Below, one piece after another: positions 1 to 64,000 of a stretch of DNA of 64,000 nucleotides. Both the position numbers and the translations under genes were made by a program. The first letter of the stretch is position 1. Each line of letters begins with the position of its first letter. The DNA is from Neptuniibacter caesariensis (GTDB lineage: Bacteria > Pseudomonadota > Gammaproteobacteria > Pseudomonadales > Balneatricaceae). A model generated the notes under the pieces. That model was not told where the DNA came from and searched no databases. It saw nothing but the letters and a program-made list of their open reading frames with translations. The stretch spans positions 532,493-596,492 of the forward strand of contig NZ_CH724126.1 of NCBI RefSeq assembly GCF_000153345.1, in the 5' to 3' direction.

Positions 1-270
1 CAGATTGCCCGTGACAACGGGTTGAAAGTATCAGAGCGCCGTCTGACTGTTGAAGAGCTTCTGGAACGTGCTGCAAAACCTGGTTGTGAAGCGGCTCTGT
101 CCGGTACTGCGGCCGTTCTGGCACCTGTAGGAACATTGGTTTACGGCGATAAAGAGTATACCGTTGGCGATGGTGGTATTGGTGAAACTACCCTGAAGCT
201 GCGTAAAGCCCTGAATGACATTCAGTGGGGTAAAGCGGAAGATAAGCACGGTTGGCTGACTGACGTTTAA
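1..270 (+). CDS. ilvE: Branched-chain amino acid aminotransferase, C-terminal fragment
   Basis: The window opens inside this gene: frame 1 is open from the first base and ends at TAA 268-270, giving the last 89 residues. The enzyme is PLP-dependent and interconverts branched-chain 2-oxo acids with leucine, isoleucine and valine. The visible part carries the fold-type IV C-terminal signature SGTAAVLAPVG, which corresponds to the cofactor-phosphate-binding SGTA stretch, and a tail ending in DIQWGKAEDKHGWL. The form DIQ(W/Y)G is typical of the longer, eukaryote-like (type II) transaminases rather than the short E. coli IlvE type. A strong bidirectional terminator follows, so this is the last gene of its transcript. 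The start and the catalytic lysine lie outside the window. Confidence 0.85.
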   Translation, partial: QIARDNGLKVSERRLTVEELLERAAKPGCEAALSGTAAVLAPVGTLVYGDKEYTVGDGGIGETTLKLRKALNDIQWGKAEDKHGWLTDV

Positions 271-284
271 TCGGCTTTAACCTT

Positions 285-314
285 AAAAAAAGCAGGCCTA
301 GGCCTGCTTTTTTT
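285..314. terminator. Bidirectional rho-independent terminator between ilvE and glnE
   Basis: An 8-bp perfect stem (AGCAGGCC, TA loop, GGCCTGCT, 291-308) has an A-run on its left and a T-run on its right. It therefore has a U-tract on either strand and can serve both convergent genes. Confidence 0.9.
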
Positions 315-326
315 ATGCCTGGGATA

Positions 327-3221
327 TTACTGCATCGTCTTTTCCCAGATGCAGGCAACAGCCTGACGCATATCTTTCATCTCAGAATCTGAAATTGTAT
401 TTGAACGTTCCTGCAAGGTTTGCCTGTGTCCTACCGCCCGGTAGGCTTTATAGGCTTCGCGCAGTGTTTCAGCTTCTTCAGAACTAATGAGCTCAGTTCG
501 TTCAGCCGCATCGAGAATTCGAATGTTGTCGGTAAACTCATAGAGCTCAGGGTACTGCTGAGCATTTAGTAGCGTTAAGTACTGTACCAGGAACTCGATA
601 TCCACAATTCCACCGCGATCATGCTTGAGATGGAAAACCGGATTCTCTTCGTTACTACTGTTTTTACTGCCCAGATGCGAGCGCATCTTCTCGCGCATCT
701 CTGCCACTTCTTCCAGTAGCTTTCCTTTTTCCCTCGGCAGAGAAAGGATCTGCGCGCGTACCTCTTCGAAGCGTTGCTGCAGTTGGGTATCGCCAGCAAC
801 CATGCGGGCACGAACCAATGCCTGGTGTTCCCATGTCCAGGCCTCTTTGTTCTGGTAATCAGAGAAGGATTTCAATGAACTTACCAATAGTCCGGAGTTG
901 CCGGAAGGGCGCAGGCGCATATCCACTTCATAGAGTTGCCCGGAGGTTGTGAAGGTATTGAGGATATGGATGATCTTCTGTCCAAGACGGGTAAAGAAAA
1001 CCGAATTAGCTATCTGCTTGTCGCCATCGGTAAACAGGTTAGGATCGGAATCATGGATAAATACCAGATCTAAATCGGATCCATAAGAGAGCTCAATCCC
1101 CCCCATCTTGCCATAACCCAACACGATAAAGTCAGGATTGCACGGCACACCTGCTGATTTCTGCGGAGATCCATGCTTCTCAGTCATGATCTTCCAGGCG
1201 ATATCCACAACTGCTTCGAGAATAACCTCAGCTGTCCAGGTGAGGTAATCGCTGACTTTCATCAAAGGAAGAGCGCCTGTTATTTCAGAGGCTGCAACTT
1301 TTAGCGAATGGGCGTTTTTAAAGTAACGCAAGCAGTCCATCAACTGTTCGGTATCTTCTTCCGGGATACGCAGCAACTGCTGTCGGAGTTCACTATTTAA
1401 CTGCTCTTTATTGGGTGGTGAGTACAGCGAGTTCGGATCAATCAGTTCATCCAGCAAGATCGGTTGCTTAGTGAGCTTTTCCGAGAACCAGTTTGAAGCG
1501 GAGCAAAGTTTCACTAACTGTTGCGATGCAACGGGGTTCTCGGCCAGCAGCACTAAATAGGCTGAACGGCGCAGGATCGCTTGAATTAACTGAAGGACCC
1601 GTCCAAGGGTCTCCGTCGAATTTTCAACCTGAGATGTCTCGCGCAATAGAATAGGCAGAACCGCAAGAAGTCTTTCCTGAGCGATTTGCTGCAACATCTT
1701 AACCGTGCGGGACTGACGTAAAGAATCGATGAGCTCCCATGCTTTAGCTGCATCGTCAAAGCCCTGTTCATTAAGAATCTCAACCGCGTGCTCTTCTTCC
1801 AGATCATCATTCCATAGCGACAACCAGGTTTGATCTTCGCAGCCTTGTTCATCTTGCTCGCTTTCCTCACTAGGTGCGATCAGGTCAGCAAAATGGATAC
1901 GGACATTATTACGATAGTTTTCCAGGCTCTCGGTAAAGCCTTCCCAGCTATCAAAGCCCATACTGTAGGCAAGGCGAAGTTGTTCCTGTTCGTCTATCGG
2001 GAGCTCCTGAGTCTGCTTATCAGCCACCGCCTGGATAGCATGCTCTGCATTGCGCAAGAATTCATAAGCTTCCATTAGTTCATCGGATGCCTGTTGAGGC
2101 ATCCCTACGGCCTCAGGTAGAACAGGGAGTACTTTGCATAGTTCTCTTTGTTGCAAGCGTGCGTCACGGCCACCTCGTAATAACTGGAAAACCTGTGCGA
2201 TAAACTCGACTTCCCGAATGCCGCCGGAGCCAAGCTTAACGTTATTGTTTAAACCCTTGCGACGGACTTCGCGGTTGATCATCTCTTTCATCTCACGAAG
2301 AGAGTCAAAAGCGCTGAAGTCGATATATTTACGGTAAACGAAAGGGCGCAGGATCTGCATGAGCTCGGCGCCGGCTTCCTGATCACCTGCCATGACTCGA
2401 GCTTTGATCATGGCATAGCGTTCCCACTCGCGACCATGCTCCTGGTAGTAACCCTCCATTGCATCAAAACTGATGACCAGCGGTCCAGCCGAGCCGAAGG
2501 GGCGCAGGCGCATATCGACACGGAACACAAACCCGTCGATGGTGGTGTTATCCAGTGCCTGGATGAGTTTCTTACCCAGGCGGATAAAGAAATCCTGGTT
2601 ATCCAGGCATTTTTTACTGCCCTCTGTTTCACCGTTTTCCGGATAAACAAAGATCAGATCAATATCAGACGATAGATTGAGCTCATTCGCGCCTAGTTTA
2701 CCCATCCCCAGGACAACCATACGTTGCGGCTTGCGAGAGTGGCGGCCGGTAGGTGTGCCCCAGCGTTCACATGCCTGATCGTAGAGCCAGTTCATGGTCT
2801 GTTCTACACAGGCATCGGCAAGCCAAGATAATTCACGCGTTGTGTTGCGCATGTCACTGGCACGGGTCAGATCACGAAAGATCAGGCGGGTTTGTTCCCT
2901 TTGGCGAAATTTACGTACCGCCTGGTGCAGCTGCTCTTCGGTTTCAACAACGGAGAGAAGGTTGTTCAGGCTTTCCTGATACTGATTGTCATGGTAACTG
3001 GAGTAGAGATCGCCACTGTTCAGTAGTGAAGGGAGTATTTCAGGGGAGCGACCAAACTGTTCTGCAACAAAATTACTACCGGTGAGTACGCGGCTTAGGT
3101 CCTCAGCAAACTGTTCCGGGATATTGTCTAAGGTTTCCAGTACAGAGCTAACTTGTTCCCAGTTATGTTTTAGTATTGGATGCAGCGCTGATGGCAGGTT
3201 GTTTAAGTTGGCTTGCAGCAT
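327..3221 (-). CDS. glnE: Bifunctional glutamine synthetase adenylyltransferase/deadenylyltransferase
   Basis: GlnE tunes nitrogen assimilation by attaching AMP to, or removing it from, a tyrosine of glutamine synthetase, under control of PII protein and glutamine. The 964 residues match the usual length of about 950. Both nucleotidyltransferase domains are visible through their G-G-x-D-x-D motifs: one near residues 172-188 (GMGKLGANELNLSSDIDL; N-terminal, deadenylylating half) and one near 699-718 (GYGKMGGIELSYGSDLDL; C-terminal, adenylylating half). The two motifs are intact, so both activities should be present. It lies 72 bp downstream of the CYTH/CHAD gene on the same strand, the same ygiF-glnE pairing known from E. 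coli, which suggests cotranscription. Confidence 0.96.
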   Translation of the reverse strand: MLQANLNNLPSALHPILKHNWEQVSSVLETLDNIPEQFAEDLSRVLTGSNFVAEQFGRSPEILPSLLNSGDLYSSYHDNQYQESLNNLLSVVETEEQLHQAVRKFRQREQTRLIFRDLTRASDMRNTTRELSWLADACVEQTMNWLYDQACERWGTPTGRHSRKPQRMVVLGMGKLGANELNLSSDIDLIFVYPENGETEGSKKCLDNQDFFIRLGKKLIQALDNTTIDGFVFRVDMRLRPFGSAGPLVISFDAMEGYYQEHGREWERYAMIKARVMAGDQEAGAELMQILRPFVYRKYIDFSAFDSLREMKEMINREVRRKGLNNNVKLGSGGIREVEFIAQVFQLLRGGRDARLQQRELCKVLPVLPEAVGMPQQASDELMEAYEFLRNAEHAIQAVADKQTQELPIDEQEQLRLAYSMGFDSWEGFTESLENYRNNVRIHFADLIAPSEESEQDEQGCEDQTWLSLWNDDLEEEHAVEILNEQGFDDAAKAWELIDSLRQSRTVKMLQQIAQERLLAVLPILLRETSQVENSTETLGRVLQLIQAILRRSAYLVLLAENPVASQQLVKLCSASNWFSEKLTKQPILLDELIDPNSLYSPPNKEQLNSELRQQLLRIPEEDTEQLMDCLRYFKNAHSLKVAASEITGALPLMKVSDYLTWTAEVILEAVVDIAWKIMTEKHGSPQKSAGVPCNPDFIVLGYGKMGGIELSYGSDLDLVFIHDSDPNLFTDGDKQIANSVFFTRLGQKIIHILNTFTTSGQLYEVDMRLRPSGNSGLLVSSLKSFSDYQNKEAWTWEHQALVRARMVAGDTQLQQRFEEVRAQILSLPREKGKLLEEVAEMREKMRSHLGSKNSSNEENPVFHLKHDRGGIVDIEFLVQYLTLLNAQQYPELYEFTDNIRILDAAERTELISSEEAETLREAYKAYRAVGHRQTLQERSNTISDSEMKDMRQAVACIWEKTMQ

Positions 3222-3293
3222 AGTTGAGGCTTCTCCTGAAACGAATCCTTCTAGTTTAACAATGGAGATCAGGGCGAACCCTGATGCTTGTCA

Positions 3294-4412
3294 TTATTCC
3301 TTTATAGGGCTTAGTGCAATTTCCTGGTGTTGCTCGTTCCAGCGGTCGCGCCAGGGTTGTTCGATTAACTGATCAGAGATGAGCAATGCAAGAATCCCCG
3401 GTTCAGCGGTTTGTAGCAGAACTTCCATTCTTGCAGCAGCTTTACTTTCATGCTTTTTCAGCCATTCGCTGTCTTCAATGCCTGAGAGGGTCTTAACCCG
3501 GGTCCAGGCATTAATATCGCGAATTTGGCGGATGAGCTTTGTCAGAAGTTGCTCTATCTCACCATCGGGCTCAGCAGGAATCACATCACTGAAGGTTTCA
3601 AAAAGCGCACCTGTATTTCGCAATGAATCCAGGGCCAGAGGAATATAGTCCCAGTTTTTTGTGAAGCGCCAGGCTTCAAAGTAACGTGGCCATAGCGTCA
3701 ACTCAGTGACCAGTAGCTGGCAAAACGCTTGCTCTAAAGTGGTTTCTTCATCAAAAACTGCTTCGGGGCGCTTAACCTGATATTTCTCAGTTGAAAGAAG
3801 TCGGTAACCGCGTTCGGCTTTGCTGATATCACTGATATAGAGAGGAACATGTCGCGCGAGCTGCAAAGCAACTTTTACTAACTCGCTGGCTTCCCCTTCC
3901 AGTAACTCAAGCTCCAGTTCACAAAGAGGATCTTCGAGCCCCGCTGCTGTCACTGTGCCTTCATCAAGGGCGATCTCAGCCTTTAGAGGGTTCCCCTGGC
4001 TATCCAGAGTATCCAGTATCCAAAGGGTACGGTTAAAATTGGTGCTGAAAACAGGGGCAATCCTTTTTTGTAGTTCACTGTCTTCAAGCGCCTTTGGCCA
4101 TTCAGCCTCTGATAGCAGGTTATAATTCAGCTCTTCTGAATCGAGTAGCCATTCCCACTCTTTTCGGCTGTGCATGCCCGCTTCACTAGAACCGCTGGTT
4201 TTTAATGTCTGAATCAGCTGATCACCTTTTTGGCGGATACGCAGGGCAACGCGATGTTCGGTGAGTTTCTGGTCAGGCGTGTCGAAGTAGGTATTACCTA
4301 ACTGTTGTTGCCCTAATTCCCGGATCTGTTCAGAGCGGAACAGGGGCTGTTGTTTTAAAGAGCCTACATGATGAGGGCTGAGGGTTAGTTTAAGCTCGAC
4401 TTCCAATGCCAT
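3294..4412 (-). CDS. ygiF: CYTH and CHAD domain protein, inorganic triphosphatase type
   Basis: The protein starts with the CYTH signature EVELKL (residues 4-9, an ExExK pattern) that lines the triphosphate tunnel of this superfamily. Later basic and acidic strands (RIRQKGD, ELELELLEGE) fit the CYTH barrel. The C-terminal 150 residues are helical and basic and resemble a CHAD domain, which is associated with polyphosphate binding. At 372 residues it is shorter than E. coli YgiF (about 433), so the CHAD part may be reduced. Family knowledge: YgiF hydrolyses inorganic triphosphate. The position directly upstream of glnE matches E. coli. The link between the two functions is not known. Confidence 0.85.
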   Translation of the reverse strand: MALEVELKLTLSPHHVGSLKQQPLFRSEQIRELGQQQLGNTYFDTPDQKLTEHRVALRIRQKGDQLIQTLKTSGSSEAGMHSRKEWEWLLDSEELNYNLLSEAEWPKALEDSELQKRIAPVFSTNFNRTLWILDTLDSQGNPLKAEIALDEGTVTAAGLEDPLCELELELLEGEASELVKVALQLARHVPLYISDISKAERGYRLLSTEKYQVKRPEAVFDEETTLEQAFCQLLVTELTLWPRYFEAWRFTKNWDYIPLALDSLRNTGALFETFSDVIPAEPDGEIEQLLTKLIRQIRDINAWTRVKTLSGIEDSEWLKKHESKAAARMEVLLQTAEPGILALLISDQLIEQPWRDRWNEQHQEIALSPIKE

Positions 4413-4753
4413 TTATTTCTTGTCTCTACTCTAGCTTGAAGCTCAGACTCTTTTAAGTGGTCTTTATGGCTTCCAGGGTTGTTCTGTATCTGTCTTAGTC
4501 TATATCAGACTACACCTGGGTAAAATGGAGCTGGAATCATAAACGGGTGACTGAGTTAGATAATTTTACTCGGATAGTTACTCAGCCTATTTTTATTACT
4601 CCTGACACTTTGCTTCTGCGTTGTTTTACTCACTTGACAAGGTTTCCTTTATTAATCAGTTAAAGCAACGAGATCAGTATTTGGCTTTTGAGCAGATAAA
4701 GCCTACAGTAGCCATATCAAAAATGATTAAACAGAACTGCTTGTAGACCTGCT
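4413..4753. other. Divergent intergenic region between ygiF and argA
   Basis: These 341 bases separate two divergently transcribed genes and must hold both promoters. A perfect TTGACA (4634-4639) is a candidate -35 for argA, but the base run 17 nt further on (CAGTTA) is a poor -10. I did not find a convincing pair of ArgR-type boxes or a terminator. The base composition is AT-rich compared with the flanking genes. Confidence 0.4.
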
Positions 4754-6091
4754 GTGAACGACGACACCAAACAATACGTCAACTGGTTCCGCCACTCTTC
4801 CCCTTATATTAATGCGCACCGGGGCCATACTTTTGTCCTGATGCTGAGTGGAGAAGCGGTTGCCGATCCGAATTTTGCTAACATTGTGCACGATATTGCT
4901 CTGCTTAATAGTCTGGGGGTGCGCTTAGTACTTGTGCATGGGTCTCGTCCACAGATTGAAGAACGCCTGCAGCAGAAGCAGATCGGTACTCGTCTGCATC
5001 ATCACCTTCGTGTTACTGATCAGGATACCCTGACCTGTGTTATTGAGGCTTCAGCTATTGTCAGGGCTGAGGTCGAGGCGCGCTTATCGCTTGGGTTACC
5101 TAATACGCCCATGGCAGGATCGCGAATTAAAGTCGTTTCCGGAAACTTTGTGACCGCCAAGCCTGTTGGGGTTCTGGATGGTGTCGATATGGCGCATACT
5201 GGCCAGGTACGCCGACTTGACAGTGATGCGATCCGTCAGCAGTTGGATGATGGCAATATTGTTCTGCTCTCTAATCTGGGTTATTCACCGACTGGTGAGC
5301 TATTCAATATCGCAGCGGAAGATGTTGCGACCTGCACTGCTGCGGCCGTTCAGGCGGAAAAGCTCATTTTGTTTGGCGCTGATCAGGGGGTGAAGGACAG
5401 TTCCGGTCAGTTACGCAGTGAGCTGCTTACCCGAAAGGCGGAAAGGCTGGTGGCTCAGTATCTGTCATCATTACAAGATAGTGATAAGCCGCACACGGAA
5501 CTATCCCGTCATCTTGAGGCCGCTGTGAATGCATGCCGGAGTGGTGTTAATCGTTGTCATCTGATCAGTTATAAAGAGGACGGCGCGCTGCTGGGTGAAC
5601 TGTTCACCCGTGATGGTGAAGGCACCATGGTCTTGCAGGAGTCCTATGAAAAGCTCCGCCAGGCTAGCATTGAAGATGTTGGCGCGGTAATGGAGTTGAT
5701 TCAACCACTTGAACAGGATGGTACGCTGGTTCGTCGATCCCGTGAAGTGCTGGAAAATGAGATCGAACGCTTTACTCTGATTGAGCGAGATGGCGTGGTG
5801 ATCGGATGTGCTGCGCTTTATCCCTTCCCGGAAGAGAATATGGGCGAGCTGGCTTGTGTAGTTGTATCTGCGGAATACAAGGGTGGCTCCAGAGGCGACA
5901 AACTGCTGACTGCGATTGAGAAACAAGCAACGGATGCAGGGCTAGAGCAGTTGTTTGTCCTGACCACCAAAACTGCTCATTGGTTTGTTGAGAGAGGGTT
6001 CTCTGAACACAAGGTGGAACAATTGCCGAGCGAGAAGAAAGCGATTTTCAACCTACAACGAAATTCAAAGGTATTCGTAAAGTCCCTTTAG
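4754..6091 (+). CDS. argA: Amino-acid N-acetyltransferase (N-acetylglutamate synthase)
   Basis: ArgA acetylates glutamate with acetyl-CoA, the first step of the acetylated arginine pathway, and is normally inhibited by arginine. The 445-residue protein has the usual two parts. Residues 1 to about 285 form an amino-acid-kinase-like domain (VLVHGSRPQIEERL, VDMAHTGQVRRLD), and residues 295-435 form a GNAT acetyltransferase domain (ELACVVVSAEYKGGSRGDKL binds CoA). The start is a GTG: a stop codon lies in frame 30 bases upstream and no ATG fits. Its stop codon overlaps that of the convergent sensor kinase by 4 bases, with no terminator between. Confidence 0.95.
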   Translation: MNDDTKQYVNWFRHSSPYINAHRGHTFVLMLSGEAVADPNFANIVHDIALLNSLGVRLVLVHGSRPQIEERLQQKQIGTRLHHHLRVTDQDTLTCVIEASAIVRAEVEARLSLGLPNTPMAGSRIKVVSGNFVTAKPVGVLDGVDMAHTGQVRRLDSDAIRQQLDDGNIVLLSNLGYSPTGELFNIAAEDVATCTAAAVQAEKLILFGADQGVKDSSGQLRSELLTRKAERLVAQYLSSLQDSDKPHTELSRHLEAAVNACRSGVNRCHLISYKEDGALLGELFTRDGEGTMVLQESYEKLRQASIEDVGAVMELIQPLEQDGTLVRRSREVLENEIERFTLIERDGVVIGCAALYPFPEENMGELACVVVSAEYKGGSRGDKLLTAIEKQATDAGLEQLFVLTTKTAHWFVERGFSEHKVEQLPSEKKAIFNLQRNSKVFVKSL

Positions 6092-7449
6092 TCAGGGAAG
6101 TGCAATACAAAACAGGCTCCCCCTAGAGGGGAGTCTTTTACTTCGATCTGGCCCTGATAACTGCTAACAATATCGGTTGCCACTGATAGACCGATACCTT
6201 GTCCCTGTATTGAAGTGTCCAGCCTCGCGCCCCTCTGAAGAATCACTTGACGCATCTCTGGCGTGACACCAGGTCCATCATCACAGATGGTCAGTTTAAG
6301 CTCACCGCCTTGCTGTTTGCCGGTGACTTTTACCTGACAGTTTCCATATTTGAAAGCGTTTTCCATGATGTTTCCGAGCACTTCCATCAGATCTCGTTCG
6401 TCACCAAAGAAGGTCAGGTCCTGGTCAAGTTCTACCTCTGATTGCACTTCTTTATTGCGGTAAACCTTGCTTAACGCTGCCAGCATACGCTCGATAATCG
6501 GCGTAACAGGTACGGCTTTGCCTAATGGTTTGTTCTGGCTTTTCACTGCCCGGCTCAATTGATACTGGACAATCTGATCCATTCGCTCGACCTGCTCACT
6601 GACCAGCGATTGATAAGTGTGTAGCTCGTGTTCTTCAAGCTCGGCACCTCGCATCACAGCAAGTGGTGTTTTTAGACTGTGGGCCAGATCACCCAGCGTG
6701 TTGCGATAACGTTCTTGTTGTTTTCGCTCGCTCTCAATTAGTCCGTTGAGGTTGTGGGTAACTGGTTCGACCTCATCGGGGTAATTGCCGAGTAGCTTTT
6801 CGGATTTGCCAGACTCGATCGCTTTTAGATCTTTTGCCAAACGGCGTAATGGGAAGAGCCCCCAATGCATTATCAGGGTTTGCGCGAGCAGGGCGACCAG
6901 AAAAATGATCCCCATCCATAAAATGAGTTGGTTGTTGTAGGCCTTCATGTCACGGATGACTAGAGCATCAGATTCCATCACCGTGAACAGATAAGACTTC
7001 TCCTGACCCTGGGCTTCCCAGATGATACGAAGCTGGAAGCTAAACAACTGATTCTCAGTTAAATGCTCAAATTTGGGCTCGCCCGTATTGAGGCCGCTTA
7101 AGTTAATTGCTTCAGATAATTTAGGATCGTCGAGCAGGACCGAAGATAAGGAACGCCAGACAATATTGCCCTGATTGTCATGTATGGCTCCGTATAGACC
7201 AGAGTCAATTTTTTCGTAGCGTGGTTCCGGGAGCCGTTCAGAAAACTGGATATGGTCTTCTTTTAATTCAACTGCGCCGAGCAGTAAGAAGACCTGCAAT
7301 TGCAGGCGATCTTTCACTGAATTTTCCAGACTGTACTGATAAGCATTGCTCAGGGCAAAGCCTGCGATCAGTAAAACAATGGGCAGAATGACAGTGGAGG
7401 CGATCAGAAGTCGCCCCTGCAGGGAGTGCAGGGGGGATTTAATATTCAC
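6088..7449 (-). CDS. PhoQ-like membrane sensor histidine kinase
   Basis: This is the sensor of a two-component pair with the response regulator just upstream (8-bp gap). Hydrophobic segments at about 15-35 and 175-195 flank a periplasmic domain of about 140 residues. A HAMP-like linker follows, then the H-box LAHSLKTPLAV with phospho-acceptor His257, the N-box with Asn364, and glycine boxes DDGPGV (390-395) and GQGIGL (416-421). All catalytic motifs are intact. Overall layout and the partner resemble the PhoQ/PhoP family, which responds to divalent cations or antimicrobial peptides in other bacteria; the ligand here is not known. The start is GTG. Confidence 0.85.
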   Translation of the reverse strand: MNIKSPLHSLQGRLLIASTVILPIVLLIAGFALSNAYQYSLENSVKDRLQLQVFLLLGAVELKEDHIQFSERLPEPRYEKIDSGLYGAIHDNQGNIVWRSLSSVLLDDPKLSEAINLSGLNTGEPKFEHLTENQLFSFQLRIIWEAQGQEKSYLFTVMESDALVIRDMKAYNNQLILWMGIIFLVALLAQTLIMHWGLFPLRRLAKDLKAIESGKSEKLLGNYPDEVEPVTHNLNGLIESERKQQERYRNTLGDLAHSLKTPLAVMRGAELEEHELHTYQSLVSEQVERMDQIVQYQLSRAVKSQNKPLGKAVPVTPIIERMLAALSKVYRNKEVQSEVELDQDLTFFGDERDLMEVLGNIMENAFKYGNCQVKVTGKQQGGELKLTICDDGPGVTPEMRQVILQRGARLDTSIQGQGIGLSVATDIVSSYQGQIEVKDSPLGGACFVLHFPD

Positions 7450-7457
7450 GCGTACGT

Positions 7458-8147
7458 TTACTCACTACTGGAATCAGCTGTCAGGGCAAAACGATAGCCG
7501 AGCCCTCGGACAGTTGTGATCGGCTGGAGATCCTGATCAGGGTCGAGTTTTTGGCGAAGGCGACGGATAAAGACTTCCAATACGTTACTGTCGCGATCAA
7601 AGTCCTGATGGTAGAGGTGCTCAGTGAGTTCGCTTTTAGAGATGGTTTTGCCAGCATTCAGAACCAGATATTCAAAGGTTCGATACTCATAGCTGGTTAA
7701 TTTCACTGGCTCATTATGGCGATAAACCACCCGGCCTGTGGTATCCATTTTTATCGGACCAAACTCTAACACCGGTTTAGAGTGACCTGCAGCGCGTCGC
7801 AACAGCGCATTCAGGCGAGCCTGAAGCTCTTCCATATGGAAAGGTTTGACAAGATAGTCATCTGCGCCGGCTTCTAAGCCCTCTACCTTATCCTGCCAGT
7901 CGCCCCGGGCAGTTAAGATGATGATCGGGAACTCTTTGCCGTCATCGCGCCATTGGCGGATCACCTCAATACCGGATAGCTTAGGTAGCCCAAGATCAAC
8001 AATGGCTAGATCGTACGGGTACTCCTGCCCCAGATAGAGTGCTTCTTCGCCGTCAGCGGTTTCTTCAACGGTGTAGTTTTTATTTTCCAGAGCAGTGACC
8101 AATTGGCGACGTAGATCCGGATCGTCCTCAACTACCAATAATTTCAT
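7458..8147 (-). CDS. PhoP-like OmpR-family response regulator
   Basis: The 229-residue protein has a receiver domain with acidic pocket Glu7-Asp8-Asp9, phospho-acceptor Asp51, Thr79 and Lys101. It is followed by a winged-helix DNA-binding domain of OmpR type (TSYEYRTFEYLVLNAG, then VLEVFIRRLRQKLD and TVRGLGYRF). These are the hallmarks of a regulator that dimerises on phosphorylation and binds tandem half-sites. It is sandwiched between the PepSY gene (3-bp gap) and the sensor kinase, so all three form one operon. Sequence flavour is closest to PhoP. Target genes are not visible from this window. Confidence 0.9.
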   Translation of the reverse strand: MKLLVVEDDPDLRRQLVTALENKNYTVEETADGEEALYLGQEYPYDLAIVDLGLPKLSGIEVIRQWRDDGKEFPIIILTARGDWQDKVEGLEAGADDYLVKPFHMEELQARLNALLRRAAGHSKPVLEFGPIKMDTTGRVVYRHNEPVKLTSYEYRTFEYLVLNAGKTISKSELTEHLYHQDFDRDSNVLEVFIRRLRQKLDPDQDLQPITTVRGLGYRFALTADSSSE

Positions 8148-8150
8148 TCT

Positions 8151-8429
8151 TTATCTCTCCGTGTCAGGGGTAATGACTTGACCGTTTTGGCTATCGATCA
8201 TAATTTCTTTGACCCTGCCTTCATTTACCAAACGAATCTTATAGACCGCACGGCCCTTAAATTCAGCGGTTTCCGTTTTTATGACTTCTCCGCCTGTTGT
8301 CTCAATAGCAAGCTGCATTGCTTGTTTCAAAGACAAAGGGGAGGGATCAGCAGCGGCAGCAACCGGAGCCGCAAGGCCTGTCGATAAACTCAGTGTCAGC
8401 ACAGCATTGAGTAACTGCCGTTTTAACAT
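8151..8429 (-). CDS. Exported PepSY-domain protein, first gene of the PhoPQ-like operon
   Basis: A small secreted or periplasmic protein of 92 residues. A signal peptide is clear (KR start, hydrophobic LLNAVLTLSLSTGLA, cleavage likely after AAA near residue 29). One PepSY domain follows (LKQAMQLAIETTGG, then AVYKIRLVNEGRVKEIMID and a GQVI end). PepSY domains often inhibit proteases or sense envelope conditions. Small PepSY proteins next to PhoPQ-type systems are common in marine gammaproteobacteria, where they could modulate the kinase; that role is inference. I chose the ATG at 8429 over a GTG five codons upstream because an AGGT Shine-Dalgarno sits 8 bases before it. Confidence 0.8.
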   Translation of the reverse strand: MLKRQLLNAVLTLSLSTGLAAPVAAAADPSPLSLKQAMQLAIETTGGEVIKTETAEFKGRAVYKIRLVNEGRVKEIMIDSQNGQVITPDTER

Positions 8430-8553
8430 GTACTTAAACCTCACGATGACCCGTTATTACTAGAGATAAGTATCCGTAACATAGGATAAAGAGTAAATAG
8501 AAATGAACGTAGAAAGAAGTTTAAGCGTTGGAAACTGTATGAAGGGTGAACGG

Positions 8554-8576
8554 CTGGGTGGGCGTAACCCACCCAG
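8554..8576. repeat. 9-bp stem-loop downstream of the DUF2892 gene
   Basis: CTGGGTGGG (8554-8562), a CGTAA loop and CCCACCCAG (8568-8576) form a GC-rich perfect hairpin eight bases past the stop of the small membrane gene. There is no T-run on either strand, so it is not a classical terminator. It may stabilise a transcript end. Confidence 0.6.
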
Positions 8577-8583
8577 AGGGAGG

Positions 8584-8781
8584 TTACGATTCAGAGCATT
8601 TAGCGCAGGTGCTGATTCCCAGAACTTTATATAAAGGGCACCAGCCAAATAGCGCAATCAAAATGACCGGTACGCCCAGCCAGCCCCAGATGGTTTGCGG
8701 GCCTACGAACACCAGTGCGATTAGCACGAGTCCAATAACGATACGGAGCATCTTATCCAGATTACCAATATTCTTTTCCAT
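8584..8781 (-). CDS. DUF2892 (YgaP-like) small inner-membrane protein
   Basis: This 65-residue protein has the pattern of the DUF2892 family: a short amphipathic start (KNIGNLDKMLRI), a hydrophobic helix (VIGLVLIALVFVG), the turn GPQTIWGWLG, a second helix (VPVILIALFGWC) and the ending CPLYKVLGISTCAKC. The terminal CxxC and the earlier Cys are typical. In YgaP this segment is fused to a rhodanese domain; here it stands alone. A GAGGA Shine-Dalgarno precedes the ATG. It lies directly downstream of a Crp/Fnr-type regulator and has its own candidate promoter with a palindrome, so control by that regulator is likely. The biochemical role is not known. Confidence 0.85.
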   Translation of the reverse strand: MEKNIGNLDKMLRIVIGLVLIALVFVGPQTIWGWLGVPVILIALFGWCPLYKVLGISTCAKCSES

Positions 8782-8813
8782 GATTCTGTCCTCGATAAAT
8801 AACTTATGGGGCT

Positions 8814-8857
8814 AGTGTAGAATCTGGCAATTATCGGGTCTGTGATTAAGTCACAGA
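8814..8857 (-). promoter_or_regulatory. Candidate Crp/Fnr-type operator and -10 element for the DUF2892 gene
   Basis: A 19-bp palindrome, TCTGTGA-TTAAG-TCACAGA (8839-8857), overlaps the stop codon of the Crp/Fnr-type regulator gene. On the minus strand a good -10 hexamer TACACT (8819-8814) follows it. With a start about 7 bases later, the palindrome centre sits near -41, the position used by class II CRP/FNR activation. The half-sites resemble CRP (TGTGA/TCACA), but the spacer is 5 rather than 6 bases. Confidence 0.5.
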
Positions 8858-9496
8858 ATTAAGTTGTTCCAGGTCACAAATGCGGATGCGCCCGCGTTCG
8901 AGTTGAACCAGTTGTTGCTGTTCAAGCTTTTTGAGTTGTCGTGAGATCACTTCGCGTGCGGTGCCTAGCTCATCAGCAATGGTTTGGTGAGAACAGTTGA
9001 TTTCCATGCGCTCATCGGTATGTGCCAGCAGATATTCCACCAATCGGCTTTCTATGCTCTCGAAGGCGATGCTCTGTACCAGTTCGATCATGTCTGACAG
9101 GGGGTGTGCATAGGAGGAGAAAATAAATTGACGAAGAATTGGTGATTGAGCGAGTGCTTTTTCAAAAGCGTCTGCAGGCAAAAGAAATGCTTCAACATCG
9201 GTCTCAGCAATGCCTTCCGCAGGATAAATTTGTCTGCCTAGGAGGCAAGAGGTGGTCAGTACGCAGCTGCCTTTATCTTCAATGCGGTAGAGTACCAGCT
9301 CGCGACCATTTGCACCTCGGGCCAGAACTTTGACGGTACCTGAGGTGACCAAAATGAAGTTATTACAGAGATCGCCTTGGCGGAAAATGACAGCGTTAGC
9401 CGGGATTCGCAGCTGTTGTGCTTGAGCTATTAACTGTTGTCCCTGAGGGTCCAGTTGCGAAAGCTCAGGATAACGCTGCAGTAAAGCTTCAGGCAT
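8846..9496 (-). CDS. Crp/Fnr-family transcriptional regulator
   Basis: The 216-residue protein has the two-part Crp/Fnr layout: a cyclic-nucleotide-binding-like beta-roll (residues about 20-115; IFRQGDLCNNFILVTSGTVKV), a dimerisation helix, and a helix-turn-helix (CSHQTIADELGTAREVISRQ, followed by LKKLEQQQLVQLERGRIRI). The roll does not show the arginine/serine set expected for cAMP binding, and the N-terminal FNR iron-sulfur cysteine cluster is absent. Several cysteines remain (in GDLC, GSCVLTTSC and the HTH), so a redox or sulfur signal is possible but unproven. It starts inside the end of the upstream small membrane gene (8-base overlap), and its own stop lies within the palindrome described separately. 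Confidence 0.88.
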   Translation of the reverse strand: MPEALLQRYPELSQLDPQGQQLIAQAQQLRIPANAVIFRQGDLCNNFILVTSGTVKVLARGANGRELVLYRIEDKGSCVLTTSCLLGRQIYPAEGIAETDVEAFLLPADAFEKALAQSPILRQFIFSSYAHPLSDMIELVQSIAFESIESRLVEYLLAHTDERMEINCSHQTIADELGTAREVISRQLKKLEQQQLVQLERGRIRICDLEQLNSVT

Positions 9497-9752
9497 CGCT
9501 GTTGTCTTCTGCTTTTTTCTCTTTCTGTTTTAACTGGCGCACTGACAAAATAACAAAGCGCACGTTATAGATCAGGCCCAGGGCTAAGGCCACTGCTGCA
9601 GTGATAATGAACAGGTTGCCCAGAGCCGGGATTTTAAAGAACCACCCCACCCACAGAGCGATAACACTGATGATGGCAATTGGAATTCCTGTTTTGATCA
9701 GCAGGCTCATCCACTTATCTGAGCGAATCTCTTTCTTATCGATGCTGGACAT
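9489..9752 (-). CDS. Small two-helix membrane protein of unknown function
   Basis: I do not recognise the family. From the ATG at 9752 it is 87 residues; a TTG four codons upstream would give 91. It has a short charged N-terminus (DKKEIRSDKW), two hydrophobic helices (about 20-40, IKTGIPIAIISVIALWVGWF, and about 45-65) and a lysine/glutamate-rich cytoplasmic tail (QLKQKEKKAEDNSDA). It overlaps the Crp/Fnr-type regulator by 8 bases, so the two are probably translated together. It may belong to the same response as the DUF2892 membrane protein, but that is only inferred from position. Confidence 0.65.
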   Translation of the reverse strand: MSSIDKKEIRSDKWMSLLIKTGIPIAIISVIALWVGWFFKIPALGNLFIITAAVALALGLIYNVRFVILSVRQLKQKEKKAEDNSDA

Positions 9753-9765
9753 AAAAATACTCAAT

Positions 9766-9805
9766 CTGATTGTTGCAGCACAGAGTAGAGTGCTGCATCT
9801 GATTG
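9766..9805. repeat. Inverted repeat flanked by a direct repeat between ald and the regulator operon
   Basis: TGCAGCAC (9774-9781) and GTGCTGCA (9790-9797) form an 8-bp perfect inverted repeat around AGAGTAGA. It is bracketed by two direct copies of CTGATTG (9766-9772 and 9799-9805). It lies between the stop of ald and the start of the small membrane gene. No T-run follows, so an operator or a processing hairpin fits better than a terminator. Confidence 0.55.
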
Positions 9806-9824
9806 ATCAAGAGCCCAGCGGTAA

Positions 9825-10934
9825 TTACAGACTGTCAATTGGTCTGAAATCGAGGTCGAAAGCTTTGGCGACTCCTTCACAGAAGATATCACCCCTGTGA
9901 ACGTTCAATCCTTTGGCAAAGAGCGGGTCCTGCTTCAGCATCGTTTGCCAGGGGGCGTTGGCCAGCCGGCAAATGTAAGGAAGTGTGGCATTAGTGAGTG
10001 CCAGAGTTGAAGTCCGCGCCACAGCCCCCGGCATATTCGCTACACAATAATGCACAATCCCCTGCTCAATAAATGTTGGATCGTCATGAGTCGTTGGCCT
10101 ACTGGTCTCGAAACAGCCCCCCTGATCGATAGCGACATCGACAATGACAGAACCTTTCTGCATTGAACCTAGATCAGCTTTGGTGACCAGCTTGGGTGCG
10201 GCTGCACCTGGGATTAAGACAGCTCCAATAATCAAATCAGCCTCTGCAATCGCCTGTTGAACATTATCGGTAGTGGAGTAACAGGTCTTTATACGACCAT
10301 GAAATTGGCTATCCAGTTCGCGCAGTCTCTGTGGGGATTTATCAAAGATAGTGACCTCAGCGCCCAGGCCCGTCGCCATCTGTGCTGCGTTTGTTCCAAC
10401 TACACCGCCACCCAGAATAATCACTTTGCCTGGTGCAACGCCAGGAACACCTCCTAGCAATACCCCTCGACCTTGTTGGGCTATCTCAAGACAATGCGCG
10501 CCGGCTTGCACCGACATTCTGCCAGCGACTTCGCTCATTGGTGCGAGCAGAGGGAGGTGGCCGAGATGATCGGTAATCGTTTCATAAGCAATGGCGGTAC
10601 AACCAGAGTTCTGCAGAGATTCGGTTAAGTGGCGCTCCGCAGCCAGGTGCAGATATGTGAAGAGGAGGTGTTCAGGTTTAAGCCTGGCGGTTTCTTCAGG
10701 TTGCGGCTCCTTAACCTTAATGATCATCTGCGCTCTGGACCATAGCTCACCCGCCGTTTCGACAATCTCAGCACCTGAGGTTTGATACTCAGCATCGAAG
10801 AAACCTATTTTTTCTCCTGCCCCTTTTTGGATGATGACGTCATGACCCTGAGAGCAAAGTTCTTTTACCCCTGAAGGGGTTAATCCTACCCGGTATTCTC
10901 TGGTTTTTATCTCGGTGGGTACGCCAATCAACAT
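9825..10934 (-). CDS. ald: Alanine dehydrogenase
   Basis: This enzyme reversibly deaminates L-alanine to pyruvate and ammonia with NAD. The 369 residues match the family length. Substrate and catalytic residues are visible: Arg15 in REYRVGL, Lys75 in VKEP and His96 in TYLHLAAE. The Rossmann glycine motif ILGGGVVGTNAAQ spans about 173-185. The C-terminal stretch CVANMPGAVARTST is typical. A strong Shine-Dalgarno (AAGGAGA, 7 bases before ATG) fixes the start. It is divergent from ilvD, and the short space between must hold both promoters. Linking alanine and branched-chain amino acid metabolism by position is tempting, but control by Lrp was not seen in the sequence. Confidence 0.95.
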   Translation of the reverse strand: MLIGVPTEIKTREYRVGLTPSGVKELCSQGHDVIIQKGAGEKIGFFDAEYQTSGAEIVETAGELWSRAQMIIKVKEPQPEETARLKPEHLLFTYLHLAAERHLTESLQNSGCTAIAYETITDHLGHLPLLAPMSEVAGRMSVQAGAHCLEIAQQGRGVLLGGVPGVAPGKVIILGGGVVGTNAAQMATGLGAEVTIFDKSPQRLRELDSQFHGRIKTCYSTTDNVQQAIAEADLIIGAVLIPGAAAPKLVTKADLGSMQKGSVIVDVAIDQGGCFETSRPTTHDDPTFIEQGIVHYCVANMPGAVARTSTLALTNATLPYICRLANAPWQTMLKQDPLFAKGLNVHRGDIFCEGVAKAFDLDFRPIDSL

Positions 10935-11080
10935 AACAGATCTCCTTACCAGCCAGCCGCTAATCTACTGTTTTCAAGAGGTTACTTAGATAGTGTAGAC
11001 AAGTTTTCAGTGATCCAGTTCATGGCATATTTTGTTGCGAACAAATCAACATGCCGTGGGGCACCCATTGGTTAGGGTTC

Positions 11081-11089
11081 TGGTATACT
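11081..11089 (+). promoter_or_regulatory. Extended -10 promoter element for ilvD
   Basis: TGG-TATACT is an extended -10 hexamer (TGnTATACT), 42 bases before the chosen ilvD ATG. No good -35 lies at the proper distance, as is common for extended -10 promoters. It lies inside the longer reading frame, which supports the downstream start of ilvD. Confidence 0.55.
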
Positions 11090-11130
11090 CGGAGATCGCT
11101 AATAAAACTATTACTCCAAGGGTCAACATC

Positions 11131-12972
11131 ATGCCGCAATATCGCTCTAAAACATCGACTGCGGGTCGTAATATGGCGGGTGCACGTGCGCTTTGGCGTG
11201 CAACGGGAATGAAAGATGAAGATTTCCACAAGCCAATTATCGCTGTAGCTAACTCTTTTACGCAGTTTGTTCCAGGTCACGTTCACCTGAAAGATATGGG
11301 GCAGCTGGTCGCGCGTGAGATTGAAAAAGCAGGTGGTGTAGCAAAAGAATTCAATACGATCGCGGTAGATGATGGTATCGCAATGGGCCATGATGGCATG
11401 CTTTACTCACTGCCCTCTCGTGACATCATTGCCGACTCCGTTGAATACATGGTTAATGCACACTGTGCAGATGCCATTGTATGTATCTCGAACTGTGACA
11501 AGATTACACCGGGCATGCTGATGGCGTCCATGCGACTGAACATCCCTGTAATCTTTGTTACAGGCGGGCCAATGGAAGCGGGTAAAACCAAGCTGGCTGA
11601 GCACAAGCTGGATCTGGTTGACGCGATGGTACTGGCAGCAGACCCAACTGCTTCTGATGAAGAAGTTGATGCGGTTGAGCGCTCTGCTTGCCCGACTTGT
11701 GGTTCTTGTTCGGGGATGTTCACAGCCAACTCGATGAACTGCTTGGCAGAAGCGTTGGGCCTGGCTCTACCTGGAAATGGTACTGTCGTTGCGACTCACG
11801 CTGACCGTGAAAACTTGTTCCTGGAAGCGGGTCGTACCATTGTTGATTTGGCGAAACGTTATTACGAGCAGGATGATGAATCTGTTCTGCCTCGTTCCGT
11901 AGGTTTCAAAGCGTTCGAAAACTGCATAACGCTTGATATCGCAATGGGTGGTTCTACCAACACTATCCTGCACTTGTTGGCTATTGCTCAGGAAGCAGAA
12001 ATTGACTTCACAATGGATGATATTGATCGCCTATCCCGTGTAGTACCGCAGTTATGTAAAGTTGCACCTAATACACCTGAATATCATATTGAAGATGTAC
12101 ACCGCGCAGGTGGCATCATGGGCATCCTTGGTGAGTTGGATCGCGCCGGTAAACTGCATACTGATGTTCCAACCGTACATGCGCCGACAATGAAGGAAGC
12201 ATTGGATAAGTGGGATATCATGCGTAACCCTTCGCCTGAGGTGCTAGAGTTTTATCGCGCAGGTCCTGCAGGTATTCCAACTCAGACCGCGTTTAGCCAA
12301 TCTACGCGTTGGCCAACGCTGGACGGTGACCGTGAAAACGGCTGTATCCGTTCATTAGAGAATGCGTTCTCTTTAGAAGGTGGTTTGGCTGTATTGAAAG
12401 GTAACATTGCGCTAGATGGTTGCGTGGTTAAGTCTGCTGGCGTAGATGAATCTATTCTTGTCTTCGAAGGCCCTGCACATATCACAGAGTCACAAGATGA
12501 AGCGGTTCAAAATATTCTGGATGACAAAGTGGTAGCGGGCGAAGTTGTTATCGTTCGTTACGAAGGCCCTAAAGGTGGTCCGGGTATGCAAGAGATGTTG
12601 TACCCAACCTCTTACATTAAGTCTAAAGGACTGGGTAAAGCTTGTGCCTTGCTGACTGATGGTCGTTTCTCTGGTGGTACTTCTGGTCTTTCAATTGGCC
12701 ACGTTTCCCCTGAAGCAGCGGCGGGCGGTGCAATCGGTCTGGTACGTAATGGCGATATTATTCGTATCGATATTCCTAACCGTACAATCGATGTTCTGCT
12801 ATCCGATGAGGAACTTGCTGAACGCCGTGCAGAGCAGGATAAGTTGGGCTGGAAACCAGTGGAAGAGCGTCCACGTAAAGTATCTGCAGCTCTGAAAGCA
12901 TTTGGCATGTTGGCAACCTCTGCGGATAAAGGTGCAGTACGTGACCTATCCAAACTGGAAGAATTATTCTAA
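11131..12972 (+). CDS. ilvD: Dihydroxy-acid dehydratase
   Basis: IlvD dehydrates 2,3-dihydroxy-isovalerate and its homologue to the 2-oxo acids that IlvE then aminates. The 613 residues equal the usual length when the ATG at 11131 is used. The open frame extends 33 codons further upstream, but those codons have no family similarity and contain the likely promoter; AAGGG lies about 9 bases before this ATG. Cluster motifs are present: NCDKITPGM (Cys122) and [17 protein letters not shown] (Cys187, 190, 193). The C-terminal [20 protein letters not shown] is the active-site signature. Codons favour those of well-expressed genes (GGT, CGT, CTG). A terminator follows directly. Confidence 0.97.
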
Positions 12973-12996
12973 ATATTTAGAGTAAATTCGATTTTG

Positions 12997-13020
12997 AAAG
13001 GCAGCTTCGGCTGCCTTTTT
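12997..13020 (+). terminator. Rho-independent terminator of ilvD
   Basis: GGCAGC-TTCG-GCTGCC (13000-13015), with AAA before and TTTTT after, is a stable tetraloop hairpin with a U-tract, 25 bases past the stop codon. Confidence 0.92.
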
Positions 13021-13077
13021 GCGTTTAAAGTATCAATAGAAATTAGCTAAGGTTACCTTAACTTTGCATAGTCGTTT

Positions 13078-13824
13078 TTAGGCAAAGAAAACTTGTGAAG
13101 CCTGCCATAACAGGCGGACAGCCATAAGGGTGATGACAGTTTTGAAAATAATCCTGAAGTGCTGCGTGGGAATTTTGTTGAGCATGCGAAGGCCCAGCCA
13201 GGTGCCAGCCATCCCACCTAAGACCATCAAAATCACCAGTGGCAACCATTGCCAGAAAGCAAACCCGACTAATGAAAAAACCAGCATTTTTAGCAGGTGT
13301 TGGAAGCTCATGCAGGCGGCAAAGGTTGCTGTAGTTGTGAGCTTTTCATAACTTTGTCGATGGACAAAACCCGCGACAAGCGGGCCTGTAGCGCCGACAA
13401 ACATCGATATAAATGTTGTGCCCGCTCCGGCGGCGACCTGGCCTTTCTCGCTCATCTGATGCTTTTTCGGCTTTGGTCCCCAGACGAGAAAGAGAATAAA
13501 GAGAGCGACACAGAGCTGAATCAGATAAAGGGGAAGCTGAATAACGACGAAAGACGCTACAAAAGCGCCGATCAAAGCCCCAGCGGTAAAGCTTTTTACC
13601 ATACACCAGTCAATGTGTTGGCGGGTCATAATGGCGCGATTACCGTTGGAACCAAGCTGGACCAGACCGTGCACGGGTATCAGGGCCGCTGGTGGTAAAA
13701 CCGAGGCAAGAATGGCCAAAAGCAGAACTCCGCCGCCAATTCCCATCGCTGCGGTTATAAACGAGGTTCCCGCAGCGCTGAAGATAAGAAAAAGAGCGAG
13801 CTCAAGATTATCTTGAAGTGGCAT
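13078..13824 (-). CDS. TSUP (TauE/SafE) family membrane exporter
   Basis: This 248-residue integral membrane protein has about eight hydrophobic helices. Repeated glycine-rich TSUP signatures are visible: AMGIGGGVLLLAILASVLPP near residue 27 and GATGPLVAGF in the second half (repeated-half topology). Families with this fold export sulfite, sulfoacetate or other small organosulfur anions; the substrate cannot be told from sequence alone. It follows the EAL/HDOD gene with no gap (stop and start are adjacent), so the two are probably cotranscribed, although no functional link is evident. It ends tail to tail with ilvD. Confidence 0.88.
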   Translation of the reverse strand: MPLQDNLELALFLIFSAAGTSFITAAMGIGGGVLLLAILASVLPPAALIPVHGLVQLGSNGNRAIMTRQHIDWCMVKSFTAGALIGAFVASFVVIQLPLYLIQLCVALFILFLVWGPKPKKHQMSEKGQVAAGAGTTFISMFVGATGPLVAGFVHRQSYEKLTTTATFAACMSFQHLLKMLVFSLVGFAFWQWLPLVILMVLGGMAGTWLGLRMLNKIPTQHFRIIFKTVITLMAVRLLWQASQVFFA

Positions 13825-15054
13825 CTACTTGTCGCTAAGCGATTTCATGACTTGTTGCGACCAGTTCAAACTATGTCGGTATGCAACCTCATAAAATTGT
13901 TGATCCAACAGCAGGTCAATCTGCTCAAAGTCACCGTCTTCGTATTTACTAACTTGCTCTAAAATTTGGCCAAGTTGCCCATCATAGTTTATTAGCGCAG
14001 CTTTAACGTCATTTTGCAGAGGCACTTGTTCTAATAGTTCTGGAAGTTCCATATCCAACAAGACATCCAGTTTAGAGAACAACCCGGTTATAAAATTATT
14101 GATAGGTTGATCCCGGCCAAGCATCTCAGCCAGTAGTTCACACATTCTCCCACGTATGAGCATGCTGCGAGTTAGCTCTACGGGTTTGTCTTGAGTATCA
14201 GTCACCAGGAATAAACTAACCCACTTACGAATCTGTTCGAATCCAAGGAGGCTAATGGCATGGGACAGAGATTCAATTTCGCGATTCAGGTTGAAAGCTG
14301 CTGAGTTGACTACTCTTAAAATTCTGTAGGTTAGCAGCGGATCATTAATAACAAGTTGCTCTACAGACTGAGCTGTCGCTGTAGGGCTTTGCAGTTCGAC
14401 CATCATCTGTAACAGTAGCATTTTACTGCTACCCAGCTTTTTACCTTTAACTGGTTCTGGCTTGCTTAAAAAATAACCCTGGAAGAGGGAGAAGCCTAGT
14501 TCGTAACACTTTCTAAACTCTTCCTGTGTTTCAACTTTATCTGCCAGGAGTTCAAGGTGGTATGGGCGAAGCTTTTTAACCAATTCAGGAATCGATTCTA
14601 AAGGAATTGATTGAATATCCATTTTCAAAATATGTACCAGATTTAAAAGTGGGTCATATTTTGGAACGGGTTTGTAGTCTGACAGAGCCAGCCTATAACC
14701 TAACTGATTGAGTTCTTTGACTCTTTCTATAAACTCAGGGGTGATATCTGAATGACCTAAGACTTCAAGAATAAAATGTTCTTTTGGAAGCTCTGGAAAG
14801 TGTTCTGACATGATTGTTTTGTCAGTGAGCTTGATATAACAGGGTAAAGATCTAACTTCCCCTTCCTGACAGATGCTGGCGTAAGTGTTCAGAATGACCG
14901 AAGATGTGGCCAGATGATCACTGAATTTCCGTTCAGTTGCTTCATCACCCCGGTAAAGTAAGGCGTAAGCAATAACATCCTGGCTTTTATTAAAGACAGG
15001 CTGGCGCGCGAGTAACAGGTCTAATGAATCTTCAGTATCGATTTCGCCGCTCAT
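13825..15054 (-). CDS. EAL-like and HDOD domain signalling protein
   Basis: The 409-residue protein joins an N-terminal EAL-type domain (residues about 10-200) to an HDOD domain (about 205-390, LVINDPLLTYRILRVVNSAA and LSHAISLLGFEQIRKWVSLF), an arrangement like B. subtilis YuxH. The EAL part is degenerate: the signature reads LEVLG instead of EALLR, and the metal-binding DDFG stretch reads SDYKP. It should not hydrolyse cyclic-di-GMP and more likely binds a ligand or partner. HDOD domains usually act in signalling complexes. The start was set at the ATG at 15054, which has GGAG six bases upstream; a TTG four codons earlier is less likely because this Shine-Dalgarno lies inside that extension. 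Confidence 0.87.
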   Translation of the reverse strand: MSGEIDTEDSLDLLLARQPVFNKSQDVIAYALLYRGDEATERKFSDHLATSSVILNTYASICQEGEVRSLPCYIKLTDKTIMSEHFPELPKEHFILEVLGHSDITPEFIERVKELNQLGYRLALSDYKPVPKYDPLLNLVHILKMDIQSIPLESIPELVKKLRPYHLELLADKVETQEEFRKCYELGFSLFQGYFLSKPEPVKGKKLGSSKMLLLQMMVELQSPTATAQSVEQLVINDPLLTYRILRVVNSAAFNLNREIESLSHAISLLGFEQIRKWVSLFLVTDTQDKPVELTRSMLIRGRMCELLAEMLGRDQPINNFITGLFSKLDVLLDMELPELLEQVPLQNDVKAALINYDGQLGQILEQVSKYEDGDFEQIDLLLDQQFYEVAYRHSLNWSQQVMKSLSDK

Positions 15055-15087
15055 TATTTTCTCCAAACCTCCAGAAGGTATCTTAGG

Positions 15088-15825
15088 TTATTTCTTTAAG
15101 AATCCACGTGATTGTAAGAAAGAAAGCATGTGTGGGCGAGCCTCTTTTTGTAGCATGCCAGAGATCTGCTCACTCCAGCTCATATCTTTCTGTCCGCCGG
15201 TGCGTGTTGCGTAATATTCTCTTACCTGATGGTCATATTCAGCGATCAGGTCTTTGTCTGAACTGTCATCGTAGGCGTCCTGTTTCAGAACAACTTCCAG
15301 CGGAAGGCGAGGTTTTACTTCTGGGTTCTGATCAGGATAACCCAGGCACATACCAAATACAGGGTAGACAAGTTCGGGAAGCTCAAGTGCTTCTGCGACT
15401 AGGTCTATTTTATTCCTTAGTCCGCCAATGTAGACCAAGCCAAGCCCTTCAGACTCGGCTGCAATAGCAACATTCTGCGCAAACAGACCGCAATCGACAG
15501 TGGCGGTGATAAATTGCTCGGTGAATCCGGAAAGCATCTCAGCTTCATGCATATCGCAACTGATCTTATGTCGGTTCATATCAGCGCAGAAGACCAGAAA
15601 AACCGGTGCTTCTTTTACATAAGCCTGATTACCGGCCCATTCTGACAGTGATTCGCGTTTGCCGGTGTCATTGACCTGAATAACCGTGCAGGCCTGAATA
15701 AAGCTTGAGGTCGCAGCTGCCTGGCCTGCGGCAACAAAACTATTTACTTGAGACTGGGAGACCGGCTGTTCGGTGAATTTGCGTATCGAACGATGAGAAT
15801 TGAGTAACTCAATGACCTGATTCAT
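15088..15825 (-). CDS. nfsA: NfsA-like oxygen-insensitive NADPH nitroreductase
   Basis: This FMN flavoprotein of the nitroreductase fold reduces nitro compounds and quinones with NADPH in related bacteria. From the ATG at 15825 it is 245 residues, close to E. coli NfsA (240). AGGA lies 5 bases upstream; the longer frame would add 26 residues that lack family similarity. Visible family features are the FMN-binding SHRSIRKF near the start, AAATSSFIQACTVIQV, GLGLVYIGGLRN and FGMCLGYPDQNPEVKPRLP. The C-terminal part includes YYATRTGG and a helix before the end. It lies 33 bp upstream of the EAL/HDOD gene in the same direction, and divergent from the radical SAM cluster. Confidence 0.87.
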   Translation of the reverse strand: MNQVIELLNSHRSIRKFTEQPVSQSQVNSFVAAGQAAATSSFIQACTVIQVNDTGKRESLSEWAGNQAYVKEAPVFLVFCADMNRHKISCDMHEAEMLSGFTEQFITATVDCGLFAQNVAIAAESEGLGLVYIGGLRNKIDLVAEALELPELVYPVFGMCLGYPDQNPEVKPRLPLEVVLKQDAYDDSSDKDLIAEYDHQVREYYATRTGGQKDMSWSEQISGMLQKEARPHMLSFLQSRGFLKK

Positions 15826-15918
15826 ATAGTTCCTGCTTACTTGGGTTTCTGCTGATGTTGTAACACAGCCTGACGCATTGCTGAAGAATAAATAATTCGT
15901 CATGGGCTTTGCACTAAG

Positions 15919-16710
15919 ATGTGTCCAGATGGGAACTATCAGGATAAGCTTAGGTCTATCAGTGAGTTATCGGTTAATGAGAAATTTCCTTTGCCTAATA
16001 TGTCAGACTCCGCAACAGAGAACGTTGCACTGTTGATCTTTTGCAAGCGGCCAAAACTGAATCAGGGAAAACAACGTATCGCAGAAACATTAGGGGCTAA
16101 GGCCGCTTATGATATTGCTGATCGCTTGTTGGCTTGTGCATTAGAAGATGCTCAGAATTGGCCTGGGCCAGTCGTACTATCGCCAGCGAGTGTTGATGAT
16201 ATCGGATGGGCTCAAGGCTTACTTAAACATTCAGATGTTACTGTTATTGCTCAGCCAGAGGGGAATCTGGGTGAACGGATTAATGCAATTGACCTTGAGC
16301 TACGACAACGTGGACATAACGGTATTGTTACGATTGGTACCGATGCGCCTATTCTTAACAACCTTTTTTATACCCAAGTGCTCAGCCGGTTAAAAGATTC
16401 AGATATTGTACTTAGTGCGGCTGAGGATGGAGGCGTCACTATGATGGCTTCGTCCGTGGCCTGGCCAGATATAAAAAATCTTCCCTGGAGCACCGACCGG
16501 TTAGGTCAGTCTCTAAACGATTTATGTGTTGAGGCAGGTTTAAACGTGGAATTTATCGATCCTAGCTATGATATTGATCTTGAAGGCGATCTGGTTAAGT
16601 TAATGGCAGATCTTAAGAGTGATCGAAGGCCGGCAAGGCAGAAACTGCTTAATTGTGTGCTCGAGATAGTAAATGATAGACAAAAGCTAGTGCAGGCAGG
16701 GGCTGAGTAA
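15919..16710 (+). CDS. DUF2064/CofC-like nucleotide-sugar transferase (TIGR04282 type)
   Basis: The protein has the GT-A/CofC-like fold of DUF2064. The N-terminal phosphate-binding run KRPKLNQGKQRIAETLG corresponds to the family K-x-P-x-x-G-x-x-K-T-R pattern, with KQR in place of KTR. GTDAP is the metal/nucleotide site, and AEDGGVTMMA is the conserved DGG element. This family (TIGR04282) is known to occur beside radical SAM genes of arsenosugar loci. Neither start has a good Shine-Dalgarno: the ATG at 15919 gives 263 residues, while the ATG at 16000 gives 236, nearer the family length and beginning just before the fold. It is the first gene of a four-gene cluster and its stop overlaps the next start (TAATG). 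Confidence 0.75.
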   Translation: MCPDGNYQDKLRSISELSVNEKFPLPNMSDSATENVALLIFCKRPKLNQGKQRIAETLGAKAAYDIADRLLACALEDAQNWPGPVVLSPASVDDIGWAQGLLKHSDVTVIAQPEGNLGERINAIDLELRQRGHNGIVTIGTDAPILNNLFYTQVLSRLKDSDIVLSAAEDGGVTMMASSVAWPDIKNLPWSTDRLGQSLNDLCVEAGLNVEFIDPSYDIDLEGDLVKLMADLKSDRRPARQKLLNCVLEIVNDRQKLVQAGAE

Positions 16711-17621
16711 TGCAAAGGATACGAACAGAAAACTGGTACAACACCCCACAAGGTGAAAGTCGTGGGTATATTGATCCATTCTCTTTGCGTGAACTGTGGT
16801 TTCATACGGGGACGGCGTGTAACTTACAGTGCCCATTTTGCCTGGAAGGGTCAGGCCCCGGAGATAATCGTCTTGAGCTGGTCAAATTTGATGATGTGAA
16901 ACCTTATATTGATGAAGCCCTTGAGTTAGGTGTGGAACAGTTTTCTTTTACCGGCGGTGAGCCTTTTCTGGCTAAACAGCTCGTTAAAATACTGGCTTAT
17001 GCCGCACAGTATAAGCCATGCATGGTACTGACCAATGGCACAGAGGCGCTTCAGCAGAGAATGGAAGAGGTAAAAAGCCTCTTGGAATGCCCCAATCAGA
17101 TTAGTTTTCGAGTGAGCATCGATAAGCCTTCTGCCGAAGCGCATGATGCCGGTCGTGGTGAAGGGAACTTTCTCAAGGCGTTAACCGGTCTGAAGATGCT
17201 TTATGATGCTGGGTTTAATGTCTCAGTTGCTCGGCATATGGATAAAGATGAAAACAGATCAGAAGTCGATGCTTTATATTCGGCGTTGTTTACCGAGCAT
17301 GGCCTTCCTGCAGATCTTAATATTGTCGCTTTCCCCGATTTTGCTACCCCAGGTAGTTTGCCCCAGGTTCCCCTGGTCACTACGGCATGTATGACGACCT
17401 ACCAGACCGAAGAGAGTCGGAAAGATTTCATGTGCGCTTTCAGTAAGATGGTTGTTAAGAATAAAGGCCGTATGCGAGTTTATGCCTGTACGTTGGTGGA
17501 TGATGATGAAGAGTATGACCTGGGGGCGAGTCTTAGAGAGAGCCTTGAAGAGAGGATTAGTATGAAACATCATCGCTGCTATAGTTGTTTCGCTTACGGT
17601 GCGTCCTGTAGTGAAAGTTAA
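16710..17621 (+). CDS. Radical SAM enzyme of unknown substrate with Cys-rich C-terminus
   Basis: The 303-residue protein carries the radical SAM cluster motif C-x3-C-x2-C at Cys37, Cys41 and Cys44 (TACNLQCPFCLEG). FTGGEPFL (80-87) is the SAM-binding GGE motif, and SIDKP follows near 136. It therefore should cleave S-adenosylmethionine to a 5'-deoxyadenosyl radical. The last 77 residues contain six cysteines (227, 242, 260, 290, 293, 300), enough to bind one or two auxiliary iron-sulfur clusters. It does not look like the ArsS family, and I cannot name its substrate. AGGGG precedes the start by 8 bases, and the gene overlaps the upstream transferase by one base. The next gene encodes a methylthioadenosine-type phosphorylase. 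Confidence 0.85.
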   Translation: MQRIRTENWYNTPQGESRGYIDPFSLRELWFHTGTACNLQCPFCLEGSGPGDNRLELVKFDDVKPYIDEALELGVEQFSFTGGEPFLAKQLVKILAYAAQYKPCMVLTNGTEALQQRMEEVKSLLECPNQISFRVSIDKPSAEAHDAGRGEGNFLKALTGLKMLYDAGFNVSVARHMDKDENRSEVDALYSALFTEHGLPADLNIVAFPDFATPGSLPQVPLVTTACMTTYQTEESRKDFMCAFSKMVVKNKGRMRVYACTLVDDDEEYDLGASLRESLEERISMKHHRCYSCFAYGASCSES

Positions 17622-17668
17622 GCTGTGGTGGCTCGGGGTTTTGAGATAAAGATTTTAAGGAGAAAGTT

Positions 17669-18520
17669 GTGTTAGCAATTATTGGTGGTACCGGGATCTA
17701 TCAGCTAGAGGGGCTTGAAGTGATGGGTGAGCATGAACTTGAAACACCTTTCGGTTCACCATCGGCTGCTATTACACAGGGTAAAATGGCTGATCAGGAC
17801 CTGTTGTTTCTACCTCGCCACGGTCGTCGTCATGAGTTGTTGCCATCTGAGGTTAACTATCGGGCGAATATCTGGGCGTTAAAGAAACTCGGTGCAACGC
17901 AGGTGATCGGTCTATCTGCGGTGGGAAGCCTGCAGGAAGAGATCGCCCCAGGAGATCTGTCATTGCCGGATCAGTACTTTGATTTTGTTAAAGGTAATCG
18001 AGAGAAAACGTTTTTTGGTAATGGGCTGGCAGCGCATGTTTCTACAGCGGAACCTACCAGCAAATGCCTGGCTGATGGTCTAGAAAAGGCCGCTGAGAGT
18101 GTCGGGCAAAAAGTTCATAGAAACAAAACCTATGCTTGTGTTGATGGTCCGAGGCTTGGAACCCGTGCTGAGAGTTTTTTCCTGCGCGGGGCTGCGGGTT
18201 GTGATCTGGTTGGTATGACAAACGTTCCTGAAGTATTCCTCGCACGGGAAGCGCAGCTTTGTTACTGCACTATAGCTATTGCTACGGATTATGATTGCTG
18301 GCTGGATGACCCCGCCCAGCACGTGAGCGTTGAACAGGTTATCGCCCGTTATGGCGCGAGTCTGGAAAAAGCTAAGCAAGTATTAACGGCTTATATTACA
18401 CAAGGGAATTCATGTGCTGATGATTGCAGCTGTCGTAAGAGCTTGGCGAGTGCGGTGCTGACACCAAGAGAGGTGCTGAATGCTGAGCAATTGGAACTAT
18501 TGGAACTGCTAAGTGCCTGA
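17669..18520 (+). CDS. S-methyl-5'-thioadenosine phosphorylase-type enzyme
   Basis: This family splits the N-glycosidic bond of a 5'-modified adenosine with phosphate, releasing adenine and a 1-phosphate sugar. At 283 residues it equals eukaryotic MTAP. Visible are the phosphate-binding GGTGIY (6-11) and RHGRRH (50-55), the VNYRANIWALK run, the ribose-site MTNVPEV (183-189), and ATDYDCW with Asp207 and Asp209, which favours an adenine over a hypoxanthine base. Three cysteines near the end (249, 253, 255; a C-x3-C-x-C) are an unusual tail. The start is GTG with AAGGAGA six bases upstream. In this cluster it may act on a deoxyadenosyl product of the radical SAM enzyme, or simply recycle methylthioadenosine. 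Confidence 0.85.
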   Translation: MLAIIGGTGIYQLEGLEVMGEHELETPFGSPSAAITQGKMADQDLLFLPRHGRRHELLPSEVNYRANIWALKKLGATQVIGLSAVGSLQEEIAPGDLSLPDQYFDFVKGNREKTFFGNGLAAHVSTAEPTSKCLADGLEKAAESVGQKVHRNKTYACVDGPRLGTRAESFFLRGAAGCDLVGMTNVPEVFLAREAQLCYCTIAIATDYDCWLDDPAQHVSVEQVIARYGASLEKAKQVLTAYITQGNSCADDCSCRKSLASAVLTPREVLNAEQLELLELLSA

Positions 18521-19223
18521 CCCCTTCCTATCTGTAGTTATCCCTGTCGGCCCCGAGGAATCTGAAATTACTCGGGGCTTGATCGATGATCTGCACCTCC
18601 TGCCTCAGCACAGTGAAATTATCTTTGTGGGTTGTGACGAAAAGTCTCAGGCGGGTTTGAAGCGGTCTACCACCGATCGAATTAAAGCTTATTCCGTGCA
18701 ATGGGCATATGCCGAGCCGGGGCGAGCAAAGCAGATGAATGCAGGTGCTAAGCAGGCAGCTGGACAGTACATTTGGTTTCTGCACATTGATAGCCGCTTC
18801 TCTCCAAAGCTGATCGATACGCTTGTGGGGAATTTACGGTGCTATCCTGAGCGTTTGCACTATTGCCTGTTGGCATTTATGGATGATGGTCCCTCTAGCA
18901 TGGAGATGAATAGCTTAGGTGCTAATTTACGCTCTCTATGCCTGGGCGTGCCATTTGGTGATCAGGGGCTTCTTATTAGCAAGCAATTGTTTGCTGAGGT
19001 GGGAGGTTACCCGGAAACCGCACCCTATGGTGAAGATCATCTGTTCGTCTGGTACGCTCGACAGCATGGCATCAGGCTTAAATGTTGCCGAAGCAGGCTA
19101 CTGACCAGTGCTCGCAAATATAAGCGTAAAGGTTGGTTACCGCTTACGCTTTTGTACCAAAAATTATGGATAAAGCAGGCCTGGCCGGAATTTATTCGCC
19201 TGTTAAAAAAGCGCTATTTCTGA
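18513..19223 (+). CDS. Family 2 glycosyltransferase (TIGR04283 type)
   Basis: This 236-residue GT-A protein has SVVIPVGPE at the N-terminus, GRAKQMNAGA (70-79), HIDSRF in place of the usual DxD (91-96), FGDQGLL and GGYP. The GRAKQMNAGA and HxDS elements are characteristic of the TIGR04283 family, which occurs near radical SAM genes of arsenosugar loci. The start is a GTG that overlaps the end of the phosphorylase gene by 8 bases, so it is the last gene of the four-gene unit. It ends tail to tail with the TVP38 fusion, overlapping by 10 bases. The acceptor is not known. Confidence 0.82.
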   Translation: MPDPFLSVVIPVGPEESEITRGLIDDLHLLPQHSEIIFVGCDEKSQAGLKRSTTDRIKAYSVQWAYAEPGRAKQMNAGAKQAAGQYIWFLHIDSRFSPKLIDTLVGNLRCYPERLHYCLLAFMDDGPSSMEMNSLGANLRSLCLGVPFGDQGLLISKQLFAEVGGYPETAPYGEDHLFVWYARQHGIRLKCCRSRLLTSARKYKRKGWLPLTLLYQKLWIKQAWPEFIRLLKKRYF

Positions 19224-21352
19224 CCTCTCATCCAGTTATGGTATTTTTCTACCCAGCCTAGAAGTCCTTGAGGCGCATTGGCGCGTTTCCATTCGCCTGC
19301 TGTGTATTTGTTTGCCTCACTAAGAGTTGGGTAAATATGAATGGTGCCAAGAATTTTATTCAAGCCCAGGCCATGCTTCATCGCAGTAACATACTCTGTG
19401 ATTAGTTCGCCCGAATGTGGTCCGACAATCGTGGCTCCTAGAATACGGTCTTTGCCTGGCACCGTGAGGACTTTTACAAACCCATGGTTGTCACTATCTG
19501 CTATCGCTCTATCGAGTTCTTCCAGATCAAACCGGGTAACCTCATAGGCAATGTTTTGCTCTTTCGCTTCCAGTTCATTTAGTCCGACTCGGGCGACCTC
19601 TGGATCAGTAAAGGTGGCGGCTGGAATGACGGAGTAATCCACTTTGAATTTCTTAAACTTGCCAAACAGGGCGTTAACCGCAGCATACCAAGCCTGATGG
19701 GCTGCTGCATGGGTAAACTGATAAGGCCCTGCAACATCACCACAGGCGTATATATTTGGGTATTTAGTTTGTAAGTACTCGTTAACTTCAAGTGTTCCGT
19801 CAGCCTTGCTGGTTATGCCCAGATTATCCAGACCGAAACCTTCAATATTAGCCTGCCGGCCTGTCGCTATAAGCAGTTCATCGAAAGCAATCTCTTCAGT
19901 CTGCCCCTGATATTCGCATATCAGCAGTTTTTCCCCGTCACGTTCTACAAACTCCCGCATCTTTCTCTCAGGTAAAATTGATATACCTTCATCTTTGAAA
20001 CGAGCAGCGACCAGTTCAGATACATCCGAGTCCTCTTTAGGCATAATGTGCGAGCCGCGAAGAACGATGGATACCTGAGAGCCGAAACGGGCAAAACTCT
20101 GACTTAACTCACAGCCAATCGGTCCACCGCCCAGTACCAATAAACGCTTTGGCCGTTCGCGTATCTTCCAGAGGTTATCTGAAGTCAGCGGGGACATCGC
20201 TTCAATATTTTTAATCGCAGGAATTCGCGGTCGGGCGCCAGTGGCAATAACGATGTTCTTGGTTGTGATGATCTCGCCGTTGACCACCACCTCGTAAGGG
20301 TTAAGAATTTGAGCTGAGCCCTGAACACAGTCAACGCCTAAGCCTGTATAACGCTCGATAGAGTCATGTGGCTCAACAGTTTCAACTACCTTAGAAACCC
20401 GCTCCATCACCTCGGCAAAATTAAATTCGACCTCGCTTTTAGCGATGCCGTACTTCTCGCTATTTCGGCTCTCGGCGAGAAAACGTGCAGAGCGTATCAG
20501 CGCCTTGGAAGGTACGCATCCTGTGTTCAAACAGTCGCCCCCCATCTTGTGTTTTTCAATCAGGCTGACTTTGGCTTTAACAGCTGCGGCAATATAGGAG
20601 GTAACCAATCCGGCTGAACCTGCGCCTATGACAACGATATTTGTATCAAATTTTTCAGGCTTTTTTATGCCAGCATAGACTTTTCGCGCTTTAAGTAATT
20701 CGATCACTTTCTTGGCTATCAGAGGGAAAATACCCAGCAGGGTAAAGGACAATATAATTCCCGGAGATAAAATACCTGACAGGCTTTCGAGTTGACCAAG
20801 TTGAGTGCCGGCGTTTACGTAAACAATGGTGCCGGCAAACATGCCTAGCTGGCTCACCCAGTAGAATGTCCAGACCTTAATTGAGGTTAAGCCCATGCCG
20901 AGGTTGATAACGAAGAATGGGAAAATGGGCACCAGGCGTAGCGTGAAGAGATAGAAGGCACCTTCGCGCTTTACGCCTTCATTAATAGATTCAAGTTGTT
21001 TGCCAAAACGCTGTTGAATGGAATCTCTGAGTAAGAAACGTGAAAAGAGGAAGGCTAAGGTGGCTCCAAGGGTGCTGGCAAACGAAATAATGATTAACCC
21101 GGTCCATAGACCAAACAATGCGCCACCCACGAGTGTCATGATTGTTGCGCCGGGCAGTGAAAGTCCTGTCACAAGTACATAAATGGCAAAGAAAATTGCA
21201 ATGGTTAATACAGGATTAGCCTGGTAATAATCCGCGAAAGCCTGCTGGTTATCTTTAATATATTCCAGACTAAAAAACTGACCCAGGTCGAACATAAAAA
21301 AAGAAACGACTGCAAGGAATAGAATGGAGATCAGAGCGAGTTTTTTGTTCAT
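19214..21352 (-). CDS. TVP38/TMEM64 membrane domain fused to FAD-dependent disulfide oxidoreductase
   Basis: Residues 1 to about 225 form a DedA/TVP38-type membrane domain (several helices; central LFGLWTGLIIISFASTLGAT and the FFVINLGMG loop). From about 235 the protein is a class I pyridine-nucleotide disulfide oxidoreductase: FAD motif VVIGAGSAGLVTSY, redox-active GGDCLNTGCVPSKAL (C-x4-C, near 270-285), NAD motif VLGGGPIGCELS, ATGR, and a dimerisation domain ending in HIYPTLSEAN. It resembles mercuric reductase or lipoamide dehydrogenase but lacks the paired C-terminal cysteines of MerA. The His-Tyr-Pro-Thr stretch supports a full-length reductase. Such fusions are known in marine bacteria; the substrate is not. 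It faces the transferase cluster, overlapping by 10 bases. Confidence 0.9.
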   Translation of the reverse strand: MNKKLALISILFLAVVSFFMFDLGQFFSLEYIKDNQQAFADYYQANPVLTIAIFFAIYVLVTGLSLPGATIMTLVGGALFGLWTGLIIISFASTLGATLAFLFSRFLLRDSIQQRFGKQLESINEGVKREGAFYLFTLRLVPIFPFFVINLGMGLTSIKVWTFYWVSQLGMFAGTIVYVNAGTQLGQLESLSGILSPGIILSFTLLGIFPLIAKKVIELLKARKVYAGIKKPEKFDTNIVVIGAGSAGLVTSYIAAAVKAKVSLIEKHKMGGDCLNTGCVPSKALIRSARFLAESRNSEKYGIAKSEVEFNFAEVMERVSKVVETVEPHDSIERYTGLGVDCVQGSAQILNPYEVVVNGEIITTKNIVIATGARPRIPAIKNIEAMSPLTSDNLWKIRERPKRLLVLGGGPIGCELSQSFARFGSQVSIVLRGSHIMPKEDSDVSELVAARFKDEGISILPERKMREFVERDGEKLLICEYQGQTEEIAFDELLIATGRQANIEGFGLDNLGITSKADGTLEVNEYLQTKYPNIYACGDVAGPYQFTHAAAHQAWYAAVNALFGKFKKFKVDYSVIPAATFTDPEVARVGLNELEAKEQNIAYEVTRFDLEELDRAIADSDNHGFVKVLTVPGKDRILGATIVGPHSGELITEYVTAMKHGLGLNKILGTIHIYPTLSEANKYTAGEWKRANAPQGLLGWVEKYHNWMRGQK

Positions 21353-21423
21353 ACCATCAGTGCCAGTTGATAAAGCGGAGTTGAGATCTTAGTCCAAAGC
21401 GTATCGACTAAGTTCAATTATTC

Positions 21424-22227
21424 TCAAAGATACTGATCAATTCCCTGCACAGCTTTTTTCTTATCGCTATTGATTACATCCTGTAATCTCTGCCAGTTTT
21501 CCTGCTCCTGAGAGCGGTCATGCTCTTTATGCCACAAGTGCAAAACCGTGGTGGCCAGGCGCCCATTGAGCCTGCAAACATTGTTGCGTAGTAGTCTTAT
21601 GACGAGATCAGAATCTTCATATCCCCAGCCAATGAAAGCTTCGTCTAACCCGTTTGCTTTAATCAGGTCAGTTTTCCATACCCCTAGGTTGCAGCTCTTA
21701 ACTCCCTGCCATTTTTGACTGTTCCTTTTTCTAAGTGGGCCTAGCGGAATGTATCTAAGGGGCCATGTTCTATTTATTTGATCTTCCTTGAAGCGTTTTG
21801 CGGGCCAGCATTCAGCTTCAATTTGTTCGGCAAGTAACTCTGTGGTAAATGACTCGGTCAATAAGGCCCTGTTACCTGCTACAAAGTAGCCAGGGGTTGC
21901 TAGTTTCTGGTGTCGTTTGATGAAATCGGGACGAAGTAGGCAGTCGCCATCCAGAAAGATCAGATAGTCTCCACTGGCTGCAGCGGCTGCTTTATTTCTG
22001 ATACGAGCCGCTTGAAACCCATCATCTTCCTGCCATATGTGCTTAACAGCAAAGGGGGCTTTATGCTGCCATTTGGAGATAAGGTCGCGAGTTTCTGAGC
22101 GTGAACCATCATCGGCAATAACAACTTCAGATGGAAGAAGCTGCTGATTGCTAACCGAGCGTAAAACAGCGTCGAGTGCTTCAGGCCAGTTATAGGTTGT
22201 TATGATCAGGGATATTTCAGCGTTCAT
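21424..22227 (-). CDS. Family 2 glycosyltransferase, LPS region
   Basis: The 267-residue protein has a GT-A fold: SLIITTYNWPEALD start, VIADDGS, FLDGDCLLRP (DxD-like metal site) and the C-terminal galactosyltransferase-like motif WGYEDSDLVIRL (acid residues of the catalytic base). It overlaps the WaaE-type gene by 11 bases and is the last gene of an eight-gene minus-strand run of LPS genes. It probably transfers a sugar to the lipopolysaccharide core or another surface glycan. Donor and acceptor cannot be told from sequence. Confidence 0.82.
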   Translation of the reverse strand: MNAEISLIITTYNWPEALDAVLRSVSNQQLLPSEVVIADDGSRSETRDLISKWQHKAPFAVKHIWQEDDGFQAARIRNKAAAAASGDYLIFLDGDCLLRPDFIKRHQKLATPGYFVAGNRALLTESFTTELLAEQIEAECWPAKRFKEDQINRTWPLRYIPLGPLRKRNSQKWQGVKSCNLGVWKTDLIKANGLDEAFIGWGYEDSDLVIRLLRNNVCRLNGRLATTVLHLWHKEHDRSQEQENWQRLQDVINSDKKKAVQGIDQYL

Positions 22228-22975
22228 TCTGTTTCCCTTGTTCGCATAACAAAGCTAGCTTTGCGTATTTATAATAGGTTCCTTCAGCGTTAGAGATTGC
22301 CAGCATTAAACCATGTTTGCCATCTAGAAACCCTCTGCGAATAAGGTAGGTACGAATGAAGGACCAGAACCCTTTGTATATAGCTTTACCGACAGTAGCT
22401 TTTTTGCCGCGAGCATAGAGTTGCTGAGCACCTAGCGTGGAATAATGATCAACTTTGCTAAGCACTTGTTCGAGATTGCTGAAAGAGTAGTGAAGAAGCG
22501 GTTCAGACAGCTTCCCCTCACTGCCTTTTACGACTACTTTTTCATGAACTTTGTCGTCAGTAAATCGGCTCTGAGCTTTTTTGAACAGGCGTAATACATA
22601 GTCTGGATACCAACCCGCATGGTCAATGAAACGTCCACAATACTGGGATCGTCTGGGGATCAAATACCCATCATGTGAACCATTCTTGACGGTTTCTATA
22701 ATTTCCCGCATCAATTCATCTGAAACCCGTTCATCCGCATCAATTGAAAATACCCAGTCATGCGATGCTTGTTGTAATGCACGATTCTTCTGCGGGCCAA
22801 AGCCTGGCCAGTCCGTGTCTACCAGTTTGCAGTTAGCATAGCCTCGACAGATCTCTTGCGTACCATCATTGCTTCCAGAGTCTACAACGATGATTTCATC
22901 GGCCCAGGAAACTGAATTGAGGCAGTCCTGGATGTTGTTCGCTTCATTTTTGGTAATAATGATGACTGAAATCAT
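22217..22975 (-). CDS. WaaE/KdtX-like family 2 glycosyltransferase
   Basis: The 252-residue protein has the pattern of WaaE (KdtX) core glycosyltransferases: SVIIITKNEANNIQDCLNSV at the start, VVDSGSNDGT, DWPGFGPQKNRAL, and FSIDADERVS as the DxD metal site. It continues with GRFIDHAGWYPDYVLRLF and DKVHEKV. In Klebsiella and Serratia, WaaE adds glucose to the first heptose of the inner core. The same role here is likely but not proven. It overlaps its downstream neighbour and follows the polysaccharide deacetylase by 17 bp in the operon. The HEK and SID motifs are intact, so it should be active. Confidence 0.86.
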   Translation of the reverse strand: MISVIIITKNEANNIQDCLNSVSWADEIIVVDSGSNDGTQEICRGYANCKLVDTDWPGFGPQKNRALQQASHDWVFSIDADERVSDELMREIIETVKNGSHDGYLIPRRSQYCGRFIDHAGWYPDYVLRLFKKAQSRFTDDKVHEKVVVKGSEGKLSEPLLHYSFSNLEQVLSKVDHYSTLGAQQLYARGKKATVGKAIYKGFWSFIRTYLIRRGFLDGKHGLMLAISNAEGTYYKYAKLALLCEQGKQNER

Positions 22976-22992
22976 ATCTCTCGACTCAGGTG

Positions 22993-23718
22993 CTAGCCAC
23001 GCTTATCTTCATAATTAGATAAACATTTCAATAGAAAAAGGTGTGGTAATGTGTGATGAACTACGGGAATACGTGGTAATTCAAGTGATGGGCTTTCAAT
23101 CGGTATAACCCTGCCACGTTTCATGGTGGTTGATGTTGTAAACCCAGCTGCACGAGTGGCTTCAATAACACTTTTATTATATTTGCCATATGGATAGCAA
23201 AAATGCTCTACAGGGTAGTCGAATAGTGTTTCCAGAGTTTGCTTAGAGCCAATAATTTCGCGAGTAAGTTCTTCAGGTGCGCAGGTTGTTAGGTCAACAT
23301 GATGTTCAGAATGAGCGCCGATATCCATACCCGCACTTAGCCAGCTGAAAACTTCATTCTCAGTCATCAGCTCATTTCGGGCAATCCCTTTATCTTCGTC
23401 CCAATCATTATACTGCCCGAGCTTATTACTAATCAGGTAGCAGGTTGCGGAGAAACCTAGCTTAGTAAGAACAGGAAGGGCATCGTTTAGGTTGTTGCGA
23501 TAGCCATCGTCAAAGGTGAGACCTACAACCTTACCTACTTTTTCCCCAGTAAGGTATGGGTGAAGATCCTTCATGCTTAGCCCTTTATAGCCAAGCACCT
23601 TTAACATTCTCATTTGTAAAGCAAAGCGTTTAGGTGGCACGTGCAGAGAGCGCATGACCGAATCTTTGGGTACCTTGGTAATGCTGTGGTACATCAAAAT
23701 TGGAATTTTATGACTCAT
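22993..23718 (-). CDS. Polysaccharide deacetylase family protein
   Basis: This 241-residue NodB-homology protein probably removes N- or O-acetyl groups from a surface glycan. The metal-binding motifs are visible: TFDDGY (near residue 70) and the two-histidine GAHSEHHVDL (near 135), then FCYPYGKYN and a late RIPVVHH. It starts ILMYHSI, a common N-terminus for NodB-type deacetylases. No signal peptide or membrane segment is evident, so it may act in the cytoplasm on a lipid-linked or nascent sugar. It overlaps the upstream transferase by 4 bases (ATGA), which suggests that it acts in the same pathway of LPS core assembly. Confidence 0.84.
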   Translation of the reverse strand: MSHKIPILMYHSITKVPKDSVMRSLHVPPKRFALQMRMLKVLGYKGLSMKDLHPYLTGEKVGKVVGLTFDDGYRNNLNDALPVLTKLGFSATCYLISNKLGQYNDWDEDKGIARNELMTENEVFSWLSAGMDIGAHSEHHVDLTTCAPEELTREIIGSKQTLETLFDYPVEHFCYPYGKYNKSVIEATRAAGFTTSTTMKRGRVIPIESPSLELPRIPVVHHTLPHLFLLKCLSNYEDKRG

Positions 23719-24566
23719 GCTTTCTTCCGCTTGTTTAGCTTCTGTTTGATAATGGTTAAAGGGCCCCGCTTCAGCTTGACCGCGCAGGCATTGGTGAGTT
23801 GTTCTGCAAAAGTTTTGCCGCTATTTTCCCGGAAAAAACAACGTAAAACTGATTCAGCATGAGCCTTTTTCCCTGATGTAGAGTAGTGCGAAACAAACTC
23901 TTTACCCTCAACCAGCGAGTATTGAGTTTGTAATGCCTCGGCAAGAGCAAATTGCTCAATCGTATGTATGTCGGTCTCGTGCATGAGTGCCAGCATTAGC
24001 TCATCCGCATAGTCCAGCATGTTAAACATTGATGGGCGTAAACCAATCATCAATGACCCCCACATCGTGGAGGTGCTGGACAATGAGTAGGTGCCAAAAT
24101 TTGGCAGTTGTAGCGTTTTGTTAGCCATGCCGTCTTGCAGAAGTGAAAACTTTTTCTTCTTATTGACGTTACCTTCATTTAAGAACATCAGTGCCTGATT
24201 GTCCTTAATTAGCCCAAAGAGTTGATTGGCATTTTGGGTGAAATAGGTATCGGCATCTATAAACAGTAGCTTGCTGTTTTCAGCAAACTCATAGTTCTCT
24301 GTAATGTAACGCATCCCTCGGTTCTTGATGCGAAAGTGGTACTTCCCATCCATTGACCAGGCATTCTGCATCGCTTCTGTTATGCGTGCTGCCTCGACAG
24401 GGTAGCCCTCAAATAAATCAGGCTTTTCTGTCAGAACAATAATTTTAGGTGGGGTATCACTAGAGGCTAAACTATTCAGAAACGAGAGGATGCTGAATTT
24501 CGCCCCGTTGTAATAAACCTCATCTTCGCCATATACGATATACAGAAGTACCTGTTGATCACTCAT
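23715..24566 (-). CDS. GT-A glycosyltransferase-like protein, LPS region
   Basis: The 283-residue protein has a beta-strand-rich N-terminus (VLLYIVYGEDEVYYNG), then LLFIDADTYF, a DxD motif of GT8-like type that binds metal and nucleotide sugar. The pattern FGTYSLSSTSTMWGSLMIGL follows. The C-terminus is basic (KQKLNKRKKA), which would suit contact with the membrane surface. I do not recognise a specific family. It overlaps the O-antigen-ligase-like gene by 8 bases and the deacetylase by 4, so all three are likely translated together. A role in LPS core synthesis is inferred from its place. Confidence 0.68.
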   Translation of the reverse strand: MSDQQVLLYIVYGEDEVYYNGAKFSILSFLNSLASSDTPPKIIVLTEKPDLFEGYPVEAARITEAMQNAWSMDGKYHFRIKNRGMRYITENYEFAENSKLLFIDADTYFTQNANQLFGLIKDNQALMFLNEGNVNKKKKFSLLQDGMANKTLQLPNFGTYSLSSTSTMWGSLMIGLRPSMFNMLDYADELMLALMHETDIHTIEQFALAEALQTQYSLVEGKEFVSHYSTSGKKAHAESVLRCFFRENSGKTFAEQLTNACAVKLKRGPLTIIKQKLNKRKKA

Positions 24567-25809
24567 GATGCTTTACCTCAGCCCTCGAGCTTTCGCTGAA
24601 AGGAAGGGATTGCCATTTTTTCCCCGCTATCAAAGCGATGAGCAACATAAAGTAAATTCCGTCACCATGATCCAGGAATGAGGAGTTAAAAAGGCAGGAT
24701 ATCGTTACTAATAAAAATAGCGCTGAGCAAAACTGCTTTTGCTCTGATTGATAGTCTGAACTTTTTAGTAGAATGCTAAGCACAAATGCGACAAATAAAG
24801 TCGCACCGATTAATCCTGTTTGGACCGCTATTTGGAGAAACTCATTGTGTGCATTAACGGTGGGACTCCAGAACGTTCCCACTTCTGAATGTTTTGCGGC
24901 ATAAGCTTCTGGGAAGCAACCAAGACCACAGCCGATAAACCAATTCTGCAGAAATGTCAGAAAGGACAGAATATAGTACTCAGCACGTATATCTATTTGT
25001 TGAATAGCGGTCATCGATATAGGTCCAGAGCTGCTAAGTGCGTTAAGGTTTCCCAATATTCGAATGTGTGATAAATCCGCTAGAGAATAAATCAATCCAC
25101 AAGCTATGATGAATAGAGCTAAGAGTATACAAAGTGTCTTCAGGTTCAGTTTCTGCCAGAAGAATAGAGCGCTGAGAGAGATGATTAGAATATATCCTGT
25201 TCTGCCATTTTCAATAAAGAACAAGTTATGAAGAGTGATTAGAAATAGGGTGGCAAACACCCATTTATACTTTTTGAAAATGACTGAAGCCTGAAGTGAC
25301 ATATAACCATAAAATGACATGGTGACACCATGGAAAATACGATTCCCTATGCTGTGATTATTTTCCCAGTAGTTCACGATGTCGTAGTGAATTAGATACG
25401 AGAACAACAATGAGAGAGTGAGTGCTGAGTAAAGTGTTGCAAGGGTAAAGTTACGATATTTTTCGTAACTAAAGTACAGCATGAACAAAGGGATAAATAG
25501 GAACTCTCTGTATTTCGAGAGAATTTTGGTACTGTACTTTCCTTCTGCATCGGACCAACTGATGCTCACCGCCATAAAAAGAAAAATCAGTGTGCCTATC
25601 AGTGCTGTTTTATTATCTCTTAGTAAAGTGGGAAACTGACGGATCTGCTTGGTAAATAGTAAGAAAATAACTGGAAGGCCCAGTAGGATATTGTGTGCCG
25701 CATTGCCCAGAAGGGGAATGCTAAAAGCCCCCGCCACGGTCATCCAGGCTCCAATGGTAAACAGTAAACCTGGCTGTTCTTTTTCAAGAGTTGGATTTAT
25801 TGTGGTCAT
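24559..25809 (-). CDS. O-antigen ligase-like (WaaL/Wzy_C) membrane protein
   Basis: The 416-residue protein is almost entirely hydrophobic, with about 11-12 helices. It contains the Wzy_C/WaaL loop SPTVNAHNEFLQIAVQTGLI in the second half, with the histidine that is conserved in ligases. It probably joins O-antigen or another lipid-linked glycan to the lipid A core at the periplasmic face. The DNA is visibly more AT-rich than the msbA or lysA genes. It overlaps the next gene and lies 7 bp after the GT4 gene. A polymerase (Wzy) function is the alternative, but no other O-antigen genes such as wzx or wzz are in the window. Confidence 0.8.
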   Translation of the reverse strand: MTTINPTLEKEQPGLLFTIGAWMTVAGAFSIPLLGNAAHNILLGLPVIFLLFTKQIRQFPTLLRDNKTALIGTLIFLFMAVSISWSDAEGKYSTKILSKYREFLFIPLFMLYFSYEKYRNFTLATLYSALTLSLLFSYLIHYDIVNYWENNHSIGNRIFHGVTMSFYGYMSLQASVIFKKYKWVFATLFLITLHNLFFIENGRTGYILIISLSALFFWQKLNLKTLCILLALFIIACGLIYSLADLSHIRILGNLNALSSSGPISMTAIQQIDIRAEYYILSFLTFLQNWFIGCGLGCFPEAYAAKHSEVGTFWSPTVNAHNEFLQIAVQTGLIGATLFVAFVLSILLKSSDYQSEQKQFCSALFLLVTISCLFNSSFLDHGDGIYFMLLIALIAGKKWQSLPFSESSRAEVKHHE

Positions 25810-25816
25810 GGTTGTC

Positions 25817-26896
25817 TTACTGTCCCTTTAGTATTTCGTAATACAGGCAGCTATGCTGATCTGCAAGTGTTTCCCAGGTTAGATTTAGCGGCGCGACCTG
25901 TTCCATTTTCAGGGTTTTTTGCACAGCATTCTGCCAGGCGTCTAATTTCTTGAGCGGTAAAACATAACCCGCTTCGTTCTCAATTAATTCAGCAATGCCA
26001 CAATGATCAGAGACAATTACGGGTTTGTCGGCTGCATTTGCTTCGGCAACGACCATCCCAAAAGGTTCTGAGGTTGCCGGATGGATCAGAACATCAATAC
26101 GGGGTAAAACTTCCTCGGCTGAAGACCAGCCGAGCAATTTGTATTGTTCCGTAGGCCAGTCTTTGAATAGGTGTAACACTTCTTCAGGCTGTGGACCTGC
26201 AACGAAAAAAGTTAATGCCTCATCAGCAAGGATTAGAGGCTTTAAAACTTGGCAGGCAAACTCCAGCCCTTTTCTCTGCCATTCTTTGCCAATGAAGCCA
26301 ATCGAAGCTCCGCTACTCAGCTTTGGGAGAGCGAAAAAGGCTTCACTGACCCCCGGGTAAGCGGGGGGCCTGATTTTTTCTTTAACCTGTGGGTAAAGGC
26401 GGATAAGGTTTTCAGCGACCATTTTTGAATTTGGCAGAACCGCAGATACATTCGGTGATAGGATTTCGCGCTTCTCGAGGAATTCCCAGGCTTTAATTCG
26501 GGGCGATAAGCAGTCAAAAAACCGTTTCTTTCGGTCCAGAATTGACGGGCCGTGAAATGTTGTAACCTGATGCTTTTCGCAGCGTTCATGGCTATGCACG
26601 ACCCAGCCGGAAGAATCGATGCTGTCTAGGTAATCACTAACTTTCTGTGAAAATTTCTGCATAGATCGCCATCGAGGTTTAGGCTTTATTGTGCCCAGTT
26701 CGATGACGTCTAAATCTGCTGAAAAAACATCATGAGCTTTTTCACAGATTATTTTTGTAGGTTGTTTGGCTTTAGCCAGAGCATGGGTAAGCTCCCACAC
26801 GTAGCGTTCCATACCGCCGGTGCGACCATATTGCCGAACTATGTGAATTGAGGCCGTTGTTTGAGCTGAATAATCAGGACTTGTGTTCGTTGTCAT
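25817..26896 (-). CDS. GT4-family glycosyltransferase, LPS core
   Basis: The 359-residue protein has the GT-B fold typical of GT4. The N-terminal domain begins IHIVRQYGRTGGMERYVWEL, a glycine loop that binds the donor phosphate region, and VTTFHG lies mid-domain. The C-terminal domain has GFIGKEWQRKGLE, HPATSEPFGMVVAEA with the E-x7-E signature, and AELIENEAGYVLPL. It resembles WaaG-type core transferases but the sugar specificity is open. The start overlaps the end of the neighbouring GT2-like gene by 23 bases. The protein probably acts on the cytoplasmic side of the inner membrane. Confidence 0.85.
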   Translation of the reverse strand: MTTNTSPDYSAQTTASIHIVRQYGRTGGMERYVWELTHALAKAKQPTKIICEKAHDVFSADLDVIELGTIKPKPRWRSMQKFSQKVSDYLDSIDSSGWVVHSHERCEKHQVTTFHGPSILDRKKRFFDCLSPRIKAWEFLEKREILSPNVSAVLPNSKMVAENLIRLYPQVKEKIRPPAYPGVSEAFFALPKLSSGASIGFIGKEWQRKGLEFACQVLKPLILADEALTFFVAGPQPEEVLHLFKDWPTEQYKLLGWSSAEEVLPRIDVLIHPATSEPFGMVVAEANAADKPVIVSDHCGIAELIENEAGYVLPLKKLDAWQNAVQKTLKMEQVAPLNLTWETLADQHSCLYYEILKGQ

Positions 26897-27758
26897 TTTT
26901 TTTCAAGTCTTTGTAATGTTTCTTACTGATTTCAATATCAAACATGTCTTCAATTTTAAGTTTAAGGCGTACCTTCTTATCCCTTTTAGTCAGTTTATAG
27001 TCGGGATTAGGTTCGAAATTCCACTCTGCATCGTTGTCGAGCCAATCTTGCATGATTGCTGGGTGGGAGCCTTCGAAAGGTCGTAGTACAGCCGGATCAA
27101 TATTTCCGTAGCCGGGAAAAGGTTCTGGTTTGTGATCCCAGTAGCGTGAAACCTGGTTGATTTTTTCCTGCATTTTTTCCACATTACGGACATGCCCATA
27201 GTGGTAAATATTGCCGCCTGCATGTACTGCTTTGGGGTAGCGGCCCTCTTTATTCTTATCCAGAACAACAAAGAATAGCCCGTCCGGAGCTATGCTACGA
27301 ACTGAGTTGCGAATAATCCGTGGAGCTCGACGATAGCCCGAAATACCTACCTGATCAGGACGGCCATAAAAATGGAAGAAATCAAAGTAGAATGCTTCAA
27401 CTTCTGGGTCATCAAGGTAACGTTCCATATTACCTCTAATAGTTTCAAGCTCGTTCTCGTGTAGAACTTCATCACCTTCAATATACAGAGCCCAATCGCC
27501 TGAACAGTTAAAATGAGCCACCATTTTCTGTTGGCCATATACATAGCCTCGGTCTTGCATTTTGTCGTTCCAGGTAGTGTGGATAACTCTGATTTTCGGG
27601 TCATCAATCTGCTGAATGAGCTCTTCAGTATTATCGTCACAGTTGCCAAGCGCGATAATAAATTCATCGCAAATAGGAAGCGCAGAGCGAATGCTTTCCA
27701 CAAATGGGTAACCTAGCGTTGCTCCATTTTTGATAAAAGTAAAACCACTAACTTTCAC
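26874..27758 (-). CDS. Family 2-like glycosyltransferase, LPS region
   Basis: The 294-residue protein is GT2-like: a FTFIKNGATLGYPFVESIRS start, a conserved CDEFIIALGNCDDNTEE segment, and WALYIEGDEVLHENEL in which EGDE occupies the DxD metal site. A tail rich in lysine and acidic residues (KLTKRDKKVRLKLKIEDMFD) follows, which may be membrane-surface directed. This kind of protein is seen in marine LPS and capsule clusters. It lies 15 bp downstream of the acyltransferase gene and overlaps the GT4 gene by 23 bases. Substrate is unknown. Confidence 0.75.
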   Translation of the reverse strand: MKVSGFTFIKNGATLGYPFVESIRSALPICDEFIIALGNCDDNTEELIQQIDDPKIRVIHTTWNDKMQDRGYVYGQQKMVAHFNCSGDWALYIEGDEVLHENELETIRGNMERYLDDPEVEAFYFDFFHFYGRPDQVGISGYRRAPRIIRNSVRSIAPDGLFFVVLDKNKEGRYPKAVHAGGNIYHYGHVRNVEKMQEKINQVSRYWDHKPEPFPGYGNIDPAVLRPFEGSHPAIMQDWLDNDAEWNFEPNPDYKLTKRDKKVRLKLKIEDMFDIEISKKHYKDLKKNDNEHKS

Positions 27759-27773
27759 GTCTAGCTCCTGTTG

Positions 27774-28691
27774 TCAGCAATTGTTTGCTTCGTAAAGTGC
27801 CTGGTTGCCATCAGGCTGCGTTTTGAATCGTTTATGGACCCACATATACTGGCTTGGGGCTTTTCTGACGCCCTCTTCAATTGCCAGGTTCATAAGCCGG
27901 GCATCTTCAGTTTCATCACCGCTTGGGAAACCATCAACTCGGGCTATTTCGATGATATAGCCACTATCATCTTCTGCTCTGCGTTGCTGTAGCGACAATA
28001 TGGGAGAGTCATTAAATCCAACCATTTTACTGGTTGCGGTAATAGTTGCAGCGGTTTGACCGAAAAAAGGAACGAAGACTGCTCCCTTTCTGCCAAAGTC
28101 CTGATCTGGGCCATACCACACTATTTCATTTTTCCTTAGTAAACGAACGATCTCTCGTAATTTCTTTCTTTCTACAGGGGTACTGAAGCGGGCTCTGCCT
28201 TGGCTGATTACTTTTTCCATCAGTGGGTTATTATGCTGACGGTACATACTAACCAGAGGTTTTCCATACAAAGAAAAAAGCATCCCTCCAAGATCAAGGT
28301 GTGAATAATGTGCGCCTAATAGAACCACCCCTTTTCCTTTCGCTAAGGCTTCTTCAAGTATTTCAAAACCGATGAACTGGGTGCGTTTGCCAAGAGATTT
28401 ATGGTTTCCCCAATAAGACCAGGCGGTTTCGATGATTCCTATGCCATTATTTTTGAATACATCTTTAACGAAATGTTCTCGTTGCTCATCTGATAGATCT
28501 GGGAAGCATAGGGCTGCATTAACTTCAGTTACCCGGCGACGCTTTGCGATAAGATAATAAAGGATAGTGCCAATCATGCGGCCCACGGCTAAGCCTGCCT
28601 TGAATGGCAATAGTGCTATCAGTCGCAATAAGCCGATGCCAAGCCAGGTTGGCCAGTACTTCGGTGAGAGAAATGAGTTTGTTTTATCCAC
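27774..28691 (-). CDS. LpxL/HtrB-type lipid A acyltransferase
   Basis: The 305-residue protein is of the lysophospholipid-acyltransferase superfamily, LpxL/LpxM branch. It has an N-terminal hydrophobic helix (LGIGLLRLIALLPFKAGLAV), the catalytic H-x4-D motif in GAHYSHLDLGG (near residue 130), MYRQHNNPL, and GPDQDFGRKGAVFVPFFG, which matches the conserved block of this family. It adds a secondary acyl chain to lipid A at the inner membrane. Acyl chain choice and LpxL versus LpxM cannot be decided from sequence alone. It is the first gene of the eight-gene minus-strand LPS run and diverges from msbA, with 137 bp between them. Confidence 0.88.
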   Translation of the reverse strand: MDKTNSFLSPKYWPTWLGIGLLRLIALLPFKAGLAVGRMIGTILYYLIAKRRRVTEVNAALCFPDLSDEQREHFVKDVFKNNGIGIIETAWSYWGNHKSLGKRTQFIGFEILEEALAKGKGVVLLGAHYSHLDLGGMLFSLYGKPLVSMYRQHNNPLMEKVISQGRARFSTPVERKKLREIVRLLRKNEIVWYGPDQDFGRKGAVFVPFFGQTAATITATSKMVGFNDSPILSLQQRRAEDDSGYIIEIARVDGFPSGDETEDARLMNLAIEEGVRKAPSQYMWVHKRFKTQPDGNQALYEANNC

Positions 28692-28828
28692 TAACAGAAT
28701 CTTCAGGATTGAATACGAACCGGGAATTATACCGTTGCTGGTTAGTCTCAGCTAGGTATTAGGTTGGGAGAGCGGGCATAGAAGGTTACAATAACCACTT
28801 TATTTGATTTCATAAGAAGATTTAGTCA

Positions 28829-30622
28829 ATGACTGAACCGACATTACCTGAAACGGGCATGAAGATATATCTTCGTCTCTTAACCTATGTAAGACCCTAC
28901 CTAATCGCTTTTTTTCTTGGGATTGCAGGGTTTATCCTTTATGCAAGTACCCAAACAGGTTTTGCCATGTTGATGGAATACCTCGTCGATGCCATAGGCG
29001 AGGAGAAGAAAGATGCTTATATCTATGGTCCACTTGCCTTGATGGGAATCGCTTTAGCGCGAGGGGTGGGAACCTTTACAGGTAATTATTTTACTTCTTA
29101 TGTGGCACGTAATGTTGTGCATCAATTGCGTTTGGTTATGTTTGATAAGTTACTCGTCCTTCCAATGCAGTATTTTCATGATAATTCTTCTGGCCACATT
29201 ATTTCGAAGATTTCTTATAACGTTGAACAGGTTACCGAAGCGGCAACTGATTCATTAAAAATTAGTATTCGTGAAGGAGCGACGGTCATTGGCCTCTTGG
29301 GCTATTTGATTTTCCTCAATTGGAAACTGACTTTGATATTTGCAGCGGTCTCACCGGTGATCGCTGTCGTTGTTATCGTTGCGTCAAAGCGTTTTCGGCG
29401 CTTAGGTCACCGAATACAAGATTCAATGGGTGATGTGACCCACGTAGCATCAGAAAACGTAGATGCTGTCCAAGTGGTACGTGTTTTTGGCGGCACAGAT
29501 AGCGAAAAATCCCGGTTTTCTGCAGCGAGTAAACAAAATTTGCGACAGAGTATGAAAATGGCGGTAACCGAAGCCTTGAGTACTCCTGTTGTTCAGTTAA
29601 TAGTTTCCGGAGCATTGGCATTACTAATTTTCTTTGCCTTACATCCTGTTATGAATACAGGAATGAGTGCCGGGGAGTTCATCGCTTTTATTACTGCAGC
29701 GGGGCTGATTGCAAAACCATTACGCTCATTAACTGAGGTGAATGGGGCAATCCAGAGAGGCATAGCGGCGGCACAAAGTATTTTTGAATTGGTCGATCAG
29801 ACGTCTGAACCTGAAGCCGGAGATTTTAAAAATCAGGAGTGTAAGGGCCGAATAGAAATGAAAGACCTGCATTTCTCTTATATTCAGGATAAGCCGGTTT
29901 TGAAAGGCCTGGATCTTGTTGTAGAGCCCGGCCAGACAGTGGCGCTGGTCGGACGGTCAGGAAGTGGTAAGTCGACCATGGCAAACCTTTTGCCCAGGTT
30001 CTATGAACCGAGTTCCGGAGCCATTTTGCTTGATGGGAAGCCGTTATCAGCGTACGAATTAAAGAATCTGAGGGACAAAATTGCGCTTGTTACGCAGAAT
30101 GTGGTGCTTTTTGCCGGATCGATTCGTGACAATATCGCGTACGGAGCTACCAGTGGAGCCAGTGATGAAGAGGTCATCGCGGCGGCTGAAGCAGCCCATG
30201 TGATGGAGTTTGTATCCAGGCTTCCGCAAGGTTTAGATACTGAAATTGGCGAGAAAGGCACCAAGCTTTCAGGTGGTCAGAGGCAGCGTATTGCTATTGC
30301 CAGGGCAATCCTGAAAAATGCGCCAGTCCTGATTTTAGATGAAGCAACATCTGCATTGGACACCGAATCAGAAAGGCATATTCAGGCGGCGCTTGAAAAT
30401 GTCATGCAGGGCCGAACGACTCTGGTTATTGCGCATAGGCTGTCCACTATTGAGAATGCCGATCAAATAGTTGTGATGGATCAGGGTAAGATTGTCGAAC
30501 AGGGTAGCCATACACAGTTGTTGGCACTCAATGGAGCTTATTCGGCCCTGCATAATATGCAACTAAGTGAAGAGAAAGAGCAGCCAAACAGCGCTGTAGA
30601 GAGACAGGAGATTTCAGAATGA
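28829..30622 (+). CDS. msbA: Lipid A export ATP-binding/permease protein MsbA
   Basis: MsbA flips core-lipid A across the inner membrane before ligation of O-antigen. The 597 residues have six transmembrane helices in the first 320 residues and an ABC ATPase in the rest. Walker A GRSGSGKST lies near 376-384, signature LSGGQRQRIAIARAI near 480, Walker B VLILDEATSALD near 500, and an H-loop IAHRLSTI follows. The N-terminal YLRLLTYVRPYLIAFFLGI fits the family. It overlaps hldE by 4 bases (ATGA), so the two are cotranscribed, as in Pseudomonas. It lies next to the LPS genes that its product depends on. Confidence 0.96.
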   Translation: MTEPTLPETGMKIYLRLLTYVRPYLIAFFLGIAGFILYASTQTGFAMLMEYLVDAIGEEKKDAYIYGPLALMGIALARGVGTFTGNYFTSYVARNVVHQLRLVMFDKLLVLPMQYFHDNSSGHIISKISYNVEQVTEAATDSLKISIREGATVIGLLGYLIFLNWKLTLIFAAVSPVIAVVVIVASKRFRRLGHRIQDSMGDVTHVASENVDAVQVVRVFGGTDSEKSRFSAASKQNLRQSMKMAVTEALSTPVVQLIVSGALALLIFFALHPVMNTGMSAGEFIAFITAAGLIAKPLRSLTEVNGAIQRGIAAAQSIFELVDQTSEPEAGDFKNQECKGRIEMKDLHFSYIQDKPVLKGLDLVVEPGQTVALVGRSGSGKSTMANLLPRFYEPSSGAILLDGKPLSAYELKNLRDKIALVTQNVVLFAGSIRDNIAYGATSGASDEEVIAAAEAAHVMEFVSRLPQGLDTEIGEKGTKLSGGQRQRIAIARAILKNAPVLILDEATSALDTESERHIQAALENVMQGRTTLVIAHRLSTIENADQIVVMDQGKIVEQGSHTQLLALNGAYSALHNMQLSEEKEQPNSAVERQEISE

Positions 30623-32049
30623 AAATTCATATGCCGCGATTTGATCAGGCACAGGTCTTAGTTGTTGGGGACCTGATGCTGGATCGCTATTGGCATGGTC
30701 CGACGTCGCGAATCTCTCCTGAAGCGCCTGTTCCTGTGGTAAAAGTCGAGCAGCATGAAGATCGCCCGGGAGGTGCAGCAAACGTTGCGCTGAATATTAC
30801 TGCGTTAGGTTCCGGGGTATCTTTAGTCGGGCTTGTGGGTGATGATGAGGCGGGGCAGGCTTTAGAAAAGCAGTTGTCTTCTGCCCGTGTTAATTGCGAA
30901 TTTTCATTGACGAAAGCTGAGCCGACGATCACCAAACTGAGGGTTATCAGTCGTCATCAGCAGCTTATTCGATTGGATTTTGAAGAGCCGTTTTCGAACG
31001 ATTACGGTGATCAGATCGCGGCTTCAGTTACGCCTTTACTGGACAATGTTGGTGTGTTGGTGCTCTCCGATTATGGCAAAGGGACATTATCTGACTGCCA
31101 GGCTTTAATTGAACAAGCTAAAGAACATAAGGTACCTGTGCTTGTCGATCCTAAAGGAACTGATTTCTCTCGTTATCAAGGCGCTACGTTACTCACACCT
31201 AATCTGTCTGAATTCGAAGCGGTGGTAGGCCCTTGTGGATCGGAAGAGGAGTTGATTAGTAAGGGGAAGGCCCTGTTAGAAGAGCTTCAACTAGAGGCGT
31301 TGCTTGTTACCCGTAGCGAGCAGGGAATGACCCTTATTCAGGCGACCCAGAACGAATTGCATTTCCCAGCCCGAGCCCGAGAAGTCTTTGATGTCACAGG
31401 TGCAGGTGACACTGTGATCTCAACCCTTGCATCTGCATTGGCTGCGGGTGAAAGCCTGCCGAATGCCGTCGCACTGTCCAATATCGCTGCCAGTATTGTC
31501 GTGGGTAAACTCGGGACTGCGGCAATCAGTGCGCCGGAATTACGTCGAGAGGTCAATAAAGAGCAAGGCGCTGAACAGGGGGTGGTTACTGAAGAACAGC
31601 TGCTCATCGCCTTGGCAGATGCCCGTGCGGCGGGTGAAAGCATTGTGTTTACCAATGGTTGTTTCGATATCTTACATGCGGGTCATGTGGGTTATCTTCA
31701 GCAGGCTAAAGCACAAGGTGACCGCTTGGTCCTGGCAATTAACAGTGATGAATCGGTGAGTCGCTTGAAAGGGCCTGGACGACCGATAAATCCAGTAGAG
31801 CGTCGTATGGCTGTTTTATCGGGTCTGGAAGCTGTGGATTGGGTGCTCTATTTTAAAGAAGATACGCCTGAGCGACTGCTTGAACAGGTTCGCCCCGATG
31901 TTTTGGTTAAAGGGGGGGACTATGGGATCGAAGGTGTTGTTGGCGGTGAATTTGTTCGCAGCTATGGCGGAGAAGTGAGAGTGCTTTCCTTCCTGGATAA
32001 TTGCTCAACTACAGCCATAGTGGAAAAGATTCAGGGTGATTCCGAGTGA
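30619..32049 (+). CDS. hldE: Bifunctional heptose 7-phosphate kinase/heptose 1-phosphate adenylyltransferase
   Basis: HldE makes ADP-heptose for the LPS inner core. The N-terminal ribokinase-type domain (1 to about 320) has GDLMLDRYWHG, RPGGAANVALN and the phosphotransfer motif DVTGAGDTVISTLASAL. The C-terminal cytidylyltransferase-like domain (from about 345) has FTNGCFDILHAGHVGYLQQA, the nucleotide-binding HxGH signature, and LKGPGRPINP. 476 residues is the usual length of the fused enzyme. Its start overlaps msbA. gmhA, which makes the heptose precursor, is 5 kb away in the window; gmhB was not seen. Confidence 0.97.
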   Translation: MKIHMPRFDQAQVLVVGDLMLDRYWHGPTSRISPEAPVPVVKVEQHEDRPGGAANVALNITALGSGVSLVGLVGDDEAGQALEKQLSSARVNCEFSLTKAEPTITKLRVISRHQQLIRLDFEEPFSNDYGDQIAASVTPLLDNVGVLVLSDYGKGTLSDCQALIEQAKEHKVPVLVDPKGTDFSRYQGATLLTPNLSEFEAVVGPCGSEEELISKGKALLEELQLEALLVTRSEQGMTLIQATQNELHFPARAREVFDVTGAGDTVISTLASALAAGESLPNAVALSNIAASIVVGKLGTAAISAPELRREVNKEQGAEQGVVTEEQLLIALADARAAGESIVFTNGCFDILHAGHVGYLQQAKAQGDRLVLAINSDESVSRLKGPGRPINPVERRMAVLSGLEAVDWVLYFKEDTPERLLEQVRPDVLVKGGDYGIEGVVGGEFVRSYGGEVRVLSFLDNCSTTAIVEKIQGDSE

Positions 32050-32106
32050 CGCCGGACTCACATTGTATGCTGATTGTTCCAATCTTGACGCGGGCAGTTG
32101 CCTGTT

Positions 32107-33447
32107 ATGAACGACAACCAACGAATACTCACTGATAGTATCGTCCCTCTGTTTTATCGCTTTAGCATCCCGGCGGTACTCGGGATGCTGGCGGTAGCCT
32201 CCGCCAGTGTTATTGATGGTGTTTTTTTAGGTAATTATGTCGGTGCGCATGCGTTGGCGGCAGTTAATCTGAGCATGCCCCTTAATGCACTGTTTTTTGG
32301 GCTGACACTGATGTTTTCAGTGGGCGGTATGGTGACAGCGGGTAAAGCACTGGGTGCAGGGGATCACGCTTCTGCAGATGCTATTTTTAGCAAAACCATG
32401 ACAGCCATCGCCGGGATCAGTTTGTCCCTGACAATACTGTTCTTAGTGTTCCTGCCCTCACTGATCGGTTTGTTGGGCGCGAATGATGAGCTGTACCCAC
32501 TTACTGAAACTTATATTAGTATTTTTCTATATTTTCAGCCTCTCTTTATGACCGGATTTTCGCTGTCATATTTTGTTAGAGTGGGTGGCAAACCGAACCT
32601 CGCCGGGATATCTCTGCTGATCAGTGCCATTGCCAATATTGTTTTGGATTGGTTGTTCATTGTGCAGTTAGGCTGGGGAATTGAAGGGGCTGCCTGGGCG
32701 ACAGGTATCTCTTATGCGTTAATGTTTTTTACCTTAATTCCTGCTTTTATCAAGCATTCCCCGCTCTTTAAATATCAACTTTTCCAGAAGCGTTGGTCTG
32801 ATTTAAAAGGCTGCGCGTTAAATGGTGTTTCTGAATTTAGTAATGAACTATCCGTTGGCTTTACGACATTACTGTTCAACTGGGTAATGATTAGCCGCCT
32901 GGGAAGTGAGGGTGTCGCTGCGTTTGCGGTTATTAACTATATAGTGTTCTTTGGCTTGATGGTGGCTTATGCGTTAGGGGATGCATTGCAGCCTATTATT
33001 AGCACTCACCTTGGCGCAAAGCTGAGCCGACGAATAGAGCAGATATTGCTTATAACTACTTTGCATTTAATTGTTCTGGCTGTAGCTATTATTTGGATGA
33101 TGTTATTTGAGCCAGAGTGGATTATTGGCTTGTTCCTTGATCAGGGAGATGGGAAAACAATCGAAGTTACCCGCCTGTTTATATCGTTATTTTGGCCGGC
33201 ATTTCTGTTTAATGGCCTGAATATTGTCTGCTCAGCTTACTTTACAGCTATGCATAAGCCCTTTCATTCAGCAGCGGTGGCGATAAGTCGAAGTTTGGTG
33301 CTTCCCGTTATCCTCCTCCTGACATTGCCCATCTTCCTGGGTGATACCGGTGTATTTATTGCTATCCCCGTGACTGAACTACTGACATTCATTCTGGCAT
33401 GCATACTTTTCAGGGAACAAAAGCCAGCCGCGGTGATAATCGCTTAG
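32107..33447 (+). CDS. MATE-family multidrug/cation antiporter
   Basis: This integral membrane protein of about 446 residues has 12 predicted helices in two similar halves. The N-terminal run FSIPAVLGMLAVASASVIDG followed by FLGNYVGAHALAAVNLSMP is the typical MATE first-helix and loop region. It may export toxic cations or dyes with sodium or protons; a role in LPS export is possible by position only. The frame allows a TTG three codons earlier, but the ATG at 32107 is preferred; neither has a clear Shine-Dalgarno. It follows hldE by 57 bp in the same direction, so it may be in the same transcript. Confidence 0.85.
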   Translation: MNDNQRILTDSIVPLFYRFSIPAVLGMLAVASASVIDGVFLGNYVGAHALAAVNLSMPLNALFFGLTLMFSVGGMVTAGKALGAGDHASADAIFSKTMTAIAGISLSLTILFLVFLPSLIGLLGANDELYPLTETYISIFLYFQPLFMTGFSLSYFVRVGGKPNLAGISLLISAIANIVLDWLFIVQLGWGIEGAAWATGISYALMFFTLIPAFIKHSPLFKYQLFQKRWSDLKGCALNGVSEFSNELSVGFTTLLFNWVMISRLGSEGVAAFAVINYIVFFGLMVAYALGDALQPIISTHLGAKLSRRIEQILLITTLHLIVLAVAIIWMMLFEPEWIIGLFLDQGDGKTIEVTRLFISLFWPAFLFNGLNIVCSAYFTAMHKPFHSAAVAISRSLVLPVILLLTLPIFLGDTGVFIAIPVTELLTFILACILFREQKPAAVIIA

Positions 33448-33455
33448 TTAACTTG

Positions 33456-34253
33456 TTAGCAGTTCTTTAATGCCCTGTTAGCGGCGCTGATATTCCCTTG
33501 CAAGTGGGATGGGTTAATTGTGCCGATGATCGCAGAGGTCACGCCAGGGTGGCTAAATATGAAATTGAAGCTCTGTTGTACCGGATCACTCTGATCTTGT
33601 TGGCAAATATGCCCTGAAGCCAGCGCTTTTTTTAATAGAATGCACTTGTTGTGCTCGGCTGCATAATCTATGACAGCTTCCTCCTCAGTGTGGCTGAGGT
33701 TATAAGTCACCATGGCACAGTCAGATTGTTGTAAGGCTAATAAACCGCCGGATACCGTTTTGGTCGACATGCCACTGGCGCGGATTTTACCTTCAGCCTT
33801 TAGGTCGGTCAGCAGTTCCAGAATGCCATACTTTTTGATTATTGCTTCATCATTACCATCGGAGTGCACCAGCAACATATCGATATAGTCTGTTTCGAGA
33901 CGCTTTAGGCTGCGTTCAACGCTGTATCGAACATGTTCAGGGGTAAAGTTATAACTGGAATCGCCAGTCTTGTTGTTGAACTCTTCCCCTACTTTAGAGC
34001 AGATCACCCAATCATGGCGCTGTCCCTGTAGCAATGGGCCAAGGCGTTGCTCGCTTATTCCATAGGCAGGGGCTGTATCAATCAGATTAATCCCCAGGTC
34101 TTTAGCCAGCGAGATAAGATTGGTTGCGGCGTTATCATCAGGGATAGTGAAGCCTTGTGGATATTTAACCCCTTTATCCCGTCCCAGTTTAACCGTGCCA
34201 AGCCCAAGTGCCGATATTTCCAATCCAGTGTCTGCGACTTTACGTTTAATCAA
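33456..34253 (-). CDS. Aldo/keto reductase family protein
   Basis: This NAD(P)H-dependent oxidoreductase has the TIM-barrel aldo/keto reductase pattern: LGLGTVKLGRDKG near the N-terminus, GINLIDTAPAYGISEQRLG with the catalytic Asp and Tyr, and ICSKVGEE with Lys. DYIDMLLVHSDG carries the His. The C-terminal HPGVTSAIIGTINPSHLQ binds cofactor. The longest frame starts at 34328, but a TTG at 34253 has GGGAG seven bases upstream and begins the family homology directly, giving 265 residues; it overlaps the oxidoreductase stop by 8 bases. It forms a pair with the FAD oxidoreductase, as I recall for PA4991/PA4992 of Pseudomonas aeruginosa near waaA. Substrate unknown. Confidence 0.84.
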   Translation of the reverse strand: MIKRKVADTGLEISALGLGTVKLGRDKGVKYPQGFTIPDDNAATNLISLAKDLGINLIDTAPAYGISEQRLGPLLQGQRHDWVICSKVGEEFNNKTGDSSYNFTPEHVRYSVERSLKRLETDYIDMLLVHSDGNDEAIIKKYGILELLTDLKAEGKIRASGMSTKTVSGGLLALQQSDCAMVTYNLSHTEEEAVIDYAAEHNKCILLKKALASGHICQQDQSDPVQQSFNFIFSHPGVTSAIIGTINPSHLQGNISAANRALKNC

Positions 34254-35433
34254 AATGAGTCTCCCAAAGAGGGCTGGCAGTTGCGGGTTTGGCAAACGCC
34301 TTAAGAGGGGAAAGGTCAGGTGAAGCATCTGACTTTTCGCACAGCGGTAAGACCTGGTCTGCTAGATCGGGGGACAGAGCCAGCTTAGTTGGCCAGGCAA
34401 CAATGCAATTGCCTGTTTGTTGCGCATAAGCAGAATCAGGGCGAACGAGTGATGACTGCTTGGGTTCTGCTCGGTCGACTCGGAAACTACTCCATTGGGC
34501 GTTACTAAGATCAACCCAGGGTAGTAGCTCGTTGATCGCTTTTTTAGCGAAAATTATCTGGTTATTCTCGTCCCTTTCAACACCCGTTTCAGCAATGTCT
34601 CCGCCCAGATACCAAACCTGCTTCCCATCCTTGCATGGATGGGTGGTAATCGTTGCGACAGGCTTGCTGCTGGTACCAATACAATGGGCGAAGGTAGGCA
34701 GATCATGATCGTGTTTAACCATTACCATATGCAAGGGTCTGCGCTGCATTTCGGGGAGATCAATCTGGAGTTGTGACACGATCTGTTCATACCCTTCGCC
34801 AGAGGTAAGTACTAACTTCTTTGGTTCGAAGCAGATAGACTGTTCGGCAAAAGTAATGGAACTGATGTCCGAGCCTTCATATTCGATATCAGCCTGGGTT
34901 ATGTCCGCTTGCCAGATTCGATCTTCTACCGGCTTTCGTAAAGCATCAATCAGGCTTGGGACGTTAAGCACAATCTCGTTTAGACGGTATAGTGATCCCT
35001 TAAATGCTTGGTTTTGGAATACCGAGGGCCTTTCCTCTTTGGTGAGCTCTTCAACGCGTCCCCGAAACGCTTTTCTAGCGAAGAACGTGGTCATCTTGGC
35101 GCCTAATGAGCCTTTGGACCACATGTAGTGAGCGTCTGATAATTGTTCTACTTCTCGAAGGTCGAGTTCCCCATTACCTTGCAGGCAGTCCTTCCAGCGT
35201 TGGGGCATCTCTTTAATCGTATTTGAGGCTTGAGTTAATACGCCGTTAAGAGCGTATTTCGTGCCGCCATGGATGATGCCTTGGGCTCGGACAGTCTGGC
35301 CTCCACCTAAAGTGGTTTTCTCCAACAGGATTGCGTTGTAGCCATCCTGAACCGCTCTATTCAGTAGCCAAAGGCCCGCGACACCGCCGCCAACGATAAG
35401 TAGATCAATTTTCAGTATATTCATGGTCGGCAT
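34246..35433 (-). CDS. FAD-dependent oxidoreductase of DAO type
   Basis: The 395-residue protein begins with a dinucleotide-binding motif LLIVGGGVAGLWLLNRAV and has LLEKTTLGGGQTVRAQGIIHGG, typical of the DAO/glycerol-3-phosphate dehydrogenase-like superfamily. The C-terminal stretch NCIVAWPTKLALSPDLADQ contacts FAD. It oxidises an amine, polyol or amino acid in related enzymes; its substrate here is unknown. Two ATG codons lie in frame (35433 and 35424); the first is used. It overlaps the aldo/keto reductase by 8 bases. It is divergent from waaA with about 71 bp between, inside a region otherwise given to LPS synthesis. Confidence 0.82.
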   Translation of the reverse strand: MPTMNILKIDLLIVGGGVAGLWLLNRAVQDGYNAILLEKTTLGGGQTVRAQGIIHGGTKYALNGVLTQASNTIKEMPQRWKDCLQGNGELDLREVEQLSDAHYMWSKGSLGAKMTTFFARKAFRGRVEELTKEERPSVFQNQAFKGSLYRLNEIVLNVPSLIDALRKPVEDRIWQADITQADIEYEGSDISSITFAEQSICFEPKKLVLTSGEGYEQIVSQLQIDLPEMQRRPLHMVMVKHDHDLPTFAHCIGTSSKPVATITTHPCKDGKQVWYLGGDIAETGVERDENNQIIFAKKAINELLPWVDLSNAQWSSFRVDRAEPKQSSLVRPDSAYAQQTGNCIVAWPTKLALSPDLADQVLPLCEKSDASPDLSPLKAFAKPATASPLWETHFD

Positions 35434-35461
35434 TATAAGCCTGGGGGGGAATATCGACCAG

Positions 35462-35470
35462 TGTTATACT
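35462..35470 (+). promoter_or_regulatory. Extended -10 promoter element for waaA
   Basis: TGT-TATACT has the TGn extension and a near-consensus -10 hexamer, 34 bases before the waaA ATG. No matching -35 is evident, as for the ilvD promoter. Confidence 0.5.
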
Positions 35471-35504
35471 AGCGGTCGTTGTTATCTATCGATCTGGATT
35501 CTCG

Positions 35505-36776
35505 ATGAATCGTACGCTTTACACCTTATTCTTTTATCTTTCGTTACCTGTCATTTTGTTGCGTTTGTGGTGGCGAGGGCAGAAAGCTCCTGCATACAGA
35601 GAGCGTTGGCTGGAAAGGCTGGGCTTTATGCAGCCGTCAGAAAAAGGTTCTCAGCAACCTTTATGGATCCATGCGGTATCTGTGGGTGAAACCCTGGCTA
35701 TCGTGCCCTTGGTTAAGTTAATTCAGGCGCGCCATCCGGAACTACCGATTGTGATGACGACGATGACGCCTACGGGTGCCGAAAGGGTTAAGGCCAGCTT
35801 CGGCGATTTAGTGACACATTATTACTGCCCTTATGATCTTCCCGATGCCTTGGACCGTTTTCTGAATAAGGTTAACCCTAGGGGCTGTGTTATCGTTGAA
35901 ACTGAACTGTGGCCAAACCTTGTCAACGCCTGTCATAGCAGAAAGGTTCCTGTGCTTGTAGCTAATGCCAGGCTCTCCGAACGCTCTGCAAAAGGTTATG
36001 CTCGTTTTGCTAATCTGTCTCGATCTATGTTGCAACAAATCAATCTGATCGCCGCGCAAAACGCTACCGATGGTCAGCGCTTTTTAGATCTCGGCTTACC
36101 CTGCGATGCACTCAATGTGACAGGATCGATCAAGTTTGATGTTTCTGCTCCAGAAGGGGCGGAGCGCTTGGCCTATGCTCTGCGCGAGTTGTGGGGAACC
36201 CAACGTAACGTGTTGATTGCCGCCAGTACCCATGAGGGAGAAGAGGCTCAGTTATTGGAGGCTTTTCAGGTTTTAAGAGAAGCGCACCCGGAGCTGTTAC
36301 TCGTTATTGTTCCCAGACACCCTGAGCGGTTTGATCACGTTGCGGAACTGATTAAGGGCAAAGGTTGGAATCTTAGTCGGCGAAGTAAAGGGGATCAGCC
36401 GAGTGGCAAGACGGATGTTTACCTGGGTGACACAATGGGTGAGCTGATGAAGTTGATTGCAGCAGCCGATATTGCTTTTGTCGGAGGGAGTCTGATTGAG
36501 CGGGGTGGACATAACCCGCTAGAGCCCGCTGTATTGAAGAAGCCTGTGGTGATGGGACCGCATTATTTCAATTTTCTGCAGATATGTGATGCGCTTTCAG
36601 AGGCGGGCGGTTTAAGTGTTGCACACAACCAGAAAGAGCTGGAAGCTGAATTTGCTCGGTTGCTTTCAAACCATGAAGAGGCCTTATCTCAAGGAGAAAA
36701 AGGACTGCTTTTTGTTGAGAGTAATCAGGGTGCGTTGGAAAAGTTATACACCCTGATTAGTAAAACCTGTCTTTAG
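35505..36776 (+). CDS. waaA: 3-deoxy-D-manno-octulosonic acid transferase
   Basis: WaaA (KdtA) adds Kdo residues from CMP-Kdo to lipid IVA, the first core step, at the inner membrane. The 423 residues include an N-terminal membrane anchor (YTLFFYLSLPVILLRLWWR), WIHAVSVGETLAIVPLVK with the catalytic Glu, TMTPTGAERV, VIVETELWPNL, and the C-terminal GGHNPLEPAVLKKPVVMGPH, which is the Kdo-transferase signature. Number of Kdo units added cannot be told. Its stop codon overlaps that of the convergent gmhA by 4 bases without a terminator between. Confidence 0.96.
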   Translation: MNRTLYTLFFYLSLPVILLRLWWRGQKAPAYRERWLERLGFMQPSEKGSQQPLWIHAVSVGETLAIVPLVKLIQARHPELPIVMTTMTPTGAERVKASFGDLVTHYYCPYDLPDALDRFLNKVNPRGCVIVETELWPNLVNACHSRKVPVLVANARLSERSAKGYARFANLSRSMLQQINLIAAQNATDGQRFLDLGLPCDALNVTGSIKFDVSAPEGAERLAYALRELWGTQRNVLIAASTHEGEEAQLLEAFQVLREAHPELLLVIVPRHPERFDHVAELIKGKGWNLSRRSKGDQPSGKTDVYLGDTMGELMKLIAAADIAFVGGSLIERGGHNPLEPAVLKKPVVMGPHYFNFLQICDALSEAGGLSVAHNQKELEAEFARLLSNHEEALSQGEKGLLFVESNQGALEKLYTLISKTCL

Positions 36777-37339
36777 GTTTCTTTTTGACTGCGTGCATCC
36801 ATCTCTTCGCAGAGCCAGTGTCCAATAAAGATGTGTGCTTCCTGAATGCGAGCGGTTTCATCTGAAGGTACGCGGATCAGGTGGTCCGCAATCTCATTTA
36901 ACTGGCCGCCGCTGGAACCAGTCCAGGCCCAACAAATACAACCGATCTTTTTTGCTGCAGTGATCGCGTCGATCACATTTTTGCTGTTCCCTGAGGTAGA
37001 TATACCGATAATCAGATCCTCTGGTTTAGCTAATGCCTCAACCTGACGGGTGAATACTGTATCAAAGCTATAATCATTGCTGTGGGCAGTAAGAATGGAT
37101 GTGTCAACTGTCAGAGCAATCGCTGCAAGTGGGCTGCGTTCCGCTTTGTAGCGTACGACAAACTCTGCGGCTAAATGCTGGCTATCTGCTGCGCTTCCAC
37201 CGTTCCCCATAAAGATCAGCTTGCCGCCATTGGCAAAACACTGATCGATCTGCTCAGCAAGCTTGATAACTTCAGTTTCTATTGTAGGTAACTGATTAAA
37301 GGTCTCAAAATGGCGTTGCAGAGCGTTATTAAATGACAT
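36773..37339 (-). CDS. gmhA: Phosphoheptose isomerase (sedoheptulose 7-phosphate isomerase)
   Basis: GmhA converts sedoheptulose 7-phosphate to heptose 7-phosphate, feeding HldE. The 188 residues show the SIS domain: FMGNGGSAADSQHLAAEFV (phosphate-binding loop), LTAHSNDYSFD and the second loop GISTSGNSKNVIDAI, then QEAHIFIGHWLCEEMD with zinc-site residues. The start is the ATG at 37339: AGGTG lies six bases upstream, inside the last codons of cyaY, while a GTG three codons upstream would place that site inside the gene. It follows cyaY by one base, so the two are translationally linked. Confidence 0.93.
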   Translation of the reverse strand: MSFNNALQRHFETFNQLPTIETEVIKLAEQIDQCFANGGKLIFMGNGGSAADSQHLAAEFVVRYKAERSPLAAIALTVDTSILTAHSNDYSFDTVFTRQVEALAKPEDLIIGISTSGNSKNVIDAITAAKKIGCICWAWTGSSGGQLNEIADHLIRVPSDETARIQEAHIFIGHWLCEEMDARSQKET

Positions 37340-37340
37340 T

Positions 37341-37673
37341 TCAGGCACCTGTTAAATCAAAAGTAAGTTCTTCTCCAGCCTGTTCACGGTATGCGGCAGT
37401 GAGAAACTGATCCAGGCGCTGGCCATCACTATCTAATACCCAGCTTTCCGCGGCTTGATCATAGTTAAAATGAAAACCACCGCCTTTAGTGGCGAGCCAA
37501 AGCTGCTTTACCGGCGTTTGGCGGGTGAAGATCAACTGTGTACGGTTCTCACAGATGATCGTAAGAATACCCCCACCTAACTGAGCGTCGATGTCAGTTT
37601 CTGCATCGTCCAGTCGTTCTTCAATCTGATCAAGGGTCAGATCAACCAGATCATTAAATTCAGTCTCAGTCAT
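37341..37673 (-). CDS. cyaY: Frataxin-like protein CyaY
   Basis: CyaY is a small iron-binding protein that acts with the IscS cysteine desulfurase in iron-sulfur cluster assembly. The 110 residues show the frataxin layout: an acidic first helix (FNDLVDLTLDQIEERLDDAE, with the iron-binding acidic ridge), then strands with QLIFTRQTPVKQLWLATKGG and GFHFNYDQAAESWVLDSDG. It is transcribed with gmhA here, and divergently from lptM and lysA, the same cyaY/lptM/dapF neighbourhood as in E. coli. Confidence 0.94.
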   Translation of the reverse strand: MTETEFNDLVDLTLDQIEERLDDAETDIDAQLGGGILTIICENRTQLIFTRQTPVKQLWLATKGGGFHFNYDQAAESWVLDSDGQRLDQFLTAAYREQAGEELTFDLTGA

Positions 37674-37826
37674 GGCTTACTCCGGCGTTTCGCCTCATCC
37701 TTAAATTAACAGGGGCTAGATTATAGCAAGCAATCGTGAAAAGCCGAAGAATGCTTCTCATTGCTTTTCATCCATGAGAAAAATACCCAATAACCTATGC
37801 TTTGGCCCAACAAATTAAAAACGCTT

Positions 37827-37855
37827 TTAGCAAAATACCCGCTTGCAGGTATAAT
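37827..37855 (+). promoter_or_regulatory. Sigma-70-type promoter of the lptM-lysA-dapF-xerC operon
   Basis: TTAGCA (37827-37832) and a perfect TATAAT (37850-37855) are separated by 17 bases. The start would lie about 7 bases later, upstream of the lptM GTG at 37889. No other promoter is evident before lysA. Confidence 0.72.
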
Positions 37856-37888
37856 CACCGCATTAGACCGTTATTCGGGGAAAATGCT

Positions 37889-38017
37889 GTGAAAAAACAA
37901 ACGACATATTTAGGGCTAGCGGTAATTTTTAGCCTGGTATTGCTGGGAGGCTGCGGTCAAAAAGGGCCTTTGTACCTGCCAGATGGTAAGGATCAGAAGC
38001 AGTCACAGCAGAAGTAA
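37889..38017 (+). CDS. lptM: LPS-assembly lipoprotein LptM (YifL-type)
   Basis: A 42-residue lipoprotein is read from the GTG at 37889. It has a lysine start (KKQ), a hydrophobic helix (TYLGLAVIFSLVLL) and the lipobox LLGGC, so cysteine would be lipidated. CGQKGPLYLPDG follows, which is the LptM/YifL signature. A longer frame from 37802 would put a charged stretch ahead of the signal sequence and is unlikely. GGGGA lies about 8-10 bases upstream. In E. coli LptM helps mature the LptDE translocon that inserts LPS in the outer membrane. It is followed by lysA in 20 bp. Confidence 0.85.
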   Translation: MKKQTTYLGLAVIFSLVLLGGCGQKGPLYLPDGKDQKQSQQK

Positions 38018-38037
38018 ATCAAGTTAAGAGATTGTAA

Positions 38038-39294
38038 ATGGATAATTTTGAGTACCGTAATGGGCAGCTTTGCTGTGAAGATGTTGCTCTGGCGGGTGTG
38101 GCTGAAGAGTTTGGCACCCCAACCTATGTTTATTCCCGAGATGCGCTTGAGCGTGCTTATCTTGCATATGCGGATGCGTTGGAAGGGCATAAGTCACTGG
38201 TTTGTTATGCAGTAAAAGCTAATTCTAATTTGGCAGTTTTGAATGTGCTGGCTCGATTGGGTGCGGGTTTTGATATCGTATCTGTGGGTGAGTTGGAGCG
38301 TGTACTGCGCGCAGGTGGTGATGCCGCTAAAATAGTTTTCTCAGGGGTAGGTAAACAGCCTCATGAAATTCAACGTGCTCTAGAAGTAGGCATCCGTTGT
38401 TTCAACATCGAATCCGAAGCTGAGTTGGAAAGAGTAAATGAGGTAGCGGGTTCAGAAGGTAAAGTCGCTGCTATCTCGTTCCGGGTAAATCCAGATGTTG
38501 ACGCGGGGACACATCCTTACATTTCAACCGGTCTTAAAGAGAATAAATTCGGTATTGATATCGATGATGCTGTTCGTATTTATAGCCGCGCAGCTGACAT
38601 GGACCATGTTGATGTTGTTGGTATGGATTGCCATATCGGTAGCCAGCTTACGGAAGTTGATCCGTTCCTCGATGCGCTTGATCGTGTGCTGATGCTGGTG
38701 GATAAAATCGCTGAACAGGGCATCAAAATTAAGCATCTGGATCTGGGTGGCGGACTGGGTGTTTGCTATACCGATGAAGTACCGCCAACACCTCAGGAGT
38801 ACATCGCTGAGGTCCTGAAGAAAGTTGAAGGTCGCGATCTTGAACTGATCTTTGAGCCTGGTCGCTCAATTGCTGCGAATGCTGGTGTCATGCTGACACG
38901 CGTGGAATTCCTGAAATGCACGGGCGAAAAGAATTTCGCCATTATTGATGGGGCAATGAACGATCTAATCCGTCCTTCTCTCTACAGCGCGTATCAGGAA
39001 ATTGTTCCAGTGATGTTGCGTGAGACGGGAGAAGAGCAGCAGTGGGATCTGGTAGGACCTGTTTGTGAAACCGGTGACTTCCTGGGTAAAGATCGTAGCT
39101 TGAATCTTGAAGCGGGTGATCTGTTGGCGGTTTGCTCAGCAGGCGCATATGGTTTTGTGATGGCGTCAAATTACAACAGCCGAGGCCGTCCTGCTGAAGT
39201 GATGATCGATGACAATAAATCCTATCTGATTCGTAAGCGCGAATCTTTGGCTGATCTGGTTAAAGGCGAACAGCTGCTGCCAAAAGATCGATAA
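38038..39294 (+). CDS. lysA: Diaminopimelate decarboxylase
   Basis: LysA decarboxylates meso-diaminopimelate to lysine, the last step of lysine synthesis, using PLP. The 418 residues include the PLP lysine in CYAVKANSN (Lys60), the HIGSQL histidine motif, LDLGGGLGVCY (phosphate-binding glycines), EPGRSIAANAG and the active-site Cys in GPVCETGDFLG. ATG is used. The gene is in an operon with lptM and dapF (9-bp gap), so both ends of the diaminopimelate branch are made together. Confidence 0.97.
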   Translation: MDNFEYRNGQLCCEDVALAGVAEEFGTPTYVYSRDALERAYLAYADALEGHKSLVCYAVKANSNLAVLNVLARLGAGFDIVSVGELERVLRAGGDAAKIVFSGVGKQPHEIQRALEVGIRCFNIESEAELERVNEVAGSEGKVAAISFRVNPDVDAGTHPYISTGLKENKFGIDIDDAVRIYSRAADMDHVDVVGMDCHIGSQLTEVDPFLDALDRVLMLVDKIAEQGIKIKHLDLGGGLGVCYTDEVPPTPQEYIAEVLKKVEGRDLELIFEPGRSIAANAGVMLTRVEFLKCTGEKNFAIIDGAMNDLIRPSLYSAYQEIVPVMLRETGEEQQWDLVGPVCETGDFLGKDRSLNLEAGDLLAVCSAGAYGFVMASNYNSRGRPAEVMIDDNKSYLIRKRESLADLVKGEQLLPKDR

Positions 39295-39303
39295 GGTGGA
39301 CTG

Positions 39304-40146
39304 ATGTTAGTTCGTTTTACCAAAATGCATGGTTTGGGGAATGACTTTATGGTGCTGGATCTGGTGACCCAGCGCGTTAAAGTGACGCCTAAACTGGTTA
39401 AAAAACTGGGTGATCGTAACTTTGGGGTGGGCTTTGATCAGTTACTGATTGTTGAGCCACCATCAGAGCCGGATATCGATTTCCGTTACCGTATATTCAA
39501 TCAGGATGGGTCTGAAGTAGAAAATTGCGGAAATGGCGCACGTTGTTTTGCCAAGTTTGTTCGAGATAAGCGTCTGACGGGTAAGTCAGAAGTCGTAGTG
39601 CAAACCGCCAATGGGCAGATGACGCTAAAGATTCATCCCGACAAACGAGTCGAGGTGAATATGGGAGCGCCTATCCTTGCGCCTGTAGATGTTCCTTTTC
39701 AGGCGGATCAGAAGGCGACAACCTACGCCATCGATGTTCCATTATCTCAAGGTGATCAGCAGGTAGAGCTGAGTGCGATCTCCATGGGTAATCCGCATGG
39801 TGTATTGATTGTGGACAGCACAGAGAATGCACCGGTTGAAACACTGGGACCCGCATTGGAAGCACATGAGCGGTTCCCGGCTAAAGCCAATATTGGTTTT
39901 ATGCAGGTTATCTCGCGAAATGAAGTTAATCTAAGGGTATTTGAGCGCGGCGTTGGTGAAACCATCGCGTGTGGTACAGGCGCTTGTGCTGCAGTGGTAG
40001 CTGGCAAACTGCGTGGGGTTCTGGATATGCCGGTGACGGTTCATTTACCGGGTGGTGATCTGGAGATCGAATGGCACGGTGAAGGGCAGCCGGTTATTAT
40101 GACCGGACCGGCGACAACAGTTTATGAAGGGCAGATCTTTGTATGA
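39304..40146 (+). CDS. dapF: Diaminopimelate epimerase
   Basis: DapF makes meso-diaminopimelate from the LL form, for lysine and peptidoglycan. It is a cofactor-independent two-base enzyme. Both catalytic cysteines are visible: Cys75 in ENCGNGARC and Cys223 in [11 protein letters not shown]. 280 residues is typical. [15 protein letters not shown] at the start is the family signature. It overlaps the DUF484 gene by 4 bases (ATGA). The order lysA-dapF-DUF484-xerC matches the widely conserved gammaproteobacterial arrangement. Confidence 0.97.
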
Positions 40147-40829
40147 GTGATAACAATCAGGGGCAGATTCTCGAATCACAGGTAGCAGAATATCTGGCGC
40201 AACATCCGGACTTCTTTTCTCGTAATGTTAAATTGCTCGAGAAATTGCATGTTCCTCATGAAACGGGACGTGCTGTATCTCTGATCGAACGTCAGACGAC
40301 CGTTTTGCGCGAGAAGAATCAGAATCTGACTGCCCATCTGTCGGACCTGATTGATATTGCCAGACACAATGATCTGCAGTTTGAAAAAACCAAACGCATG
40401 GTGCTGGCGTTACTTGAAGCGGAGACCTTGGATGATATTGCGGTAGCGATTGATGAAAGCCTCTGCCAGGACTTCGCCAGCGATTCCACTGCGCTTATCC
40501 TCTTCACCAGCAAACCGTTGGATGTGAATAACCTGCGTTTAATGTTGCGTGATGATGCGACGGCTATCAGCAACCTTATTGGTACTAATCTGCCAACCTG
40601 TGGTCGCCTAAGCGAAGTGGAAAATCAGTTCATTTTTGCGGATGAATCCGTAAAGGTTCAATCTGCAGCGGTTATTCCCCTGGTTCAGGGTGAAACGCTT
40701 GGGCTATTAGCGATCGGAAGTTTTGATGCGAATTACTTCAGCAGTAGTCAGGGAACCGTGCTGCTCAGCTATGTGGGTGAGGTTTTAAGCCGCGTGGCTT
40801 ACCGCATTCTTCGTCAACAGGAACACTAA
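40143..40829 (+). CDS. yigA: DUF484 family protein (YigA)
   Basis: The 228-residue protein begins with a family-typical N-terminus ([20 protein letters not shown], then [17 protein letters not shown]). A short coiled-coil helix follows, then a GAF-like domain (from about residue 85). Its function is not known; the family is nearly always found between dapF and xerC. It lies between those two genes here too, overlapping dapF by 4 bases and followed by xerC after 15 bp. No catalytic motif is visible. Confidence 0.9.
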
Positions 40830-40844
40830 TAATCGGGGGTAGAG

Positions 40845-41744
40845 TTGAAAGAAGCTCAATTAGAGCAGTTCATTCACTACTTGGCGAATGAGCGGCAGCT
40901 CTCCCCGCATACGCTTGATAATTACACGCGCGATATCAATCGGTTCTTTGACTTTACGGAAGAGCAAGGAATTCCCGCGTGGTCTTCGGTTACGGCTAAA
41001 CAGGTTCGTCAGTTTGCAGCGCAGATCCATCGACAGGGATTAGCTGGCAAAAGTATCCAGCGTAGCTTGTCTGCGTTACGGAGTTTCTTCCGTTTTCTCT
41101 CCCGTGAGGGTGTTGTCGATCAGAACCCAGCGGATGCCGTTCAGGCCCCGAAATCTCAACGTAAGCTGCCGGAAACGCTGGATGTCGACCAGATTGATCG
41201 TTTGCTTGATATTCCGGTAAAGGACGCTGTTTCGGCCAGGGATTCCGCGATCATGGAGCTGATATATTCTTCAGGGCTGCGTATCTCTGAGCTGGTTGGG
41301 CTCGATATACATAGCCTGGATCTCGCAGATCACAGCCTTAGAGTGCTGGGTAAAGGGAATAAACAGCGCGAGCTGCCAATCGGTCGAAAAGCTTTGCAGG
41401 CTATTGATCGTTGGTTGGATTACCGCCATGAGCTGGCCAGCTTCGATGAAAATGCCTTGTTTGTCAGTAGCAGAGGTAAGCGTATCTCTGTTCGTACTGT
41501 GCAGCAACGGATGTACCATTGGGGTAAATATCTGGAAGTTAATGGTCATGTTCATCCACACCGCCTGCGTCATAGCTTCGCGAGCCATATGCTTGAATCA
41601 AGCGGAGATCTTAGAGCGGTTCAGGAGTTGTTGGGTCATGAAGATATTTCCACGACCCAGATTTATACACATCTGGACTTCCAGCACCTGATGCAGGTTT
41701 ATGAAGGGGCGCACCCCCGGGCACATAAGAAAGGTAAGAAATGA
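40845..41744 (+). CDS. xerC: Tyrosine recombinase XerC
   Basis: XerC acts with XerD at dif to resolve chromosome dimers at the division septum. The 299 residues have an N-terminal core-binding SAM-like domain (LSPHTLDNYTRDINRFF) and a C-terminal catalytic domain. Arg in SSGLRISELVGLD, the HPHRLRHSFASHMLESSGD box (H-x-x-R), GHEDISTTQIYTH with His and catalytic Tyr are all present. The start is TTG, with GGGGGT upstream; no earlier ATG exists in frame. Its stop overlaps the HAD gene by 4 bases. Confidence 0.95.
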   Translation: MKEAQLEQFIHYLANERQLSPHTLDNYTRDINRFFDFTEEQGIPAWSSVTAKQVRQFAAQIHRQGLAGKSIQRSLSALRSFFRFLSREGVVDQNPADAVQAPKSQRKLPETLDVDQIDRLLDIPVKDAVSARDSAIMELIYSSGLRISELVGLDIHSLDLADHSLRVLGKGNKQRELPIGRKALQAIDRWLDYRHELASFDENALFVSSRGKRISVRTVQQRMYHWGKYLEVNGHVHPHRLRHSFASHMLESSGDLRAVQELLGHEDISTTQIYTHLDFQHLMQVYEGAHPRAHKKGKK

Positions 41745-42445
41745 TCCGTTGTATAACCTTTGATCTTGATGACACGCTTTGGGCAGTTGATCCTGTGATT
41801 CGTCATGCAAACCAATCCATGTTTAGTTGGTTAACAGAGCATGCGCCTGCGTTCACCAAAAATTACCAGCTACGTGATCTGGTTACCCTGCGTAAACAGG
41901 TGCTTGAGGATGCTCCTGATATCTCCCATAGCGTTACCCTGATTCGTCAGGCCCAGCTAACTTACGGGCTAAGGCAGGTGGGGTACTCCGATGAAGATAC
42001 CGAGTTATTGGCTGCAAAAGCATTCGAAGTCTTTATTCGAGCCCGGCAACAAGTGGTGTTCTTCGAGCATGCCAGAGAGATGCTGAGTGACTTGAAAGAA
42101 AAAGGTTTTCTACTGGGTGCGCTGAGCAACGGAAATGCCGATATCCACCAAGTAGGTTTGGCGGATTTGATAGATTTTCAGTTTAAAGCAGACGATGTCG
42201 GCCAGATGAAACCTCATCCACTGATGTTTCAGCAGATGCTGGAGCATACAGGGCTGACCCCAGAGCAAGTGATACACGTCGGTGATAACCCTGAACATGA
42301 TATCGAAGGTGCCGCGGCTCTGGGGATTAGAACAATCTGGGTTAACATCCACGGAGATGATCAGGTTGTTCCTGCGGATAAAACGGTGACTTGTCTGTCT
42401 CAGTTAGTAAACGCTGTAACCGAGATAAATACTCAGGCCGGCTAA
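41741..42445 (+). CDS. yigB: HAD-family hydrolase, YigB type
   Basis: This 234-residue phosphatase has HAD motif I DLDDTLWAVD near residue 8, motif II LGALSNGNAD, motif III lysine in DVGQMKPHPLMF and motif IV HVGDNPEHDIEGAAALG. In E. coli YigB dephosphorylates FMN to riboflavin; the same is likely here given the same position after xerC. It is the last gene of the operon that began at lptM. Its stop codon lies in the loop of the terminator hairpin. Confidence 0.9.
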   Translation: MIRCITFDLDDTLWAVDPVIRHANQSMFSWLTEHAPAFTKNYQLRDLVTLRKQVLEDAPDISHSVTLIRQAQLTYGLRQVGYSDEDTELLAAKAFEVFIRARQQVVFFEHAREMLSDLKEKGFLLGALSNGNADIHQVGLADLIDFQFKADDVGQMKPHPLMFQQMLEHTGLTPEQVIHVGDNPEHDIEGAAALGIRTIWVNIHGDDQVVPADKTVTCLSQLVNAVTEINTQAG

Positions 42446-42456
42446 CCGGCCTGAGT
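42431..42456. terminator. Terminator hairpin containing the yigB stop codon in its loop
   Basis: ACTCAGGCCGG (42431-42441) and CCGGCCTGAGT (42446-42456) are an 11-bp perfect inverted repeat with CTAA as loop. The yigB stop TAA occupies 42443-42445. A short TTTT run follows a few bases later on the plus strand. The convergent chemoreceptor gene ends 15 bases away, so both transcripts may use it. Confidence 0.7.
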
Positions 42457-42471
42457 TGACCTTTTGGTGCA

Positions 42472-44337
42472 TCAGTGCACTTTGAACTGGCTGACAATCT
42501 GCTGTAAGTAAGCGGCTTGTTTCGCGACCTCTTCACTGGCCTCAGCATTCTGCCCAACCTGTACGCTCGCAGTTTCAACAATCCCCTGAATACGTTCAGC
42601 ATTGTGATTGATTTCACCTGCAACCGCTGTTTGTTCCTCTACAGCAGCAGCTACCTGCGTGGTCATATCCACGATGTGAGTCGCATCCTGCATGATCTGA
42701 TCTAGTGCACTAATACTGCCGGACGCTTCTTCAGCACTTTTATTACTCAGTTCTACGCTGCGATGCATCTGGTGAGCGACTTTGCCGGTTTGATCCTGAA
42801 GGTCGTTGATCATTACTTCAATTTCGGCGGCTGACTCCTGGCTGCGTCCAGCCAATCCTCGCACTTCATCAGCTACCACTGAAAACCCCCGGCCATGATC
42901 GCCGGCGCGTGCAGCCTCTATCGACGCATTCAACGCCAGCAGGTTAGTTTGTTCTGCGATCTCTTTAATCACATCCAGTACGGTGCCGATTTTGGTGCTG
43001 TTCTCTTCCAGAAGGTTTACTGCACCGGCACTTTCCTGTGCATCTTTCGCCAGATTGTTGATGTTGTTAATTGCCATACCGATGATGCGTTGTCCTTCAC
43101 CTGCACTGGATTGTGAATTGTTCGCTGTTTGTGCGGTTAGGTCAGTGTTGTGTGATATTTCGTGCATGGCACTTTCCATCTCACGAACTGCGGCGGAGAC
43201 CTGAATTACCTCTGCTTTTTGCTCTTCTAGACCCTGAGATGTATCCACTGCGATAGAAGAGACCTGTTCGGCAGCAGCGCTCAATTGGATAGAGGATTTA
43301 TTAACCTGGTCCAACATTTTCTGGAATTCACCCATCATGCTGTTAAAGCTGTCCCCCATCGCACTGAGCTCATCGTTCGAGGTGACTTCATAGCGAAGTG
43401 ACAGGTCTTTCTTGTCTTTTGCATCACCCATAACGTTTTTTAGGTTATTCAGGCGCGTTACGATATTTCTTGCAATCCAGAAAGCGATTGCACAAACGAT
43501 CGCGGCAATAATGAGCGCTTTAATGGAAGCGAAGAGTAAAATCGATGTAATTTCCGTATCCAGGATCTGACCGATCTCTTCAGATTGCTCTTTCAAAAGT
43601 GTCTCTGACTCATGAATAGTCTTGCGCATCTCACCTAGCAGGCCTTTTTTGCTATCCAAACCAAGCTTTTCATAATTACTGATCAAGGTTAGGAAGCCAG
43701 TCCGGTATACATTCAGGAGATCTTTGGTTTCTTGCGCGACTGAGCTATCAAAGATCAGGTTATCGACATCCTGAATCAGTTTGCTGAAGTTCTTTTCGTA
43801 TTTTTCCCGGTATTTAAGATCTTTGCGAATCAGAAAGTCTTTCTCGTTGCGTCTTAATTGCAGGATATCGGCGAGTAATTGGTAGTTTTTCTGTTCTTTT
43901 ACTTTTGATTCCGCTCCATGCACAGCCTTTCGCAGATTGCCCCGTAAGCCTTTTTCATGGGTTAAACCAATCTCTTCTTTGAGTTTTACTAACTGGTGAA
44001 ATTTATCCGCATAATTACTGATTACGCCATGAAGAGCTGCGGTTTTCTCGCTGTGAATATTACTTTCAGCAAGGAGCTCTTCTAAACGGGTTATCTGGTT
44101 TTGAAAGTTGGCTTCGGTGGCATCAAACTTTTGTAGATATTTAAGATCATCTCTGGCTAGGAAGTCCTTCTCATGGCGGCGTAAAAGTAACATGCTACTT
44201 TCAAGATTACTGACTTCTGTTTCAGCGTTTTTAAGTGCGCTGACACTCTGCAGGGCAAAGTGCAGAAGCCCATACATAGTGGCAATGGCAATCAGAATAA
44301 ACAGAATAAGCGCAGACAGCTTCGCTTTTATCGTCAT
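42472..44337 (-). CDS. Methyl-accepting chemotaxis protein with duplicated helical sensor domain
   Basis: The 621-residue receptor has one transmembrane helix near 8-28, a periplasmic domain of about 230 residues, a second helix (about 265-290), a HAMP domain, and a signalling domain with the hairpin-tip sequence [20 protein letters not shown]. The sensor part is two copies of one module: LRRHEKDFL (52-60) and LRRNEKDFL (161-169), and [17 protein letters not shown] (124-140) and [17 protein letters not shown] (226-242). This resembles the helical bimodular (HBM) domain of receptors such as McpS, which bind organic acids. The ligand is not predictable. No C-terminal CheR-docking pentapeptide (NWETF type) was seen. 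Confidence 0.92.
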
Positions 44338-44446
44338 TGGAAAGCTTCCTTTGAACTATATGGTTTTAAGCATCCGTTCTTAGATAATTAACTTCCTGTT
44401 CTATATAAGTTAGTTCAAATATCGCAGCTTAAAAGTGAATCTGACG

Positions 44447-45589
44447 TTAATGTAGGAAAAGTGATAGGAGGTCGTTTAAAAAAAGCCTTCCATGCTGAGT
44501 GGGGGCCAGTCTGTCGGTGCCTTTTTCAAGTAAGCCTTTGCCGCGCGCATTATCAAGTAATGCTGAAACGTCAGTTAACGGCAGGCCTGTCCTCTCGGCG
44601 AAGAGTTCAACTGGAACACCGTGATAAAGTCTGAGGGCATTCATCATAAATTCAAATGCACGCTCTTCCCTGGTGATAGGTTGATCGCCCGTCAATCGCG
44701 TGGTTGACTGCATATAGGCTTTGGGTTGTTTTTGCTTCCAGCGGCGGATGATACGGTCTTCATCGGGCAATGTTATTTTGCCATGTGCTCCCGCCCCGAT
44801 GCCGATATAGTCCCCGAAGCTCCAGTAGTTGAGATTGTGGCGGGATTTAAACTGTTCGCCTTTAGCGTAAGCGGAGATCTCATATTGCGCTAATAGGTGG
44901 TCCGCCAGGAGCTGTTGACCTTGTTCCTGGATGCCCCACAAGGTTTCATCTACAGGGAGTGACGGAGATTTAGAGTAGAACTCAGTATTGGGTTCGATCG
45001 TCAGCTGATACCAGGAGAGGTGATCAGGGTCTAAATCGATCGCTTGTTGAAGGTCAGCAATAGCGTCGGTTTCGGACTGACTAGGCAGCCCGTGCATCAA
45101 ATCGAGATTTAATCGGGGAAAAATCTCTCGAGCTAATGTGGCTGCTCGAACCGCCTCGTCTGATGAATGAATACGGCCCAGGGCTTGTAGGTGGTTATTA
45201 TTAAAGCTCTGAATACCGATTGATAATCTGTTAATCCCGGCATCTTTGTAGCCTATGAACTTTTCTTGCTCAAAGGTCCCAGGGTTGGCTTCAAGCGTGA
45301 TCTCTGCATCCCGCTCGATAGGAATGATTGCGTTGATACCCAGCAGGAGCCTTTTAAAACTGTCTGCCTGGAACAGGCTGGGGGTGCCGCCACCGATAAA
45401 AATGCTCTGAATGGTTCTGCCCTGAGCAAAGTGAAGTTCACTTCGCAGATCTTCAAGCAGACATTCAATGTAGGCCTGTTCTGGGAGCTCTCCACGCTGT
45501 GCATGGGAGTTAAAATCACAGTATGGGCATTTACGAATGCACCAAGGTACATGAATGTAGAGTGAGAGTGGCGGTAGTTGCAGGCTCAT
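44447..45589 (-). CDS. hemW: Radical SAM heme chaperone HemW
   Basis: The 380-residue protein has the radical SAM motif YIHVPWCIRKCPYCDFNSH (C-x3-C-x2-C near residues 16-25). It then has IFIGGGTPSLF, DLMHGLPSQSE, GIQSFNNNHLQALGRIH and a C-terminal winged-helix part. It lacks the fourth cysteine that marks true oxygen-independent coproporphyrinogen oxidase (HemN), so it is HemW, which binds and delivers heme. It lies 4 bp downstream of rdgB in the same direction, as in Pseudomonas and E. coli. Confidence 0.92.
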   Translation of the reverse strand: MSLQLPPLSLYIHVPWCIRKCPYCDFNSHAQRGELPEQAYIECLLEDLRSELHFAQGRTIQSIFIGGGTPSLFQADSFKRLLLGINAIIPIERDAEITLEANPGTFEQEKFIGYKDAGINRLSIGIQSFNNNHLQALGRIHSSDEAVRAATLAREIFPRLNLDLMHGLPSQSETDAIADLQQAIDLDPDHLSWYQLTIEPNTEFYSKSPSLPVDETLWGIQEQGQQLLADHLLAQYEISAYAKGEQFKSRHNLNYWSFGDYIGIGAGAHGKITLPDEDRIIRRWKQKQPKAYMQSTTRLTGDQPITREERAFEFMMNALRLYHGVPVELFAERTGLPLTDVSALLDNARGKGLLEKGTDRLAPTQHGRLFLNDLLSLFLH

Positions 45590-45593
45590 CGTC

Positions 45594-46196
45594 TTACTTT
45601 AAATAGGGGGCAATGGCACGTTTTAGTTCAGCTACGGCCTGGCCGCGGTGACTTAAACGGTTTTTCTGCTCAGGTGATAATCCAGCAGAGGTGATATTCA
45701 GTTCCGGAACCCAAAATAATGGGTCGTAACCAAAGCCGTTTTGCCCTGATGCTTCCTCAACGATGCGTCCTTCCCAGGTCCCCTGACAGATCAGCGGAGT
45801 TGGATCATTGGCATGACGCATAAACACAAGAACACAGCGGAATCGCGCTGTACGTTGCTCAGCAGGCAGGCCGCTAAGCTTTTCAAGAAGCAGGGTATTG
45901 TTTTTCTCATCGGTTGCTCCTTCACCTGAAAAGCGGGCAGAGTAGATGCCTGGTGCGCCCTTGAGAGCGTCAACCTCAAGACCAGAATCATCCGCCAATG
46001 CAGGAAGACCTGTTATTTCAGCTGCGTGACGCGCTTTAATAATTGCATTTTCGACAAAACTTAGGCCGGTTTCATCGGCATCCGATACCTGAAACTCTGA
46101 TTGAGGTAATACTTCCACCCCTAGGTCAGCTAAGACTTCATTGAACTCTTTAAGCTTGCCTTTATTACCGCTGGCTAAAACAATTTTTTTACTCAT
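45594..46196 (-). CDS. rdgB: XTP/dITP pyrophosphatase (RdgB)
   Basis: RdgB removes non-canonical purine nucleotides by hydrolysing dITP, dXTP and ITP to monophosphates. The 200-residue form starts at ATG 46196; the frame extends 11 codons further but lies in the upstream terminator. The signature KIVLASGNKGKLKEFNEVL is at the N-terminus, then ALADDSGLEVDALKGAPGIY and NGFGYDPLFWVPE, the substrate pocket. Its start is just after the terminator of the metX-metW-DUF4426 operon, so it has its own promoter or is weakly linked. hemW follows. Confidence 0.94.
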   Translation of the reverse strand: MSKKIVLASGNKGKLKEFNEVLADLGVEVLPQSEFQVSDADETGLSFVENAIIKARHAAEITGLPALADDSGLEVDALKGAPGIYSARFSGEGATDEKNNTLLLEKLSGLPAEQRTARFRCVLVFMRHANDPTPLICQGTWEGRIVEEASGQNGFGYDPLFWVPELNITSAGLSPEQKNRLSHRGQAVAELKRAIAPYLK

Positions 46197-46209
46197 CGTT
46201 ATTCCGTAA

Positions 46210-46240
46210 TAACAAAAAAGGCGCACCACGAGTGCGCCTT
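46210..46240 (-). terminator. Rho-independent terminator of the metX-metW-DUF4426 operon
   Basis: AAGGCGCAC and GTGCGCCTT (46218-46226 and 46232-46240) form a 9-bp stem with a CACGA loop. Read on the minus strand it is followed by TTTTTTGTT. It lies 18 bases past the stop of the DUF4426 gene. Confidence 0.88.
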
Positions 46241-46258
46241 AGTGGTCGAGAAATAGTT

Positions 46259-46708
46259 TTATTCTTCGTAAAACTTCTGCTCAAACTTAATGGTGTACGG
46301 TGGTTTATTAGGATCAGGCTGGACATCCAGTGCCAGGCGAAGCACCTGATCATCTGTAAAACCAAACTGGCCCAGATAGTAGATCGCTGTACCCTCATCC
46401 ACCTTTTTGAAGTTGATATCCTGAGATTGCTGGATCAGGTTGGTTGCTTTACCTTTTACTGTCGCAGTCACCGCTTTTTTAGTGTCACCTTCAACTTTCA
46501 GTACGGAAACATTCACCAGTGCACGGCGCTTACTGCGCTGAACGCCAACGTTTTTGGCGACATCGGGCTTGATAAAGGTGCTGTTAAAAGCGATGTAGTG
46601 TATTTCGTAATCGCCATAGGCCACATACTGCTCAGCAAGCAGTGGCTGGCTGATCATAGCCAGGCATGAAACAACAGCGGCTGACATCCAACGGAAGACT
46701 TTATTCAT
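46259..46708 (-). CDS. Exported DUF4426 protein
   Basis: The 149-residue protein has a signal peptide (KVFRWMSAAVVSCLAMISQ, cleavage near LLAEQ) and then a single domain of DUF4426 type (YVAYGDYEIHYIAFNSTFI, RSKRRALVNVSVL, KATNLIQQSQDINFKKVDEG). It is predicted to be periplasmic. The function is unknown; in Pseudomonas it also follows metW. The start at ATG 46708 has AGGT about six bases upstream; a GTG four codons earlier would swallow this site. It lies 12 bp after metW. Confidence 0.82.
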   Translation of the reverse strand: MNKVFRWMSAAVVSCLAMISQPLLAEQYVAYGDYEIHYIAFNSTFIKPDVAKNVGVQRSKRRALVNVSVLKVEGDTKKAVTATVKGKATNLIQQSQDINFKKVDEGTAIYYLGQFGFTDDQVLRLALDVQPDPNKPPYTIKFEQKFYEE

Positions 46709-46720
46709 GGTCAACCTCAC

Positions 46721-47311
46721 TTATTTTGTTATCCGGTAGATAGCAATTTCACCCAGCATGTTGGGCCACAGGTGAATCCACCACCGGTGTTGGTGCTCAT
46801 TATCCACAACGGTACGTTCCATAATGTAGATATTCCTTTCTACGCAAAGTCGCTCAAAGTCCTTAAACGTACAGAAATGGGTATTTGGTGTGTTATACCA
46901 AGTATAGGGCAGGAACTTGGATACCGGCATCTTACCGCGAAACGCCAGATAACCCCGGGCACGCCAATGGCCGAAGTTAGGGAAGGTGACGATGCACTCT
47001 TTGCCTATTCTAAGCATCTCGTCGACAATTTCGTCAGGGCGCATCATGATCTGGATGGCCTGGGTCATGATGACGGTATCGAATGTATTGTCTTTTATCG
47101 ATGCGAGGCCCTCTTCAATGTCTTTCTCAATGACATTGACGCCTTTGCGGATACACTCAGTGATATTCTCAGGGCCGATTTCCAGTCCGTAGCCGGTGGT
47201 TTTTTTCTCAGCTTGCAGGTAATGCATCAGCTCGCCGTCACCACAGCAGAGGTCAAGTACACGCTTTCCTGGTTCTACCCAGTCTTTAATCAATTCCAGA
47301 TCAGCACGCAT
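46721..47311 (-). CDS. metW: Methionine biosynthesis protein MetW
   Basis: The 196-residue protein has a methyltransferase-type fold: VLDLCCGDGELMHYL is the SAM-binding-like motif I, GLEIGPENI motif II, and FDTVIMTQAIQ motif IV. It works with MetX in homoserine acylation in Pseudomonas and Corynebacterium relatives, although its exact role is unclear. It overlaps the end of metX by one base (shared A of TAATG type), so translation is coupled. The C-terminal ERTVVDNEHQHRWWIHLWPN is a family signature. Confidence 0.92.
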   Translation of the reverse strand: MRADLELIKDWVEPGKRVLDLCCGDGELMHYLQAEKKTTGYGLEIGPENITECIRKGVNVIEKDIEEGLASIKDNTFDTVIMTQAIQIMMRPDEIVDEMLRIGKECIVTFPNFGHWRARGYLAFRGKMPVSKFLPYTWYNTPNTHFCTFKDFERLCVERNIYIMERTVVDNEHQHRWWIHLWPNMLGEIAIYRITK

Positions 47312-48480
47312 TATGCATTTCCTCCGAAGAATACAGCTTTAGTATCCGCTTCAACTTGCTGCATATACGCCGAAAATACATCCAGGTAGCGGGGAATGGG
47401 GATTAGGAATGCATCGTGCCCGTGAGCGGCTTCGATCTCTGCATAGGATACCTGTCGGTCAGCTTCTACCAAAGCATCGACGATCTCTTGTGATCGTTCA
47501 GGTGAAAAACGCCAATCGGTGGTAAAAGAGATCACCATGAATTTCGCTTTAGCTTTTTCCAATATGCCAGACAGATTACCATCGGCATCTGCAGCTGGAT
47601 CAAAATAATCCAAAGCTTTGGTCATCAGCAGATAGGTGTTTGCGTCAAATGCAGTGGAGAAACGCTCACCCTGGTAGCGCAGATAAGATTCGATTTCGAA
47701 TTGCGGCGTAAAATCATAGCTGATCTGTCCGGAACGAAGCTCTCGGCCAAATTTGTTGCGCATACCATCATCTGATAGATAAGTAATATGACCCAGCATT
47801 CGGGCCAGCATCAGGCCTACCTTGGGCACTTCATCCTTTTCATAGTAGTGACCATTGTAGAACTGGGAATCCTGGCTGATCGCCTGACGGGCGACCTCGT
47901 TAAAGGCGATGTTTTGCGCCGAAAGCTTCGGAGCCGCAGCGATAACCATGCAATGACGCAGGCGGTCAGGGTAGTTAATTGACCACTGGAGGGCTTGCAT
48001 GCCGCCTAAGCTGCCACCAATGATCGCCGCGAACTGTTCAATGCCAAAATAATCTGCCAGGCGTGCCTGGCTTTCTACCCAGTCATTAACGGTAACAATA
48101 GGGAAATCGGGGCCGTAGGGTTTGCCCGTTTCTGGATTTATCTGGTTCGGACCACTAGAGCCATGACAGCCACCAAGGTTGTTCAGGCCAATAACAAAGA
48201 ATTTATTGGTATCAATGGCTTTGCCCGGGCCAATTGCTGAATCCCACCAGCCAGGCTTTTTGTCTTCCATGCTGTGGTAGCCCGCAACATGATGGTTGCC
48301 AGATAATGCATGGCAGATCAGTACGGCGTTAGAGCAGTTCTCATTAAGCTCACCATAGGTTTCAACCATCAGGTGATATTGCTCAAGCGTGCGCCCACAC
48401 TGCAGCTTAAGTGGTTCGGAAAATTCTATTTTCTGTGGTTCTACGATTCCGACTGAATCGTCAGGGATAACATCAGGCAT
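47311..48480 (-). CDS. metX: Homoserine O-acyltransferase MetX
   Basis: MetX activates homoserine for methionine synthesis. The 389-residue alpha/beta hydrolase uses a serine nucleophile in [12 protein letters not shown] (near residue 150), with Asp in [14 protein letters not shown] and His in [11 protein letters not shown] as the rest of the triad. Start: the ATG at 48480 lies at the beginning of family homology; the frame is open 32 codons further but that part has no similarity and overlaps a structured leader. Whether the acyl donor is acetyl- or succinyl-CoA is open: MetX of some MetW-containing gammaproteobacteria uses succinyl-CoA. Confidence 0.93.
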
Positions 48481-48808
48481 TGCTTGTCTCGACTCAAAAA
48501 AGAATAAACAGATAAAGTGCGCAAAGCGCAGACAGAGTCGAGCTTCACATCTCGTAAAAGATGAGTACGCAACCAAGAGAGAGTAATGTACGTTCTGTCA
48601 CGTTGGGCGGTCTCAATAATCAATGCTTAGGGTATGTATTAACGCACAGCCTATATCAACGGCATTCGGTCCGTTAGCCTGTAAAGGACAATAGTAACCG
48701 TATTTTCTGCTACGCCAAATAGTTTCCTGAGAAAAATTATCTAATCGAGCCAGTGAGAATGACTATCTGGCAGCTCAGAGAGGCTCTGGCTGTCAGATAG
48801 TGAAAGAG
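48481..48808 (-). promoter_or_regulatory. metX upstream region with a structured leader
   Basis: This 328-base gap lies between metX and yggT. CTCGACTC (48488-48495) and GAGTCGAG (48535-48542) form an 8-bp perfect pair around a loop that itself contains TGCGC-AAA-GCGCA (48518-48530). It lies just before the metX ATG and covers the only GAG-type Shine-Dalgarno there. A short minus-strand frame of 18 codons (GTG 48601 to TGA 48545) precedes it. A 5-bp hairpin (48548-48563) also lies within that frame. None of this matches a SAM riboswitch class that I know. The rest of the gap (48602-48808) holds no evident gene or clear promoter. Confidence 0.45.
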
Positions 48809-49354
48809 TCAGACTACAAAGGCTTTCAATTGTGACTGGATGATTTGTATCACAATAAAGATAAGAATGGGTGATAGGTCTAGTCCGCCAATCGGTGGAA
48901 TCACCTTACGGGCTAAAGCGAAAATCGGTTCGGTGATCTGCTGAATCAGCTGAGGTCCAGGATGGTAGCTGCCAGGGGCTACCCAACTGATAATCACTGA
49001 GCCGAGTACTGCCCAAAAATAGATTGTCAGTATTGCATCGATAACGCCAATGACAGCGTAGAGCAAAACGGCTAGTAAGTTAGGTAACGCGTGCCCGGCA
49101 AAGAGAAAGAGCAGTATTATCACTGCAAACTTGATAACGATAGCGTAAAGCAAAGCTGAAAGATCCAACTTCCCTATGCGGGGAACCGCCCGGCTAATTG
49201 CAACAACCGGAACGTTAGTGATTCTGGCAATTGCCTGAGATATAGGGTTGTAATAGTCAGCATGGGCCATCTGCAGGAGGAAACGCATAATAACGATAAA
49301 TGCGTACATCTCACCCAACGTGCGGATAATCAGAATGATTGGATCCTGTGCCAT
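48809..49354 (-). CDS. yggT: YggT family membrane protein
   Basis: The 181-residue protein has two similar YggT modules, each with a pair of hydrophobic helices and a conserved turn: YYNPISQAIARITNVPVVAI near the N-terminus and PLIQQITEPIFALARKVIPP-like (QLIQQITEPIFALARKVIPP) in the second half, then GGLDLSPILIFI. The family is found in many bacteria beside proC; its function is unclear, with links to osmotic shock and cell division in others. Start at the ATG at 49354 has AGGA seven bases upstream; a frame from 49396 is less likely. Confidence 0.88.
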   Translation of the reverse strand: MAQDPIILIIRTLGEMYAFIVIMRFLLQMAHADYYNPISQAIARITNVPVVAISRAVPRIGKLDLSALLYAIVIKFAVIILLFLFAGHALPNLLAVLLYAVIGVIDAILTIYFWAVLGSVIISWVAPGSYHPGPQLIQQITEPIFALARKVIPPIGGLDLSPILIFIVIQIIQSQLKAFVV

Positions 49355-49453
49355 AACATTTCCTAAGTGAATGAACTGATAGTGAAAAAGGTTCAACTTT
49401 AAAAACAGTATAGTGCCTTGAACAAAGCAGTTGAACCTAAGTCTGTTACGAGA

Positions 49454-50281
49454 TTAAGCGTCGCCTAGTTCTTTTGCTAATTCTTCGGAGCGGTCATTAC
49501 AAGCCTGCAGCGCTTTTTCAAAGGTTGCTGGCAAACCTTCATCCATAAATGTCTTAATTGCCTGCTCTGTTGTTCCGTTAGGTGAGGTTACCCGACGGCG
49601 CAACTCTGCTGGGTCAACATCGCTGGATGATGCCATTTGAGCTGCCCCCAAAGCGGTTTGCAATGTTAGCTTAGTGGCGACCTCTTCGGATAAGCCCAGC
49701 TTTTTGCCCGCTTGGATCATAGATTCCATCACCAGGAAATAGTAAGCAGGGCCTGATCCGGATACGGCAGTCACTGCGTCTAGTTGTGACTCCTCGTCGA
49801 CCCAAAGGGTAATTCCCGTTGCCTTGAGGATAGTTTCAGCAGCGGAACGTTGTTCATCAGATACCTGGCTGTTTGCGTACAAACCACTCGCGCCTGTGCC
49901 TACCAGAGCCGGTGTATTTGGCATGCAGCGGACGATAGCGGTGTTACCTCCCAGCCAACGATCGATACTGGTAGATAAAATGCCTGCAGCGACTGAAATA
50001 ATGACGGGCTGTTTTGCCTGGACCGCATCTTTCATCGCTTCGGTGACCGGTTTAAGAACCTGCGGTTTCACCGCAAGTATTACCGCGTCGGCGGCCATCA
50101 CTGCCTGGTTATTATCCGTTGTGGTCTGCAAACCTTGAACTTTTAAGTCTGATAAACGTTCTGCATCGGGTTCACTGGCCCAGATCTTATTTGCAGGGTA
50201 GCCGTTGCTAATCAGACCACCAATGATTGCCCGAGCCATATTGCCCGCGCCGATAAATGCTAATACAGGTTGTTTATCCAC
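49454..50281 (-). CDS. proC: Pyrroline-5-carboxylate reductase
   Basis: ProC reduces pyrroline-5-carboxylate to proline with NADPH. The 275 residues have a Rossmann motif FIGAGNMARAIIGGL, ILAVKPQVLKPV, RCMPNTPALVGTGASGLY, and the C-terminal dimer signature SGSGPAYYFLVMESMIQAG. The tail ELRRRVTSPNGTTEQAIKTF is the substrate pocket. It lies 10 bp downstream of yggS and 99 bp before yggT in the same direction, matching the yggS-proC-yggT order of Pseudomonas. Confidence 0.96.
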   Translation of the reverse strand: MDKQPVLAFIGAGNMARAIIGGLISNGYPANKIWASEPDAERLSDLKVQGLQTTTDNNQAVMAADAVILAVKPQVLKPVTEAMKDAVQAKQPVIISVAAGILSTSIDRWLGGNTAIVRCMPNTPALVGTGASGLYANSQVSDEQRSAAETILKATGITLWVDEESQLDAVTAVSGSGPAYYFLVMESMIQAGKKLGLSEEVATKLTLQTALGAAQMASSSDVDPAELRRRVTSPNGTTEQAIKTFMDEGLPATFEKALQACNDRSEELAKELGDA

Positions 50282-50291
50282 AGGTCATTCC

Positions 50292-51002
50292 TTAGTGGTT
50301 GTCTGAAGAGGCTATTTTGGGGGGACGAGGACCAAATATGGCTGTGCCCACTCTAACAATGGTTGATCCGGCAGAAATGGCTTCATTCATATCACCAGAC
50401 ATTCCCATTGATAATGTATCTAACTGAGGGTGGCTTTGCTGTAATTCAAGTTGCAGTAAACGCATTTTCTGAAATGCTTCGGCCTGCTCTTTTGGGTCTG
50501 AGCTGGCTTTAGGGATCGCCATCAAACCACGTAAGCTGATGTTCGGAAGTTGACTGATCTGATCCGCAAGTTCAGCTACCTGCTCAGGGGAGCAACCAGA
50601 CTTAGAGTCTTCGTTGCTGATATTTACCTGAATGCAGATATTTAACGGCGCCAGTTGCTCAGGACGTTGTGCAGACAGACGTTGGGCTATTTTCAGCCGA
50701 TCAACTGTATGCATCCAATCAAAGTTCTCAGCGACAGTTCGTGTCTTGTTGGATTGCAGAGGCCCGATAAAATGCCAGCATATATCTAGATCGCTAAGTG
50801 ACTGAATCTTCTCAAGACTTTCCTGAAGATAGTTTTCACCGAAATGGCGCTGGCCTTCTTCATAGGCGCTACGAAGATCATCAGCAGGTCGGGTTTTGCT
50901 GACCGCGAGTAGGGTTATCTCATTCGATTGTCTATTGCTCTGAACGGCGGTGTCTGCGATTTGCTGCCGCACTTTTTCCAGATTCTTTGCTATGCTTGAC
51001 AT
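50292..51002 (-). CDS. yggS: YggS family pyridoxal phosphate homeostasis protein
   Basis: The 236-residue PLP-binding protein is shaped like the alanine racemase N-terminal barrel. LLAVSKTRP holds the lysine for PLP (near residue 36). HFGENYLQESLEK, WHFIGPLQSNKTR and GMSGDMNEAISAGSTIVRVG with the phosphate-binding SxxM are visible. YggS-type proteins keep PLP levels balanced and have no known enzymatic activity. It is divergent from pilT, as in Pseudomonas, and starts the yggS-proC-yggT run. Confidence 0.94.
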   Translation of the reverse strand: MSSIAKNLEKVRQQIADTAVQSNRQSNEITLLAVSKTRPADDLRSAYEEGQRHFGENYLQESLEKIQSLSDLDICWHFIGPLQSNKTRTVAENFDWMHTVDRLKIAQRLSAQRPEQLAPLNICIQVNISNEDSKSGCSPEQVAELADQISQLPNISLRGLMAIPKASSDPKEQAEAFQKMRLLQLELQQSHPQLDTLSMGMSGDMNEAISAGSTIVRVGTAIFGPRPPKIASSDNH

Positions 51003-51056
51003 ATATTTTGTGACCTAAGCAATTGGATTGTAACCCGTATTCTGCTAGAACTTACC

Positions 51057-51062
51057 TATACT
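51057..51062 (+). promoter_or_regulatory. Candidate -10 element for pilT
   Basis: TATACT lies 34 bases before the chosen pilT ATG and matches five of six bases of the consensus. No clear -35 was found at 16-18 bases upstream. Confidence 0.35.
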
Positions 51063-51095
51063 CTAATATAAGCAGTGACGGTTTACAGGAACGCT

Positions 51096-52130
51096 ATGGA
51101 TATTACCGAACTTTTATCATTTACCGTACAGCAAGGCGCGTCTGATTTGCATATTTCTGCAGGTATGCCGCCGATCATCCGTGTTGATGGTGACGTACGA
51201 CGTATTAAACTCCCGTCACTGGATCATAAACAGGTACACACACTTGTTTATGACATTATGAATGACAAGCAGCGTAAAGAGTATGAGGATGTGCTCGAAA
51301 CTGACTTTTCATTTGAGGTGCCGGGGCTCGCGCGTTTTCGTGTTAACGCATTCAATCAGAACCGCGGTGCTGGTGCAGTTTTTCGTACCATCCCGAGTAA
51401 AGTACTGACTCTTGATGATCTGGATATGGGTAAAGTATTCAGAGACCTTTCTGAAAAGCCCCGAGGTCTTGTGTTGGTCACGGGGCCTACGGGTTCAGGT
51501 AAAAGTACCACGCTTGCGGCGATGGTCGATTACATCAATGATACCCGCTCTGATCATATCCTTACCATTGAAGATCCAATCGAATTTGTCCATGAAAGTA
51601 AGAAGTGTCTGGTGAACCAGCGTGAGGTTCACAGGGATACCCACAGCTTTGCGAATGCATTGCGTTCAGCGCTTCGTGAAGATCCGGATATTATTCTGGT
51701 GGGCGAGATGCGAGATCTGGAAACCATTCGTCTGGCGCTGACTGCCGCTGAAACAGGTCACTTAGTATTTGGTACTCTGCATACCACATCTGCCGCGAAA
51801 ACAATTGACCGTGTTATAGACGTATTCCCAGCCGCTGAGAAGGATATGGTCCGTTCGATGCTATCCGAGTCACTCATGGGAGTTATTTCTCAGACACTTT
51901 TGAAAAAACCTAAAGGTGGTCGAGTCGCAGCCCATGAAATCATGATAGGTACACCGGCTATCCGTAACCTGATTCGTGAAGATAAGGTCGCACAGATGTA
52001 TTCTGCGATTCAAACAGGTGCTTCATTTGGTATGAAAACGTTGGATCAGTCCCTCCAGGAACTGCTTCATAAGGGCTTGATCTCTCGGGAAACTGCAAGA
52101 GAAAGGGCTGCAAACCCTCAGCAGTTCTAA
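51096..52130 (+). CDS. pilT: Type IV pilus retraction ATPase PilT
   Basis: PilT is the hexameric AAA-like ATPase that retracts type IV pili and drives twitching motility. The 344 residues match P. aeruginosa PilT. The start is the ATG at 51096, with AGGA five bases upstream; the frame is open seven codons further. Walker A GPTGSGKST lies near 130-138, with the Asp box SDHILTIEDPIEFVH, Walker B PDIILVGEMRDLETI, and His box TGHLVFGTLHTTSA. The C-terminal AIRNLIREDKVAQMYSAIQT is the PilT AIRNLIRE signature needed for retraction. pilU follows. Confidence 0.97.
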   Translation: MDITELLSFTVQQGASDLHISAGMPPIIRVDGDVRRIKLPSLDHKQVHTLVYDIMNDKQRKEYEDVLETDFSFEVPGLARFRVNAFNQNRGAGAVFRTIPSKVLTLDDLDMGKVFRDLSEKPRGLVLVTGPTGSGKSTTLAAMVDYINDTRSDHILTIEDPIEFVHESKKCLVNQREVHRDTHSFANALRSALREDPDIILVGEMRDLETIRLALTAAETGHLVFGTLHTTSAAKTIDRVIDVFPAAEKDMVRSMLSESLMGVISQTLLKKPKGGRVAAHEIMIGTPAIRNLIREDKVAQMYSAIQTGASFGMKTLDQSLQELLHKGLISRETARERAANPQQF

Positions 52131-52150
52131 ACCGGGTTTAGGAGAATAGC

Positions 52151-53317
52151 GTGGATTTTACGCAACTTTTAAAAGTTATGGTTGAAAGGGACGCATCAGA
52201 CCTGTTCGTAACAGCTGGTGCTCGACCAACAATTAAGGTTGACGGTACTTTAAAACCGTTGACGAAAGATACGCTGAAACCATCCCAGGCTAGGGCTCTG
52301 GTATACAGCACCATGAATGATAAACAGTTGGCAGAGTTCGAAAGCACCCATGAGTGTAACTTTGCTATCAGTGCGCCAGGTTTAGGTCGTTTTCGTGTGT
52401 CGGCTTTCTTTCAGCGTAACTCAGCGGGTATGGTGTTGAGGAAGATTAACAACCATATTCCGAGCCTCGAAGAGCTGAACCTTCCGCCGATCCTGCGTGA
52501 TCTGTCGATGACTAAACGAGGGCTGATATTATTTGTGGGTGGTACCTCTACAGGTAAATCGACTTCATTAGCGTCGATGATCGACTACCGAAACAGCAAT
52601 CATCGTGGTCATATCATTACGATTGAAGACCCGATTGAGTATATCCACGAACATAAGCAAAGTATCATCACCCAGCGTGAAGTGGGTTTAGATACTGATT
52701 CATTTGATGTGGCATTGAAAAACACCCTGCGTCAGGCGCCGGATGTGATTCTAATGGGTGAGATTCGTACCCGTGAAACTATGCAGCACGGTATCGTGTT
52801 TGCTGAAACGGGACACCTTACATTGGCGACCTTGCACGCAAACAACGCAAACCAGGCGTTGGATCGTGTTATTAGTTTCTTCCCACCTGAGCACCATGAT
52901 CAGCTATGGATGGATCTCTCGCTTAACCTTAAAGCGATCATTGCCCAGCAGTTACTCCCGACAAAAGATGGTAAGGGGCGTCGTGCTGCGATTGAAGTGT
53001 TGATTAATACTCCATTGATTCAGGATCTTATCCGTAAAGGTGAAGTTCATGAGATTAAAGACGTGGTCAAGAAATCGACAAACTTAGGAATGCAGACCTT
53101 CGACCAGTCACTGTTCGGGCTCTATAAAGATGGTGTGATCACTTATGATGTGGCCCTGGCTCATGCGGATTCACCGAATGACCTGCGATTGATGATCAAG
53201 CTAAGTGCTGATACTAACCCAGAGTTAGCGATGGATGAGGATACCCAGTCATTCCACCTGCAGGATGAAGAAGACTATTTACATAACGAAGGGAATGCGA
53301 ACGTTTCGGGTATGTAA
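52151..53317 (+). CDS. pilU: Type IV pilus retraction-associated ATPase PilU
   Basis: PilU is a PilT paralogue that increases retraction force and depends on PilT. The 388 residues begin with a GTG, with AGGAG-like bases upstream. Walker A GGTSTGKST (near 131-139), with Ser and Thr in place of the PilT residues, is the PilU form. ITIEDPIEYIHEHKQ, Walker B PDVILMGEIRTRETM and TGHLTLATLHANNANQAL follow. The C-terminus has PLIQDLIRKGEVHEIKDVVK. It lies 20 bp after pilT and is closed by a terminator, so the two form an operon. Confidence 0.96.
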   Translation: MDFTQLLKVMVERDASDLFVTAGARPTIKVDGTLKPLTKDTLKPSQARALVYSTMNDKQLAEFESTHECNFAISAPGLGRFRVSAFFQRNSAGMVLRKINNHIPSLEELNLPPILRDLSMTKRGLILFVGGTSTGKSTSLASMIDYRNSNHRGHIITIEDPIEYIHEHKQSIITQREVGLDTDSFDVALKNTLRQAPDVILMGEIRTRETMQHGIVFAETGHLTLATLHANNANQALDRVISFFPPEHHDQLWMDLSLNLKAIIAQQLLPTKDGKGRRAAIEVLINTPLIQDLIRKGEVHEIKDVVKKSTNLGMQTFDQSLFGLYKDGVITYDVALAHADSPNDLRLMIKLSADTNPELAMDEDTQSFHLQDEEDYLHNEGNANVSGM

Positions 53318-53336
53318 GTCTGGATTATTGGAAGAT

Positions 53337-53368
53337 AAAAAAACCGTGGTAAATACCACGGTTTTTTT
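53337..53368. terminator. Bidirectional terminator between pilU and pyrC'
   Basis: AAACCGTGGT (53341-53350), AAAT loop and ACCACGGTTT (53355-53364) form a 10-bp stem with an A-run before and a T-run after. It serves the convergent pilU and pyrC' genes. Confidence 0.92.
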
Positions 53369-53380
53369 ATTTCAAAATGG

Positions 53381-54661
53381 TTAGTCTTCTAACTGGTAGA
53401 CGACCTTGCCTTTAAAGAGTGTGGTGCAGACTCTGCCTTTAAGCGGGTAGTCCATAAACGGTGTGTTCTTTCCACGAGAATGGCAGGTTTCAGCATTAAG
53501 CGCCCATTCCATTTCCTGGTCGAAAATAGCAATGTTTGCAGGTTTGCCTACTGTCAGAGTACCTGTCTCCAGCCCAAGAATTTCTGCAGGTGCAGACGTT
53601 AGTTTCTCGATCAGTTGTGGAAGCTCAAGCATGTTTTGCTCAACCAGAATCAAGGTCAATGAAAGCAAAGTTTCAAGGCCGATCATACCGGACTCGGTAT
53701 CCGCAAAGGGGGCTTCTTTGGCGGCTCTTTCGTGTGGCTGGTGGTCTGAGCAGATCGCCTGAATAGTGCCGCTAAGTAAACCTTGGATCAGTCCTGCTCT
53801 GTCCAGTTGGCTGCGCAACGGTGGAATCAGATGGAAGTCATTGTTGAAGCCATTAACGTTTTCGTCTGTTAGCAGTAGGTTCTGAATAGAGACATCTGCT
53901 GTAACTGGAAGACCACGCTCCCGCGCTTCGGAGATCATTCTCACTGAGCGCTCACATGATAGCTGACCAAAATGGGCACGAACACCCGTTTGCTCTGCCA
54001 TGAGCAGGCAACGAGCTACCTCGATAGTTTCTGCCGACTCCGGAATGCCATTTAGCCCAAGGCGGGTGCATGTGCTACCGTCATGCATGCTGCCACCTTT
54101 AGCAAGTGCTTCATCCTGCGCTTGAAAGACGACTAAAAGGTCATGCGTCGCTGCATATTCAAGACAACGCATCAGAATAAGTGAATTGGCTACAGGCTTT
54201 CGGCAGTTGCTGAAGGCAACGCAGCCGGAAGACGCTAAGGCTGCCATTGGCGCAAGCTGCTCGCCATCCAGCCCTTTGGTCAGGGCTCCCATCGGCAGGA
54301 TCTGCATTTTCCCTGCTTCTTCGCAACGATCCTTAATAAGCTCGGCAACGGCGGAAGTATCAATGACCGGGGCCGTAGTAGGTGGCGTCATAAGTGTGGT
54401 AACCCCACCTGCCACTGCTGCATCTGATTCGGTTTTAATAGAGCCTTTTTGTGAAGGGCCAGGTTCACAGGTATGTGCTGACAGATCGATAAAGCCGGGG
54501 CAAACAACTTTGTTGCTGGCATCAATAATCTGATCTGCACTGAAATTATCTGGGGCTTCGCCAACCGCCAGTATTTTTCCATCGCTGATATACAGGTTGG
54601 TAACGTTATCCAATTGATTTGCCGGATCAATAACGCGACCGCCTTGAATAAGAATGTTCAT
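53381..54661 (-). CDS. Dihydroorotase-like protein PyrC' (probably inactive)
   Basis: The 426-residue protein is of the dihydroorotase family, but the zinc-binding HxH of the active site is broken: in FIDLSAHTCEPG, a serine stands where the first histidine should be and a cysteine replaces the conserved arginine (residues 58-68). Pseudomonas pyrB is likewise followed by a pseudo-dihydroorotase (pyrC') whose product is needed to assemble aspartate transcarbamoylase. The tail VGKPANIAIFD and GRVCTTLFKGKVVY fit the family. It lies 14 bp after pyrB. An active PyrC must lie elsewhere. Calling it inactive is inference from missing ligands. Confidence 0.9.
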   Translation of the reverse strand: MNILIQGGRVIDPANQLDNVTNLYISDGKILAVGEAPDNFSADQIIDASNKVVCPGFIDLSAHTCEPGPSQKGSIKTESDAAVAGGVTTLMTPPTTAPVIDTSAVAELIKDRCEEAGKMQILPMGALTKGLDGEQLAPMAALASSGCVAFSNCRKPVANSLILMRCLEYAATHDLLVVFQAQDEALAKGGSMHDGSTCTRLGLNGIPESAETIEVARCLLMAEQTGVRAHFGQLSCERSVRMISEARERGLPVTADVSIQNLLLTDENVNGFNNDFHLIPPLRSQLDRAGLIQGLLSGTIQAICSDHQPHERAAKEAPFADTESGMIGLETLLSLTLILVEQNMLELPQLIEKLTSAPAEILGLETGTLTVGKPANIAIFDQEMEWALNAETCHSRGKNTPFMDYPLKGRVCTTLFKGKVVYQLED

Positions 54662-54675
54662 CGTTATTTCTCCTC

Positions 54676-55668
54676 TTAAAGCTCGTTACCACGGCTTTTC
54701 ATCTGACCACTCATCGACATGGACATCACCGCCATACGTACAGCGATACCATTAGTCACCTGATCCAGAATCAGCGAACGGTCACCATCCGCAACTGACG
54801 AGGCGATCTCAACGCCACGGTTGATGGGGCCTGGGTGCATCACAACTGCATCGGGCTTAGCTAAGCGAAGCTTGTCCATAGTCAGGCCATAAAGCTTATA
54901 AAACTCACTCTCGCTCGGTAGTAACGCGGTATTCATGCGTTCTTTCTGTAGGCGTAGCATCATAACTACATCTACATCTTTAATTCCTTCCTGCATATTG
55001 GTGAATACTTTGACGCCTAAGGTCTCAATATTGCGAGGAAGCAGGGTATTAGGCGCAATAACCCGAATCTCATTCACGCCAAGTGTGCGAAGTGCGTGAA
55101 TCTGTGAGCGGGCAACCCTTGAATGGAGAATATCGCCTACGATGGCAACCGTCAGGGGCGCAAAATCGCCTTTTGCCTGGCGGATGGTCAGCATGTCCAG
55201 CATCGCCTGGGTTGGATGGGCATGACGACCATCTCCAGCATTGATAACCGCGACATCCGGTGTGACGTGTTCAGCAATAAAATGCGCTGCACCACTACTT
55301 GAGTGGCGTACCACAAACATATCTGAATGCATCGCATGCAATGTCATCAGGGTGTCTTTAAGCGTCTCCCCTTTAGAGGTAGAGGAGGTACTGATGTTCA
55401 GGTTCAGTACATCGGCCGAGAGGCGCTTAGCCGCCAGTTCAAAAGTTGAGAGAGTACGAGTACTGGCTTCAAAAAACAGGTTAACAACGGTTTTTCCGCG
55501 CAGTAGTGGTACCTTCTTGACCTGCTTAGCGCTCATGTCGACGAAAGAGTCAGCAGTGTCGAGAATTTCGGTTAATAGCTCTCTGGAAAGCCCTTCGGTA
55601 GTGATAAAGTGCTTTAGTTCGCCTTCTTCAGTGAGTTGAATCTGATTGGGATCCGTTTGCTCAAACAT
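54676..55668 (-). CDS. pyrB: Aspartate carbamoyltransferase catalytic subunit, Pseudomonas type
   Basis: PyrB joins carbamoyl phosphate and aspartate in pyrimidine synthesis. The 330 residues, with an N-terminal extension before the first domain, match the class A form that partners PyrC'. The carbamoyl-phosphate motif reads [18 protein letters not shown] (residues 66 to 83): Leu73 replaces the usual second arginine of STRTR. Later motifs are intact: [32 protein letters not shown] and [12 protein letters not shown]. It lies between pyrR (8 bp) and pyrC' (14 bp). Confidence 0.94.
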
Positions 55669-55676
55669 GGGTTAAC

Positions 55677-56192
55677 TCAGCCTTCAGAACGGTTGCGGAT
55701 TTCCAAAGCCAGCGGCTCTGGACCGGTTAATTTAACAATTTCATTACTGCCAATCGCCAGCGTTCCGCCAATGATATCGGCCTGGATAGGTAGCTCACGT
55801 TGTTGCAGATCAAGCAGAGTGACCAAAGTGACGGATGCGGGGCGGCCGAAATCAAATAGCTCGTTCATCGCAGCTCGGATCGTTCTGCCACTCATAATCA
55901 CATCATCCACCAGAATAATGTGCCTGCCTTCAGTTGTGCATGGCAGTTTTGAAGGCTGTACTTTGGGATTTAGCCCACTCTGGTCAAAGTCATCACGGTG
56001 GAACGAGATATCCAAAACCCCTAAAGGGCTATTCAGGTTTAGTTCCTCGTGAAGTTTTTCAGCGAGCCATACGCCACCTGTTCGAATACCAATCATCAGA
56101 GGGTCTGGCTTTGTGCCCGAAGTGATTAGTGAACTCAGCTCCTGTTGCATTTTACCTAGCAATGCTTCCGCATTAAGTGTGTTTGAGGTCAT
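55677..56192 (-). CDS. pyrR: PyrR bifunctional regulator/uracil phosphoribosyltransferase
   Basis: The 171-residue protein is of the PRTase type I fold: IGIRTGGVWLAEKLHEEL, HRDDFDQSGLNP, and the PRPP-binding IILVDDVIMSGRTIRAAMNE. In other bacteria PyrR binds UMP or UTP and controls pyr transcription or acts as uracil phosphoribosyltransferase. In Pseudomonas it regulates pyrimidine genes. Start at the ATG at 56192: GGAGGA lies five bases upstream, and the frame beyond it has no family similarity. It overlaps ruvX by 20 bases. No attenuator was found ahead of pyrB. Confidence 0.92.
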   Translation of the reverse strand: MTSNTLNAEALLGKMQQELSSLITSGTKPDPLMIGIRTGGVWLAEKLHEELNLNSPLGVLDISFHRDDFDQSGLNPKVQPSKLPCTTEGRHIILVDDVIMSGRTIRAAMNELFDFGRPASVTLVTLLDLQQRELPIQADIIGGTLAIGSNEIVKLTGPEPLALEIRNRSEG

Positions 56193-56649
56193 ACACTTCC
56201 TCCAATCGGGTGTGACTAGGAATACGAATGTCGCAGTTAAACCAGCTTTCAAGAATTAGCTGTGCAGCGATCCCATCAACGGATTCCTCTCTAAAGTTAT
56301 CGCTTCCACCTGAAGCAAAATGAATCTCTTTAGCTTCCGCTGTGGATAATCGTTCATCCATTAAAAAACATGGCGTTTTATACCGTTCATGGAGTCTGTT
56401 GGCAAACTTGCGGGCCCGATGGGCCATATCGCTGATTGTGCCATCAGCATTCAGTGGAATGCCGACGACCAAAGCATCGGGTTGCCATTCGGATATTAGC
56501 TTGCTGATCTCATCCCAGTTTGGGATGCCATCTTTTGCTATTAGGGGAGTCAGTGGTGAAGCAGTACCAGTGACAGATTGACCAGAAGCTACGCCTATTC
56601 TGCGAGTCCCAAAGTCAAAGGCCAGAGCCTGGTTAAAGGTATTATTCAT
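56173..56649 (-). CDS. ruvX: RuvX/YqgF Holliday-junction-resolvase-like nuclease
   Basis: The 158-residue RNase H-like protein has ALAFDFGTRRIGVASG at the N-terminus with a catalytic Asp, DALVVGIPLNADG, and DERLSTAEAKEIHF near the C-terminal half. VDGIAAQLILESW holds another acidic residue. The YqgF family is essential in E. coli and processes pre-16S rRNA 5' ends. It lies 50 bp after yqgE and overlaps pyrR by 20 bases, as in the conserved yqgE-ruvX-pyrR order. Confidence 0.93.
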   Translation of the reverse strand: MNNTFNQALAFDFGTRRIGVASGQSVTGTASPLTPLIAKDGIPNWDEISKLISEWQPDALVVGIPLNADGTISDMAHRARKFANRLHERYKTPCFLMDERLSTAEAKEIHFASGGSDNFREESVDGIAAQLILESWFNCDIRIPSHTRLEEVYDLKHT

Positions 56650-56699
56650 TCAGTGTCAAAGCCTTACGCTAGCATGACTGACATGCCTGGGGTAAGTGC

Positions 56700-57272
56700 T
56701 CAGGCGTGTCCTGGATGGGCCGTCAGTAGGTCGAGATTGATGCCCAATATTGATGCGGCTGCCTGCAAGCGGTCTCCAGCCGGAATGCCGAATAGTATAT
56801 CCGAATTTGCCGGGCAGCTTAACCAGACATTGTCACTGATTTCCTGTTCAAGTTGACCTGGGCTCCATCCAGCACAACCTAAGGCTATTAGGTATTCGTG
56901 TTTGAATCTTCCTTCGGCAGCAGCCTCTATGGCATCAACCGAAGTTGAAAGGAAAATTTCTTCTGCTACGCAATGGCTAGAGGGCCACTCGAAGGGGTCG
57001 GAGCTTCTGTGAAGCACATAGCCCCGTTCGGGCTTCACAGGACCGCCACTGAAAATTTCATCCTGTTGATTTTCATTAGAGATACAAGGCAGATTCAGGT
57101 GGTCGCAAAGGTCAGATAAAGTGATTCCCACCGGCCGGTTAACGACCAGCCCCATCGCCCCATATTCACTATGATCACAAATATAGGTAACTGTTTGTGA
57201 AAAGTGCGGATCATTCAGATGAGGCATAGAGATAAGAAAATGATTACGCAGAGAATAGCTCGGTGACGTCAT
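56700..57272 (-). CDS. yqgE: YqgE/AlgH family protein (UPF0301)
   Basis: The 190-residue protein matches the UPF0301 family: LRNHFLISMPHLNDPHFSQT, CDHSEYGAMGLVVNRPVGI, FSGGPVKPERGYVLH and ALGCAGWSPGQLEQEI. The function is unknown; in Pseudomonas the homologue algH was linked to alginate regulation. It lies 36 bp after the tonB-like gene and upstream of ruvX, in the common yqgE-ruvX order. Confidence 0.93.
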   Translation of the reverse strand: MTSPSYSLRNHFLISMPHLNDPHFSQTVTYICDHSEYGAMGLVVNRPVGITLSDLCDHLNLPCISNENQQDEIFSGGPVKPERGYVLHRSSDPFEWPSSHCVAEEIFLSTSVDAIEAAAEGRFKHEYLIALGCAGWSPGQLEQEISDNVWLSCPANSDILFGIPAGDRLQAAASILGINLDLLTAHPGHA

Positions 57273-57308
57273 AAGAGCAGGCTCAGGTTATATGCACTGT
57301 ATTAACAC

Positions 57309-58262
57309 TTAGTATATGTAGGCCCTTTTCTCAAACTTCCAGGTACGGATTATCTCTAAAACATCCGTACTTTTTCTCATCTCTACAGGGAAGGGCTGGA
57401 AGGGGGCCGCAAGCTGAACAATACGTTTAGCAGCGTCATCAAGTACAGGTTTGCCTGAGGACTGAAGGATCTCGATGCTTTTAACTGAACCGTCTGGATA
57501 GATTGAAACGAGCAGACGCAAGCTCCCATACATTTTCTTGCGTCGGGCCTCTTCTGGGTAGTTTATATTACCCACGTTCTCAATTTTCTTGCGCCAATTA
57601 TCCAAATAAAGCGCATCCTCACGCTTTTGGGTCGAGGCGGAGGTTAGCCTTTTAACGCGGGGTTGTTTAGCCATCATCTCTCGATGGCTATCAATCTCTG
57701 CCTGTAAGCTGGCAATTTCCAAACTTCGCGCGAGCAGGGAGGTAGTGGGGCGATCCTGGTTTTGCGGTTTGGTTTTCTCTTTTGGTGGCTTTTTGCTGAT
57801 ATCCGCTGTTTTCTGCGCTTTAGGCTTTATGGTGGCAACGGTTTTTGGGCTTTTCGAAGAAGCAGCTTGAGCCTGTTTGGCTGGGGTAGCTGTTTTTTCA
57901 GGTTTGCTTGGTAGTTCAGCGGGTGTTGGTGATGGTGGTGTTTGCGCAACCACGGGTTGAGGCAGTTGGGGATTTACTTTGTCATCGCGTAGGGATGATT
58001 TTTGTGGCGTTGCGGGTAACAGTTTTTTCTGAGATTCGCCGCTACCTTCCTGGTTAGCCTGGGCAATAAAATCTGCCTTTTTAGGGGCTTTTTCTTGCTG
58101 AAACTGAGCAAGGGTGATCTCGATTGTTTTTAGCGGTGGTTTAACGGCTTCTGAGGTAAAGGAGATACCAATAATCGCCACAGCATGTATGGCTGTGGCG
58201 AAAAACAGCGTAAAGCCAAATCGCTCTATTGCAGATACTGCAGGTGTCGCAATGCTACTCAC
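57309..58262 (-). CDS. TonB-family energy transducer
   Basis: The 317-residue protein has an N-terminal membrane anchor (FGFTLFFATAIHAVAIIGIS), a long proline/lysine-rich periplasmic linker (about 60-185; PQPVVAQTPPSPTPAELPSK), a helical segment and a C-terminal TonB fold (NYPEEARRKKMYGSLRLLVS, then YPDGSVKSIEILQSSGKP). It transmits proton-motive energy to outer-membrane receptors. In Pseudomonas the tonB3 gene in the same place (before gshB) is needed for twitching. No ExbB/ExbD genes are nearby. It lies 20 bp after gshB. Confidence 0.88.
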   Translation of the reverse strand: MSSIATPAVSAIERFGFTLFFATAIHAVAIIGISFTSEAVKPPLKTIEITLAQFQQEKAPKKADFIAQANQEGSGESQKKLLPATPQKSSLRDDKVNPQLPQPVVAQTPPSPTPAELPSKPEKTATPAKQAQAASSKSPKTVATIKPKAQKTADISKKPPKEKTKPQNQDRPTTSLLARSLEIASLQAEIDSHREMMAKQPRVKRLTSASTQKREDALYLDNWRKKIENVGNINYPEEARRKKMYGSLRLLVSIYPDGSVKSIEILQSSGKPVLDDAAKRIVQLAAPFQPFPVEMRKSTDVLEIIRTWKFEKRAYIY

Positions 58263-58282
58263 GCTGTTATTGTTCCTTGGGG

Positions 58283-59230
58283 TTAAGCAAGTTTTTCTTC
58301 GATGGCATTCATCAATTGCATCCCAATATCCAGGCCATACTGGTTATCAAGCTCGCGGATACAGGTCGGGCTGGTGACATTAATCTCGGTTAGATAATCA
58401 CCGATGACATCCAGTCCTACGAAAAGCAAACCTTTCTCCTTCAGTGTGGGTGCAATCTGTTCGCAGATCCAGTATTCCCTCTCGGTAAGTTCTCGTCCCT
58501 CTCCTCTACCGCCTGCTGCCAGGTTACCCCGCGTTTCACCTTGAGCCGGGATACGAGCAAGTCCATAAGGAACAGGCTCGCCATCAACTAAAAGAATGCG
58601 TTTATCACCGTCGACAATTTCCGGGATGTACTTCTGTGCCATGATCGTCTGTTGACCGTGGTCGGTCAACGTTTCAATGATAACGCCGAGGTTCAGTCCA
58701 TCCTCTTTAATGCGATAGATTTGCGAACCGCCCATACCATCCAGAGGCTTAAAGATGACATCGCCATGCTCTTTATGGAACTGTCGAAGCATCTCATCAT
58801 TTTTGCTGACTAACACCGGTGGGCAGCACTCAGGGAAGTGCGTCGCGAATAGCTTCTCGTTGAAATCACGGAGGCTTTGGGGTTTGTTGACGATCAGTGA
58901 GCCTTCTTTTTCTGCTTGCTCTAGCAGATAAGTTGTATAGATGAACTCATTATCGAAAGGAGGGTCCTTCCGCATCAGGATGACATTCAAATCGGAAAGG
59001 TCACGAGTGACATATTCGCCTCGATCAAACCAATCGTTTTCATCCATTCTCACTTCAAGCGGAGCCATTTTAGCCTGGGCTTTGCCATCCAGTGAAAAAA
59101 GGTGATGCTGTTCCATGTACCAAAGCTCCCAGCCTTTTTGCTGAGCAGCCCATAGCATCGCCAGAGAACTGTCTTTTTTGAAAGTGATGTTATCAATCGG
59201 ATCCATCACTATGCCAAGTTTGATTGTCAT
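58283..59230 (-). CDS. gshB: Glutathione synthetase
   Basis: GshB joins gamma-glutamylcysteine and glycine with ATP to make glutathione. The 315 residues match the family: GIVMDPIDNITFKKDSSLAM at the N-terminus, then FKPLDGMGGSQIYRI with glycine-rich ATP loop, PYGLARIPAQGETRGNLAAG and GLDVIGDYLTEINVTSPTC (metal and substrate residues). It is the first gene of the gshB-tonB pair here, with 48 bp to rsmE upstream. Confidence 0.97.
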   Translation of the reverse strand: MTIKLGIVMDPIDNITFKKDSSLAMLWAAQQKGWELWYMEQHHLFSLDGKAQAKMAPLEVRMDENDWFDRGEYVTRDLSDLNVILMRKDPPFDNEFIYTTYLLEQAEKEGSLIVNKPQSLRDFNEKLFATHFPECCPPVLVSKNDEMLRQFHKEHGDVIFKPLDGMGGSQIYRIKEDGLNLGVIIETLTDHGQQTIMAQKYIPEIVDGDKRILLVDGEPVPYGLARIPAQGETRGNLAAGGRGEGRELTEREYWICEQIAPTLKEKGLLFVGLDVIGDYLTEINVTSPTCIRELDNQYGLDIGMQLMNAIEEKLA

Positions 59231-59278
59231 CTTGTCTTAATCCTGTACCGTCAAACGGTTCTCTGTATATTCTGTTAA

Positions 59279-60007
59279 CTAGCCCAAATCGCCCCATAGA
59301 TAGTTAAGCAGGGTTAGCGCTGCAACTGGAGCGGTTTCCGTACGCATAACTCGGGGGCCGAGTGTCAGAGGTTTGAACCCAAACTCCTGAGCAAGTTCAA
59401 CTTCGTCCTCGGTTAGGCCGCCTTCCGGGCCTATTAATAAGGCAACACTTGAAGGGGGCTTCATCTCCTGAAGCGGCATCTCGCTATGATGGTGCAGAAC
59501 CAGTTTGAGCTCTGCATCCTGCTGCGCTAGCCATGATTTAAGGTTTTCCGGCTTAGCTATCAGAGGTGGATTCACCCGGCCACTCTGCTCACAGGCACTA
59601 ATAGCGATCTGTTGCCAATGATTGATTCGTTTCGCTTGCCTCTCTTCAGGCAGTTTTACTTCACAGCGTTCTGAGAAGAGCGGGGTTATCTGGTGTACGC
59701 CCATCTCGGTGCTTTTTTGTACTGCGTAATCCATCCGCTCACCCCGTGACAAGCTTTGCCCGATATGAACAGTCAGCGGAGTTTCGCTATTGCTTTGGAT
59801 CGTCTCAACTATATGGGCGCTGGCTTTACGCTTTTCAACCTGACTGAGCTCTGCAAGATACTCGACCCCATTGCCATTAAATAAAATGAGCTGGTCACCT
59901 ACCTTCATTCTGAGAGCGCGGCTAACATGCTGAACAACTTCATCACTTAGCTGGATTTCACTCTTTTCGCTCAGGGGCTGGGGATCGTAAAAGCGCGGGA
60001 TTCTCAT
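59279..60007 (-). CDS. rsmE: 16S rRNA (uracil-1498-N3)-methyltransferase RsmE
   Basis: RsmE methylates U1498 of 16S rRNA with SAM. The 242-residue SPOUT protein has an N-terminal PUA-like domain (QHVSRALRMKVGDQLILFNG) and a C-terminal knot: ALLIGPEGGLTEDEVELA, then GFKPLTLGPRVMRTETAPVA. The pattern QKSTEMGVHQITPLFSERC is the family signature. It lies 9 bp after the GGDEF/EAL gene and 48 bp before gshB. Confidence 0.95.
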   Translation of the reverse strand: MRIPRFYDPQPLSEKSEIQLSDEVVQHVSRALRMKVGDQLILFNGNGVEYLAELSQVEKRKASAHIVETIQSNSETPLTVHIGQSLSRGERMDYAVQKSTEMGVHQITPLFSERCEVKLPEERQAKRINHWQQIAISACEQSGRVNPPLIAKPENLKSWLAQQDAELKLVLHHHSEMPLQEMKPPSSVALLIGPEGGLTEDEVELAQEFGFKPLTLGPRVMRTETAPVAALTLLNYLWGDLG

Positions 60008-60016
60008 AGGTAGGTT

Positions 60017-62146
60017 TTAAGCACCTTCAATTATTAGGTCTTCATCAATCAGGGATTCAAAGTCTTCGACACTGAGCGGTCGGCTTAGCAGATAGCCTTG
60101 TACAACATCACAGTGTTCCTCGCGCAGGATAGACAATTGCTTCTCAGTTTCAACCCCTTCAGCAACAACTTTCAGTTGCAGGCCCTGGGCCATCAGAATA
60201 ATAGCCTGAACGATTTTGAGATCTTGCGGGTTTTTATCAATATCGTCGATAAAGGATTTATCAATTTTAATGTGATCTACCGGTAGGTTTTTAATTCTGC
60301 TTAGTGAAGAGTAACCTGTACCGAAGTCATCGATTGAAACGCTGATGCCCATGTCTCGCACCCGTTGGAGCTTTTCCTGAATACGGGCGAGATCTTCAAT
60401 TAATACACCTTCAGTCAGTTCCAGCTCAATATGATGGAGCGGTACGTTGTGTGCTTTAAAGGTGTTGGTCAGACGTTGTTCAAAATCATTTCTTAAGAAG
60501 CTGATTCCTGACAAGTTAATGGCGATTCGCGGAAGGGTCAGTTCATTGTCAAGCCATAGTCTGCATTGTCTGGCGACAGCATTCAGCACCCAATGATCAA
60601 GGCGGGAGATGAGTCCGCTCTGCTCGGCAAGCGGAACAAAGGTTGCGGGGGATATGGGGCCATGCTCGGGATGAGTCCAGCGCAACAAGGTTTCTGCCGA
60701 AAGGGGGGTGTTGCTTTCCAGGTCAAAGAGCGGTTGGAAGACCAGATAAAACTGATCTTGTTCCATAGCAATGGAAAGGTCCTGCCACAGTTCCATTTTC
60801 TGCTTAACCTGAGTATCACGAATCTGATTGAAATAGAGCCAGCCCTGCTCACGCTTTTTGGCAGTTTTTGCCGCTATCTCAGCACGACCAATGAGCTCAA
60901 ACTGTTGATCTCCATCTTCCGGGAAGGAGGTGATACCAATTCGCGCTGCAATTTGAATCTGTATGCTATCAAGTTGAATAGGCTGCTCGAGGGTATGGAG
61001 TAGCTCTGTGGTGAGACTATCAAGGTCTACATCATCTGGTTTATCGATAATCATTAAACCAAAGCAGCCTTCAGAGAGACGTCCCAAACTGTGATTCACT
61101 GAGAGGCGCTGGCGGAGCCGGTTGGCCGTCTCTATAAGGATCTGGTCACGTTGTTCGTCTCCGAGCTCGATTGTCAGATTGCGCAAAAGGTCCAGACGGA
61201 TAAACAGGAAATAGACATGTTCCTGGCTTTCGAAGTTACGTATAACTTCACGTTCCAGCGCCTCGCCCATTGCCCGGCGGTTGTATAGGCGGGTTACAGG
61301 GTCAAAGTTTTCCAGAAACTGAACATGCTCCTGCATATAACGCAGGCGCTTATTTTCAATCAGGTGTTCCCGGAAATGTTCAAGTGCCCGGGCCATAGAT
61401 CCGATTTCGTCTTGCTGTTCTGTATACAAGATCTCTTGATCAATATCGTCGTGCGCTACATCGTTCATCTGTTTAGACAGCGATGCTATAGGCCTGACAA
61501 TGTTGCGGGAGATTAGTGCGGCAGTGAGCAGCGCAGCGCAGAGTACCACGATGGTAATAATCAGATAACTAAAGGCTCGCTGAATATACAGGGGAACAAG
61601 GTCATCAATATAGATGCCTGTACCGAGGATCAGATTGCTCTCAGGGATCAGTTCGGCATAGGTGAGTTTGGCAACGGAAGGGCCGCCACTGGGCTTGGGC
61701 CAGTATAGCTCCCAGAAGTGCGAACCAGAGGGGGAGGAAATAACCTGTTTAAAACCGTCGATCATCATCTGCGGGTGACTCAGTGATGGCAGTTCACTAA
61801 TTAGGAAGCCTTCAAGCTCAGGGCGTTTGGGGTGAAGGTGGACACGCAGGTCCTGAGTCATGAGGTAGATGTAGCCGGAGTGACCATAGCTAACGTCGTT
61901 AATTAGATTTCTAAGTCGGTTGTTATAAACATTCTCAGAAATATTGCCTGCAGCTTTTTCTGACCTAAGGGCTATGACCTGGCTGGATGTTGCCTGCACT
62001 ACACTGCGAATTTGGTCTTTCTTACCGGCCAGCGTGTCTTGGTAGGAAAAATAAAACGCTAGGCTGGAAGTCGCTAGTATTCCCAGTGCCAGGATAGCGA
62101 CTAAACCTATCAGCTTTTGTTGGATACGAAAGTTACTAAGCTGCAT
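60017..62146 (-). CDS. Cache-HAMP-GGDEF-EAL cyclic-di-GMP phosphodiesterase-type protein
   Basis: The 709-residue protein has an N-terminal transmembrane helix, a periplasmic single-Cache domain (about 35-190, with GYIYLMTQDLRVHLHPK), a second helix, HAMP, GGDEF-like and EAL domains. The GGDEF motif reads SEGCF, so cyclase activity is unlikely. The EAL domain is largely intact: ETLLRW in place of EALLRW, ELELTEGVLIED, SIDDFGTGYSSLSRI, KIDKSFIDDI and VAEGVET. It most likely degrades cyclic-di-GMP in response to a small ligand of the Cache domain; pilT and pilU lie nearby on the chromosome. Confidence 0.92.
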   Translation of the reverse strand: MQLSNFRIQQKLIGLVAILALGILATSSLAFYFSYQDTLAGKKDQIRSVVQATSSQVIALRSEKAAGNISENVYNNRLRNLINDVSYGHSGYIYLMTQDLRVHLHPKRPELEGFLISELPSLSHPQMMIDGFKQVISSPSGSHFWELYWPKPSGGPSVAKLTYAELIPESNLILGTGIYIDDLVPLYIQRAFSYLIITIVVLCAALLTAALISRNIVRPIASLSKQMNDVAHDDIDQEILYTEQQDEIGSMARALEHFREHLIENKRLRYMQEHVQFLENFDPVTRLYNRRAMGEALEREVIRNFESQEHVYFLFIRLDLLRNLTIELGDEQRDQILIETANRLRQRLSVNHSLGRLSEGCFGLMIIDKPDDVDLDSLTTELLHTLEQPIQLDSIQIQIAARIGITSFPEDGDQQFELIGRAEIAAKTAKKREQGWLYFNQIRDTQVKQKMELWQDLSIAMEQDQFYLVFQPLFDLESNTPLSAETLLRWTHPEHGPISPATFVPLAEQSGLISRLDHWVLNAVARQCRLWLDNELTLPRIAINLSGISFLRNDFEQRLTNTFKAHNVPLHHIELELTEGVLIEDLARIQEKLQRVRDMGISVSIDDFGTGYSSLSRIKNLPVDHIKIDKSFIDDIDKNPQDLKIVQAIILMAQGLQLKVVAEGVETEKQLSILREEHCDVVQGYLLSRPLSVEDFESLIDEDLIIEGA

Positions 62147-62202
62147 CTTTATAATTATTAACTATTAGAGTGCTCATTATTGACATATAAAGGTGCGGAG
62201 GC

Positions 62203-62228
62203 AATAAAAAAGCACCCGAAGGTGCTTT
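62203..62228 (-). terminator. Rho-independent terminator of metK
   Basis: AAAGCACC and GGTGCTTT (62209-62216 and 62221-62228) form an 8-bp stem with a CGAA loop (TTCG on the minus strand). On the minus strand a TTTTTT run follows. It lies 27 bases past the metK stop. Confidence 0.9.
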
Positions 62229-62255
62229 ATTTTAAAACGTTTGTTTTGAGTCGTC

Positions 62256-63446
62256 TTACAGACCGGCTGCTTCGCGAAGTGCGTCGGCTTTGTCAGTCCG
62301 CTCCCAAGTGAACGCAGTAAAGGTTTCGCCTTTGTACTCCATCTCAAATGGGTTACGACCAAAGTGACCGTAAGCGGCTGTTGGCTGATACATAGGGTGT
62401 AGCAGGTCCAGCATTTTAGTGATCGCGTATGGGCGCAGGTCGAAGTGCTCACGCACCAACTGGATAATCTTCTCGTCCGAGATCTGGCCTGTACCAAAGG
62501 TGTTGATGGATACAGACGTTGGCTCCGCAACACCGATTGCGTAAGAAACCTGGATTTCACAACGGTCAGCAAGACCGGCAGCAACGATATTTTTCGCTAC
62601 ATAACGTCCTGCATAAGCTGCGGAACGGTCAACTTTTGATGGGTCTTTACCGGAGAACGCACCACCACCATGGCGTGCCATACCGCCATAAGTATCAACG
62701 ATGATCTTACGGCCCGTCAGACCGCAGTCACCTACAGGACCACCGATTACGAAGTTACCGGTTGGGTTGATGTGGAACTGAGTATCTTTGGTGATCCATT
62801 CAGCTGGAATCACATGTTTAACGATAAGCTCCATTACCGCTTCACGAAGGTCTGCCTGGGAAACATCAGGGTTATGCTGTGTCGACAGTACCAGTGCATC
62901 AACAGCAACCGGCTTGCCATTTTCGTAGCGGAATGTCAGCTGGGATTTAGCATCCGGGCGCAGCCATGGAAGAAGGCCTGATTTACGCGCCTCCGCCTGA
63001 CGTTCAACCAGACGGTGAGAATAGGTAATCGGTGCAGGCATAAGTACATCCGTTTCATTGGATGCATATCCGAACATCAGACCCTGGTCACCCGCGCCCT
63101 GATCTTCTGGTTTTGAACGGTCAACGCCCTGGTTAATGTCCGGGGACTGCTTACCGATGATGTTGATCACGCCGCAAGTGTCACCGTCATAACCTACATC
63201 AGAGGAGGTATAGCCAATATCGTTGATGACTTTACGTACCAGTTCTTCCAGATCAACCCATGCTGACGTTGTGATCTCGCCGGACACAACAGCAACACCC
63301 GTCTTAACCAGCGTTTCACAGGCTACACGTGCATGTTTATCTTCAGCAATGATGGCATCCAGTACGGCATCGGAGATCTGGTCTGCGATTTTGTCCGGGT
63401 GACCTTCGGAAACAGATTCTGAAGTAAATAAGCTGTATTCGCTCAT
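62256..63446 (-). CDS. metK: S-adenosylmethionine synthetase
   Basis: MetK makes SAM from methionine and ATP; SAM serves the radical SAM and methyltransferase enzymes in this window. The 396 residues have [20 protein letters not shown] near the N-terminus (His16), [10 protein letters not shown] and [19 protein letters not shown] with phosphate-binding residues. It is a typical tetrameric form with 33 bases to the terminator. The gene ends a stretch of minus-strand genes and is divergent from tkt. Confidence 0.98.
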
Positions 63447-63746
63447 CGTTATTAATACCTTTCAACAGATGTTCAGGGGTGGCTGATTTTGGACGCCAAT
63501 GACTTGAAAAGTTTAGCAGGCGGTTAGCCATCCGGAAAAATAAGCGCATATTCTACCTGCGACTAAGGTTAAATGCATATCTTTCCCGTTTGCCAAGATG
63601 AGAATTATCGATTTTTGAATGAAAAACGCTCATTTTTACCCTTAAAGTGCAATTCTTATTTGAAGGTTTCCTCTATCTGCGAGAAAATTGCGCCCAATTT
63701 TTTCCTGAACCTTCAATTTTGGGCAAAACGCCCAGGAGCTGAGTTA
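63447..63746. other. Divergent promoter region between metK and tkt
   Basis: These 300 bases hold the promoters of both genes. A TAGAAT (63555-63550, minus strand) is a fair -10 for metK without a clear -35. For tkt a TTGAAT (63615-63620) is a possible -35 with a poor -10. AGGAG (63734-63738) is the tkt Shine-Dalgarno. I did not find MetJ-type boxes or a recognisable SAM riboswitch. Confidence 0.4.
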
Positions 63747-64000
63747 ATGTCTTCTCGTAGAGAACTTGCCAACGCGATTCGCGCGCTGAGCATGGATGCC
63801 GTACAGAAAGCTAAATCTGGTCACCCGGGTGCCCCAATGGGTATGGCGGATATCGCTGAAGTGCTGTGGAATGATTTCATGCAGCACAACCCAACTAACC
63901 CGCAGTGGTTTGATCGCGACCGTTTCGTACTGTCCAATGGTCATGGCTCTATGCTGATTTACAGCCTGCTGCACCTGACTGGCTACGATGTATCGATCGA
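63747..64000 (+). CDS. tkt: Transketolase, N-terminal fragment
   Basis: The first 84 residues are visible; the gene runs off the window. Transketolase moves two-carbon units between pentose and other sugar phosphates with thiamine diphosphate. The start has AGGAG eight bases upstream. [53 protein letters not shown] and [19 protein letters not shown] are conserved, including the histidine residues that contact substrate and cofactor. It diverges from metK. Confidence 0.95.

Follow-up and report, generated by a model that had tools for sequence, protein, structure and literature searches.

We consider it probable, judging from gene content, that a compact operon of Neptuniibacter caesariensis makes an arsenosugar-type compound by means of a divergent ArsS-like radical SAM enzyme. 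The operon lies on contig NZ_CH724126.1, in a stretch of 64,000 nt that was analysed as a whole and is called the window below. Its four closely packed plus-strand genes encode a TIGR04282-like protein (T4282), a radical SAM protein, a protein of the MTA phosphorylase (MTAP) family and a TIGR04283-like protein (T4283), and a TVP38-FAD gene faces them from the minus strand (Table 1). The initial annotation proposed an undescribed pathway and left its acceptor open, which is too broad a reading given the recurrent linkage to arsM and the ArsS-type partner genes. Because arsM adjoins the radical SAM gene in relatives, an arsenate-reductase-like gene is added in three of them, and ArsS loci share the partner genes, arsenic is the best-supported acceptor and most probably the actual one, which would make the cluster a variant of arsenosugar biosynthesis.

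Results

The four tightly spaced genes and the opposing TVP38-FAD gene of the initial annotation were all found in place. The start of the first gene was revised: the ATG at 16000 (M28 of the longer frame) is probably the true start, not 15919, and gives 236 residues, compared with 224-250 in seven Neptuniibacter relatives. The divergent minus-strand nitroreductase gene probably starts at 15825, which gives 245 residues, as in five of the seven relatives. The earlier start choices would leave 15 bp between the two genes. A scan of the locus, including this intergenic region, found no consensus promoter or terminator.

Table 1. Features of the locus, in window coordinates.
Feature	Position	Strand	Evidence
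Gene 1, TIGR04282/DUF2064-like, CofC-related	16000..16710 (earlier start 15919)	+	TIGR04282, PF09837
Gene 2, radical SAM protein, remote ArsS relative	16710..17621	+	PF04055; CX3CX2C and C-terminal MC...C...H-x-C-x2-C-x6-C
Gene 3, MTA-phosphorylase family	17669..18520	+	TIGR01694 over cut-off
Gene 4, TIGR04283/GT2-like transferase	18513..19223	+	TIGR04283 below cut-off; PF00535
TVP38/VTT membrane domain and FAD disulphide reductase fusion	19214..21352	-	VTT, Pyr_redox_2
Probable divergent intergenic region, nitroreductase versus operon	15826..15999	.	Start-codon comparison with relatives

The radical SAM protein has 303 residues and matches PF04055 with 68.7 bits. Among the best 25 of its 46 NCBIfam matches, no model was matched above its cut-off; the top match is the Rv1681 family (NF049973; 109.5 bits, cut-off 380; residues 28-202), and none of the models listed names the protein's family. 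For the AF2 model (mean pLDDT 86), the best 50 of 113 Foldseek matches at E<=0.001 were radical SAM proteins of many kinds, with nothing specific. The six extra cysteines reported in the initial annotation are real: C227, C242, C260, C290 and C293 show no variation across 37 aligned members, and C300 shows almost none. Of the two remaining cysteines, C104 is invariant in a closer set of 30 members, and C127 is absent from the conserved list.

The claim that this protein does not look like ArsS held only in part. It scores 48.3 bits against the ArsS model (TIGR04167), far below the cut-off of 300, and lies outside the ArsS clade, and plain identity with ArsS was rejected on these grounds; yet the two share the same C-terminal cysteine pattern. 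All 37 family members match the ArsS model, with a best E value of only 8.6e-17, and a profile-profile alignment with ArsS covers 271 columns at 24% identity. The CX3CX2C motif plus the C-terminal pattern, one of the tests of ArsS membership, occurs in all 16 ArsS rows, in 35 of the 37 rows of the family (the remaining two stop early in the alignment) and in none of the five other radical SAM proteins of the N. caesariensis genome; however, the pattern was widened after inspection of the ArsS sequences and fitted to both groups, and it is therefore no independent test. A narrower first pattern, in which H and C had to be separated by a residue, matched none of the 16 ArsS rows. When single sequences were compared using hhalign, the C-terminus was reached in three of ten tests, the window's own protein not being among the three, and a control radical SAM protein gave 98.7 versus 112.3 over the barrel alone. 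In the tree, the 16 ArsS rows cluster together with 100/100 support; their branch is very long and stands apart from the group that holds the window protein, a placement to be read with long branches and unsettled bootstrap values in mind. No ArsS above the cut-off was found anywhere in the N. caesariensis genome.

In 72 of 80 relatives' loci, T4282 and/or T4283 genes are no more than 6 kb away from the radical SAM gene, and over the same distance TVP is present in 31 loci, FAD in 34 and MTAP in 12; in the other 68 loci, some of which are short stretches, no MTAP was found. The expectation that the four genes are conserved together was thus half borne out, since T4282, the radical SAM gene and T4283 travel together and MTAP joins them infrequently. 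Of the 13 loci examined from the main remote clade, 10 have no partner nearby. The same partners accompany ArsS in eight loci from the same order or class (T4282 in seven, T4283 in six, TVP-FAD in six and MTAP in two); therefore, ArsS and the window-type enzyme appear to occupy equivalent places in the gene set. In a sample of 299 genomes, the window-type enzyme occurs in 24 and ArsS in 114, with no overlap, and T4283 was found in 123 of the 138 genomes with either enzyme versus 30 of the 161 with neither.

Genes 1 and 4, initially annotated as TIGR04282- and TIGR04283-type transferases, are clear homologues of these families, although both score below the cut-offs (105.9 of 134 bits and 166.6 of 182 bits, respectively). 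The "arsenosugar" names of the two models probably rest on association themselves. Gene 1 exceeds the cut-off of PF09837 (50.5 versus 25.8 bits), and its family keeps DGG and GxDxP in 12 aligned sequences; the only solved chain matched at E<=0.01 is 3cgx, a "putative nucleotide-diphospho-sugar transferase" (E 8.9e-15). Gene 4 scores 23.6 bits against PF00535, just over the cut-off. The TVP38-FAD reductase fusion is also as first described, with VTT (87.7 bits) and pyridine-nucleotide-disulphide reductase (Pyr_redox_2, 207.4 bits) domains encoded on the facing strand and CLNTGC at residue 274; we propose it as a reductant or membrane partner.

That no ArsM is seen is true of the genome itself and untrue of many relatives. 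In 30 of the 80 loci, an AS3MT-type arsM lies at most 2.6 kb (centre to centre) from the radical SAM gene. These loci show three or more gene orders, and their record titles name gamma-, beta- and alphaproteobacteria as well as other groups. In a close relative (locus L033), arsM sits between the T4282 and radical SAM genes, and three arsM clusters (L039, L040 and L070) carry the additional arsenate-reductase-like gene, which was named by sequence signature. The L033 ArsM, the sole neighbour protein compared with solved arsenite methyltransferases, matches them with a best E value of 2.6e-104 (5evj). The neighbour ArsM proteins keep C24, C52, C145 and C195 invariant in 20 rows, which together with this homology assigns them to the AS3MT type, and match bacterial ArsM models below the cut-off (172.3 of 263 bits for the L095 protein). 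Altogether, ArsM is encoded in 46 of 79 relatives' genomes (L051 left out), at the locus in 30 and elsewhere at E<=1e-100 in 16, and every one of the five loci that lack local partners comes from a genome with ArsM elsewhere.

In the N. caesariensis genome (98.14% complete), two models found no ArsM (best 68.2 and 48.4 bits), which leaves its arsenosugar gene set short of that member. A hidden ArsM was rejected as well: on visual inspection, five matches, namely the four best of one model and the second best of the other (the lower ones score 37.6 bits or less), resemble UbiE, BioC, UbiG and two further class I methyltransferases. Moreover, no ArsM at E<=1e-30 was found in 32 of 49 further whole genomes, many of which are metagenome assemblies of unstated completeness. 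Across the 299 genomes, AS3MT-type ArsM at a strict cut-off (E<=1e-100, picked after the score list was seen) occurs in 8 of the 24 radical SAM genomes versus 21 of the 275 others, and 25 of the 29 genomes that pass it have ArsS or the window-type enzyme. At a looser cut-off (E<=1e-30), the counts are 9 of 24 versus 72 of 275, which is not significant (p 0.24). None of the Fisher tests takes the relatedness of genomes into account.

Discussion

We infer the chemical steps, the substrate in N. caesariensis and the product as follows. The radical SAM protein would join methylated arsenic(III) to a 5'-deoxyadenosyl radical; the arsenical would come from ArsM in many relatives and may be scavenged in N. 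caesariensis, because no arsM was found in its genome. The MTAP-family phosphorylase would then remove adenine to give 5-arseno-ribose 1-phosphate, the DUF2064/CofC-like protein would turn this arsenosugar 1-phosphate into a nucleotide sugar, and the GT2-like protein would transfer the sugar to a glycerol-type acceptor. A possible role of the TVP38-FAD fusion is to hold arsenic trivalent. The order first suggested, deoxyadenosyl addition followed by base removal and sugar transfer, fits the gene content.

The MTAP scores 277.4 bits against TIGR01694, over the cut-off of 274.85, with TDYDCW at residue 206. Because it is the only TIGR01694 match in the N. caesariensis genome, which encodes a separate MTA/SAH nucleosidase and in which no mtnA, a methionine-salvage gene, was found, it may be dedicated to the operon; on the latter two points, a methionine-salvage role is not favoured. 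It is rather unlikely, though compatible with an arsenosugar operon, that the MTAP merely salvages 5'-deoxyadenosine or MTA while another enzyme opens the arsenic nucleoside. The available text of PMC8102628 describes 5'-deoxyadenosine salvage via 5-deoxyribose 1-phosphate by promiscuous enzymes and cites a paper whose title concerns the action of MTA phosphorylase on 5'-deoxyadenosine, and the scarcity of MTAP near the radical SAM gene agrees with such a role. However, the nucleosidase and the missing mtnA argue against it, as does the recurrence of MTAP, in different orders, in both radical SAM clusters and ArsS clusters (2 of 20 loci).

An acceptor other than arsenic (sulfur, selenium or an organic molecule) under the same operon logic, with the arsM neighbours in relatives indicating a separate branch of this family, appears improbable. 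The genomes in which no arsM was found, the separation of the radical SAM protein from the long-branched ArsS and its top match to the Rv1681 family are consistent with this explanation. Against it, members with arsM are interspersed among those without, the nearest neighbour of the window protein in the tree comes from an arsM locus (L033, support 98/48), and the partner genes are those of ArsS loci.

That the operon is a decaying remnant, which has lost arsM and no longer works as a pathway, is decidedly improbable and would be compatible with an arsenic origin. In six Neptuniibacter loci that lack arsM, the T4282 and radical SAM profile matches are 50-66 bp apart, compared with 1086 bp in L033, and the L109 matches are split into pieces; yet the four window genes are all intact, and clusters with no arsM at the locus are retained, with conserved cysteines, in several genera. 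Highly improbable, and not favoured, is the transfer to arsenic of another SAM fragment (3-amino-3-carboxypropyl), as by ArsL in arsinothricin biosynthesis: ArsL is likewise a radical SAM enzyme encoded beside arsM, but the available text of PMC8552651 gives it 428 residues and three conserved cysteines, compared with 303 residues and six extra cysteines here, where the partners are sugar-handling and MTAP-type genes common to ArsS loci.

If the arsenosugar reading is correct, a second enzyme family is able to form the arsenic-deoxyadenosyl bond, and many Proteobacteria could be arsenosugar makers that have been overlooked, because none of the NCBIfam models listed names the radical SAM family. 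The operon would also offer candidates for the steps after ArsS, namely a phosphorylase by which the sugar phosphate is retained, an activating enzyme similar to CofC and a glycosyltransferase. With the arsM-less genomes, it could be tested if methylarsenic that bacteria scavenge serves them as a source for arsenosugars. More tentatively, an uncatalogued second family of adenosyl-arsenic synthases might replace ArsS across Proteobacteria, with arsM-less strains using methylarsenicals from seawater (or arsenite directly) and the route passing through arsenoribose 1-phosphate and a DUF2064-made nucleotide-arsenosugar. No published description of the cluster was found by title or abstract opening among the matches listed, a search mostly outside the subscription literature and no proof that the cluster is unpublished.

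Several known systems resemble the proposed one. In the HpnH/HpnG adenosylhopane pathway, radical adenosylation is followed by a phosphorylase that takes off adenine, which is the logic proposed here; however, the window protein scores 36.2 bits against the HpnH model (TIGR03470), whose cut-off is 225.05. The Rv1681 family is the top NCBIfam match, but at 109.5 of 380 bits and with the C-terminus uncovered. The ArsL/ArsM arsinothricin cluster likewise places a radical SAM enzyme beside ArsM and forms a C-As bond, but it uses another SAM fragment, its authors predict one iron-sulfur cluster, and the available text describes no sugar genes (PMC8552651). From ArsS, the window protein differs in its low model score and identity, its separate clade and the lack of overlap in 299 sampled genomes, whereas it shares with ArsS the CX3CX2C motif, the C-terminal MC...C...H..C-x2-C...C pattern, a length equal to that of the ArsS model (303) and the same partner genes.

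Results

Operon structure

The initial annotation described five genes, all of which were found where it had placed them, and their domain assignments stand. The T4282 gene (TIGR04282-like) overlaps the radical SAM gene by one base, 47 bp separate the latter from MTAP, and MTAP overlaps the T4283 gene (TIGR04283-like) by 8 bp. Because these four plus-strand genes overlap or almost touch, the layout suggests a single operon. The start originally given for T4282 is probably too early; M28, at position 16000, yields 236 residues, compared with 224-250 in seven Neptuniibacter relatives. The likely start of the divergent nitroreductase is 15825, which gives 245 residues, the same length as in five of seven Neptuniibacter relatives. 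Such an NfsA-like gene lies beside the radical SAM locus in seven of 80 loci, all Neptuniibacter. The radical SAM protein carries CX3CX2C and six more conserved cysteines.

Features flanking the operon in the window
Feature	Position	Strand	Remarks
NfsA-like oxygen-insensitive nitroreductase	15088-15903	-	PRK10765, 305.5 bits; divergent from the operon
Gene run behind the TVP38-FAD fusion	21424-28691	-	Glycosyltransferase-, polysaccharide deacetylase-, O-antigen-ligase- and lauroyltransferase-like (named by eye)

Neighborhoods in relatives

The genome_contigs collection was scanned with the radical SAM protein, and the best 80 of 98 relatives were kept, the closest of which (77-83% identity) are from Neptuniibacter, making this group the most likely origin of the window. 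Partner genes (matches of at least 60 bits no more than 6 kb from the radical SAM gene, without an edge filter) occurred in 75 of the 80 loci: T4282 in 70, T4283 in 70, one or the other in 72, FAD reductase in 34, TVP38 in 31, the arsenite methyltransferase ArsM in 30, MTAP in 12 and an arsenate-reductase-like gene in 3. Restricting the count to the 47 loci that extend 6 kb in both directions gave 41 (T4282), 42 (T4283), 22 (FAD), 19 (TVP38), 16 (ArsM), 10 (MTAP) and 2 (arsenate-reductase-like). The operon is real and recurrent. In the main remote clade (L145-L157, 33-38% identity), 10 of 13 fetched loci have no partner nearby, and three carry T4282, T4283 and the FAD reductase, two of them with ArsM. 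TonB-like (13 loci), ExbD-like (10) and ExbB-like (10) genes, named by eye, also lie close to the radical SAM gene, in L065, L066, L080, L087, L096, L097, L100, L107 and L108 on its 3′ side and on the opposite strand; this is perhaps synteny only.

The adjoining family of about 350 residues consists of AS3MT-type arsenite methyltransferases. The member from L033, a close Neptuniibacter relative in which arsM sits between T4282 and the radical SAM gene, matches a solved arsenite methyltransferase (E 2.6e-104), and all 20 aligned rows share four cysteines ahead of the C-terminal pair; the L095 protein scores 172.3 bits against the bacterial ArsM model, under its cut-off of 263. Three loci (L039, L040, L070) have the order T4282-ArsM-radical SAM-ArsC-like-MTAP-T4283, the ArsC-like gene being named by sequence signature. 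Loci with ArsM show at least three gene orders, which speaks against mere inherited synteny.

ArsM absence

The initial annotation saw no ArsM, and model searches likewise found none anywhere in the window's own genome. Local arsM is missing from 50 of the related loci; searches of 49 of their genomes found ArsM elsewhere in 17 at E≤1e-30 (16 of these at E≤1e-100, one with an internal stop) and none at E≤1e-30 in 32, for which genome completeness was not given. The five loci that lack local partners altogether (L069, L072, L077, L086, L091) all have ArsM elsewhere in the genome. In Aliamphritea spongicola (L109, 9350-16800), the T4282, radical SAM and FAD matches are broken into pieces and the ArsM match of the genome has an internal stop; this is possibly a decaying copy of the pathway.

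ArsS loci and co-occurrence

Twenty loci of ArsS (TIGR04167) were fetched. Eight of them (L166-L173) belong to the window's order or class; of these, 7 have T4282, 6 have T4283, 6 have TVP38 and FAD, 2 have MTAP and 2 have AS3MT-type ArsM. Two of the eight (L166, L167) have the window's whole gene set, MTAP included, with ArsS replacing the radical SAM gene. The other 12 (L160-L165, L174-L179) gave a weaker ArsM match (6), a FAD match (2) or no profile match (4). The radical SAM protein thus most likely occupies the ArsS slot in the gene set.

Across a single sample of 299 genomes belonging to the phylum, matches were found to the radical SAM protein in 24 (E≤1e-20; 6 close members of at least 54% identity and 18 remote or partial matches), ArsS in 114 (E≤1e-40), T4283 in 153 (E≤1e-20) and ArsM in 81 (E≤1e-30). 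The radical SAM protein and ArsS never occur together (Fisher p 8e-6, uncorrected for relatedness), and of the 138 genomes that have one of the two, 123 carry T4283, compared with 30 of the 161 that lack both. ArsM at E≤1e-30 does not track the radical SAM protein (9/24 vs. 72/275, p 0.24). AS3MT-type ArsM (E≤1e-100, a cut-off chosen after a gap in the score list was seen) does (8/24 vs. 21/275, p 0.0007, uncorrected for relatedness), occurring in two of the six close-member genomes; 25 of the 29 genomes that have it carry the radical SAM protein or ArsS.

Discussion

A role for MTAP in methionine salvage is not favored. The gene is the sole TIGR01694 match in its genome, which also encodes a separate MTA/SAH nucleosidase and in which a search for mtnA found nothing; methionine salvage therefore does not explain it. 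Because MTAP is rare (12 of 80 loci), the other clusters would need a different base-removal enzyme.

In the literature, the arsenic-adenosylating step of oxo-arsenosugar biosynthesis is assigned to a radical SAM enzyme (PMC12159101), ArsS acts together with ArsM in Synechocystis (PMC8552651), and promiscuous enzymes can salvage 5′-deoxyadenosine via 5-deoxyribose 1-phosphate (PMC8102628). Phosphorolytic cleavage of an arsenic nucleoside would release a sugar 1-phosphate, which would suit a CofC-like activating enzyme and then a GT2 transferase; we infer this assignment of enzymes. We consider the predicted arsenic pathway quite probable as stated. The missing arsM is its main uncertainty, and members without it may depend on scavenged methylarsenic, work on arsenite or have another substrate. 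No paper among those listed by the literature searches describes this gene cluster in its title or the opening of its abstract; a text on Aromatoleum (PMC8801600) describes a predicted mobile island that carries a TIGR04282 gene together with one called moaA, possibly the same pair as T4282 and the radical SAM gene.

The radical SAM protein is not a plain ArsS: it scores 48.3 bits against a cut-off of 300, and the tree places it apart. The initial view that it does not look like ArsS holds for score and tree but not for the C-terminal cysteine pattern, which is common to both. The AF2 model (mean pLDDT 86) resembles many kinds of radical SAM protein, the best among the matches listed being SkfB, BlsE, MoaA and SuiB; the ArsS profile matches eight solved chains, none named ArsS. 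Single-sequence alignments to ArsS reach the C-terminus in three of ten tests, the window's own protein not among them. Profile-profile alignment of the family with ArsS covers 271 columns (E 1.1e-15, 24% identity) with the C-terminal cysteines in register. The single-sequence tests and the controls weaken this result: five further radical SAM proteins encoded in the genome match over the N-terminal part only, but one of them scores 98.7 vs. 112.3. The cysteine pattern, fitted to both groups, occurs in 16/16 ArsS rows, 35/37 rows of the family and 0/5 controls. The operon most likely represents a variant of arsenosugar biosynthesis in which a remote relative of ArsS takes its place.
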